Shown: positions 1-42,015 of the stretch, piece after piece
How the letters are laid out: each line of letters begins with the position of its first letter
How positions within the stretch are numbered: the stretch's first letter is position 1
Assembly (NCBI GenBank): GCA_017462015.1
Contig: JAFTRX010000043.1
Location: 1 to 42,015, forward strand
Direction: 5' to 3'
Length of the DNA: 42,015 bases
DNA from: Lentisphaeria bacterium
GTDB lineage: Bacteria > Verrucomicrobiota > Lentisphaeria > Victivallales > Victivallaceae
The notes under the pieces: generated by a model
The model's database searches: none
Seen by the model: only the letters and a program-made list of their open reading frames with translations
What the model was told of the DNA's origin: nothing
Made by a program: the position numbers and the translations under genes

Positions 1-100
1 CTCCTGATTTTTTGAAGCGCACTGCGACTTCGTTTTGTTCTCGGATTTAAAATAAATCCATTTTTATCAAGAGGCAAACCACTTTTTTGTTTTTTGGCAG

Positions 101-130
101 AAAAAATGAGAGACCTCTTGTGTCTCTCAT
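101..130 (-). terminator. Intrinsic terminator of the parE-parC operon
   Basis: ATGAGAGAC (106-114) and GTCTCTCAT (122-130) form a perfect 9-bp stem with a 7-nt loop. The A-run at 101-106 becomes a U-tract on the minus strand. It lies about 63 nt past the permease stop, so the permease is the last gene of its operon. Bases 1-100 hold nothing I can recognise. Confidence 0.85.
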
Positions 131-192
131 AATATCTCGACCGAGGATGAGTCCGCCGATTTGCCCGTAAGATTGCCCGCGAGGCGCCGCCG

Positions 193-1209
193 TCATTTAT
201 CCAAACGTATGCGCGGATCCGCCGCCATATACAACAAATCGCTGATGAACAGCCCCGCAAGTGTGAGCGCTCCGGAAAAGGCAAACAATGCCATTTGCAG
301 CGGATAATCCCGGCTGGAGAGCGACAGCAAAGAAAGTGATCCCATGCCGGGGATGTTGAAGATGTGTTCCACCAGCACACTTCCGGCAACCAGCGATGGC
401 AGTATTCCGCTGAACAGCGTTATCATGGTAATAAGTGCGTTGCGGAACGCGTGGCGCCAGAGAATTGTTCCGGGAGTTGCCCCCTTGGCGCGGGCGGTGC
501 GGATAAAATCACTGCGCAAAACTTCAAGCATACTGGTTCGGGTGTAGCGGGAAAGTCCGGCAAATCCTCCGTAAGACAAGCACAATACCGGAAGAAAATA
601 ACACCGTACCGTTTCCAACTGCAGCTGCCAGATGGAGAGATGTTCCGGATTTTCCGGAGTGATACCTTTCAGCGGGAAGATGGGGAAGGTTCCGCCTTCG
701 CACAACAGCGATTGCAGCAGCAATCCCGCCCACATTACCGGCAGTGAGTACAATACAAACAGTCCGAATTCTGCCGCCCGGTCAGCAAAAGAGCCCTCTT
801 TCCCTGCCGTGAATACCCCGATGGGAATGGCGCACAAATAAGTGATGATGATTGCCCACAGATTGAGTTTGACCGTTACCGCGAGCCGTTCTCCGATGAG
901 TTCAGTCACCGGTTTGCCGGGGTCGACGGTGACGGATGTGCCGAAATCGCCGTCGGTGATGATTTTTTTGAACCAGCGGAAAAATCCGACATGAAGCGGT
1001 TTGTCCAAATCGAGCTGCTCTCTCATTGACACATTGGAGTTGAGCTGGTTGTCGCGGGTGTTGAGCATACCGGCGCTGTCGCCGCCGCCCATGACATCAC
1101 TGCGTGACGGATCTCCCGGCGCCAGCCGGAGCAGGGCATAGCTGGTAAAGAGAATGATAAACAAGGTAAAGAGTGCCAGCAATATCCTTTTGATGATGTA
1201 GGTCAGCAT
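193..1209 (-). CDS. ABC transporter permease, DppB/OppB family
   Basis: Inner-membrane permease of a binding-protein-dependent peptide/nickel-type ABC importer (338 aa). It starts with the typical N-terminal membrane helix (MLTYIIKRILLALFTLF) and the LAPGDP motif. A long periplasmic loop follows, then the BPD_transp_1 core with the cytoplasmic coupling segment around RTARAKGATPGTILWRHAFRNAL, and a C-terminal DPRIRLDK tail. All are usual for DppB. The gene follows the MFS gene by 3 bp and is followed by a terminator. No DppC, ATPase or binding-protein gene is in the window, so its partners must be elsewhere. The substrate cannot be told from sequence. Confidence 0.9.
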   Translation of the reverse strand: MLTYIIKRILLALFTLFIILFTSYALLRLAPGDPSRSDVMGGGDSAGMLNTRDNQLNSNVSMREQLDLDKPLHVGFFRWFKKIITDGDFGTSVTVDPGKPVTELIGERLAVTVKLNLWAIIITYLCAIPIGVFTAGKEGSFADRAAEFGLFVLYSLPVMWAGLLLQSLLCEGGTFPIFPLKGITPENPEHLSIWQLQLETVRCYFLPVLCLSYGGFAGLSRYTRTSMLEVLRSDFIRTARAKGATPGTILWRHAFRNALITMITLFSGILPSLVAGSVLVEHIFNIPGMGSLSLLSLSSRDYPLQMALFAFSGALTLAGLFISDLLYMAADPRIRLDK

Positions 1210-1212
1210 GGG

Positions 1213-2439
1213 TCACCTCTTGCTTGCATTGGGAACTTTTACTTTCAGCAAAAGCAGTGCGCCGAGGATAAAGGGCAAAATCAGCATAGTAATACCCAGT
1301 TCCGCTCTTCCGGTTGCGGCGGTGGCGATAAGAATGAATACCGGCCCCACGATGGTGGTGAATTTTCCGAAAATGTTGTAGACGGCAAAGAGTTCCGCCG
1401 CCCGTTCCGCCGGGATGATCCGGCTGAAAATGGAACGGCTCAGCGATTGGATGCCGCCTTGCGACGTTCCGATCAGCGCGGCGCAGACGATAAAGATGAT
1501 TTGCCGGACTTTCAATGACGGGCAGAAGGACATGGCCGTTACCAGCAGTGCTATGAGAATATATATTGCAATGGCGGTGACGATCATCGTACGGGCGGAA
1601 AAACGTTTGGCAAGTTTGCCGTAAATTATGGTGCAGGGAAGACCGATGAATTGCAGCGCCAGAATGGTGATGAGCAAATTGGCGGCAGAGATTTGCAGTC
1701 CGTCCGCCAGCGGTGTTGCTGCCAGCAGAATCGTTCCGACACCGTCGATGTAGAGAAAATAGGCAATGAGAAAGAGTAGGATATTTTTCTCCTGAAAGAT
1801 GAAACGGAATGTCTCAGTCAGCTTGCGTGGTTCGCTTGCCTGCGACCGTTCCCGGACATTTTTATACAACGGTATGGAACCGATAGTCCACCAGATGGCG
1901 GCAATGGCAAAAGCACAGTAAAATGAGTATGGCGCCTGAAGCAAAAACACCGGCAGCAGACAGAGGAGGAACGAGCCGACTCCTCCGGCATAACCCCAGG
2001 CATATCCGGTTGAGGAGAGCGAATCCCGTTCCTGCGGCGCGGCGATACACGGCAGCAGTGAATCATAAAAACTGTTGGCGATCATGTAGCTCATCAATCC
2101 GGTAAAGCTCAACGCCAGAACCATGAGCGGCATTTGTCCGGGAAGAAGTATGAAGCCCAACGTTGACACTACGCCGCTCAGCGTGGCGATGATGACCATA
2201 AAGCGTTTTTTCTGCGCGTGGTCTGCCCACGGCCCGCAGAGTATGGAGATCACTCCGGCAACTATTCCGGCGACACTGGCGCAGATACTCCAATAGGATG
2301 TAACTTGAGAATCGGTGTAAATTCCCGCCGCACAATAACCCAGAAACAGCGGTGCAAAAACGGTACGCACGATCAACGCATACGCGGCATTTGCCGGATC
2401 GTACAACAGCCAGGAGAGTTGTTCCTTTGATATTTTCAT
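1213..2439 (-). CDS. MFS transporter, UMF1 (Atg22-like) family
   Basis: Predicted 12-helix major facilitator (408 aa). The N-terminal LLYDPANAAYALIVRTVFAPLF resembles the YDWANSAY signature of the UMF1/Atg22-like branch. The loop GPWADHAQKKR fits the MFS motif between helices 2 and 3. The central cytoplasmic loop (KNVRERSQASEPRKL) divides the two six-helix halves. The substrate is unknown; members have been linked to amino-acid or peptide efflux. It lies 5 bp after parC and 3 bp before the permease, so it is co-transcribed with the topoisomerase genes, an unusual partnership. The ATG start fits the short spacing. Confidence 0.85.
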   Translation of the reverse strand: MKISKEQLSWLLYDPANAAYALIVRTVFAPLFLGYCAAGIYTDSQVTSYWSICASVAGIVAGVISILCGPWADHAQKKRFMVIIATLSGVVSTLGFILLPGQMPLMVLALSFTGLMSYMIANSFYDSLLPCIAAPQERDSLSSTGYAWGYAGGVGSFLLCLLPVFLLQAPYSFYCAFAIAAIWWTIGSIPLYKNVRERSQASEPRKLTETFRFIFQEKNILLFLIAYFLYIDGVGTILLAATPLADGLQISAANLLITILALQFIGLPCTIIYGKLAKRFSARTMIVTAIAIYILIALLVTAMSFCPSLKVRQIIFIVCAALIGTSQGGIQSLSRSIFSRIIPAERAAELFAVYNIFGKFTTIVGPVFILIATAATGRAELGITMLILPFILGALLLLKVKVPNASKR

Positions 2440-2444
2440 TTTAG

Positions 2445-5165
2445 TCAGAAGCCGAACTCCGGCTGAACTATGCCAAAATCCTCTTCTTCCGGCGGTTTGG
2501 GCGGCGGAGCAGCGGGCGTTTGCGGCTTTTTACGCGGCTTGACGGTATCGGGTTCGCCGGAAAGTTCCAGAATATTATCCTCCACCGGTGCGGCAGGAGT
2601 CTCTTCCACGGGGGCAGGTGCTTCCACGGGGGCAGGTTCTTCCACGGGGGCAGGTTCTTCCACGGTGGCAGGTTCTTCCACGGGGGCAGGTTCTTCCACG
2701 GGGGCAGGTTCTTCCACGGGGGCGGGTTCTTCCACGGTGGCAGGTTCTTCCACGGGAGCGGGTTCTTCCACGGGAGCAGGTTCTTCCACGGGGGCAGGTT
2801 CTTTTGCCGGGGCAGGTTCTTTTGCCGGGGCGGGTTCTTTTGCCGGGGCGGGTTCTTTTGCCGGGGCAGGGGATGCTGCTGCGGTATCGCTTTGCTCTAT
2901 TTTGATGGCGGCGCGTTTAGCTGACTCTTTCGCGGCGGCAACGATCGCCATGATCTCTTTCGGAATGGGGATTTTTTCTTCCTTTGTCTCCGGAATGTTT
3001 TCGATTTCCGGCGTGTTTTCTCCGGTATCGGTATCGGTATCAGTTTCCTCTTCCTGAGTATCTGTTTCCGGGTCTTCCGGCATCACCAGTGCCGCGATCT
3101 CTTCGTCGGTGAGATAACGCGAGTGGACAACTTTGGTCATATTTTTGTTGCCGATGAGGAAACCGCGCGCTTTGGGCGCACGCACCGGGAACTCCATAAG
3201 ATTGATTTCACGGGTGGTAACTTTGCCCCTTGCATCCTCTTCAGTCCACAAATATATTGCATCCGCACGCGGGGTCATAAGTTCAAGTTTGCATCCCGGC
3301 GGACACAGCGTGTACTCTTTTTCCAGAATAAAACCGCCGATACTGGTGCGTTTGCCGTAATATTTTCCGGTTTTGGTCTCTTTGTAGATGATACCGAACT
3401 GCGTATCGGCATCGTATTTGCGGAAATCATACAGCTTGCCGATAAAAAGTTTGTCCGCTACCATCGGGATAACTTTGTATTTTCCGCTTTTTTCGATGCA
3501 GACCAGACGGTCATATTCGTTGCAGACAATGGTGTCATCGCTCTTGACTGCGGTTCCGACGTAACCGTTTTTGCGGTCCCAGCCGACTTTGATATTGTTC
3601 AATGCGGCAACTTTGCGGTCGATCTGTTCGATTTTTTCGATTTCAGTCCGGCGCGGGAAGTTGGCTCCGTACTTTTTCTTTATGTCGGAGAGCACTTCGA
3701 TGGTATAGTCGATAAGATGTGAAAGTTTGTGACGTATCTTCCTGATTTCTTCGCCGATCTCGCGCAGTTCCTGCTGGTTCTTCTCAATATCGAACCGGGC
3801 GATTCTGCGCACCGGAAGCGCCAGAAGTTTGTCGATATCATCGTTGGTGACATCGCGCAGCAGCAAGTGACGGAACGGTGCCAGTCCGGCGTGGACTTCC
3901 CGGTATTCATCTTCCTGACTGCGGCACTCTTCGATCTTTTTGTAGATACGGTTTTCAAAGAATATCTGAGCGAGCGTTTTGGCGTGATGCAGTTCATTCT
4001 GCCGGTCGAGGTCGATTTCCAATTCCCGCTTCAAATAGCCTACCAGTTTTTCCACATTGCGCCGGAGAACCTGACTTACGCTCATCTGCACGGGTTTCCG
4101 GTCACATATCACCACGATGCGCGAAGATATGGAGATGGAACAATCGGTGTACATGTACAACCCCTGCAACGTCTGTTCCGGCGTGTAACCGCGTGTGGGC
4201 GTGACCTTTATATGAACGTGGTCAGTGGTAAAATCATCCACACTGGAAATTCGTATTTTGTTCTTTTCCGCCGCGCGTTCAATGGATGCCACCAGCGATT
4301 CGGAGGTACAGCTTGCCGGAATCTCCCGGATGATGAGGTCACGCCCTTCGATATCGATTTTTGCCCGGAGAATGATCCTGCCGTTACCGTCATCATATTC
4401 GCGGACATCCATCAGCGCGCCCTGCTGGAAGTCGGGATAAAGTTCAAACGGTCTGCCCTGAAGTACGGCAATTTCGGCATCAAGCAGTTCGTTGAAGTTG
4501 TGCGGCAGTACGCACGTCGACATACCGACGGCGATACCGTCACTTCCCAGCATCAGCAAACTTGGAAGTTTGGCAGGAAGCACGACCGGTTCTTCTTCTC
4601 GTCCGTCGTAATTGGGGACAAACGGCGTGATATCGTTGTTGAACATCGTCTCGTGCGCGAGTTTGGTCAAACCGCACTCCGTATAACGTCCGGCGGCGGC
4701 GGGGCTGCCGGTAAGAATATTTCCGAAGTTACCCTGTTTGACGATAAAGTAGGGGATGTTGAGATATTCAGTTTTCTCCTGACCGGTCTTCCGGTCGCGG
4801 AAACGGTTCTCGATGACACCGCCCTTGTTGGCAAGCACCACGAGTGCATCGCCGATGGAGGCATCTCCGTGCGGATGGAAATGCATGGTATTGCCGACGA
4901 TATTGGCTACTTTCTGCGTTCTGCCGTCGTAAACCCGGTACAGCGCCCACAAAATACGGCGTTGAACCGGCTTGAGTCCGTCGTCCACATCGGGAATGGC
5001 GCGTGAACCGATGACGTAACTTGCATAATCAAGGAAGTTACGGTCGATCATCTTGCGGAAGTAATCGTTGGTTCCCTGCTTCTGTTTGGCTAACGTGGCA
5101 GAATCATTTTCCTCTTCCGGGATCTCAACGGGATTTTCGATTTGGGGGTCAAAATCTTCACTCAT
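2445..5165 (-). CDS. parC: DNA topoisomerase IV (gyrase-like) subunit A with repetitive C-terminal tail
   Basis: DNA cleavage/rejoining subunit of a type IIA topoisomerase (906 aa). The winged-helix region has DGLKPVQRRIL (about 62-72) and HPHGD (97-101). AAGRYTECG carries the catalytic Arg160-Tyr161 pair. The tower and coiled-coil region extends to about residue 510. Only a short beta-propeller-like part follows, rather than a full six-bladed GyrA domain, which favours ParC. At the place of E. coli GyrA Ser83 the protein has Ala (GDASIGD), as in Bacteroidetes-type ParC. The last about 190 residues are acidic and Pro/Ala/Glu-rich, with 15 hexapeptide repeats at 766-855. The start overlaps the parE stop by 8 bp, which implies translational coupling. 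Confidence 0.88.
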   Translation of the reverse strand: MSEDFDPQIENPVEIPEEENDSATLAKQKQGTNDYFRKMIDRNFLDYASYVIGSRAIPDVDDGLKPVQRRILWALYRVYDGRTQKVANIVGNTMHFHPHGDASIGDALVVLANKGGVIENRFRDRKTGQEKTEYLNIPYFIVKQGNFGNILTGSPAAAGRYTECGLTKLAHETMFNNDITPFVPNYDGREEEPVVLPAKLPSLLMLGSDGIAVGMSTCVLPHNFNELLDAEIAVLQGRPFELYPDFQQGALMDVREYDDGNGRIILRAKIDIEGRDLIIREIPASCTSESLVASIERAAEKNKIRISSVDDFTTDHVHIKVTPTRGYTPEQTLQGLYMYTDCSISISSRIVVICDRKPVQMSVSQVLRRNVEKLVGYLKRELEIDLDRQNELHHAKTLAQIFFENRIYKKIEECRSQEDEYREVHAGLAPFRHLLLRDVTNDDIDKLLALPVRRIARFDIEKNQQELREIGEEIRKIRHKLSHLIDYTIEVLSDIKKKYGANFPRRTEIEKIEQIDRKVAALNNIKVGWDRKNGYVGTAVKSDDTIVCNEYDRLVCIEKSGKYKVIPMVADKLFIGKLYDFRKYDADTQFGIIYKETKTGKYYGKRTSIGGFILEKEYTLCPPGCKLELMTPRADAIYLWTEEDARGKVTTREINLMEFPVRAPKARGFLIGNKNMTKVVHSRYLTDEEIAALVMPEDPETDTQEEETDTDTDTGENTPEIENIPETKEEKIPIPKEIMAIVAAAKESAKRAAIKIEQSDTAAASPAPAKEPAPAKEPAPAKEPAPAKEPAPVEEPAPVEEPAPVEEPATVEEPAPVEEPAPVEEPAPVEEPATVEEPAPVEEPAPVEAPAPVEETPAAPVEDNILELSGEPDTVKPRKKPQTPAAPPPKPPEEEDFGIVQPEFGF
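2601..2870 (-). repeat. 18-bp tandem repeat inside the parC 3' end (15 units)
   Basis: Fifteen in-frame 18-bp units encode PAPAKE (four times) and then PAPVEE/PATVEE/PAPVEA (eleven times). Units 5-8 and 9-12 repeat the same order (three PAPVEE then PATVEE), a 72-bp higher-order unit. This suggests recent slippage or unequal exchange. Very low DNA divergence between units makes it a likely length-variable locus. Confidence 0.95.
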
Positions 5166-6990
5166 AATCCACGACCTCCAAGTTGTTCATGATATACTCT
5201 TTGCGTTCCGGGGTATTTTCACCCATGTAAAATTTCAGCACATCGTGTACGCCGTGCATATTGTCCAGCGTTACGGGCGAAAGGCGCATGTTTTCGCCGA
5301 TGAATTCTCCGAAGTCATCCGGGGAAATTTCACCGAGACCTTTGAAGCGCGTGATTTCACACTTGCCGAGTTCGGCGGCGGCTTTATCCCTTTCGGCATC
5401 GTTGTAGCAATAAATTATATCGTTACCTTTTTTCACCCGGAACAACGGCGTTTCCAGAACGTACAAATGCCCGGAGAGTACCAGTTCATTGAAAAACGAC
5501 AGGAAAAAGGTCAGCAGCAAATTGCGGATATGCAGTCCGTCCACGTCAGCATCGGTTGCCAGGATGATTTTGTCATAACGCAGATTTTCCGTGGAATCCT
5601 CCACCCCCAGCGCCTGCATGAGAAAGGTGAGTTCCTCGTTTTTGTAAATCATCTCAATGGTTTCGCCGAAAGCGTTTTTCGGCTTTCCCCGGAGCGCGAA
5701 AATCGCCTGACAATCGACATCGCGCTTTTTTTCAAGAGAACCGGCAGCTGAATCACCCTCAGTGAGAAAGATCATCGTCTCTTTGGGTTCGATTTTGCGC
5801 GGCCATTTGTCACCGACATGATACATGCAATCTTTCAATTTCGGTATGCGGAGCCGGGTTTTCTGAGCTGTTTCCCGGAATTTTTTCTTGGACTCCATCG
5901 TCTGCTTGTGGAACTGTTCGTTGCGTACCACTTTGTCAATAACGATGTCGGCAATCTCTTTGTGCTTGTGCAGATAATCGGCAACGGCGGCGCTGACGGT
6001 GGAAACGATGGGACCGCGGACGTCGGTGTTGCCGAGTTTATTTTTGGTCTGGGATTCAAAGACCGGCTCTTTGACTTTTACTGCGATTGCGCCGATCATG
6101 CCGTCCCGGATGGCATCAGCTTTGAAACTTTTTCCGGAATATTCGTTGATACCTTTGAGTACACCCTCTTTGAATGCTGACAAGTGAGTCCCGCCGTCAC
6201 TGGTGTACTGACCGTTGACGAAGGAGTAACTGGTTTCGTAGTTGTCATTGTGGGTGAGCGCAAACTCCAGCTGCTTGCTGCGGAAATAGATGATGTCGTA
6301 AAGCCGTTCATCGCCGGTTTCAGTTTCCAGCAGATCAGCAAGACCTTTGGCGGAATAATAACGCTCCCCGTTGAGGTGGAGAGAAAGTCCGACATTCAGA
6401 TAAGCGTACATCCAGATGCGCTTTTCCACGTAATCCATTTTGAATTTGTAGTCGGGGAACATTTCGTTGTCGGGGATGAATTCGATATAGGTTCCGTTGC
6501 GTTCCTCGCATTTCCCGGAGGTGTCAGAGGTAAGTTCGCCCCGGGAAAACTCTGCTTCCCGGAATTCTCCGTCGCGGACACTGCGCGCCTTGAAGTAGGA
6601 GGAGAGGGCATTGGTTGCCTTGGTTCCGACACCATTCATGCCAATGGAGTACTGGAAGGCATCGCTGTTGTATTTGCCGCCGGTGTTGATCATGGAGACA
6701 CAATCCACGAGCTTGGACAACGGTATACCGCGTCCATAGTCGCGGACGGAAACTTTGCCGGATTCGACATCGACAGCGATTTCGATTTTTCTGCCGCATC
6801 CCATGATAAATTCGTCGATGGAGTTGTCGATGATCTCCTTGAGCAGCACATAAATACCGTCGTCCTGATGGGAACCGTTGCCCAGCCGTCCGATATACAT
6901 ACCCGGGCGCAGCCGGATATGCTCCAGCGGCGAGAGGGTCATAATGGCATCATCGCCATAATTACTGGTATTTACAACTTCGTCACTCAT
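5158..6990 (-). CDS. parE: DNA topoisomerase IV (gyrase-like) subunit B
   Basis: ATPase/TOPRIM subunit pairing with the next gene (610 aa). The GHKL ATPase region has the EIIDNSIDE box (Glu52, Asn56), RDYGRGIP and GMNGVGTKATNA. The TOPRIM region has LTEGDSAAGS, RGKPKNAFGE and DADVDGLHIRNLLLTFF. A C-terminal RFKGLGE segment completes the enzyme. The length and absence of a GyrB-type insert favour ParE, though gyrase B cannot be excluded. I chose ATG at 6990 because AAGG lies 6 nt upstream; an in-frame TTG at 7008 would add six residues but has no ribosome site. It is the first gene of the operon. Confidence 0.9.
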   Translation of the reverse strand: MSDEVVNTSNYGDDAIMTLSPLEHIRLRPGMYIGRLGNGSHQDDGIYVLLKEIIDNSIDEFIMGCGRKIEIAVDVESGKVSVRDYGRGIPLSKLVDCVSMINTGGKYNSDAFQYSIGMNGVGTKATNALSSYFKARSVRDGEFREAEFSRGELTSDTSGKCEERNGTYIEFIPDNEMFPDYKFKMDYVEKRIWMYAYLNVGLSLHLNGERYYSAKGLADLLETETGDERLYDIIYFRSKQLEFALTHNDNYETSYSFVNGQYTSDGGTHLSAFKEGVLKGINEYSGKSFKADAIRDGMIGAIAVKVKEPVFESQTKNKLGNTDVRGPIVSTVSAAVADYLHKHKEIADIVIDKVVRNEQFHKQTMESKKKFRETAQKTRLRIPKLKDCMYHVGDKWPRKIEPKETMIFLTEGDSAAGSLEKKRDVDCQAIFALRGKPKNAFGETIEMIYKNEELTFLMQALGVEDSTENLRYDKIILATDADVDGLHIRNLLLTFFLSFFNELVLSGHLYVLETPLFRVKKGNDIIYCYNDAERDKAAAELGKCEITRFKGLGEISPDDFGEFIGENMRLSPVTLDNMHGVHDVLKFYMGENTPERKEYIMNNLEVVDYE

Positions 6991-7022
6991 AGAAAACCTT
7001 TCAAGCAATATTACATCTTAAA

Positions 7023-7051
7023 AATATAACGCCATTTGGGTAAAAAGTCAA
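7023..7051 (-). promoter_or_regulatory. Promoter of the parE-parC operon
   Basis: Read on the minus strand: TTGACT (7046-7051), a 17-nt spacer, then TATATT (7023-7028), about 33 nt before the parE ATG. The same -10 hexamer and spacing recur at other genes in this window. Confidence 0.8.
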
Positions 7052-7068
7052 GTTTTGGAACTTTTTTT

Positions 7069-7251
7069 CACAGCTGTCCCATCAGAACAACCAACGGCGG
7101 CGCCTTTTCTCCAAAAAATCTCCCTGCGGCGGCGGAAGAGCCGCCTCGCCGCTCGTGCTTCGCACTCGGCGGTTGCAGTCGATTTTTCGGAGACCTCGCT
7201 CTGCGGCATTCCGCCGGCTTCGCCTTGCTCATACCTTGAGAATGGTAGTTG
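7069..7251 (+). repeat. Dispersed intergenic repeat R1, copy A
   Basis: A GC-rich segment of about 180 bp, closely matched at 7266-7412 (partial) and 28438-28630 (reverse orientation). The core contains CTGCGGCGGCGGAAGAGCCG, CGCTCGTGCTTCGCACTCGG and CCTTGAGAATGGTAGTTG. The flank CAACCAACGGCGGC is shared only with the copy at 28438. ORFs across it are not genes. No transposase and no clear target duplication is visible. Confidence 0.85.
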
Positions 7252-7265
7252 GTGAATTTTTTATA

Positions 7266-7412
7266 CTCAAAAAATCTCCCTGCGGCGGCGGAAGAGCCGC
7301 CTCGCCGCTCGTGCTTCGCACTCGGCGGTTGCAGTCGATTTTTCGGAGACCTCGCTCTGCGGCATTCCGCAGGCATACGCCTTGCTCATGCCTTGAGAAT
7401 GGTAGTTGTAGG
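7266..7412 (+). repeat. Dispersed intergenic repeat R1, copy B (5'-shortened)
   Basis: A second direct copy immediately after copy A, nearly identical from TCAAAAAATCTCCCTGCGG to TGAGAATGGTAGTTGTAGG. It differs near GCATTCCGCAGGCATACGCC and lacks the CAACCAACGGCGGC flank of copy A. Confidence 0.85.
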
Positions 7413-7433
7413 ATTTTATTATAGCACCTTGCC

Positions 7434-7580
7434 ACGGCGGAGCTTCTGCGGAGACGGGTCCTTCAGCTTCGCCTTGATTTACCCCCAACCTTGCGCCACG
7501 ATCCATCCGCCGGTCGCGACAAAGCATTTTGAACGCATTTCCACTGGTGGCGCGGCGCATTGCGTACGCGCGTTTTGCTT
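7434..7580 (+). repeat. Dispersed intergenic repeat R2, copy a
   Basis: GC-rich segment with CCTTCAGCTTCGCCTTGATT, CATCCGCCGGTCGCGA and CACTGGTGGCGCGGCGCATT. Parts recur at 18669-18790, 28280-28350 (reverse) and 32226-32335. Different copies keep different parts, so R2 behaves as a mosaic. No coding content is supported. Confidence 0.75.
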
Positions 7581-7716
7581 TTCGCAAAACAAAATCTGAC
7601 AAAATCACTTTTTCCAAATCCAATTTTCTTCCGCTGAAAAAATTGAAAAAAACAAGCTTTTTTTCTGATTTTATGGGATATTTGTGACTTTTTTTTGAAA
7701 AATTTTTGAAAAAGTC

Positions 7717-7744
7717 TTGCATTTTATTAAATTTTGTTTATACT
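7717..7744 (+). promoter_or_regulatory. Promoter of the first prepilin gene
   Basis: TTGCAT (7717-7722), a 16-nt AT-rich spacer and TATACT (7739-7744), about 50 nt before the ATG. It lies just after the repeat block in an AT-rich stretch. Confidence 0.65.
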
Positions 7745-7797
7745 GTATTGCAACGATACAATGTGAATGTTTTTTATTATCAGGGGAGATTTTTTTT

Positions 7798-8718
7798 ATG
7801 GATGGTAAGTCAGGTCGAGCTCCGTACGGAGCTTGCAACAATTGTTGCAAGCAATATACCCTCATTGAACTGTTGGCAGGTACTTCTGGTTCACCACTGA
7901 GTTTTTTCAAACGCTGCGACCAACGGGAGCAGCAAAATGCTCCGCTTTTCTTGAAAAGAGGAGAGGGGTGCGGGGAGAGGGGAAAAACCTCTTTTCCCGT
8001 GAAAAGAAGTTTTTCCCCTTTCCCCGCGAGCCATTTCACTTTGATAGAATTGCTGGTGGTTATTGCAATTATTGCAATATTGGCGGCGATATTGCTTCCG
8101 GCGTTGAACAGCGCCCGGGAACGGGGATTTGCCTCCAACTGCAACAGCAATCTCAAGCAGTTTGTCTCTTATCAGCTGCAATATGCTGAAGATTACGCCG
8201 GATATTTGCCTTACCATGCCGGTTATTCTTCGTATCCGTGGATGGCACTTCGCAATTACAACACGACTTTCCGCAGTTACGGTATTACCAAAGGAACTCC
8301 CGGGGTCGAATTTAACAAGCCGACGATCCTCACTTGTCCCAAGCCTTTCAAACATCCGCTGCTCAATAATCCCACCCGTGACAACTTTTATGTGTGGCCG
8401 CAGTGGAGCCAAAAAGATTTTTGGAACCGCAAACGTGCCAACACCATGATGCTCCGCAATCCGGCGCAGAAGATCATCATGGTGGAGGTGTCCCGTCAGC
8501 CCAGCGGTAGCGGTGTTGCCAATACCCGCTATTATTGGAGTACAAAGAATGTGTTCCCGCACAATAAAATGGCAACAGTTGCTTTCTGGGACGGGCATGT
8601 TGAACTTTTGAAAGAGGAAGCGCCGTACTTCTTCCGTTCGACCAACTCCGCCGGAACCAATGGACTTTCAACCAAAAATTCAAAGGTGGCGCGGAAGCAC
8701 TGGGATTATGCATATTGA
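7798..8718 (+). CDS. H-X9-DG prepilin with an insertion in its leader
   Basis: Type II/IV pilin-like secreted protein (306 aa). ATG at 7798 follows AGGGGAGA. A leader [12 protein letters not shown] leads to YTLIELLAG (20-28), a truncated prepilin signal. About 60 residues of low-complexity sequence follow ([20 protein letters not shown] and on). Then comes a complete signal [20 protein letters not shown] from Phe80. The mature domain ends with the H-X9-DG signature (His-Asn-Lys through Asp-Gly). The neighbouring pilin at 8971 has the same leader without the insertion, so this copy seems to have gained an in-frame insertion carrying repeat R3. Processing could still occur before Phe80. The role is probably surface or secretion related; the exact function is unknown. 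Confidence 0.85.
7818..7852 (+). repeat. Double palindrome in the leader of the first prepilin
   Basis: Two abutting perfect palindromes: a 16-bp one at 7818-7833 with core GCTCCGTACGGAGC, and a 22-bp one at 7831-7852 with core TTGCAACAATTGTTGCAA. They encode the [11 protein letters not shown] part of the leader. The same pair occurs at 8992-9025. Confidence 0.9.
7916..8034 (+). repeat. Repeat R3 inside the first prepilin gene
   Basis: The segment starts GCGACCAACGGGAGCA and continues through CCGCTTTTCTTGAAAAGAGG. It is matched at 19053-19120, outside any gene, where the same reading frame gives CDQREQKNTPLFLKGKGG. Here it is in frame and encodes [18 protein letters not shown] between two copies of the pilin signal. 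Confidence 0.75.
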
Positions 8719-8881
8719 TGTTATGTGCCAATTTCAAAAGTCCTCAAAAATTCTTAAAATTCATCGTTGCGATCTTAAAGCGGAGCGTTTTCGGAGGTTA
8801 TTTACTCAATAGTCACGCTCAAACTACCTTGCCCGCTTTTTCGCCGCGGGTATTTTTTTATGGGATAGCTGTGAAAATTTA

Positions 8882-8910
8882 TTGCAATCACTCTGAACGT
8901 GTGTTATATT
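8882..8910 (+). promoter_or_regulatory. Promoter of the second prepilin gene
   Basis: TTGCAA (8882-8887), 17-nt spacer, TATATT (8905-8910), about 60 nt before the ATG. Bases 8719-8881 hold no gene I can support. Confidence 0.75.
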
Positions 8911-8970
8911 ACACAGCAGAAAAATTTTGTAACGATGTAATGAGCGTTTTTATTAAAGGAGATTTTATTT

Positions 8971-9723
8971 ATGAATGTGAATCGTGGTCGCGCTCCGTAC
9001 GGAGCTTGCAACAATTGTTGCAAGCAATTCACCCTCATTGAATTGTTGGTGGTCATCGCGATTATCGCGATATTGGCGGCGATACTGCTCCCGGCTTTGC
9101 AGAATGCCCGGGAACGGGGGAAAGAGGCTGCCTGCGTGAGCAATCAGAAGCAGATGGGCTCGGCTCTCATGCAGTATACTTCCGATATGGATGGATATAT
9201 TCCCTACCACGTCAAGCCCTCCGGTTCCAACAACTGGACGCGCTGGGGTGCGATGAAATATCTCTTTCCGTCATACAAAATTGCCAGTACCGGTACCCCC
9301 GGCGGCGTGAAGCACAATACCGTTTTCTATTGCCCGAAGTTGTTTATTCCCGCAGATGCGGAAACGCGCGGATACGAATATGATCCGGATACCAAAGGAA
9401 TGATTTTCTATACCTGGCTGGATTACAATACCTTTTGGGGCAACACCGGAAGTCCGAAGATCAGCAAGGTGGTCAGTCCCAGTAAAAAGTTTATGATGGT
9501 CGAAGTTGCCCGGCAGAGTGGCGGTATTGGCAGTACCCGCTACTACTGGAACTACAAAAATGCATTCCCGCATGCGAGAAAGAATAACGTCATCCACTTT
9601 GACGGACACAGTCAGGGGTACACCGAAACACCGCCGTACTTCTATCCGGTCAACACTTATGGTAAGTCGCTGCATAAAATTTATGTGGTTCACTGGAACT
9701 ACGCCAAAGACGTTTATCCTTAA
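8971..9723 (+). CDS. H-X9-DG prepilin-like protein
   Basis: Secreted pilin-like protein (250 aa). ATG at 8971 follows AAAGGAG. The leader [14 protein letters not shown] precedes the processing signal [20 protein letters not shown] (prepilin peptidase would cut before Phe, with Gln rather than Gly at -1). [18 protein letters not shown] follows, the usual start of the mature stalk in planctomycete/Lentisphaerota-type pilins. The C-terminal part has His-X9-Asp-Gly ([15 protein letters not shown]), which defines the family. It is a close paralogue of the preceding gene, with its own promoter and terminator. The biological role of the family is not established. Confidence 0.88.
8992..9025 (+). repeat. 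Double palindrome in the leader of the second prepilin
   Basis: Same arrangement as at 7818-7852: GCTCCGTACGGAGC at 8992-9005, overlapping a perfect 22-bp palindrome at 9004-9025. It encodes the same [11 protein letters not shown] leader residues. Confidence 0.9.
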
Positions 9724-9738
9724 TAATTTGTTGAAAAA

Positions 9739-9776
9739 ATCCGGACGTTTGAGATACTCAGGCATCCGGATATTTT
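9739..9776 (+). terminator. Probable terminator after the second prepilin
   Basis: ATCCGGA (9739-9745) pairs with TCCGGAT (9765-9771), with an inner TGAG/CTCA pairing, followed by a short T-rich stretch. The stem is interrupted, so efficiency is uncertain. Confidence 0.55.
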
Positions 9777-9814
9777 GTTGATACGCAAACATAAGTAAGA
9801 AAGAAGGTTTTTTT

Positions 9815-12628
9815 ATGAGGAAGTTGTGTGTATGGTTGGTTGCTGCTGCGGCGTTGTGCCTTTCAGCGGCAAAGCCGGTCGGCTTGTGGCAGGGTAACTC
9901 CTACCAGCGGGTCGGAGAATTGATGCGGCATACGCTGTTCAATCCGCAGTGGACGCAGGATAAACCGGCTTTTGAAGTTATCGGCAAAGTGCGCGATTTC
10001 TCCAAGTATTCTGCGGTGGTACACCTCTATGGATTCAACAATCCGATCATACTCAGAGAGTGGTCGAAAAACGATATTAAAAACGCGGAAAATTATGTCA
10101 GAAACGGCGGCGTGATCCTGTTCATCTTTGACGGTGCGACCAGTGCGAAATCGAATGTTGTCGGCGCGATTGCATCTTTGTTTGGGGCTAAGAGCTTCGG
10201 CGAATTTTCCGGCAAGGCTGAAATCAAAGATTCCGCCTGGGCGGAGTGCGGCAAAGAGCCGCTGGTTTTCAAAAAGATGCTGGGCGGCGATAAATATGTC
10301 ACACTGAAAAATCTCACCTCCGCCAAAATGATTGCCGGTAACGACTCCGGAGCATTGATTGCGGAAAACCGTATCGGCAAGGGCAAAGTTTACTTTATCA
10401 ACGTCCGTCTGACCCATTCAGCGGTCAACTACCGCCGCCCCGGCAGCGGTGCGATCAATGCCGATCTGGATCAGCTTTATCCCTTTGTCAAGAAGTTCCA
10501 CTCCATTCTGATGGCGCAGGATTGCAAGCTGGTCAAAGAGAAGCGGGAGTTGTGGAGCTACGTTCCCACCGGTCCCAAAGTCGTTCACGATGAACATGTC
10601 CAGCCGGAACGTAAAAAGATTGCTTCCAAACGCAAATTTGAAAAGCTTCCCGGCGCGCCGGTCGTGCTTGCTGAAAACGGTGAAGCCAAAGCGCTCTTTA
10701 TGGTCGGCAAAGGTTTGAAAGGCGACGTCTCCAGGCTGGTCCGGGTGGTGAACCTCATCTCCGGAGCGACTATCCCTTATGCTTCGGTTTCTGCGGTGAA
10801 AGCTGCTGACGGCAAGTGGAGATACCGCGGAAAAATCTACGATACCAAAATCATCTATCAGAAAAGCAAGGTTGTCGAAATCACCGCTTCCGGCAATACG
10901 ATCACTATCAAGGCGCCCACGGCGAATATGGGTATTCAGACTCTGTTGCGGGAAGCGATGGGATATCATGTCTTGTGGCCGGGGGATTGCGGCGAAGTTT
11001 ATACCAAAAACAAAGACATCAAATTCGAGCCCTTCAAGTTGACCGATGCGCCGTTCTTCAAGCAGCGTAAAATCCGAAACGCCATGGTTCGTAAAAGCTT
11101 CCCGTGGAAAGGACCCGATGGTAAAGTTGTCCGTCTGCCCTACGAAAAGATCACCGATACCGGTATCTACGGTTTTGACCCCCGCGAAGTGCATGGTCTG
11201 CGCAAAGAGCATGGCGGCAACTGGTATGCCTCCAAACGTTTCGGAACGCAGGAACGCAAGAGCGCCGGAGGCGGTACGTTCTATAACTGGAAAAGCCGCT
11301 TTATGAAAAGCAAGCCGGAGTACTTTGCATTGCAGTTCAACGGTACGCGTATCCAGAGAACGCACCACGTCCGTATCTGCAAATCCAATCCGGATGTCAT
11401 CAAGCAGACCATCAGCGATGCCAGAAAAACTCTTGACAAGCGCAAGGATGTCACTGTTTACAGTGTTTCTCCCTGCGATGGCAGTTACGATACCTTCTGC
11501 AAATGTGCCAACTGCCGCGCCTGGGATCCCAGCGATGCTCCCAAAGGGGCGACCCGGGTCTTCCTCGGTCGCAACCGTCCGATGTTCCGTTATGTCGGTT
11601 CTACTGACCGGGTGTTCCGTTTCACCTGTGAAGTTGCCAAAGAACTCAAGAAGTCCCATCCGAATGTGAAAGTGGGTTATCTTGCCTATGCCGGTTATCT
11701 GTCACCGCCGAAATATTACCGGGATTATCCGGACAATCTGGCCATCACCTTTGTCGGATTGCAGTATCTCAACCGCAAATCTATGGAGCGTGACCGGCAG
11801 TATTGGAAGTTCTGGGCGCGGGTCAGTGATGAGCTTATCCTCCGTCCCAACCACCTGCTGGGCGGCGGCGGGTTCCCCTTGCTCTACATGCATGAAATGG
11901 GTAAGGACTTGCGTTACTGTGCTGAAACCGGTATGGTCGGCAGCGATTACGACAGTCTGGTACATCACTGGGCGACCAATGGCCTCAACTATTATGTGCT
12001 GGCGGAGATGTTGTGGGATCCGTCTCAGAGCGTGGATGATATCATCGACAACTATTGCCGCCTCGGCTTCGGCAAAGGCGCCCAAGCGATGAAGAAGTAC
12101 TTCCTCCACTGCGAAAAGTTGACCGGCAAATTTGCGGAAACCAGCGGAGTCACCATCGAGCAGGTCGAAGATTTGACCGTTGAAAAACGGGAATCGCTTA
12201 TCTCCCGGTTCAGACGGATATTTACTCCGGCTGAAATGGAAAAACTTGCCGGATATCTTAAAGAGGCGCGGGAACTTACTGAAGAAGGTTCCATGGAGCG
12301 CCGCCGGGTGGAATTCATCACCACCGGATATGCGTTCACCAAAGACCGGTTGGATTTTGCTGAAAAGTTTGCCAAAGCCGGAAGCCGTGCGGAGAAGCTG
12401 AAACTTTCCGAAGAACAGCGGCAGTATTGGTGGAAGCTGTACAAAGAGCATCCGTTTGCGGTCAGTATTCCGGGATTGTTCCGCAGTCAGTATCTGGGTT
12501 ACTGGCGCCATGCCGGATGGAAGGCTCCGAAATTCATGGAAACTCCCTCCGGGGAAGGTGAAAAGGCGGTCAAAAAGCCCGCTCCCCGGAAGAAAGCTCC
12601 GCGCAAAAAGCAGATCAAGCAGAAATAA
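9815..12628 (+). CDS. Secreted DUF4838 protein, probably glycan-active
   Basis: Large exported protein (937 aa). Residues 1-19 form a signal peptide (MRKLCVWLVAAAALCLSAA). The first about 240 residues contain GGVILFIFDG and GKGKVYFIN, resembling a glutamine-amidotransferase-like or trehalose-utilisation-like fold. From about 280 there is an alpha-glucuronidase-like N-terminal domain (GAPVVLAENGEAKALFMVGK, LREAMGYHVLWPGDCGEVY). A DUF4838 region follows, with the Cys pair CKCANCRAWDPSD. The C-terminus is Lys/Arg-rich. DUF4838 proteins are common in Lentisphaerota, Planctomycetota and Bacteroidota near carbohydrate-degradation genes; catalytic activity is unproven. ATG at 9815 follows AGAAAGAAGG. 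It is followed by a strong terminator. Confidence 0.8.
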   Translation: MRKLCVWLVAAAALCLSAAKPVGLWQGNSYQRVGELMRHTLFNPQWTQDKPAFEVIGKVRDFSKYSAVVHLYGFNNPIILREWSKNDIKNAENYVRNGGVILFIFDGATSAKSNVVGAIASLFGAKSFGEFSGKAEIKDSAWAECGKEPLVFKKMLGGDKYVTLKNLTSAKMIAGNDSGALIAENRIGKGKVYFINVRLTHSAVNYRRPGSGAINADLDQLYPFVKKFHSILMAQDCKLVKEKRELWSYVPTGPKVVHDEHVQPERKKIASKRKFEKLPGAPVVLAENGEAKALFMVGKGLKGDVSRLVRVVNLISGATIPYASVSAVKAADGKWRYRGKIYDTKIIYQKSKVVEITASGNTITIKAPTANMGIQTLLREAMGYHVLWPGDCGEVYTKNKDIKFEPFKLTDAPFFKQRKIRNAMVRKSFPWKGPDGKVVRLPYEKITDTGIYGFDPREVHGLRKEHGGNWYASKRFGTQERKSAGGGTFYNWKSRFMKSKPEYFALQFNGTRIQRTHHVRICKSNPDVIKQTISDARKTLDKRKDVTVYSVSPCDGSYDTFCKCANCRAWDPSDAPKGATRVFLGRNRPMFRYVGSTDRVFRFTCEVAKELKKSHPNVKVGYLAYAGYLSPPKYYRDYPDNLAITFVGLQYLNRKSMERDRQYWKFWARVSDELILRPNHLLGGGGFPLLYMHEMGKDLRYCAETGMVGSDYDSLVHHWATNGLNYYVLAEMLWDPSQSVDDIIDNYCRLGFGKGAQAMKKYFLHCEKLTGKFAETSGVTIEQVEDLTVEKRESLISRFRRIFTPAEMEKLAGYLKEARELTEEGSMERRRVEFITTGYAFTKDRLDFAEKFAKAGSRAEKLKLSEEQRQYWWKLYKEHPFAVSIPGLFRSQYLGYWRHAGWKAPKFMETPSGEGEKAVKKPAPRKKAPRKKQIKQK

Positions 12629-12653
12629 ACATCAGACGAAAGAGGTCAGAAGA

Positions 12654-12686
12654 CTGCTGCAAAACGTGGTTTTGCAGCAGTTTTGC
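12654..12686 (+). terminator. Intrinsic terminator after the DUF4838 gene
   Basis: CTGCTGCAAAAC (12654-12665), loop GTG, GTTTTGCAGCAG (12669-12680): a perfect 12-bp stem followed by TTTT. A similar stem follows the PEP carboxykinase gene. Confidence 0.9.
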
Positions 12687-12738
12687 TTTCCGTTCTTCTC
12701 TGCCGCACGAGAAAAAGCAGAAAATTTTGTAAATTCAC

Positions 12739-12767
12739 TTGCAAAATGCACTGTGTTGCGCTATATT
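12739..12767 (+). promoter_or_regulatory. Promoter of tRNA-Thr
   Basis: TTGCAA (12739-12744), 17-nt spacer, TATATT (12762-12767), 22 nt before the tRNA. Confidence 0.8.
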
Positions 12768-12789
12768 TTCTATAGCTAAAGCGTGATGT

Positions 12790-12865
<76 letters not shown>

Positions 12866-12932
12866 TTCCTCTTTGCGTGGTGGTTTGTGCGGCGGAAAAG
12901 TTGCCGCTGGACACAAAAAAGCGGATGCGCTC

Positions 12933-12961
12933 TTGACAACACATTGAGAGTCGCCTACAAT
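12933..12961 (+). promoter_or_regulatory. Promoter of the pseudopilin operon
   Basis: TTGACA (12933-12938), 17-nt spacer, TACAAT (12956-12961). The 5' leader before ATG 12989 would be about 20 nt. Confidence 0.8.
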
Positions 12962-12988
12962 GTTAAAAATTAAACTTTGGACGACAAA

Positions 12989-13714
12989 ATGAAGCCAATT
13001 AAGAGCCGTTTTACTTTAGTTGAAATGCTGGCAGTCGTCGCCATCGCCAGTATATTGATAGCGTTGATAACGCCGTCTGTGCAGAAAATGCTGTTCGGCA
13101 ACAAGGTCGATCAGTGTACCTCCAATTTGAAGCTTGCCTTGGAGCAGGCACAATCCAAAGCCGTGGCATCGCGCAAATATGTCGCGCTTATTCTCCCGAC
13201 AGACCATTCCAACGCCGATGCCAAGATGAAAACTTACTGCAAAAGCGGTTACCGCATGGCGTTTGTCAAAAAAGATGGTGAAACCTACAAATTTGCCAAC
13301 TGGATTCCCGGCAGTGAGTGGAAAAATCCCAACAACGGCGCGATGCTGGCAAATATCACTGCCGATTCTCCCGGAGATACCGCAAGTACGCGTGAAGCGT
13401 GGGCGGAAACGGTCAAAGGAAATATGACTCCGGCGAAGGTCAAGGGGAAACCTGTAAAATTGAGTGATATTGACCTCGGTGGAGTTTCCGATCCGGATTT
13501 TGAAGCGCTGGGCAGCGAAAGTTCCAAGAGTTGTGCGATTATTTTCAGTCCCTACGGCGGAATCGTGAACAATGATCAGCCGCTGTACTTTACCGTGACC
13601 GAATGTAAGTATAACGGTTCTGATTATGAGTTGGAAAATACGGACAACTTTCTGGTGTTGAAACTCAATGCCATTACCGGCCGGATCACCTACTTTGACC
13701 CCTACGCCGAGTAA
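12989..13714 (+). CDS. Minor pseudopilin, GspH/FimT-like
   Basis: Membrane-anchored pseudopilin (241 aa) with a short leader MKPIKSR and the signal FTLVEMLAVVAIASILIALI, carrying Glu5 of the mature form. A GspH-like segment follows (NLKLALEQAQSKAVASRKYVALIL). It is likely a minor component of a type II secretion or type IV pilus-like fibre. ATG 12989 fits the pilin leader; an upstream in-frame TTG at 12977 would add four residues. It is the first of four genes with 14-bp gaps or overlaps. The assignment to GspH rests on position and the N-terminal half only. Confidence 0.8.
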   Translation: MKPIKSRFTLVEMLAVVAIASILIALITPSVQKMLFGNKVDQCTSNLKLALEQAQSKAVASRKYVALILPTDHSNADAKMKTYCKSGYRMAFVKKDGETYKFANWIPGSEWKNPNNGAMLANITADSPGDTASTREAWAETVKGNMTPAKVKGKPVKLSDIDLGGVSDPDFEALGSESSKSCAIIFSPYGGIVNNDQPLYFTVTECKYNGSDYELENTDNFLVLKLNAITGRITYFDPYAE

Positions 13715-13728
13715 GCTGAGGAGGATAG

Positions 13729-14442
13729 ATGATGAAAAAAAGATTGAGACGCAACAACTTCAACATGGTTGAAATCATGCTGGCGGTGATCGTTATAGCG
13801 CTGGGTATCGCCGGGACGTTTGTGCTGTTCCCGGTCGGCTTGAATGCCAACAAGGATGCTACCGCTGAAAACAGTATCGCCGATATTGCCGAATATGTCA
13901 CCGCCTTCGTGCGCGCGCAATGCATGACCGGCGGAATTTCCAGCAATGCCGGAAATCCGTTTGCCACAGATGCATCCGCGTTGAGTTCCGTTTTCTGTGA
14001 CAAAGATACCACGGTCGCAGACCCGGTCGATGTGGATAATTTGAGTGGAAGCAACTGGAAAGCCGCCAGCGGCAGCAGCAGTGATTCTGTTGATTTGGCG
14101 AAAGATGCCTTGCTTAAACACAGCAACGGAATATATTTGTACCGGCAGTTTTCCGGTCCGGCAACAGAACCGTATGTTGATTTTTCTGCCATCGCGCGGG
14201 TTTATATTGACAAATCGGCAAGCGATGCATCCGGGTTCGGAGAAGAATATTTTATCGACATAACCGGTGTTGATAAACAGTATAAAAGCTTGAGCGGCGT
14301 TGAGATCCGTAAGTTTCTCATCCCGGTGGTGTTGGAACTCAGCTGGCCGGCAACCGTGCCGGAACTTGAACGGGAAAAACGTTATTTCCGCTTCGAGATT
14401 TTCAATAATCAATATGAAATTTCCAAAGATACCGCATTGTGA
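13729..14442 (+). CDS. Minor pseudopilin, GspI/PilV-like
   Basis: Second pseudopilin of the operon (237 aa). The leader MMKKRLRRNN precedes FNMVEIMLAVIVIALGIAGT, a prepilin signal with conserved Glu. A Ser/Ala-rich soluble domain follows without recognisable catalytic motifs. GAGGAGG lies just upstream of ATG 13729 (a second ATG follows at 13732). Its place between an H-like and a J-like gene suggests the GspI role. In known systems H/I/J/K pseudopilins form the tip of the secretion pseudopilus. Confidence 0.75.
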   Translation: MMKKRLRRNNFNMVEIMLAVIVIALGIAGTFVLFPVGLNANKDATAENSIADIAEYVTAFVRAQCMTGGISSNAGNPFATDASALSSVFCDKDTTVADPVDVDNLSGSNWKAASGSSSDSVDLAKDALLKHSNGIYLYRQFSGPATEPYVDFSAIARVYIDKSASDASGFGEEYFIDITGVDKQYKSLSGVEIRKFLIPVVLELSWPATVPELEREKRYFRFEIFNNQYEISKDTAL

Positions 14443-14456
14443 ACGGGAGGACAGTT

Positions 14457-15266
14457 ATGAAAAAATATGGTGTTAAAAAATCCCGTTTCACGCTGGTCGA
14501 ACTTCTGGTCGCCATGGGTATCTTCTGCTTGCTGTTGATGGTTTCAATGCAGATTTTCGGTGGCGCGCAAAGGCTGTGGGTCAGTTCCGAGCAGAAAAAT
14601 AACGTCTTTGCCGCCGCGCGAACTTCCATGGAGTTTGTTGCCAGCCGGATCCAGGCAAATGCATACAGCGAAGAGATGCCGTTTATGCTTTATGACAAAA
14701 AGACGGTAAATTCAGTCAGTCATTACGAAAAGATATTTTTTCCGACTGTGATGCCGATGAACCGCAAGGACAATTCCGGTGTGGAGCGGGATAAATACAG
14801 CTTGCGTTTTGCCGGATTTTTGCTGAACGAAGATGGTGTGCTGGAAATGCGGATATTTTCCGATGAACAAAGTACCAATTATCTCCGTTATCTTCCGCCG
14901 TACCGCCGGGGAAAATCTCCCGATTACAATACGGCGCGCACCTACATCAAAGGAAAAATCGAAAATCCCGGTTCCGGTAAGGAGCATAACAAAATCGAGA
15001 TCGCTGAATTTGTGACCTCTTTCCGGCTTATTCCCTATAATACCAACTCCGCAGATGCCAAAGAGCCGGTGAGCAAAGACACCTCTTCCGGAGAGCATTG
15101 GACTCCGCCGTATCTTTTGGAAATCGAGATTTCCATGTTGGATACCAGAGCGAATTACAGCAAATGGAAAACTGCCTCTGCGGATGAAAAAAAAGAGATC
15201 GAACAGGAGTCCGGCTATACCTTCCGGCGTGCGGTTTTACTGGGTGACAGGAGGAACAGAGAATGA
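14457..15266 (+). CDS. Minor pseudopilin, GspJ-like
   Basis: Pseudopilin (269 aa) with leader MKKYGVKKSR and signal FTLVELLVAMGIFCLLLMVS. FGGAQRLWVSSEQKNNVFAAARTSMEFVASRIQ follows, in the style of GspJ/PilW proteins (shown here only as the region about 30-62). I chose ATG 14457 because GGGAGGA lies 6 nt upstream; an in-frame GTG at 14439 overlaps the previous stop and lacks a site. The C-terminus overlaps the next gene by 4 bp (ATGA), which implies translational coupling. Confidence 0.78.
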   Translation: MKKYGVKKSRFTLVELLVAMGIFCLLLMVSMQIFGGAQRLWVSSEQKNNVFAAARTSMEFVASRIQANAYSEEMPFMLYDKKTVNSVSHYEKIFFPTVMPMNRKDNSGVERDKYSLRFAGFLLNEDGVLEMRIFSDEQSTNYLRYLPPYRRGKSPDYNTARTYIKGKIENPGSGKEHNKIEIAEFVTSFRLIPYNTNSADAKEPVSKDTSSGEHWTPPYLLEIEISMLDTRANYSKWKTASADEKKEIEQESGYTFRRAVLLGDRRNRE

Positions 15267-18200
15267 AAAAACGAGTTGAAGAACGTGGTGTAGCGCTGCT
15301 TTTTGCGCTGGGAATGTTGACTTTGCTTCTGGTGACCGGAATGGCGTTTGTCGCCAATGCGTTGAGTGCCAGAAAAGTCGCCGCCAACAACAGCGCGCGT
15401 ACACAGGCGCGGATGTTCGCTCAGAGTGCGCTTAACCGGGTCGTGGCATCGATCATGATGTACCAGTATCAGGTGCAGAAAGGAGTCGGCGAGTTCCCGG
15501 AAAACTTTGATTGTGTCCAGAGCTACGGAAAAGTTGACACCGGTTCGGGTACTGCAGTGGAGGTCAAAGACGGCTTGCGAACAGCCGATCCGGATACTTC
15601 TTTGATGACACTGCCGGAAGATAATACGGTCGTTGCCAAAAATATTGCCCGCCAGTTCAATCAGACACTTGCAAGTGATGATTGGGATGGCAGTTGGGTA
15701 TATTTTTACAACAGCTGTGACACCGCCGATGTTGACCGTAAAATCATCGGACGTGCTGCGTGGAAGGTCGTCTCCCATTCGCCGCAGATCCTTGCTCCGG
15801 TGTTTTTGAGTGGACACCTCCCTACCGACGGTACCCCCAACTGGTATCCGTCCAATTACCGGATGGGACGGGAGATTGATGAAGTCTTCTCCCAGTATTC
15901 CAATTCGATTTTTGCCAATATCACAACCAAGGTTCCTGCCAATTCGGACAAGTTCCAAATGCAGAATTATGAGGCAGTTTTCAACGCACTCGGCATTTCT
16001 GACAATGTCCAGAAGCGATGGATTGAAAAATGGTTTGTTCCCGATACCGAAAGCGAAGATTCTCTTTCCGACCCGACAGAGATCGTGCCGGAAGTGTACT
16101 CCTATCGTACCGGCGGGAAAAATGTTCAGCTTCTGCGGTTCAATATTTCCGAAATCTTGAAAGATGATTTGTCCAAGTACGGTTCCGGAATAACCACAAC
16201 TTCCGATTCGTGGTATGCCCGGTTCGGCATAAACAGCACTTCCGGAGATGTGAAAGGCAATAATGAAGCTTTTCTGAACGATAAATTCACCATCGATTCC
16301 CCCAAGGCGGCGATGGATGATGAATTTGATTACAAACTTGAAGCGAATGAACGTCCCAGTCTGCCCTTCCTGCGCCGTATCGGCAATGTCGATGATGACA
16401 AGCCGACCTTCTCTTCGGTTGCGGATTGGAGAAAGCAGATTGCTGCCAACTTCAACGATTATTGCGATGCTGACAGCGTTCCCACTTCCGATGTGTCGGC
16501 AAAAGAGTGGATGAACGACTTGACTTTTGGTACTGACGGCAAGCCGCTCAATCAGCCGAAATTCACCGGTAATGAAAAGACTCCCTATATTTATGAGTTG
16601 GGTTTCAATATGGCTATCCACCCGGGAACCGATACTGCGGTCAACTCCAGCAAAACCGGGATCGAGTTTGAAGAGCTTACCGGTACCGGTGTTTTTGAAA
16701 AGAGTCCGTATATCTGGCTTACCACCGATGCCATTGTGAAACTGGCGAATATTTACCCCTTTGATCCTACCGGTTTTGATGAGTTTACCGCCGGTGTCGA
16801 TCTGGGTAAAATAGAGGTCGATTTCAAACCGACTCATATTTCACTCAACTTTACCTACGAACTTGACGGGGTGCCGACTTCTGTCGAACTCAAGCAGAAA
16901 GAGATTCCGGAAAGTATGGCTTTCAGTACCGGCAAAATTTCCATCGACGGCAAAGAATACGGTACTTTGAAACTTACAACTGCCGCTGATCAGTTGAAGA
17001 ATACCGATGGGAAAAACACTTATCCGCTGTTGATAAGTGAAGAAAACTCCATGATCGCCCACAAGGCAAAACGTGCCACTTTGAACGGCAATCTCTCTTT
17101 CAAACTGGATGAAGATGTGTTGAAAGATCTGGTGACCATCCCTGTCGGTGCCAAGTTGACCAAGTTCACGCTTACGGTCGATGCGGTTGAAATTTCCCGG
17201 GTTTCGGTTCAGGTCAACCGGGTTTACCTGTCCGGAAAACAGACCGCCGTTCCCGCCACTGAGATCGGATTGGATTATGTCCGCGCTTTTGCCAATGCGG
17301 TGGAGTGGAAAGCTGATACCGCAAGCGGCATTGCCACTGCCAAAATTCCGTTGCAGGAAGGAACCAACATCCCCGGTATCCTTATCGGCGGAGTGCGTAA
17401 CTACGATCCCCGGCAGAATCTCAACTCCGGTGACTGGTATCAGAAACTTGACGTTTTTGCGGTGCTGAACTGCATCAAGCGCAAGAACGATACCACCGTT
17501 GCCAAAGTCCTGCCGGAATTGCACAATGTTATGAGTGTTGACAACGACGGCAAAGGATTGGTCAATCAGGCAACCAGTTTTGACAGCGGCAAGGATGCTG
17601 CCAATTTGCTTTTCCGTCCCTATCCGGAAACGGGAGATGATGCTTTGCGTGACCTTGAGCGCACCGCTGAACCCGGATGGACCGATGCAGAAGCGGGAGC
17701 TGATGCCACCAAACATATTTCCACCGCGTTTATCCGCAACGCGCCGATGATGAGCCCGTGGGAGATCGGTTTTATCCATCGCGGTGTCCGTTGGCAGACC
17801 ATCAACATCCGCACGGCATGTGATCCGGAAAATAACAGCAATGCAATCACGCTTTCCGGGCACGCCCCCCATGATAACAAATGGGATATGGCTGGAACCG
17901 GATATGAAAAAGGTGACGGTGCCATTCTGGACCAGATCAAAATGACCGACAAGTGCGCCACTTACGGTAAGATAAACGTCAACCGTCTGCGTAAAAATGA
18001 TCCGATGTTCGAGCAGAACAAAGATGCCAACAATATCCCGTTGGATGAACATATTGCCCGTGCGTTGTTCACCAATATTTCTTGCGGTCAGACGGTAAAT
18101 AACCTTTATCTGATTTCCAAACGTAACGGAGACGGAGACTTTGATGTTACACAAACTGCGAATGGAACAAAAATCACCACGTTCAGCGGATTTGATACTC

Positions 18201-18664
18201 TGACGGCGAGCCGTTCAGCACATACCAGCCGCGCACAGTTTGTCGATTGGGCGGCGGGAAAATTGGAAACAGCTTTCGGTTCCTGTACGCCCGATGATAC
18301 GGATGCTGCGCAGGAGGAGATCATCGGTAAGGTCGTCAACTTGATTTGCGCGGAAAACACCAGTCCCAGCCAGGTTCAGGTTGTGGTGGTGGCACAAGCT
18401 ATCCGTGATGTCGCCGGAATGCAGTTCCGCAAAGTTTCTGATACCAGTAAATATTCCGGAACTGGAGTCAGCGCTGACAGTGCCAGCGACAATATCAAAA
18501 AAGAGTGTGATTTCGGCAAGTTCGATTATGCGCAAAGCAGTGGTGGTTATGAAGAAAATATTTACTTTGACGAAATAACCGGTGAAGTAAAGATGCTTGT
18601 GACCATCGAGCGCAATATCAACACTGGACGTATGGTCATTCGCCGCATTGATTATCTGGAGTAA
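15263..18664 (+). CDS. Very large GspK/PilX-like minor pseudopilin
   Basis: 1133-residue protein with a pilin-like N-terminus. MKKRVEERG is followed by VALLFALGMLTLLLVTGMAF, a hydrophobic stretch as in GspK/PilX, which lack the usual Glu5. ARKVAANNSARTQARMFAQSAL follows. The rest is a long soluble region rich in Asp, Thr and Asn. It is predicted to be extracytoplasmic and has no motif I recognise. Typical GspK is about 300-350 aa, so this one is three times longer. ATG 15263 follows AGGAGGAACAGAGA. It is the last gene of the operon. It probably caps a pseudopilus; the extra length may be a surface or adhesion domain, which is inference. Confidence 0.75.
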   Translation: MKKRVEERGVALLFALGMLTLLLVTGMAFVANALSARKVAANNSARTQARMFAQSALNRVVASIMMYQYQVQKGVGEFPENFDCVQSYGKVDTGSGTAVEVKDGLRTADPDTSLMTLPEDNTVVAKNIARQFNQTLASDDWDGSWVYFYNSCDTADVDRKIIGRAAWKVVSHSPQILAPVFLSGHLPTDGTPNWYPSNYRMGREIDEVFSQYSNSIFANITTKVPANSDKFQMQNYEAVFNALGISDNVQKRWIEKWFVPDTESEDSLSDPTEIVPEVYSYRTGGKNVQLLRFNISEILKDDLSKYGSGITTTSDSWYARFGINSTSGDVKGNNEAFLNDKFTIDSPKAAMDDEFDYKLEANERPSLPFLRRIGNVDDDKPTFSSVADWRKQIAANFNDYCDADSVPTSDVSAKEWMNDLTFGTDGKPLNQPKFTGNEKTPYIYELGFNMAIHPGTDTAVNSSKTGIEFEELTGTGVFEKSPYIWLTTDAIVKLANIYPFDPTGFDEFTAGVDLGKIEVDFKPTHISLNFTYELDGVPTSVELKQKEIPESMAFSTGKISIDGKEYGTLKLTTAADQLKNTDGKNTYPLLISEENSMIAHKAKRATLNGNLSFKLDEDVLKDLVTIPVGAKLTKFTLTVDAVEISRVSVQVNRVYLSGKQTAVPATEIGLDYVRAFANAVEWKADTASGIATAKIPLQEGTNIPGILIGGVRNYDPRQNLNSGDWYQKLDVFAVLNCIKRKNDTTVAKVLPELHNVMSVDNDGKGLVNQATSFDSGKDAANLLFRPYPETGDDALRDLERTAEPGWTDAEAGADATKHISTAFIRNAPMMSPWEIGFIHRGVRWQTINIRTACDPENNSNAITLSGHAPHDNKWDMAGTGYEKGDGAILDQIKMTDKCATYGKINVNRLRKNDPMFEQNKDANNIPLDEHIARALFTNISCGQTVNNLYLISKRNGDGDFDVTQTANGTKITTFSGFDTLTASRSAHTSRAQFVDWAAGKLETAFGSCTPDDTDAAQEEIIGKVVNLICAENTSPSQVQVVVVAQAIRDVAGMQFRKVSDTSKYSGTGVSADSASDNIKKECDFGKFDYAQSSGGYEENIYFDEITGEVKMLVTIERNINTGRMVIRRIDYLE

Positions 18665-18668
18665 GCGG

Positions 18669-18790
18669 CAATCTTGCTCTTGTCCCGGCGTAGCTTCAGC
18701 GAAGACGGATGCTCCCGCGAGCCTTTCCGGCGGACGTTGCTTCAGTCGAGGACAGTAGTCCACTCCTTCAGCCCCGCCTTGGAAAAACTC
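18669..18790 (+). repeat. Repeat R2, copy d (divergent)
   Basis: The first part (CTTGTCCCGGCGTAGCTTCA, GCGAAGACGG) matches the start of copy a at 7434. The second (CAGTCGAGGACAGTAGTCCA, CTCCTTCAGCCCCGCCTTGG) matches copy c at 32226. The remaining intergenic stretch to 19052 is GC-rich and noncoding. It includes three short GTCCTAC units near 18963-18990. Confidence 0.65.
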
Positions 18791-19052
18791 CCGGATAGCG
18801 GCGCGATATCGCCGCCTATCAACTGGGCTGGCTTTGTGTCGCCTGACGGCGACCAGGGTAGTGGTGATGTGCGCCGCTTGCGCGGCTTATGGAATGCCTG
18901 ACGGCGTTTTTTCGGCGTGCGCCAGCCCAATCCGCTACTAACTCCAGTTGGTTGTCTTACAAGTCCTACTTGTCCTACACGTCCTACTCTGACCTTCCGT
19001 TCCCGAGTGGCACTTCGCAGTGCGCCAGCTGCCAGCTCACTTGGCTCCGGTT

Positions 19053-19120
19053 GCGACCAACGGGAGCAAAAAAATACCCCGCTTTTTTTGAAAGGGAAAG
19101 GGGGTTTGGGGGAAGCAAAA
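19053..19120 (+). repeat. Repeat R3, intergenic copy
   Basis: GCGACCAACGGGAGCA followed by CCCCGCTTTTTTTGAAAGGG. It matches the insertion inside the first prepilin gene (7916-8034). No open gene is supported here. Confidence 0.7.
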
Positions 19121-19124
19121 AAGA

Positions 19125-20399
19125 TCACAGATCCAGAGTTTCTTCGGGGGGGAGGCTGGTTTGCAGGACTTCGCCTGCCAGATAGAGGGAACCTGAGATG
19201 ATGATACGGCGGGTGGAGGGAAGTTCCAGAGCCAGTTTCACGGCTTCCAGCGGATCGGGGCAGCCCTCACTTGAAACATTATTATTTGCCGCGAACTCCA
19301 TCAGCTTATCCGGGGTAAAGGATTCCCGGTTCCAGGTTCCGGGGGAAGTGAAGATGAAGTGATCGGTGAAGTGCGAGAGATTATTTACACATTCCTGAGC
19401 ATTTTTATCTGCAAATGCGGCGTAGACGGTGGTGAAACGTTCACCGGGATAGAGTTCTGACAGAGAGGCGGCAAGGGCTTCAGTTCCGTCAGGATTATGA
19501 CCGCCGTCAAGGATGATGCGGTCGCCGATCTTCTGGAAGCGCCCCGGCCAACGGACATGCTCCAATGAGGCGATGGCGGTGTCAAAATCAAAGTGCCAAC
19601 TTTTGCTCAAAAGTGCGAGTGCTTCGTAGACGATACGGAAGTTTTCGCGCTGCATTCTGCCGGGCAGGGCGAGGCGGATTTTCCTGCCGTCATAAGTAAA
19701 TTCCTGAAGGGGAACATCATTTCCGGCAACGATGCGGGCGGAAGAGGGGACATCTTCGCGGCAAGGATGGACGGCGACGCCGAGTTCAGCAGCTTTGGCG
19801 TAAATGACATCTTTGGCATCATCGGGAAGTTTTCCGTGAACGAGGGGGATGCCCGGTTTCAAAATACCGGCTTTTTCCCCGGCGATGAGAGCTGTAGTGT
19901 TGCCGAGATGGCTGACGTGGTCAAGAGCGATGTTGGTGATGATGCAAAGCTCCGGGGTGACGATGTTGGTGGCATCAAGTCTGCCGCCGAGACCGGTTTC
20001 CCAGACGACGACATCGCACTTTTCCGCTTTGAAGATCCGCAAAGCCAGTATGGTGGCAAATTCAAAATAGCTGAAACGCATACCGGAAATTTTGAAAAGT
20101 TCTTCGCCGTAGCGGTCAAAGCTCTCCTGATCGATCGATTTCCCGTTGACCCGGAAACGTTCCCGGATGTCGATGAGATGAGGCGAGGTGTAAAGACCGG
20201 TCTTCAAGCCGGCACCGCGCAAAGCCCGTTCCAGCATTGCCGCCGTCGAACCTTTGCCGTTGGTTCCGGCAATGTGGATGAAGCGGAGGTCGCGTTCGGG
20301 ATTTCCGGCAAGATGAGCCAGTTCCCGGGTGGATTCCAAACCGAGCCGGATGGAGTACATATCCAGCTTTTCAAAGAGGTCTTTGGTGTCGAAACTCAT
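19125..20399 (-). CDS. folC: Folylpolyglutamate/dihydrofolate synthase
   Basis: Cytosolic Mur-ligase family enzyme that adds glutamate to folates and/or dihydropteroate (424 aa). It has the P-loop HIAGTNGKGST (43-52) and TGLYTSPHLIDIRERFRVNG. VVWETGLGGRLDATNIV is typical of FolC, as is ITNIALDHVSHLGNT with its metal-binding His. LDGGHNPDGTEAL marks the C-terminal domain. I chose ATG 20399 because GGAGGAT lies 7 nt upstream. A 50-residue N-terminal extension to 20549 would run into tolB and is rejected. It follows tolB by 17 bp, probably one transcript. Confidence 0.92.
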   Translation of the reverse strand: MSFDTKDLFEKLDMYSIRLGLESTRELAHLAGNPERDLRFIHIAGTNGKGSTAAMLERALRGAGLKTGLYTSPHLIDIRERFRVNGKSIDQESFDRYGEELFKISGMRFSYFEFATILALRIFKAEKCDVVVWETGLGGRLDATNIVTPELCIITNIALDHVSHLGNTTALIAGEKAGILKPGIPLVHGKLPDDAKDVIYAKAAELGVAVHPCREDVPSSARIVAGNDVPLQEFTYDGRKIRLALPGRMQRENFRIVYEALALLSKSWHFDFDTAIASLEHVRWPGRFQKIGDRIILDGGHNPDGTEALAASLSELYPGERFTTVYAAFADKNAQECVNNLSHFTDHFIFTSPGTWNRESFTPDKLMEFAANNNVSSEGCPDPLEAVKLALELPSTRRIIISGSLYLAGEVLQTSLPPEETLDL

Positions 20400-20416
20400 A
20401 AAATTTATCCTCCGGA

Positions 20417-21622
20417 TCAGTTTCTTTTCAAGCAGGGCGACCACGACGGATCGAAAAGTTTGGAGTTGGTCTGTAGCAGAAGGCGCTGTTTGCCGGTTCT
20501 GGTGTCGATGACGTAAAGCGCCGATTTGCCGCCGATGGTGCGTTTGCACACGACCTGACGGTTATCCGCCGCCCATTCCGGGGACTCCCAGTTGCCGGGG
20601 AGTGCCACCACGCGCCGGTTTTCGCCGGTTTGGGTGTCGTAGACGGCAATGGTGTAATTTCCGGCAATGCGTGTGGCGTAGGCGATTTTCCCATCCTTGC
20701 TCCATGCCGGAGTCACGGCATCTGCGCCGATGGAGGGAAGCACTTTCAAATTGCGCCCGGAGGTGTCACTGATAAAAATGCGGGGATTGCCGCGGCGGTC
20801 GCTGACAAAGGCAATACTTCTGCCATCCGGACTCCAGCAGGGGGAGGCTTCCACGGCGATACCTCTGGTGAGGCGGCGGCGTTCCCGGTGGCGCAAGCCC
20901 AGCAGATAAAGGTCGACCTGATGGTCGGGACTGAGAATAACTGCCAGCATGGAACCGTCCGGACTTACCGCCGCACCGGTGTTGATGCCGCGCGAACTGG
21001 AAATGATGCGGCTGCGGCGCGGAGTGGCAACGGTGGTTTCAACGATTTCAATTCCGGAACGGTTGTATTTGGAAAAGTAGATGCTCTTGCCGGATGGACT
21101 CCAGCTCGGTTCAACATTGAGAGAACGGTAACTGGTGATCTGCTGGACGTTATTGCCGTCGATGTCGCAGATGAAAACGTTGCGTATGCCGGGGGCGCTT
21201 TCGGCGGTGAAAGCGATACGGGAACGGCAGAAGCCGCGAACTTTCAACTGGGCAAATGCGCGTTCAATGACGGTGTCTACCACGGTTTTGGCAACTTCAC
21301 GGCTGTCGGAATTCAAAGGGAAACGCCACGCGGCGACCGGAGTTTTGCTTTGATAAAGGCGGATGACCAGATTGCCGGAACCGGGTTCAGCGGCAACGGT
21401 GTAATCGGATTTCGCCGCATCGTTGCTCAAATCGAACCAGCCGCAAACGCCGAGAAAGGTGCGGATGTCGTTGCTGAGTTTGGGGTTGCCGGGGACGCCG
21501 GAAAAATAGACTGTAGGGTTGAGCTCAGCTTTCTTTTTGATCTCGATGACCCGGGCATCCAGACGGGGAAAAGCAACGGCAAAAAGCAGTACGGCAAGGA
21601 TGGAAAGTTTGGTTTTCAGCAT
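20417..21622 (-). CDS. tolB: TolB-like periplasmic beta-propeller protein
   Basis: Exported protein (401 aa) with signal peptide MLKTKLSILAVLLFAVAFPRLDA. The N-terminal alpha/beta domain (about 25-140) precedes a WD40-like PD40 propeller. Repeats read VEPSWSPSGKSIYFSK, AAVSPDGSMLAVIL, ASPCWSPDGRSIAFVSDRRG, VTPAWSKDGKIAYAT and ESPEWAADNRQVV. TolB acts with Pal at the outer membrane in the Tol-Pal system. No tolQRA or pal is in the window, and other PD40 proteins look alike, so the name is probable, not proven. It is the first gene of a tolB-folC pair. Confidence 0.82.
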   Translation of the reverse strand: MLKTKLSILAVLLFAVAFPRLDARVIEIKKKAELNPTVYFSGVPGNPKLSNDIRTFLGVCGWFDLSNDAAKSDYTVAAEPGSGNLVIRLYQSKTPVAAWRFPLNSDSREVAKTVVDTVIERAFAQLKVRGFCRSRIAFTAESAPGIRNVFICDIDGNNVQQITSYRSLNVEPSWSPSGKSIYFSKYNRSGIEIVETTVATPRRSRIISSSRGINTGAAVSPDGSMLAVILSPDHQVDLYLLGLRHRERRRLTRGIAVEASPCWSPDGRSIAFVSDRRGNPRIFISDTSGRNLKVLPSIGADAVTPAWSKDGKIAYATRIAGNYTIAVYDTQTGENRRVVALPGNWESPEWAADNRQVVCKRTIGGKSALYVIDTRTGKQRLLLQTNSKLFDPSWSPCLKRN

Positions 21623-21679
21623 GGTATCTCCTGTGGTAAAGTGGTTGTGTAAAATGCATGCACAAAAAATAGTCTCATT

Positions 21680-22759
21680 TCAGTAATTTTTCAATGCGTT
21701 TTTTAACTCAGAAGCCAAAAAATCCACATCATTTTCACTGTTGGAATCATCAAGGCTGACCCGGAAGCCGCTGTAAGCGGCATTTTTGTTCAAACCAAGC
21801 GCCAGCAGAGCCGGGCTCGGATTGCCGGATTCGGCGGCGCAGGCACTGCCGGCAGCCGTGCAGATGCCAGCAGAGGAAAGCGCCCGGACGATCACGGCAG
21901 ATTGGACGTTGTCCAGAAGAAAGTTCCGGATGTAAGGCGAGGTGTCAGCCCCGGAGGGAAGCGTGGGATAAACGCCGATGGCGGCAAAGCGTTCTTCCAG
22001 ACGTGCGGCAAGAACGGAGACTTTGCGGAAATTTTCTTCCATGCGCTGTTTGCGGTACTCTGCGGCAAATGCCAGAGTCATCGCCATGGGAACACTGACC
22101 CGTGAGGCGGCGTAATCTTTACTGCGGAAGGCTGAGGCAAAAGCGGGGAAGCGCAAAAGTTGCGGGGCATCTTTGCGAAAGAGTATCGCCGCGCCGCCGG
22201 GAGAACCGAATTTTACTCCGGAGATGATATGGATATCCGCATCCGGAGACATGGCAAGTTTTCCCGCCGACTGCACGGCATCGGTTATTTTTAACGCGCC
22301 GGGAAAGGCGGCAAAGAGCCGGGGCAGTTCCTGAATGATGCCGATCTCACTTTGAACATGGTGAAATATTACCGCATCGGCAGGTGGAAGCTCCGACGGC
22401 AGAATGATTTTTCCGTCCCGGGCGCAGGGCAGGGCGGTGAAGTCGGTCTTTGTGCGGAAATTAGCTGTCAGCGCCGGATGTTCCAGAGTGCTGGAAACGA
22501 CACGTTTGCCGTTGAGAAAAGCCGCCAGAAAACGGAACGCTCCAGTTGCGCTGTCGCACCAGATGACAGCGTATTTCCCGGGGGCATCCAGCAGAGCCGC
22601 CAACAGGCGGGATGCCGCATCGGCAAGAGCCATCCGGGCATCGTAGGAGAGTTTGTGCAGAGATTCCTGATTGGCGTAACAATTGCGCATGGCATCCATG
22701 CAATATTGAAGAACAGCTTCTTCCGGGCGGGTTGCCGCCGCGTGGTCAAAATATATCAT
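21680..22759 (-). CDS. Cysteine desulfurase-like class V aminotransferase
   Basis: PLP enzyme of the NifS/IscS family (359 aa). It has the N-terminal IYFDHAAATRPEE, ESLHKLSYDARM, and STLEHPA with the conserved His. The PLP-Lys segment reads SGVKFGSPGG, with Val in place of the usual His before Lys. The C-terminal AAGSACAAESG contains a candidate catalytic Cys. Overall it is shorter and more divergent than the paralogue that starts at 22923 on the other strand. I prefer ATG 22759 (MIYFDHAA, as in the family); ATG 22816 would add 19 residues, and neither has a strong ribosome site. Desulfurase activity is probable but unproven. Confidence 0.75.
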   Translation of the reverse strand: MIYFDHAAATRPEEAVLQYCMDAMRNCYANQESLHKLSYDARMALADAASRLLAALLDAPGKYAVIWCDSATGAFRFLAAFLNGKRVVSSTLEHPALTANFRTKTDFTALPCARDGKIILPSELPPADAVIFHHVQSEIGIIQELPRLFAAFPGALKITDAVQSAGKLAMSPDADIHIISGVKFGSPGGAAILFRKDAPQLLRFPAFASAFRSKDYAASRVSVPMAMTLAFAAEYRKQRMEENFRKVSVLAARLEERFAAIGVYPTLPSGADTSPYIRNFLLDNVQSAVIVRALSSAGICTAAGSACAAESGNPSPALLALGLNKNAAYSGFRVSLDDSNSENDVDFLASELKNALKNY

Positions 22760-22855
22760 AGTCTCGATCGGTGTGTTTGAGTACGGTTTTCCGGGATGAA
22801 CATTTCTCAATGGCATAAAATAACCGTTTTCCTGCGATTTTTCAAGATTAACAGG

Positions 22856-22883
22856 TTGAAATTTTCAAATTTTGTGGTATTCT
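22856..22883 (+). promoter_or_regulatory. Probable promoter of the cysteine desulfurase gene
   Basis: TTGAAA (22856-22861), 16-nt spacer, TATTCT (22878-22883), about 40 nt before the start. Confidence 0.5.
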
Positions 22884-22922
22884 ATAAGAATGACATTCTT
22901 CCATAAAGGAGTTTTAGGATAT

Positions 22923-24107
22923 ATGGAAAGCAAAACCATTTATTTGGACAATAATGCCACCACCTGTGTGGCACCGGAAGTTTTGGAGGCGATGAAGCCG
23001 TTTTTCTGTGAATATTACGGCAATCCGTCCAGTATTCACCGTTTCGGCGGCAGCGTGGCGGCGCATGTGGAAACTGCCCGGCGGCAGGTCGCTGAACTGC
23101 TGGGCGCCGCATGGCGGGATAAAGATGGTAACGCCTCTGAAATAATCTTTACCAGTTGCGGTACCGAAGGGGATAATGCGGCGCTGAATGCCGCCGTCAA
23201 TGCCCGGCCGGAACGGAAAAAAGTGGTGACCACCGTGGTCGAACATCCTGCGGTATTGCATTATTGCGAAGAACTTGAGCGGCGCGGATATGAGATCGTC
23301 AAGCTCCCTGTCGATGGTTGCGGCAGACTTGATATGGCGGCGCTGGAACGGGAAGTCGATGAAAATACTGCGGTTGTATCGGTGATGTGGGCGAACAATG
23401 AGACCGGAACCATTTTTCCGGTAAAAGAGGTGTGTGCCGCGGCGCATGCCAAAGGTGCGCTTTTTCATACTGATGCAGTTCAGGCGGCGGGAAAGGTTAA
23501 AATCGATGTCGATGCACTGGATATCGACTTTTTGACCGTTTCCGGACATAAAGTTCATGCTCCCAAAGGTGTCGGAGCGTTGTTCGTCCGGCGCGGCATC
23601 CGGTTTACGCCGCTGATTTTCGGCGGTCACCAGGAGCGTTCCCGGCGGGGAGGTACGGAAAACGTGGCTTCCATCGTCGGTTTCGGTAAGGCATGCAGTA
23701 TGTGCCATGAGAAACTTGAAGAAGAATATGCGCTGCTTTCCGGAATGAGAGATGAGTTTGAACGGCGGGTCGCGGCAACTGTTCCGAAGATCCGGATCAA
23801 TGGTGATCTTGCCAACCGTCTCCCCGGAACGTCATCAATCAGTTTTGACTGCATTGAGGGTGAAAGCATCCTGATGCTGTTGGATATGTTCGGCATTTGT
23901 GCTTCCAGTGGTTCAGCGTGTACCACCGGAAGTCTGGAACCGTCTCACGTCTTGCGGGCAATGGGGATCCCGTACAGTGCGGCACACGGAACGGTGCGTT
24001 TCAGCTTTTCCCGCTACAACACTATGGAAGAGGTGGTGTTTACGGCTGAAAAACTGCCGCCGGTGATAGCGAGACTCCGGGAGATCTCCCCGTATTGGAA
24101 AGGTTGA
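22923..24107 (+). CDS. nifS: Cysteine desulfurase, NifS/IscS type
   Basis: PLP enzyme that takes sulfur from cysteine for Fe-S clusters and other thio-cofactors (394 aa). It has IYLDNNATT at the start, EYYGNPSSIHRFG, FTSCGTEGDNAAL, VEHPAVL with the PLP-stacking His, and MWANNETGTIFPV. HTDAVQAAGK and SGHKVHAPKGVGAL carry the Schiff-base Lys. GGHQERSRRGGTENV follows, and the loop SSGSACTTGSLEPSHVL has the active Cys. ATG 22923 (MESKTIYLD) is chosen; an in-frame upstream ATG at 22872 lies inside the promoter region. DUF493 follows by 4 bp. No iscU is nearby. The iscS name would be equally acceptable. Confidence 0.92.
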   Translation: MESKTIYLDNNATTCVAPEVLEAMKPFFCEYYGNPSSIHRFGGSVAAHVETARRQVAELLGAAWRDKDGNASEIIFTSCGTEGDNAALNAAVNARPERKKVVTTVVEHPAVLHYCEELERRGYEIVKLPVDGCGRLDMAALEREVDENTAVVSVMWANNETGTIFPVKEVCAAAHAKGALFHTDAVQAAGKVKIDVDALDIDFLTVSGHKVHAPKGVGALFVRRGIRFTPLIFGGHQERSRRGGTENVASIVGFGKACSMCHEKLEEEYALLSGMRDEFERRVAATVPKIRINGDLANRLPGTSSISFDCIEGESILMLLDMFGICASSGSACTTGSLEPSHVLRAMGIPYSAAHGTVRFSFSRYNTMEEVVFTAEKLPPVIARLREISPYWKG

Positions 24108-24111
24108 TGCG

Positions 24112-24381
24112 ATGGATGAGAAAAAAGCAGAAATAGTGTTTCCCTCTCCGTGGGAATACCGGGTGTTCAGCGTAACCGCCCAGGCGGATGATGTGGAAAA
24201 AGGCATGCGTGGGATCGTGGAGGCGATGAAGCTTTCTGACGTGCAGTTGGAGCGCGGCCCGGTCTCCGGAAGCGGCAGTTACCGGGCGTTGCGGCTGACG
24301 GTTACAGTTGGCAGCAAGGATGAAGCAAATGCTCTTGGCGAAGAGATCAAAAAGTTGGAAGGTGTCCGTTTTATTTTGTGA
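24112..24381 (+). CDS. DUF493 (YbeD-like) small protein
   Basis: 89-residue protein of the YbeD/DUF493 family, an ACT-like alpha/beta fold. It has FPSPWEYRVFSVTAQADDV at the start, GPVSGSGSYRALRLTVTV in the middle and EGVRFIL at the end. The family has no firm function; E. coli YbeD lies near lipoate genes. It follows nifS by 4 bp and is probably translated from the same message. Confidence 0.85.
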   Translation: MDEKKAEIVFPSPWEYRVFSVTAQADDVEKGMRGIVEAMKLSDVQLERGPVSGSGSYRALRLTVTVGSKDEANALGEEIKKLEGVRFIL

Positions 24382-24439
24382 AAAATTGTTTTTTTTTGAA
24401 AAAAAACTGAAAATTTTTTGTAAAAAGAGCCGGATTGAT

Positions 24440-24468
24440 TTGACAACAGCACACTTCCGTGCTAAATT
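24440..24468 (+). promoter_or_regulatory. Strong promoter of the envelope module
   Basis: TTGACA (24440-24445), 17-nt spacer, TAAATT (24463-24468), about 70 nt before ATG 24538. Confidence 0.75.
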
Positions 24469-24537
24469 TTCTAAGTGTGATTGGATTTGTTCAATAGGTT
24501 TTTTTATAACAATTAAAAATATAAAGGCGTAAAAGGT

Positions 24538-25788
24538 ATGAAAGCTCTTAACATCACCCTCAGTATCGTTATCTTCCTGTTGGCAGCCGCCAGTGCCGTG
24601 TTCTCGTATTTCCTGTTCGAGAAACGCGCTCAGTTTGTCAGCAGTCACAATGCCATGGCGGCGGCGATCCGTGAAAACTCGGTTGCGCTTGATCCCAGTT
24701 CTGAGATCACCATGGACAAACTTGCACATCACAAGCATGTTGAGCTGGGCGGTCACCTTGCTCTGTTCAAAAAGCAGGTCAACGCTGTTATCGAACAGCG
24801 CAACAGCATGGCTGATTCTCTGCGCCACATTTCCAGCGTGGCCGCCAGCAAAGGGCCCAACCCCTCTGCTGAAGAATATCGTTCTCTGGAAAAGACTTCG
24901 GCTAACATCAACCGTGTGCAGAATCAGGTTCGCAGCGTGGTTGAAGGTCGTAACGGAACCACCCGTGCCGTCGTCGCGCTTGCCCGTGCTTACCGGGTGA
25001 CGATCCAAGGTGAAAAACTTAACACTGCGGTCGACTACGAAGCCAGCAATGAGGCGCTTTCTCCGTTGAAGGCGTTTATCAATTCGGTTGTCCGGAATAA
25101 AGAAACCTATCGCAACACCCTCGGTTTGATTGCCCGTGCTTCCGGCAGAACGATCAATGTTTCTGACAAAAACGGTGCTACCGATGCCAAAGCGGTTCTC
25201 AGTGCTGTTCAGAAGAAAGCTAATGAGGTTGCCGGTTTGAAACGGGATCTCACCAGAGTACAGAGCGAAAACCGTAAGCTGACTGCCAGCAATCGTACCA
25301 AAGATAAACAGCTCAGCGCTGCTGCCCGCTCTCTTACTGATACCAGAAATGCTCTCCGCGATTTGAAGACCTCCATCGGTGTTGCTCAGGATTTTGTTCC
25401 GTGGAAACCCGGTTCGGTTGATGCGCGTTCCCGTCTCTTCGGTAAAGTTACCGGTGTCAACCGCGAACTTGGTTACTTCGTTATCGACCTCGGAGCTAAG
25501 AGTGTTGTCTATCAGGTCAGCAACAAAAAACGTCTGCCGGTCAAACTCAACTTGAGCACCGATGTTGAAGTCATGGTCGTCCGCGGCACTGAAAACAACA
25601 GCGATCCGAAACTCTGGCTCAAGGAAGACGGTTCGGTTATCGACAGCGTTGAACTTGCCAAGCGCGATGAGTTCGTTGCCTCCAGCCGCCTCAAGAGAAT
25701 CGGCGAAAGCGAATCCGTGCTTGATATTCCCGTCGGTGCTGATATCAAAGTCGGTGACCTCGTCCTTTACAAGACCATTAAGAAATAA
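24538..25788 (+). CDS. Unrecognised membrane-anchored coiled-coil protein
   Basis: 416-residue protein that I do not recognise. Residues 5-27 form one membrane helix (LNITLSIVIFLLAAASAVFSY), so most of the protein is probably periplasmic. Residues about 40-200 are mostly helical. About 205-285 is a predicted coiled coil (VAGLKRDLTRVQSENRKL). About 300-416 is beta-rich (LFGKVTGVNRELGYFVIDLG, LPVKLNLSTDVEVMVVRG, DIPVGADIKVGDLVLYK), resembling OB or barrel-sandwich domains. A consensus promoter and smooth, biased codon choice suggest high expression. A 42-residue membrane peptide and a small lipoprotein follow closely. A structural role across the envelope is inference. Confidence 0.8.
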   Translation: MKALNITLSIVIFLLAAASAVFSYFLFEKRAQFVSSHNAMAAAIRENSVALDPSSEITMDKLAHHKHVELGGHLALFKKQVNAVIEQRNSMADSLRHISSVAASKGPNPSAEEYRSLEKTSANINRVQNQVRSVVEGRNGTTRAVVALARAYRVTIQGEKLNTAVDYEASNEALSPLKAFINSVVRNKETYRNTLGLIARASGRTINVSDKNGATDAKAVLSAVQKKANEVAGLKRDLTRVQSENRKLTASNRTKDKQLSAAARSLTDTRNALRDLKTSIGVAQDFVPWKPGSVDARSRLFGKVTGVNRELGYFVIDLGAKSVVYQVSNKKRLPVKLNLSTDVEVMVVRGTENNSDPKLWLKEDGSVIDSVELAKRDEFVASSRLKRIGESESVLDIPVGADIKVGDLVLYKTIKK

Positions 25789-25807
25789 TTCAGTGGAGGT
25801 AAAGATC

Positions 25808-25936
25808 ATGTGGAAGTCAACCTTCTTTACTGTGATGATCGTTCTTACCTTTCTGGCGGTCGGTGCGACCGTTGCACTGCAGGCGATCGAGATGAAAGAT
25901 TACGGTCTTATCACGATGTTGCTGGAGAAGTTCTGA
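25808..25936 (+). CDS. Small single-span membrane peptide (42 aa)
   Basis: Begins MWKSTFFTVMIVLTFLAVGA, a single hydrophobic helix, and ends with the short charged tail EMKDYGLITMLLEKF. GGAGG lies 9 nt before ATG 25808, so translation is likely despite the size. It is 19 bp after the coiled-coil gene and directly abuts the lipoprotein gene. The family is unknown. Confidence 0.7.
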   Translation: MWKSTFFTVMIVLTFLAVGATVALQAIEMKDYGLITMLLEKF

Positions 25937-26095
25937 GTGAAGAGTCTCCGGAATGATATGTGGAAATTCATTGCCGTCACCATTGGTGTGACGGCAATGT
26001 TTTTTATAGCCGGATGCACGGAACTGGAACGGCAGGGGTACAGCCCGATACCGCAGAATTCTCCCGGAGCATGGGAGATGAATCCATACTATTGA
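25937..26095 (+). CDS. Small lipoprotein
   Basis: Up to 52 residues starting at GTG 25937, which directly follows the previous TGA (GGAG 9 nt upstream). Alternatively it is 45 residues from ATG 25958 (MWKFIAVTIGVTAM). The lipobox FIAGC is clear. The mature part is only about 26 residues and Pro/Asn-rich (TELERQGYSPIPQNSPGAWE). It would be anchored to the membrane by its lipidated Cys. Third gene of the envelope module; function unknown. Confidence 0.7.
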   Translation: MKSLRNDMWKFIAVTIGVTAMFFIAGCTELERQGYSPIPQNSPGAWEMNPYY

Positions 26096-26115
26096 TCGGG
26101 GGAGCGGGGGCAGGA

Positions 26116-26979
26116 TCAGTTGCTGATGTTCTGCTTTTCCGGCAGATGCAGCTGATCCCGGAAACGTCCCGGCGGAGTGCCGCGCAATTTATGGAATACT
26201 CTTGAGAAGTAGAATTGATCCCGGAACCCGGACGCAAATGCAACTTCAGCAACTGTTGCATCCGGATTGTTCCGCCAGAATTGTTCGGCTATATTCAGCC
26301 GTTTTTCCAGCAGCAGACCTTTGAAGGTGGTCTGGTGATTTTTGCGTAAAAACTGGGAAATCGTAGAGACACTGCGACCCAGTTTTTTTGCCATATCCGG
26401 CAGACGGATATCCTCTGTCGCGTGTTTCTCAATGTATTTGTCGATCTCTTCGCGCAAGCGGTCGCCTTGAAGTACCGCAAGCTCCCGGACGGTGATATAA
26501 TCAATGAACGTCCGCAGTACACCGAGAATGGCTTGCAGTTTTTCTTCACTGAAACAGGGCAGGGCATCGAATGATTCCTGCATCTGCCTCAACATCTCAG
26601 CTGAAGTATCCGGCAGTTGCGGGACGGTGTCCCCCTCCAACCGGAACTGTCCGAGCATCACAAAGCCTGCCGGAACTCCGCGTATGCACACCGGTGCAAG
26701 GCACTCCCGCAATCCCGCGTGGCAGCGGTAAGTGATCGTTTTGCCGGTGTCAAGAACCTCCTGACGTTTGTCATTGTCCATTGAGACACACAGCTCCCAG
26801 TTTCCGAGTTCTGTCTGCACGATGCGGCAGTAATCGCAGTTCCGCATGGCCTTGCCCCGGCGCAGGCAGTCTCCGGAGATGGAGAAAAAAGTTACCCGGA
26901 CATCCAGCAACGCGGCAAAGTCATCCAATAGAGATTGAACCTTGTCGCTTAAAAACAGTTCTAAAGGAGTGCGTTTCAT
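26116..26979 (-). CDS. AraC-family regulator with PocR sensory domain
   Basis: One-component transcription regulator (287 aa). The N-terminal PocR domain (about 10-150) has the cysteine-rich segment NCDYCRIVQTELGNWELCVSMD and TYRCHAGLRECLAPV. This is typical of PocR domains thought to bind small hydrocarbon or sugar-derived ligands. The C-terminal AraC double HTH (about 190-280) has LPDMAKKLGRSVSTISQFLR and VAEVAFASGFRDQFYFSRVFH. ATG 26979 gives the domain a natural start; an in-frame GTG at 27015 would add 12 residues. It is divergent from the hexosamine kinase gene, which it probably controls (inference). Confidence 0.88.
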   Translation of the reverse strand: MKRTPLELFLSDKVQSLLDDFAALLDVRVTFFSISGDCLRRGKAMRNCDYCRIVQTELGNWELCVSMDNDKRQEVLDTGKTITYRCHAGLRECLAPVCIRGVPAGFVMLGQFRLEGDTVPQLPDTSAEMLRQMQESFDALPCFSEEKLQAILGVLRTFIDYITVRELAVLQGDRLREEIDKYIEKHATEDIRLPDMAKKLGRSVSTISQFLRKNHQTTFKGLLLEKRLNIAEQFWRNNPDATVAEVAFASGFRDQFYFSRVFHKLRGTPPGRFRDQLHLPEKQNISN

Positions 26980-27174
26980 GTGGAGTATTTTTTTGTGTGT
27001 CAGTTGAATTTGCACATAATATAATCTGTTTTTGCAAAAAAATCCATAGCAGTCGTAAATTATTCTATTTTATTTTTGAAAAAAGGTGATATATTTTATG
27101 CTGTCATATCAAATTAAGTAAAGCAGGTTTGGTAAAGATGTTCAGAACTTGCGCCAGAAAAAAGGAGTTTATTT

Positions 27175-28263
27175 ATGGAGTTTGATTTCAGAGCTGTTAC
27201 CGCAGGTTTTGTGCTGGACGGTGATTTTGTTTCCGCAGAGCGTTACGGAACCGGGCACATCAACGATACCTTCAAAATGTACACTACGCGTCAGACCTAT
27301 ATTCTGCAGCGCATCAATACCGCTATCTTCAAGGAACCGGAAAAGCTGATGGACAACTTTGTCCGGGTGTGTTCGCATATCGAAGGCAAGATCGCCGCCG
27401 AAAAGCAGAGCAACCCCGCTTGCCGCCGCCGCTTTTTGCAGGTCGTCCGCAGTAAATCCGGAGAACCGTTTTTCCGCGATGCCGATGGCGGTTTCTGGCG
27501 CTGTTATGTCTATGTTGACGGTGCGCGCACCTACGATGTGTTGGAAACGCCGCAGCAGGCGTATGCCGCCGCCGCCGCATTCGGTAATTTCCAGCTCGAC
27601 CTCGCCGATATGCCGGGACGTCTCAACGAGACTATCGCCGATTTCCACCACACTCCCAAGCGGCTTGCCGCGCTGGAAGCGGCATTGAAAGCTGACGTCA
27701 AAGGACGTGCCGCGGAGGTTGCTCCGGAGTTGGATTACATCTTTAAAAACCGGGAAGAGTACAGCATTCTGATTGATGGAATGGAACGCGGTGAACTCTT
27801 TGAACGCACTACGCACAATGATACCAAACTCAACAATGTGCTGATCGACGATGAAACCGGAGAAGGTGTGTGCGTTATCGATCTGGATACGGTGATGCCG
27901 GGCTTGCCGCACTACGATTTCGGCGACATGGTGCGTACCGGAACCAGTCCGGCGCCGGAAGATGAACTTGATCTTTCCAAAGTCGGTATGCGCTTTGAGA
28001 TGTTTGAAGCACTGTTGCGCGGATTCCTCTCCGGCGCAGGAAAATTTCTCAATCCGCGGGAAAAAGAGCTGCTGCCCTTCTCCGGTAAGCTGATCACGCT
28101 GGAAATCGGTATCCGTTTCCTTACCGACTATCTTGCCGGAGACGTCTACTTCAAAATCCACCGCGAAAAGCATAACCTCGACCGCTGCCGTACCCAGATC
28201 AAGCTGGCGCAGTCCATCGAAGCTCAGCTTCCGGAAATGCAGAAACTGACGGCTTCACTGTGA
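27175..28263 (+). CDS. nahK: N-acetylhexosamine 1-kinase (NahK-like)
   Basis: Cytosolic sugar kinase of the aminoglycoside-phosphotransferase fold (362 aa). In bifidobacteria NahK phosphorylates GlcNAc/GalNAc at C1 during use of lacto- and galacto-N-biose. Motifs recalled from NahK are present in order: GTGHINDTF (26-34), TYILQRINTAIF (41-52), NETIADFHHTP (151-161), and the catalytic loop THNDTKLNNVL (Asp216). IDLDTVMPG (235-243), YDFGDMVR, LLPFSG and RFLTDYLAGDVYF follow. ATG 27175 follows AAAGGAG. Specificity within the family is inferred. No lacto-N-biose phosphorylase is in the window. Confidence 0.85.
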   Translation: MEFDFRAVTAGFVLDGDFVSAERYGTGHINDTFKMYTTRQTYILQRINTAIFKEPEKLMDNFVRVCSHIEGKIAAEKQSNPACRRRFLQVVRSKSGEPFFRDADGGFWRCYVYVDGARTYDVLETPQQAYAAAAAFGNFQLDLADMPGRLNETIADFHHTPKRLAALEAALKADVKGRAAEVAPELDYIFKNREEYSILIDGMERGELFERTTHNDTKLNNVLIDDETGEGVCVIDLDTVMPGLPHYDFGDMVRTGTSPAPEDELDLSKVGMRFEMFEALLRGFLSGAGKFLNPREKELLPFSGKLITLEIGIRFLTDYLAGDVYFKIHREKHNLDRCRTQIKLAQSIEAQLPEMQKLTASL

Positions 28264-28279
28264 TGTTTCAGATTTGACG

Positions 28280-28350
28280 GCGCGTGCGCAATGCGCCGCG
28301 CCACCAGTGACACTGCGTTCAAAGTGGTCTGTTCGCGACCGGCGGATGCA
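28280..28350 (-). repeat. Repeat R2, copy b (partial)
   Basis: The reverse complement reads CATCCGCCGGTCGCGA, then TTTGAACGCA and CACTGGTGGCGCGGCGCATT, matching the 3' part of copy a (7434-7580). Confidence 0.75.
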
Positions 28351-28437
28351 TCGTGCGGCATCCTCCTTCGCCTCGATGGCTACGGAGGATAGAAGCAAGA
28401 TTACCCGCTCTTTTTCGCCGATACAAGGTACTCTAAT

Positions 28438-28630
28438 AAAACTCAACAACTACCACTCTCAAGGCATGAGCAAGGCGAAGCCGGCGGAATGCCGCAGAGC
28501 GAGGTCTCCGGAAAATCGACTGTAACCGCCGAGTGCGAAGCACGAGCGGCGAGGCGGCTCTCCCGCCGCCGCAGGGAGATTTTTTGGAGAAAAGCCGCCG
28601 TTGGTTGTTTTTTTTATGAGACAACTGTGA
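28438..28630 (-). repeat. Dispersed intergenic repeat R1, copy C
   Basis: Reverse-oriented full copy of R1, including the CAACCAACGGCGGC flank and the core, with scattered substitutions against 7069-7251. It lies next to an R2 fragment, as at 7069-7580. No gene is supported between 28264 and 28728. Confidence 0.85.
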
Positions 28631-28658
28631 TTTTTTCTTGAAAAATTTTTCATGGTGA

Positions 28659-28687
28659 TTGTAAAACTTGATTTATGATGTTATATT
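28659..28687 (+). promoter_or_regulatory. Promoter of the TIM-barrel isomerase gene
   Basis: TTGTAA (28659-28664), 17-nt spacer, TATATT (28682-28687), about 40 nt before ATG 28729. Confidence 0.7.
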
Positions 28688-28728
28688 AAGCGTGATTGAG
28701 TTTTTGTAACTTAGTGGAGAATAGAGTT

Positions 28729-29637
28729 ATGTTTTTTACCGGATTTGCCGATGAAGCGGCTGTCACTATTGACGGTCAGATAGATGCTACACTGAAACTG
28801 GGGTGGAAGCTTATCGAAAGCCGCAGTATTGATAATGTCAATATCCATGATCTGCCCGAAGACAAGTTCGAAGAAGTATGCGGAAAACTTGCTGATGCGG
28901 GTATTTCCATCAACTGTTTCGGCAGTACGGTTGCCAACTGGCAGCGTCCGGTTTTCGACGAAGCCGGATGGGAATTGAGCCGGGAGCAGCTCAAGCGCGC
29001 TCTGGTGCGGATGAAAAAGTTTGATTGCAAACTTATCCGCGGCATGAGTTTTCTCGGAGCGTATGATCGTCCGACGGCATTTGATCCGGAGGTGGAAGCG
29101 TGGGTATTCCCGCGTGTCCGCGAACTGGTGAAGATGTGCGAGGATGCCGGAGTGGTTTACGGTCATGAAAACTGCCGCAACTACGGCGGTATGTCCTGGC
29201 GGCACACGCTAAAACTGATCGAAGCTGTCAACAGTCCGAATTTTACGCTGATCTACGATACCGGAAATCCGGTGTTCAACGTGGATTACTCTTCCGGCAA
29301 GGATGAGGGTAAGCAGCAGAGCAGCTGGGAGTTCTATTCCAAAGTCAAAGAGTTCATATCCTACGTCCATATCAAAGACGGCAGAATGGTCAAGAATGCC
29401 GACGGCGGATGGGATCATGTGTATACTTTCCCCGGAGAAGGCGATGGCAATGTCCGGGAGATCGTCACTGATTTGATCGCCAACGGATACGATGGCGGAT
29501 TTTCTATGGAGCCACACATGGTGCGGGTGTTCCATGAGCCGAATCCCGATGATGATTCGGTAAATGATAATTATGTTGAGTACGGCCGCCGGTTTGAACA
29601 ACTGGTTGCCGATGTAAAGAGTAGTCTTGGCAAATAA
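28729..29637 (+). CDS. Sugar phosphate isomerase/epimerase family TIM barrel
   Basis: Xylose-isomerase-like TIM-barrel protein (302 aa, AP-endonuclease-2 superfamily). It starts [17 protein letters not shown]. Candidate metal ligands lie in [14 protein letters not shown] (Glu), [14 protein letters not shown] (Asp), [10 protein letters not shown] (His-x-Lys-Asp) and GGFSMEPHM (Glu). ATG 28729 follows GTGGAGA; the extension to 28696 has no site. Its substrate is unknown; relatives act on keto-sugars, inositols or hydroxypyruvate. PEP carboxykinase follows after 34 bp with its own ribosome site. Confidence 0.82.
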
Positions 29638-29671
29638 TAATTCCAAACCAACCAAAAAAGGAGTTTTACAA

Positions 29672-31513
29672 ATGGCCAAAATGTTGAATCAGGCCCCGAC
29701 CGGCAACGCGAAGTTGCTCGACTGGGTCAAGAGTTGGGTCGACATCTGCGAACCCGATGCCGTTTACTGGTGCGATGGCAGCAAAGAGGAATATGACCGC
29801 CTCAGCAATGAAATGGTCGAATCCGGTCTTGCTATCCGTCTGAACCCCGAAAAACGCCCGAACAGCTTGCTGTTCCGTTCCGATCCGTCCGACGTTGCCC
29901 GCGTTGAAGCGCGTACCTTTATCGCTTCTGCCAAGCAGGAAGATGCCGGTCCCACCAACAACTGGATCGACCCCGTTGAACTCAAAAAGACCATGCTCGA
30001 TCTGTACAAAGGTTGTATGCATGGCCGTACCATGTATGTCATTCCGTTCTCCATGGGTCCCATCGGCAGCCCCATCGCCAAGATCGGTATTGAAATCACC
30101 GACTCTGCATACGTTGTTATCAACATGCACGTCATGACCCGTGTCGGCACCAAGGTTCTCGAAGTTCTCGGCAACGACGAATTCGTTCCCTGCGTCCACT
30201 CCGTTGGTAAACCGCTGGAAGCCGGCGAATCCGATAACGGTATCTGGCCCTGCGCTCCGCTCGATAAGAAGTACATCGCGCACTTCCCCGAAACCCGCGA
30301 AATCTGGTCTTACGGTTCCGGTTACGGCGGCAACGCTCTGCTCGGCAAAAAGTGCCTCGCGCTGCGTATCGCTTCCGTCCAGGCGCGCGATGAAGGCTGG
30401 ATGGCTGAACACATGCTCATCCTGAAGCTGACCAACCCCCAGGGCGAAACCAAGTATGTCACCGGTGCGTTCCCCTCCGCTTGCGGAAAGACCAACCTCG
30501 CCATGCTTATCCCGACTCTCCCCGGCTGGAAGGTCGAAACTGTCGGTGACGATATTTCCTGGATGAAGTTTGATGCCGAGGGCAACCTCCGCGCCATCAA
30601 CCCCGAAGCCGGTTTCTTCGGCGTTGCTCCCGGAACCAGCATGAAGTCCAACCCCAACGCCATGCTCTCCTGCAGCAAGGACACCATCTTCACCAACGTT
30701 GCGTTGACCGATGACGGTGATGTCTGGTGGGAAGGCATCGGTTACGATGCTCCGGCTCACCTGATCGACTGGAAGGGCAACGATTGGACCCCCGATATGG
30801 TCGATGCCGACGGCAAGCCGGTCAAGGCTGCCCATCCCAACGCCCGTTTCACCGCCCGCGCCAACAACTGCCCGGCGATCGCGGCTGAATGGGAAGATCC
30901 CCAGGGTGTGCCCATCGCGGCGTTCCTCTTCGGCGGTCGTCGTCCGACCACTCTGCCGTTGGTTTATCAGTCCCGCGATTGGGAACACGGTGTCTTCATC
31001 GGTTCCACCGTCGGTTCTGAAGTTACCGCTGCCGCGCTCGACGTCAAGGCCGGTACTGTCCGTCGTGACCCGTTCGCCATGCTGCCCTTCTGCGGCTACC
31101 ACATGGGCGATTATTTCAAACACTGGCTGGAAATCGGTAAGGCCGGCGCTGCCAAAGGCAACCTGCCCAAGATTTTCTGCGTGAACTGGTTCCGCAAGAG
31201 TGCCGAAGGCAAGTTCATGTGGCCGGGCTTTGGCGATAACAGCCGCGTGCTGGCGTGGGTCTTTGCCCGTTGCGCCGGTAAGGGTGATGCCAACGAAACC
31301 GCTATCGGTTTCCTGCCCACTGAAGAATCAATCGACCTCAAGGGATTGGAAGGCGAAGTTTCCGCTGACGATCTCAAGGAACTGCTCAAGGTCGATGTCG
31401 AAGGCTGGAAGAACGAACTGGCGATGATCAAAGAACATTACGCCAAGTTCGGTGCCAAGCTCCCCGCCGAGCTGACCAAACAGCTCGAAGGCTTGGAAGC
31501 CCGTCTCGGCTGA
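29672..31513 (+). CDS. pckG: Phosphoenolpyruvate carboxykinase (GTP)
   Basis: Converts oxaloacetate and GTP to PEP, or the reverse, linking the TCA side to gluconeogenesis or anaerobic CO2 fixation (613 aa). It has the GTP-class active-site loop [14 protein letters not shown] with reactive Cys271. Also present are [24 protein letters not shown], the nucleotide segment [14 protein letters not shown], and [13 protein letters not shown]. Full length for the family. ATG 29672 follows AAAGGAG; the earlier in-frame start at 29627 overlaps the previous gene and is rejected. Codon choice is strongly biased (mostly C-ending), suggesting very high expression. Confidence 0.96.
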
Positions 31514-31540
31514 CGTTTCTGACGAAACACCAGAAAGAGG

Positions 31541-31584
31541 CTGTTGCAAAACCTTCAGGTTTTGCAGCAGCCCGCTTTTTTTTT
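31541..31584 (+). terminator. Intrinsic terminator after PEP carboxykinase
   Basis: CTGTTGCAAAACC (31541-31553) pairs with GGTTTTGCAGCAG (31558-31570), with a run of nine T at 31576-31584. It closely resembles the terminator at 12654. Confidence 0.88.
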
Positions 31585-31585
31585 A

Positions 31586-32143
31586 TCAGAGGTAAGTCAA
31601 CAGGTCGCTTGCGGTGGTGAATTGCCGGGAGTTCCAGCCACGGGCACGGGCGGCAGAGATGAGTTCCATGCGGTCATCTACATATAATGCCGGGATGCCG
31701 AAGCGCTTCTCAAAGGCGGCAAACATAGTTTCATCCGGCTTTTGTGCGCCGGAAACAAAGCTGAACATTCCATCGGGTACGGCGGCTGCAGCAGGGAAAA
31801 TTTCTTTCGTCCGCGCCAGATGTGCGGGAGAAATATCGGAGAAAAAACGTGCTTCGTAACCGTACGAGTTCAGCGATGACACCAGTTCAACCATTCCGGA
31901 GATCGGAGCAATAAGAATTGAATTGAAAGCGTAAAGCGCATCCGGATATGAACAGCAACAGGTCTCTGATACCGCCGAAAGAAATGTTTTATCGTCGATG
32001 CGGCCACATTCCAGTTCCCGCTGCAGCGCGATAAGCTCCTGCGGGATCTCTGCGATACCCAGCGTGCGGGCAAAATTGGCAAAGTCGATTTTTACACAGA
32101 CATTGCCAATATCCAGCGCAAGTATTTTTGGGTTATTATTCAT
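31586..32143 (-). CDS. HAD-superfamily hydrolase
   Basis: Small cytosolic HAD phosphatase-like protein (185 aa). Motif I is LALDIGNVCVKID, the D-x-G-N-V form seen in YihX-like members, where the second Asp of DxDxT is absent. Motif II lies at RFFSDIS, motif III is Lys in SGAQKPDETMF, and motif IV is LYVDDRMELI. The substrate is unknown. I chose ATG 32143 (MNNNPKILALDIG); the longer frame to 32242 runs into repeat R2 and codes unlikely sequence. It converges with the PEP carboxykinase gene. Confidence 0.82.
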   Translation of the reverse strand: MNNNPKILALDIGNVCVKIDFANFARTLGIAEIPQELIALQRELECGRIDDKTFLSAVSETCCCSYPDALYAFNSILIAPISGMVELVSSLNSYGYEARFFSDISPAHLARTKEIFPAAAAVPDGMFSFVSGAQKPDETMFAAFEKRFGIPALYVDDRMELISAARARGWNSRQFTTASDLLTYL

Positions 32144-32225
32144 CGGTATTGTCTCTTTTTTTTTGTGAAAAATACAACCTGCGGCGGCGCATTGTGGGCA
32201 ATCTCTTGGCAAATCAGCGGACTCA

Positions 32226-32335
32226 TCTTCAGTCGAGGACAATAGTCCACTCCTTCAGATTCGCCTTGATTTACCTGCGACCTTGCCTCACACTGCATCC
32301 ACCGACTGCAATCAAACCGTTTTATTATTTGACAA
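32226..32335 (+). repeat. Repeat R2, copy c (divergent)
   Basis: CTTCAGTCGAGGACAATAGT followed by CACTCCTTCAGATTCGCCTT and GATTTACC. It matches copy d at 18726 and the middle of copy a at 7470-7530. It lies in the gap 32144-32497, which otherwise holds only the trpB terminator. Confidence 0.7.
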
Positions 32336-32434
32336 ATTACCCCTTTTGAGGTATATTCCAATACAGTAAAAGAGGATATTGCAAGTTATAACATAAAAGT
32401 TTCACAAAAATTGGGACATTAACTATTCATCGGG

Positions 32435-32482
32435 AAAAAAACAAGGGCAAAGAAAATGTTCTTTTCCATGCCCCCGTTGTTG
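32435..32482 (-). terminator. Probable terminator after trpB
   Basis: On the minus strand a G-rich arm GGGGGCATGGAAAA pairs imperfectly with TTTTCTTTGCCC and is followed by TTGTTTTTTT. It starts about 15 nt after the trpB stop. Confidence 0.7.
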
Positions 32483-32497
32483 TCAAGTTAACGTCCG

Positions 32498-33715
32498 TCA
32501 ATATTTGCGGTCATCACCGTAACCGTAGTGTTCAACGACGTAATCCACGTCTTTGTCGCCGCGGCCGGAGCAGGTGGCGAGGATGGAGCCGTATGGATGC
32601 TCTTTCGCCCATTTGATCGCGTATGCGATGGCGTGGGAGCTTTCCAGCGCCGGGATGATACCCTCATAGCGGGAGAGCATGAAGAACGCATCAACCGCTT
32701 CCTGATCGGAGGCCGTGACATATTTCACTCTGCCGAGATCGTGCCAGAAGGCATGTTCAGGACCGACCGCCTGATAATCCAGACCGCTGGCGATAGAGTA
32801 AACGGGAGCCGCTTCACCGTTTTCATCGGCAAGCACATAACTGTCAAAACCGTGCAGAGTGCCAGGTTTGCCGTAGTTGATGGAGGCGGCATGATCGCCG
32901 GTGTTGGAACCTTTGCCCAACGGTTCAACGCCGTAGAGGTCGACCGGGTCGTTCAAGTAGGCGGCAAAAGAACCGGCCGCATTGGAACCGCCGCCGACAC
33001 AGGCACAGACGGCATCGGGGAGGTGTCCGGTCATATCGAAGAACTGCTTGCGGGACTCTTCACCGATGCAGAACTGAAAGTCACGCACCATCAGCGGGAA
33101 GGGATGGGGACCGGCAGCAGTACCGATGCAGTAGATGGAGTCTTTGTAATTTTTGGCATAAGATTCAAACGCGGAGTCGACCGCTTCTTTCAACGCCTTC
33201 TGTCCGTGGGAGACCGGAATAACTTTCGCTCCGAGGATCTTCATGCGGGTGACGTTGGGCGCCTGCTTGGCAATGTCGACTTCACCCATGTGAATTTCAC
33301 ATTCCAGGCCGAAGTAAGCTGCCGCAGTGGCAAGCGCAACGCCGTGCTGACCGGCACCGGTTTCAGCGATGATGCGTTTTTTACCCATGTACTTTGCCAG
33401 GAGTCCTTCGCCCATGCAGTGATTGAGCTTGTGAGCACCGGTGTGGTTGAGGTCTTCGCGCTTCAGATAAATCTGGCAGTTGCCGATTTTGCGGGAAAGG
33501 CGGTCGCAGTGATAGACCGGGGTGGGGCGGCCCTGGAACTCGCGGCGGATACGGCGCAGTTCGTTGATAAAATATGCCGACTGACAAATCGATTGATAGG
33601 CGGCGTTTATCTCTTCAAACGCGGCTTTCAGTTCCGGGGTGAGGTGAGCCCCGCCGTAAGGACCGAAATGTCCGTCCGGCGTGGGGTAATCGCGAAAATA
33701 ACGTGAGAAATCCAT
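32498..33715 (-). CDS. trpB: Tryptophan synthase beta chain
   Basis: PLP enzyme joining indole and serine to tryptophan (405 aa), normally with TrpA. It has [40 protein letters not shown] with PLP-Lys96, [16 protein letters not shown] and the phosphate loop [29 protein letters not shown] and [12 protein letters not shown] complete it. It is full length for the TrpB1 class. GGAGG lies 7 nt before ATG 33715. No trpA or other trp gene adjoins it, so it is a one-gene unit. Upstream lies a Trp-codon leader peptide with a terminator and competing stems, indicating attenuation control by tryptophan supply. Confidence 0.96.
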
Positions 33716-33805
33716 AGTTTTACCTCCATAAAATTTTTTAGAAAATATACACTCTTATATTGAAAAAAGCAAGAAATTTTTGGTTTGTTTCCTCCATTTT
33801 GTTAT

Positions 33806-33841
33806 AAAAAAAGGACGGAAAGGAAAAATCCTGTCCGTCCT
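33806..33841 (-). terminator. Attenuator terminator of trpB
   Basis: On the minus strand, AGGACGGA pairs with TCCGTCCT (33834-33841 with 33812-33819). An inner AGGA/TCCT pairing follows, then seven T (33806-33812). It lies between the leader peptide and trpB, about 90 nt before the trpB ATG. Its 5' arm contains GACGGA, which can instead pair with TCCGTC just after the leader stop. Confidence 0.85.
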
Positions 33842-33888
33842 GACCTGTATTTTTATATGTTGTTTTAAAGCAATACGAAACCTGGCCC

Positions 33889-33906
33889 TGACGGAAATTA
33901 CCGCCA
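33889..33906 (-). promoter_or_regulatory. Hairpin 1:2 of the trpB attenuator
   Basis: TGGCGG (33901-33906, last Trp and Arg codons) can pair with CCGTCA (33889-33894), one G-U pair included, across the stop codon. TCCGTC (33890-33895) overlaps this arm and is complementary to GACGGA (33834-33839) in the terminator. A stalled ribosome on the Trp codons would therefore free it to block the terminator. The 2:3 core is only 6 bp, so a folding check matters. Confidence 0.65.
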
Positions 33907-33960
33907 ACGCCAACGCCACGCGCCCGAAAACGCGCAAAATATGTTCGCATTTATCTTCAT
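33898..33960 (-). CDS. trpL: Trp leader peptide of the trpB attenuator (20 aa)
   Basis: Short ORF MKINANIFCAFSG ending AWRWRWR: three TGG codons alternate with Arg codons directly before TAA. It lies between a consensus promoter and an intrinsic terminator upstream of trpB. In known trp operons, stalling at such Trp codons when charged tRNA-Trp is scarce favours an antiterminator. The ATG is only 8 nt after the -10 hexamer, so the message would be almost leaderless, with no Shine-Dalgarno site. Function is inferred from arrangement; the coding sequence itself is directly visible. Confidence 0.82.
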   Translation of the reverse strand: MKINANIFCAFSGAWRWRWR

Positions 33961-33968
33961 GATGGTGT

Positions 33969-33997
33969 AATATAGCACTGCTGTTTTTGTTTGTCAA
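33969..33997 (-). promoter_or_regulatory. Promoter of the trpL-trpB unit
   Basis: On the minus strand TTGACA (33992-33997), 17-nt spacer, TATATT (33969-33974): a full consensus match. Transcription should begin near 33962. Confidence 0.85.
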
Positions 33998-34028
33998 GGA
34001 AAAATAAAGAATTTTTCCAGCATCCTCA

Positions 34029-34056
34029 TTGTAAAAAGGTGCAGGCGTGATATATT
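34029..34056 (+). promoter_or_regulatory. Probable promoter of the dipeptidase gene
   Basis: TTGTAA (34029-34034), 16-nt spacer, TATATT (34051-34056), about 45 nt before ATG 34104. Confidence 0.65.
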
Positions 34057-34103
34057 TATACCGAACAATGTGTATTTGGAAATGAGGGAAAAAGGATATT
34101 ATC

Positions 34104-35300
34104 ATGAGAAGTTTTGAAGAGTGCCGTCAAATGGCGTTGGATATTCTCCGGCCGTCGGAGAAAGAGTTGCAGCATGGTCTTGAACTGCATAAAAATTCTT
34201 TCGTTTTTGATGCGTATGGTTTTATGCCGTTGGGGAATGGGGAAAATACCCGCAAGGATGAACTGCTTGCTGCCGGTGCCGGACGGGATGAATTGATCTG
34301 GTGCGATGAAGAGTTCCGCATGAGCAGGTCGTTTGACGACCCGGAGATGGTGGCCCGGCTCAAAGAAGCGTGGGAATTTGCCGGAGTTGATTGTGTTTTC
34401 CAGAATTCCGGAACCGAGAGCAATGATATCGAAGTATTGCTTAAGAGATTGTCCTGCTACACGCATACGGTCGATAAACTGTCGGACTTCTATGAGCGCG
34501 CGGTTTTTCCGGAACAGTTGACCGATATCTGGAAACGCGGAAAAAAATCCCTCTATATGACCACCAACGGAGTTCCGATTTCGTCAAAATTTATTTCGAC
34601 TGACGAAGCGCTGATATATATTGACGTGTTTTTCAAGCTCGGTGTCCGGATGATGCATCTGACCTACAACCGCCGCAATCTGATCGGTGACGGTTGTTCG
34701 GAAGAGGCAAACGGCGGATTGAGCAGTTTCGGCAGAAGTGTTATTGCTGAGATGAACCGGGTCGGAGTTATTCCCGATTGTGCGCACAGCGGTTTGCAGA
34801 CCAGTTATGATGCTGCCAAGTGTTCCAAAAAACCGATGGTGTGCAGTCATGCGGTCGCCGGAGGATTGTCTGCGCATTACCGTTCCAAGAGCGATGAGGT
34901 TATCCAGGCGATCAAAGAGACCGGAGGTTATGTCGGAATTTGCGCTCATCCGCCGTTTTTGCAGCATGAAATGAATATCAAAACCTTTATCGACCATGTT
35001 GATTATGTGGCGCGGAAATTCGGTGTTGACCATGTCGCTATCGGAACCGATCACGGCTGTCCGCTTGTGGAAGAGGTGCCGGGGAAAAATCCGCCGCGTA
35101 AAAACAGACCGATTTGGGAAAGTTACTGGCGTGATTCCAGTGCCGGTCTTGCCGGATTGTGGGATCATTACGACACGATGGCATGGACGAACTGGCCGTT
35201 GTTTACGGTTGGTCTGGTTCAGAGAGGGTATACCGATGAGGAAATCAGAAAAATCATCGGCGGCAATGTGTTGCGGGTTTGTCAGGAGACTTTGGCGTGA
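34104..35300 (+). CDS. Membrane-dipeptidase-like protein (peptidase M19 family), atypical
   Basis: M19 amidohydrolase-fold protein (398 aa). Family features are LTYNRRNLIGDGCSEEANGGLSSFG, IPDCAHSG, VCSHAVAGGLSAHYRSKSDEVIQAI with GGYVGI, and VDHVAIGTDHG. The canonical zinc motif H-x-D near the N-terminus is replaced: the matching place reads FVFDAYGF. Also no bridging Glu of the EGG type is seen (MTTNGVPI instead). Zinc binding may therefore differ, or the substrate may not be a dipeptide. No signal peptide is seen, so it is cytosolic. AAGGAT precedes the ATG. The acetyltransferase gene overlaps its stop by 4 bp. Confidence 0.8.
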   Translation: MRSFEECRQMALDILRPSEKELQHGLELHKNSFVFDAYGFMPLGNGENTRKDELLAAGAGRDELIWCDEEFRMSRSFDDPEMVARLKEAWEFAGVDCVFQNSGTESNDIEVLLKRLSCYTHTVDKLSDFYERAVFPEQLTDIWKRGKKSLYMTTNGVPISSKFISTDEALIYIDVFFKLGVRMMHLTYNRRNLIGDGCSEEANGGLSSFGRSVIAEMNRVGVIPDCAHSGLQTSYDAAKCSKKPMVCSHAVAGGLSAHYRSKSDEVIQAIKETGGYVGICAHPPFLQHEMNIKTFIDHVDYVARKFGVDHVAIGTDHGCPLVEEVPGKNPPRKNRPIWESYWRDSSAGLAGLWDHYDTMAWTNWPLFTVGLVQRGYTDEEIRKIIGGNVLRVCQETLA

Positions 35301-35764
35301 GCGGTATCGAAATCAGACCGGCAACGTTGGACGATGTGGAGATCCTTGTGACGTTGCGACTGGAAATGCGGCGTGAACGGGAGACGGTGAAGCTTGTGCT
35401 TCCGGAAAATGAGTTCGCCGGATTGTTGCGGGACTTTTTTACCCGGACACTGGAGAATGGGCGTTTTGTCTCATTTATCGCGTGGGATGGGGAAACGGCA
35501 GCGGCATGTTCCGGTTTATCGCTGATCGAGCTGCCGCCGAGTTACGGAGATCTTCCCGGGAAAAAGGGATATATCACCAACATGTATACCCGAGTGGCGT
35601 ACCGCAAGCAGGGGATTGGCGGAAAGTTGCTGGATGCGTTGAGAGAATATGCGGTAAATGCCGGATGTTCCAAGTTGGAGCTGAACGCATCTTCCGCCGG
35701 TTACGGTGTTTACAAAAAATATGGTTTTCATGACGTGACCAATGAAATGGAAATGAAACTATGA
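35297..35764 (+). CDS. GNAT-family N-acetyltransferase
   Basis: Acetyl-CoA-dependent N-acetyltransferase fold (155 aa). It starts IEIRPATLDDVEILVTLRLEMR. The central strand ITNMYTRVAYRKQGIGGKLLDAL holds the acetyl-CoA loop (RKQGIGGKL). LELNASSAGYGVYKKYGFHDV is the closing part. I chose GTG 35297, which overlaps the dipeptidase stop (GTGA) and has AGGAG about 9 nt upstream. Substrate unknown. The coupling suggests it acts with the M19 protein, perhaps on amino acids or peptides (inference). Confidence 0.85.
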   Translation: MSGIEIRPATLDDVEILVTLRLEMRRERETVKLVLPENEFAGLLRDFFTRTLENGRFVSFIAWDGETAAACSGLSLIELPPSYGDLPGKKGYITNMYTRVAYRKQGIGGKLLDALREYAVNAGCSKLELNASSAGYGVYKKYGFHDVTNEMEMKL

Positions 35765-35837
35765 CAGAACTCCGGAGGGTTCCGGCGGTGCAAGCCGGGC
35801 TCCCGGAAAATGTGAAACGTGTCAGGAAGGGATTGCC

Positions 35838-37280
35838 GTGTTGAAAAAATTGTTGACGGGAATAGCGTTTTTATTCTGCATCGCAGTGATGGCAGAACCG
35901 GTAATTTACCGGGTGGGGATAAAGGAAAATCTGGAATTTCTGGAAGCAGGCAGAAGTGAGCGCATGGATCTCTATTATCCTGCCGATCCGCGGCCGGGAG
36001 ATAAGTTTCCCGGTATCGTCATTATTCACGGAGGCAGCTGGTGCCGCGGCATCCGCAACGCTGAACGGGAAATCAATATCGGTACCAATTTGGCCCGTAT
36101 GGGGTACGTTTGCATAAGTATCGATTACCGGTTGGCAACTCCGGGGAATGTAAAAAAATACGGCAGAACTTTTCCGGTGAATCTTCAGGATTGTAAAAAA
36201 GCGGTACAGTGGTTGAGAAAAAATGCGGAAAAACTGCATGTCGATGCCGGAAAAATCGGTTGTATCGGAGGGTCTGCCGGAGGACATCTTGCCGCGCTGC
36301 TCAGCGTAGCAGGTGTCGATGCCGGATTGGAACCGGAAAGTGCCGGTACGCCGGTGGACAGTTCCGTGCAGGCGTGTGTGAATTTGTATGGTGTTATGGA
36401 TTTTGCCGGATTCAGAACGAAGTCTGCGGTCAGCAAATACCGTTATAATGTCATGGGGGCAACTCCGGAGGCGAAACCGGGGGAATGGAAGTTGAGTTCT
36501 CCGATTGAAATGTTGGATGCCAATGATCCGCCGATGCTGCAAATCTACGCTTCAGCGGATAAGGTGGTTCACTTCCGGCAGGGAGAATTGATGAAAAAGG
36601 AGCTGGATAAGCAAGGAGTGTATAACGAATATATCTTGCTTGACGGATTCGGTCATGTGTTCAATCTGCAAAGATGGTACGGCAAACCGTTGCCGAAGTT
36701 TGTCCGTCAGCGGGTGCTGGCATTTTACGACCGGTTCCTGAAAAATCTTTCAAAGGCGGAAGCGGCAAAGCGTTTTGCTGCGTTGGAGAAATTTGAAAAA
36801 GCTCATCCTGAGTCCGCGTATTACGGAGTTTCCGCGCACAAAGGTGGAAAAGTCGGTAAAAATAAATGCGGGATCACGGTCACATCTTCCGATGGAAAAA
36901 AGGTGTTTGAGCCGGCATTTGATATGAAACTTGAAAAATTGAAGGAGCGTTCCGTCTCAAGTTTCCGGGAAGGCAGAACGGTTATAGTTTCAGGGAAAAC
37001 TGGCATAGACGGAACAATCGAGTGCGAAAGAATAGTTTTCCCGGGGAAACAGTCCAACGGGATCTCTGGGCGGCGCGGCATACTTAAAAAATCCGGTAAC
37101 AACTGGTTCCTGAAATCCGGAAAGAAAGCGTTTAAATTGAATATCGCGGAGAATAGCCGAATTTTGGTTTGTACCCCGGTTAAAGCAGCAGAAGTAAAAT
37201 CAGGAAGTGCGGTCGTTTTTCTGCAGGCGAGGGATTACGGGGATCAGCGAAAGATTTTTTACGCACTTTTAGCTGAATGA
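35838..37280 (+). CDS. Secreted alpha/beta-hydrolase esterase
   Basis: Exported esterase/lipase-like protein (480 aa) with signal peptide MLKKLLTGIAFLFCIAVMA. The hydrolase domain (about 40-300) has the oxyanion motif HGGSW (64-68) and nucleophile elbow GGSAGGH (Ser146). The probable acid is Asp241 (YASADKVV) and the His is His273 (GFGHVF), the layout of the BD-FAE/acetyl-esterase family. The C-terminal 180 residues form a separate, basic, beta-rich region I do not recognise. The start is GTG 35838 after AGGAAGGG. It probably de-esterifies glycans outside the cytoplasm (inference). A clear terminator follows. Confidence 0.82.
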   Translation: MLKKLLTGIAFLFCIAVMAEPVIYRVGIKENLEFLEAGRSERMDLYYPADPRPGDKFPGIVIIHGGSWCRGIRNAEREINIGTNLARMGYVCISIDYRLATPGNVKKYGRTFPVNLQDCKKAVQWLRKNAEKLHVDAGKIGCIGGSAGGHLAALLSVAGVDAGLEPESAGTPVDSSVQACVNLYGVMDFAGFRTKSAVSKYRYNVMGATPEAKPGEWKLSSPIEMLDANDPPMLQIYASADKVVHFRQGELMKKELDKQGVYNEYILLDGFGHVFNLQRWYGKPLPKFVRQRVLAFYDRFLKNLSKAEAAKRFAALEKFEKAHPESAYYGVSAHKGGKVGKNKCGITVTSSDGKKVFEPAFDMKLEKLKERSVSSFREGRTVIVSGKTGIDGTIECERIVFPGKQSNGISGRRGILKKSGNNWFLKSGKKAFKLNIAENSRILVCTPVKAAEVKSGSAVVFLQARDYGDQRKIFYALLAE

Positions 37281-37307
37281 AATCCACAGCCTCGCGCATC
37301 ATTCATC

Positions 37308-37341
37308 GCGGATTGAACTTCATCGTTCAATCCGCTTTTTT
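37308..37341 (+). terminator. Intrinsic terminator after the esterase gene
   Basis: GCGGATTGAAC (37308-37318), 6-nt loop, GTTCAATCCGC (37325-37335): perfect 11-bp stem with six T after it. Confidence 0.92.
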
Positions 37342-37438
37342 GTTCAGTCAATAAAACGCTTACACAAATTTAAGTTCCTGCGGCTTGGAAACAAATGGCA
37401 ATCTCACACGTTGTGTTAAATTTTATAAAGCGCATAAC

Positions 37439-38080
37439 TTATTTTTCAAATTTCGGTTTACGATGTAAAATATTCACATCGAGCCAAGCTGCGATACGGG
37501 CGAATTTTTCCCGTTTTCGGTTGCGAGCGATAAGCCATTTTAATTGTTTCGGTTCTGCGGCGTAAAATGCGGTAGCTTCAATACCGTGTTTTTTAGCAAT
37601 GTAAACGGCTCTTTCTGCGTGTCCGGATTGAGTGATGATGAGGAATTTTTCTTTTCCGAAAACATTTTTCGCTCTCACAACTGAATCCAGTGTCCGGAAT
37701 CCGGCATAATCTAACGTCATCGCATTTTCCGGAACTCCCTGCTCAAGCAGTGCATTTTTCATATCGCTCGGTTCATCATAATCTTTTGTACTGTTGTCTC
37801 CGGAAATCAAAATGTGTTTGATTTTACCGGCATAAAATAATTTTGTCGCCGCTTCGATGCGTCCTGCAAAATATAAATTTGTCACTCCATTGGGCGTGAT
37901 TTTCGCCGCCCCCGGAAGCAATGCCGTTTCCGTTGCCGGAACATTATTTATATTATCGTAACAATATTTTTTGCAATCAAATATTACACAGTTGCAGTAC
38001 CACACAAAAAAGACTGCTCCCGCCGCAACAATCACAGCGGGGACAGTTATCCATAATGCAATTTTCCAAAACTTTTTCAA
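37439..38080 (-). CDS. sanA: SanA/YdcF-family (DUF218) envelope protein
   Basis: Single-span membrane protein with a DUF218 domain (213 aa from the chosen start). LKKFWKIALWITVPAVIVAAG forms the N-terminal helix. SanA-type motifs follow: LLPGAAKITPNGVTNLYFAGRIEAA, ILISGDNSTKDYDEPSDMKNAL, LDYAGFRTLDSVVRAKNVFG and IITQSGHAERAVYIAKKHGI. In E. coli SanA affects the envelope barrier to vancomycin at high temperature. The start is uncertain: TTG 38080 with AGG 10 nt upstream is preferred, while TTG 38182 would add 34 residues. It is an isolated gene next to tRNA-Arg. Confidence 0.82.
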   Translation of the reverse strand: MKKFWKIALWITVPAVIVAAGAVFFVWYCNCVIFDCKKYCYDNINNVPATETALLPGAAKITPNGVTNLYFAGRIEAATKLFYAGKIKHILISGDNSTKDYDEPSDMKNALLEQGVPENAMTLDYAGFRTLDSVVRAKNVFGKEKFLIITQSGHAERAVYIAKKHGIEATAFYAAEPKQLKWLIARNRKREKFARIAAWLDVNILHRKPKFEK

Positions 38081-38215
38081 TGAATGGCAACCTGTTTGCG
38101 ATTGATTTTTCCAGTGACAGCCATCACCGTAATTCCTACTGCGATGAGCGTGTTTTTGCAGTATTTGGCAAAAAATCCGCAAAAGTTGTAAACTCTTGCG
38201 GATAAGTGTCTAAAA

Positions 38216-38292
38216 TGGTACACCCGGCGGGATTCGAACCCACGACCTTCTACTCCGGAGGCAGACGCTCTATCCAGCTGAGCTACGGGTGC
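38216..38292 (-). tRNA. tRNA-Arg (anticodon CCG)
   Basis: Minus-strand cloverleaf: acceptor GCACCCG/CGGGTGT, D-arm GCTCAGCTGGATAGAGC, anticodon loop CTCCGGA (CCG) and T-arm GTGGGTTCGAATCCCGC, with encoded CCA at 38216-38218. The length is 77 nt. It borders the AT-rich element; its 5' end faces the integrase. Confidence 0.95.
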
Positions 38293-38312
38293 AACGCATT
38301 TGCTATTATTGT

Positions 38313-38341
38313 AATATAGACTTCAGATTCACTTTTGTCAA
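38313..38341 (-). promoter_or_regulatory. Promoter of tRNA-Arg
   Basis: On the minus strand TTGACA (38336-38341), 17-nt spacer, TATATT (38313-38318), 20 nt before the tRNA. It shows that host sequence extends at least to 38341. Confidence 0.82.
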
Positions 38342-38398
38342 GGAGAAAAAGTCTTTTTTGGAGTGTTTTTCGTAATTTTTTCGTAATCGAAACCATAT

Positions 38399-38426
38399 TT
38401 GACAAAAAAATTTTTTATATTATATT
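38399..38426 (+). promoter_or_regulatory. Promoter of the integrase gene
   Basis: TTGACA (38399-38404), 16-nt A/T-only spacer, TATATT (38421-38426), about 34 nt before ATG 38461. Confidence 0.7.
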
Positions 38427-38460
38427 ATTCCTGTCAAAATAAAAAAAGATGGAGATATTA

Positions 38461-39903
38461 ATGACTATAAGAAAAATAAAAGGAAAATTTTATTACGAGG
38501 TCATGATCAATGGCAAACGCTACAATGGCACCTGCAAAGGGTGTACTACAAAAATGCAAGCGGTCAAATTTGCTACAGAGGATATTGCTCAAAGAACGCG
38601 TACAGAAAATGATAGCGTTGAAATCCAAATTGCAAGATGCGAAGAGCAAATACGAGTGTTGCGTGGTGGTGTTTCTATCAAGTTGAGTGATGCTTTTGAT
38701 AGAGCACTCAGTAAATCAGATAGACAGGTCAGTGCAAAAACAGTAGCTCAAAATAGAAGCAGTTTTAATGACTTCAGAGTATTTGCCCAAAGAAAATATG
38801 GGGTAATTGATGTTGATAAAGTTTCCGCAGATATCGCCCGTCAGTATATACTATATGTCAGACAGAATGGCAGATTTGTTCAACGTGGAACATATATTCG
38901 TGGAAATAAAACGATAAAATTGAATAACTACAGCAAATTATTGTCTGTTGAGTCAATAAACAAAATAATTAAGGTTTGCAGATGGGTGTTCAGTAAGTTA
39001 ATGTTGGAAGCAAAGTTGGATTCAAATCCGTTCGCATATGTCTCTCTTGATACCAAAAAAAACGAAAGTAGAGAGCCATTTTCGGATGAAGAAATCAGGC
39101 AGATTATATTTGCCGATGACCAATTTTGTGTGCCGTTATTCCGTATTGGACTGTATACGGGATTGCGCGAAGGGGATGTTTGTTGCCTTAAGTGGGAAAA
39201 TATTGATTTCAGAAAAAATCTTATTCATTTAACAATGCAAAAAACTGGCGAGGCAGTTCGTATTCCAATATTGGATGGCGAATTTTTAATGTCATTGTAC
39301 AATTCCTCCGAATATGTTTTACCGGAACATGCGAAGATGTATCAAAATAATAAGAGTGGCATAACGTACAGATTAAAAGCTTTTTTGGCAAAACTTGGAA
39401 TTAAAAGTACACGTAAGTTATCAAAGCGTGACAGGGTTGTTAGTGTGAAAGATTTTCACTCTTGTCGTCATACTTTTGCTGTGATTTGTGCTCACAGAGG
39501 AATTTCTTTGAGTGTAGTACAAGCCGCGTTGGGACACACCAGCCCTAAAACGACTGAAATTTATTTGCAGCATCAAAGGTACGAGGCGTTGCAAACTGAA
39601 TTTAAAAAATTTTCTTTATTTGACTTCAAAGTGGCAAAAAATGATATATATAACAGCATTAGACTTTCCAATTCACTGTCAGAAGGAGGAGAATCCATAA
39701 GCCGTTTTAGCGTAAAAAATCCAAGGTTATTTAAAGTGATGAAGGAAATATGCGAATTTGTTCCTCCAGAGAACTTGAAAAAAATAATGGAGGAGTTGGG
39801 ATTAAAATATTTCCCCAACGAGATTTCAGAAATACCCCATCCTGTTCCAGACTGTGAAATGCCAATTCATTTGATAGATGATTTGGAAAACGTTGCGGTA
39901 TAG
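38461..39903 (+). CDS. Tyrosine recombinase / integrase
   Basis: Site-specific recombinase of an integrative element (480 aa). It has an N-terminal Arm-like domain (MTIRKIKGKFYYEVMINGKR) and a SAM-like core-binding domain (about 75-190). The catalytic domain has Arg236 (LYTGLREGD), His333-x-x-Arg336 (FHSCRHTFA), His359 (ALGHTSPKTTEIY) and nucleophile Tyr368. A 110-residue C-terminal extension follows. ATG 38461 follows GGAG by 8 nt. It is strongly AT-rich, unlike the genes before it. It is the only gene here ending in TAG; if TAG is read as sense, it would extend 13 codons to TAA at 39940. Confidence 0.92.
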   Translation: MTIRKIKGKFYYEVMINGKRYNGTCKGCTTKMQAVKFATEDIAQRTRTENDSVEIQIARCEEQIRVLRGGVSIKLSDAFDRALSKSDRQVSAKTVAQNRSSFNDFRVFAQRKYGVIDVDKVSADIARQYILYVRQNGRFVQRGTYIRGNKTIKLNNYSKLLSVESINKIIKVCRWVFSKLMLEAKLDSNPFAYVSLDTKKNESREPFSDEEIRQIIFADDQFCVPLFRIGLYTGLREGDVCCLKWENIDFRKNLIHLTMQKTGEAVRIPILDGEFLMSLYNSSEYVLPEHAKMYQNNKSGITYRLKAFLAKLGIKSTRKLSKRDRVVSVKDFHSCRHTFAVICAHRGISLSVVQAALGHTSPKTTEIYLQHQRYEALQTEFKKFSLFDFKVAKNDIYNSIRLSNSLSEGGESISRFSVKNPRLFKVMKEICEFVPPENLKKIMEELGLKYFPNEISEIPHPVPDCEMPIHLIDDLENVAV

Positions 39904-40030
39904 TTTATTTCAATTTTAAACCGCCGCCAGTTGCGATTGTAAGTCGAGGTGACTAAATTATTGCAAATTTGTTGATCGCGCCCAGAATTGTTTAAAATAA
40001 AAATAACAACATTTAAGTGATAAAAGTTCC

Positions 40031-40036
40031 TATAAT
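40031..40036 (+). promoter_or_regulatory. Possible -10 box before the recoded gene
   Basis: TATAAT at 40031-40036, 54 nt before ATG 40090, without a convincing -35. The gap 39904-40089 shows nothing else I can name. Confidence 0.35.
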
Positions 40037-40089
40037 GGTAATCAAGGTACTATAGAGATAATTTATTAAGATTAATAGAGGAAAAAAAT

Positions 40090-41328
40090 ATGATCATGAA
40101 TATGAGGATGAAGTATTAGGATTTGTTTGATATAGAAAATCAATATGATTAGAGTATAAAGGTTGATTTTTACAGATATTCAGAACATGAAGAGGTACAT
40201 AGAATTTCAGAAATAATCTTGTCTGAAATGAATTTGAGCAGTTTCAAAAAAAGAGATGTTTATAAGATAAAAGATTACATAAAAAATTTGATTTGCAACT
40301 TTTATATTGCATATAAGATAAAAAAATGTGTTGCCATTCCCAGAAAAAAAGCCTATTATTCGGAATATTCAAATTTTGCATTTGGAAAAATAAGTTTCAG
40401 ATTTTTTATGTTTTCGTTGGATTTCCTCGTGGAAAACAAATATGTTTCTAAAAAAACTGGGTATAAAGCATTTGGAGGCAACCACAAAAGCAAACCAAGT
40501 AAATATTGGGCTGTAGAAAAGCTCTACTTGCATTTTAACAATATAAAAGCAGATGATATTTTCTCTGTTTCTACTCCTCCAATAATATTGAAAGACGAAT
40601 GCAAAAATCCCATTGATTTCAAATAGACTCCTGCTCTAAGAAAACTTAAAAAAACGATTTCTAAAATAAATGAACTTTATGAATCTTCAGACATCAGGAC
40701 AGTTATTACAAATGAAAGAAACACAACGAGATTATTTCCACATTTAACGGCAATATTCAACAACAGCTCATGGAAAGAAGGTGGTCGACTGTATTCGACG
40801 GTATATCGAGGTGTTTATTCTTACCAAACATTAGCAAAAAATGAAAGAAAAAATATAAAAATTAATGGAAAAGCAACCATAGAATTGGATTATTCCAGCT
40901 TGCATTTAACAATATTGTATGCAAAAAAAGGATTAATATTGGATAAAGACCCGTATGGGTTTGATCTATGCCGAGATTTGGCCAAAAAAGCGATTTTAAT
41001 ATTGATAAACGCAAGGACATAGTGTGCCGCTGTAAAAGCATTGAATCGAGAATTTCAATACACGATAGACTGCCGTTCGATCGTGGCGGCGGCAAAGCAT
41101 TTTCATCAGCCGATAAAAGAATATTTCGGCAGCGGAATTGGATTAAAGCTTCAAAATGAAGATGGAAAAATTGCATTGACGATAGTTGATTATTTCAGAA
41201 AGCGAGGAATCGTTTGTCTGCCTGTACACGATTCTTTTATTATCGCGAAAAAATACTCAGACTAGCTGCGAGAAGTCATGCAGAAAAATTTTTATCTCCG
41301 TTATGGTGTCGCGATTGGAATACATTGA
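40090..41328 (+). CDS. Polymerase-palm-like protein with five in-frame TAG codons (amber-recoded)
   Basis: The frame runs 413 codons from ATG 40090 (AGAGGA 7-8 nt upstream) to TGA 41326. In-frame TAG occurs at 40117, 40150, 40624, 41020 and 41263 (residues 10, 21, 179, 311, 392). There is no TAA, TGA or frameshift. Read with TAG as an amino acid, it resembles a family I recall from integrative elements and phages. It has a winged-helix-like YVSKKTGYK region, INELYESSDI, NNSSWKEGGRLYS, and INGKATIELDYSSLHLTILYA (motif A-like Asp267). KAILILINA, YFGSGIGLKLQ and CLPVHDSFI (motif C-like His380-Asp381) follow. The fold resembles PolA/T7 RNA polymerase palms. Homology continues on both sides of each TAG. 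A pseudogene with five amber mutations is the main alternative. Confidence 0.72.
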
Positions 41329-41532
41329 CATATAATATATACAATTAAGTAGAGGATTATAAAGGTTTTATACCCTCAATATCTAAAAACCTTGATTCCA
41401 TCAACGAAAATTTAATTTTTTTAATGTATAAAAATAAGAAAAATCCAACATTGTATTCGAAGTCATAAATACTAAAATCAACGCATCGAAGGTAATACTT
41501 GATGAATGTCTACAGTTTTTTTTATTAACTGC

Positions 41533-41561
41533 TTGAATATTGTTTTTGAATGTGATATATT
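41533..41561 (+). promoter_or_regulatory. Putative promoter before the structured region
   Basis: TTGAAT (41533-41538), 17-nt spacer, TATATT (41556-41561). No ORF follows, so a noncoding transcript through the hairpin at 41640 is possible. Confidence 0.5.
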
Positions 41562-41639
41562 AAGCGCTGACTATTGACAGGGACAAATGTTTCCGAATAT
41601 CAATAGGGCTAATTGACAACCGTTATATTTCAGCAAATG

Positions 41640-41774
41640 TCTCGAAAATCCGCCAAGAAATAAAGACTTTTTGCAGTAATCGCAGATGAAATGTATCCGG
41701 TAGGATTGTGTCTACACATCTTGCCGGACGTTCTCCAGCATGATTACTGCAGGTTCTTGGCGGAACCTTCGAGA
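41640..41774 (+). ncRNA. Candidate structured RNA: 135-nt nested hairpin
   Basis: Four nested helices share one axis. TCTCGAA (41640-41646) pairs with TTCGAGA (41768-41774). TCCGCCAAGAA (41649-41659) pairs with TTCTTGGCGGA (41754-41764). TGCAGTAATC (41672-41681) pairs with GATTACTGCA (41742-41751). TCCGGTA (41696-41702) pairs with TTGCCGGA (41721-41728) and continues inward. I cannot match it to a known RNA family. It could also be a DNA-level recombination or replication site. Confidence 0.5.
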
Positions 41775-41785
41775 CTGTGTTTGGG

Positions 41786-41810
41786 AACGTTCGGTTTTTA
41801 TTTGAACGTT
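41786..41810 (+). repeat. Short hairpin next to the structured region
   Basis: AACGTTC (41786-41792) and GAACGTT (41804-41810) pair around an 11-nt T-rich loop. No U-tract follows, so it is not a typical terminator. Confidence 0.5.
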
Positions 41811-42015
41811 ACCAAGCATACTGGATTTCGCAGCAAAAAGTTGTGGAATCGGCGAGCTTACTAAAGTTTAGGGGATTCCGATTGTGAGAACGATAACTGC
41901 TTCTACAGCATTTAAGATACCGTTTTGCGGCATTGTTTTTCCGCAGTCCGCATCTTCGTTATCCTCTGCAGTTTTTCGAAACTCTGAAAAACTGTCTTGC
42001 GCGAACGAAGTGAGC

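Follow-up and report, generated by a model that had tools for sequence, protein, structure and literature searches.

A TAG-bearing frame beside an integrase gene

The window analysed here is a 42,015-nucleotide stretch of contig JAFTRX010000043.1 from a Lentisphaeria bacterium, the genome of which is referred to as G000. Near its right end lies a single plus-strand frame (40090..41328) of 412 residues and a TGA stop. Translation of the window shows five internal TAG codons in this frame and neither TAA nor TGA, as the preliminary description of this DNA had reported. A second copy of the gene is found in another genome of the same genus, Lentisphaerae bacterium SIG96 (SUWK01000010.1, referred to as G008), so that each TAG codon may be considered in terms of its aligned column in the two genes. 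The features of the locus are as follows.

38216..38292, minus strand: tRNA-Arg (ccg), 5' end toward the integrase gene
38449..39903, plus strand: tyrosine recombinase (integrase) gene, 484 aa, no internal TAG, stop codon TAG
40024..40041, plus strand: promoter-like 18-mer AAGTTCCTATAATGGTAA with a TATAAT core, 48 nt 5' of the polymerase ATG
40077..40081, plus strand: Shine-Dalgarno-like AGAGG, read by eye, 8 nt 5' of the polymerase ATG
40090..41328, plus strand: gene for a predicted phrog_4756 / divPolA2-type polymerase, 412 residues, five in-frame TAG, TGA stop
40117..40119, plus strand: TAG 1, column common to G000 and the G008 sister gene
40150..40152, plus strand: TAG 2, column common to G000 and G008
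40624..40626, plus strand: TAG 3, G000 only; Gly in G008 and D, E, D, A, D, D in six other relatives
41020..41022, plus strand: TAG 4, G000 only; Glu in G008 and E, V, T, K, E, D in six other relatives
41263..41265, plus strand: TAG 5, column common to G000 and G008; E, R, A, K, E, E in six other relatives

The AGAGG sequence bears out the good start site that had been claimed for the frame. It had also been argued that decay of a gene in such DNA should give mostly TAA, and this reasoning holds. When the stop codons that lie one substitution away in this gene are weighted by base composition, the expected fractions are 0.54 for TAA, 0.26 for TAG and 0.20 for TGA. Under this expectation, the probability that all five stops of the G000 gene would be TAG is approximately 0.001. 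For the nine distinct TAG columns of the G000 and G008 genes taken together, all of them TAG, the corresponding value is approximately 5e-6 if the columns are independent. The five other frames over 40090-41328 contain, in sum, 58 TAA, 44 TGA and 15 TAG stops. Protein motifs do continue through the TAG codons, as had been noted: for both IDFK-TAG-TPAL and NART-TAG-CAAVKAL, the aligned relatives carry sense codons at the TAG positions.

The polymerase frame starts 186 bases past the integrase gene, which matches the Pfam Phage_integrase model (E = 1e-19) and the phrog_1 integrase family (E = 8.1e-43). With an integrase gene adjoining and cellular genes filling the rest of the contig, the assignment of the gene to an integrated element is supported. 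The DNA from approximately 38300 onward is AT-rich relative to the genes that precede it. Since only 687 bases separate the polymerase gene from the contig end at 42015, the element is incomplete in the window and its right end is unseen. A search for attachment sites returned no convincing direct repeats flanking the G000 gene or the insert that carries the G008 gene, and a comparison of the G008 tRNA-Arg region with the window gave no useful flank in common. The 18-mer pattern AAGTTCNTATAATGGTAA has a single match in each of G000 and G008, in both genomes upstream of the polymerase gene, and none in the rest of the 34 genomes of the genus; it had no matches in IMG/VR.

The stretch from 41604 to the contig end at 42015 is strongly structured (RNA fold z = -7.7 for 41560-41960). 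It recurs in 22 of the 34 genus genomes with up to six matches per genome, appears intergenic by eye, and had no credible Rfam match. The stretch is a candidate for an undescribed non-coding RNA or a dispersed repeat.

Protein family and standard-code relatives

Three pieces of the protein between the TAG codons match phrog_4756 (E = 8.8e-4, 5e-22 and 1.2e-17), a family annotated as function unknown, and the whole place at 40090-41328 matches it at E = 9.5e-55 with a tool that reads through TAG. A tblastn search with a piece of the G000 protein matched 169 phage records, chiefly from Rheinheimera, Vibrio and Aeromonas phages. A piece of the G008 protein matched 121 phage records, ICP1 among them, and three plasmid records. 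When a profile of 26 intact relatives was compared with four PolA-type sequences, a match was obtained with a probability of 95% (E = 4e-8) and an alignment spanning the GR, DYS, R...K and HD motifs. Loci L092, L095, L097 and L124, the frames of which are seemingly misjoined or truncated, were excluded from this comparison, as were three of the seven PolA loci (L136, L139 and L140) that had no usable frame.

None of 19 aligned members of the family matched a Pfam polymerase model at an E-value of 0.1 or better, and no NCBIfam polymerase match was obtained for them either. A search of solved structures by sequence gave a weak PolA match only (E = 0.95). Because no Pfam polymerase model matched, the polymerase call is based on the profile comparison and the published family. 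A reverse transcriptase was also considered and rejected, with RVT_1 unmatched in G000. The protein is thus assigned to phrog_4756 and to a divergent family A polymerase with predicted activity, in support of the polymerase-like product that was first proposed. The ordinary DNA_pol_A family (PF00476) has no match in G000 and was matched in just six of 31 genomes from the order.

In PMC11348598, divPolA2 is defined from the barba phages of Rheinheimera, and the authors propose a role as a DNA polymerase in repair, or perhaps as an RNA polymerase. From the phages that they share, phrog_4756 and divPolA2 would be one family. The protein described here is of the same phrog_4756 type, barba phages of Rheinheimera are among the matches of the G000 piece, and the family A palm motifs are present in the profile that includes this family. 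The setting differs. divPolA2 is described in large phages that use the ordinary code (PMC11348598), whereas the present gene adjoins an integrase gene in a small chromosomal element and appears to use TAG as sense.

Among 137 genomes of the order, eight contain the gene, and the six other than G000 and G008 have it without internal stops. A wider scan yielded 31 distant members in IMG/VR; together with the loci from two further genomes, all 33 have a frame that is open over the whole match in the standard code. In a tree calculated without L092, L095, L097 and L124, for the reason given above, the two TAG-bearing genes form one clade (100/100) that joins four standard-code Lentisphaerae genes with support of 90/85; the remaining two, from G080 and G106, are placed elsewhere. 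Since the TAG-bearing pair is nested with standard-code Lentisphaerae genes, this group is the most likely place of origin of the recoding. Each of the six standard-code polymerase genes in the order has a recombinase gene of the tyrosine or serine type no more than approximately 3 kb away, which suggests that the order holds a family of small recombinase-plus-polymerase elements.

The sister gene and the residue at TAG

The gene is present in two of the 34 genomes of the genus, G000 included. In G008, it encodes 409 residues with seven TAG codons, a TAA end and no other internal stop. The two proteins are approximately 50% identical (203 of the 404 columns in the alignment, a count that includes the three shared TAGs). 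Of the nine TAG columns, three are common to both genes, two occur in G000 only and four in G008 only. The first TAG is codon 4 in G008; the same TAG is codon 10 in G000, or codon 4 when counted from an internal ATG. Neither gene has a frameshift, and the conserved GGRLY and HDSFI motifs are intact in both.

The differences between the two genes number 147, 117 and 229 at codon positions 1, 2 and 3, respectively. Over 396 codon pairs, a codon model rejects an omega of 1 with twice the difference in lnL being approximately 204 (lnL = -2733 at omega 0.05, -2831 at omega 1). A likelihood profile was used in place of an omega estimate because omega ran to the boundary, with silent sites saturated. 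The shared TAGs are most simply explained as older than the split of the two genes; TAG codons would therefore already have been present in the gene while the constraint was acting.

These data bear directly on simple decay, which was the first explanation tested. A pseudogene that gained its stops through decay would be consistent with a host that reads TAG as stop and with the position of the G000 copy at a contig end. Such a history is ruled out in its simple form by the restriction to TAG in two lineages over all nine columns, the three columns shared by G000 and G008, the strong constraint on the protein since they parted, the absence of a frameshift in either copy and the grouping of the two genes as sisters in the tree. 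It is considered highly improbable. Only two TAG-bearing copies are known to us, and they come from unlinked MAGs.

The residues found in relatives at the TAG columns are chiefly polar and acidic. Summed BLOSUM scores over seven of the nine columns, the other two having too few aligned relatives, are highest for Glu (9.2), followed by Asp (4.5), Lys (3.0) and Gln (2.8). An empirical model over all nine columns gives 6.0 for Glu, 3.5 for Asp, 1.4 for Asn, 0.4 for Ser, 0.0 for Pro and -0.9 for Gln, with Trp, Tyr, Phe, Leu and Ile all at -13 or lower. The nine-column analysis used 22 of the 31 viral loci as well as L123 and L124; the remaining loci were left out as near-copies or as fragments at contig edges. 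The Glu-minus-Gln score of 6.9 falls outside the 5-95% range of -8.8 to 3.1 for true Gln sets, drawn from just 17 Gln columns, and within that of 2.2 to 9.5 for true Glu sets; sets of Asn columns also fit this score.

The preliminary description had invoked the reassignment of TAG to Gln (genetic code 15) and had looked to homologues for the residue at the five TAG columns. The restriction to in-frame TAG and the constraint on the protein agree with a reassignment; the homologous columns, on the other hand, favor Glu, and then Asp and Asn, over Gln. Since new TAGs may tend to arise in loops, where acidic residues are common, TAG probably specifies either Glu or Gln. If TAG is Glu here, this would be a meaning that it is not known to have in phages.

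Host code, decoding and the nature of the element

RF1 is above the cut-off in both G000 and G008. Because none of the 27 host frames of at least 150 aa in the window (1-38200) ends in TAG, a recoded host was tested as an explanation. It was rejected given the presence of RF1 and the use of TAG to end eight of the 218 host frames of at least 200 aa in 340 kb of G000 (contigs C26 and C19). Nor does any host frame present the multi-TAG pattern: the same 340 kb contain 157 TAG-open frames with a length of 300 codons or more, of which 144 have no TAG, 11 have one, two have two and none has three or more. TAG is a rare terminator in this host, and a TAG-recoding phage would therefore harm it little.

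In G008, the polymerase gene is accompanied by genes for two serine recombinases, one of the invertase type and one large, and for an SNase homologue; all three end in TAA and are free of internal TAG. As read by eye, the insert seems to be approximately 6 kb in length and to interrupt a prepilin-like gene; next to the polymerase, no gene for a phage structural protein was recognised. Two small frames follow the polymerase gene on the same strand with close spacing, and both have internal TAG codons. The first has one TAG; the second begins 1 nt past the stop of the first, has GGAGGG just 5' and contains up to four. A hairpin followed by T's comes after the pair. Since no convincing relatives were found for either frame, their identification as genes is based on this anatomy. 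The best reading is that TAG serves as a sense codon solely in the replication-like genes and not in the recombinases. The claim that the element uses TAG as sense is accordingly supported for the polymerase gene and too broad for the element, given that the G000 integrase has no internal TAG and ends in one.

A tRNA with a CTA anticodon was not detected among 43 tRNAs from G000 and 40 from G008, obtained by running ARAGORN on Rfam tRNA places. Both sets are incomplete, with that of G000 having no tRNA for Phe or Ile. No tRNA of any kind was found on the 56 kb G008 contig that holds the insert (L011, L012, L019 and L020). The lack of a suppressor tRNA in host or element, which the preliminary description had named as evidence against its proposal, is therefore observed as far as incomplete genomes allow; TAG as sense is retained on account of the constrained sister gene. 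As this gene excludes simple decay, the missing CTA tRNA is read as a sign of decoding in trans. Decoding in cis or by the host, with a CTA tRNA lying in unassembled DNA or missed by ARAGORN and Rfam, is unlikely. The incomplete tRNA sets and the G000 element that reaches a contig end leave some room for it, and odd tRNAs, such as that of pyrrolysine, could escape both tools. Against this, the tRNA is absent from two independent genomes and from the long G008 contig around the insert, and the TAG-open host frames give no sign of TAG as sense.

From this analysis, a small integrative Lentisphaerae element may be considered to carry the gene for a functional divPolA2-type polymerase. TAG would be sense in this gene, the recombinases are in the host code, and translation of the polymerase would occur only with an outside suppressor; this explanation is favored with modest confidence. 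The host reads TAG as stop and, with its recombinases written in the host code, the element could integrate and persist at any time. The G000 polymerase, and in G008 the polymerase with the two small downstream genes, would be translatable only once an outside suppressor tRNA decodes TAG. The simplest source of this tRNA would be a TAG-recoding phage in the same cell, and the polymerase would then copy or repair the DNA of the element. A search for such a helper phage gave no close relative in the IMG/VR scans and none through the shared 18-mer. 

A more specific proposal, which is put forward tentatively and may well not hold, is that of a satellite locked by the genetic code, with polymerase genes that open only when another phage makes TAG sense. 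With TAG codons in series, five in G000 and seven in G008, output would fall as the fifth or seventh power of the suppression efficiency. Leaky readthrough would therefore yield practically nothing and full recoding near-normal expression, so that with so steep a gate the code change itself could serve as the induction signal.

The favored explanation has to be weighed against an origin from a temperate phage with TAG as a sense codon and a suppressor tRNA gene of its own, in which case the observed selection would have occurred in that phage and the two chromosomal copies would be untranslated leftovers. That divPolA2 genes are typical of large phages, that recoded gut phages are known (PMC10607447, PMC11210395, PMC10879173), and that no suppressor tRNA is found now would all be consistent with this origin. 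However, each of the six standard-code relatives has its recombinase close by, which makes a small element the usual setting of the group. No phage structural gene accompanies the G008 gene, the IMG/VR scans gave no close relative, and both copies retain an open frame, undamaged motifs and the 18-mer upstream. A prophage remnant is thus regarded as a rather unlikely origin.

Both TAG recoding in phages and divPolA2 are already known. In some TAG-recoding gut phages (code 15), only a subset of the genes is recoded, and this may act as a switch (PMC10607447, PMC11210395, PMC10879173). In-frame TAG as the only internal stop, a standard-code host and partial recoding are features in common with the Lentisphaerae genes. 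In contrast, the gut-phage cases are phage genomes, of which many encode a suppressor tRNA and have structural or lysis genes that are recoded, whereas the present case is a small element with a polymerase, no suppressor tRNA found, and columns that favor Glu over Gln.

The preferred reading, a small integrative element decoded from outside, also invites comparison with phage satellites. Satellites such as PICI or PLE are small integrated elements that rely on a helper phage. The Lentisphaerae elements resemble them in size, in having their own recombinase and a replication-like gene, and in that no structural genes were recognised. They differ in that no packaging or helper-linked gene was recognised, and a dependence on a helper would follow from the code alone. 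Among the matches listed, no paper about a recoded phage satellite was found in the literature. If the reading is correct, one mobile element can rely on the genetic code of another. The purpose of stop-codon recoding in phages is debated, and integration in the ordinary code combined with a recoded polymerase for which no suppressor tRNA was found would be natural evidence for a code switch as an expression gate. Gene callers can fragment such recoded genes in the chromosomes of bacteria, a setting that virome surveys for recoding do not cover.

Two of the standard-code elements encode a protein directly 5' of the polymerase, with 297 residues at L017 (6325-7218, minus strand) and 295 residues at L018 (8253-9140, plus strand). 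Neither has a Pfam match, and their first residues are alike by eye. This upstream protein is possibly a candidate partner of the polymerase.
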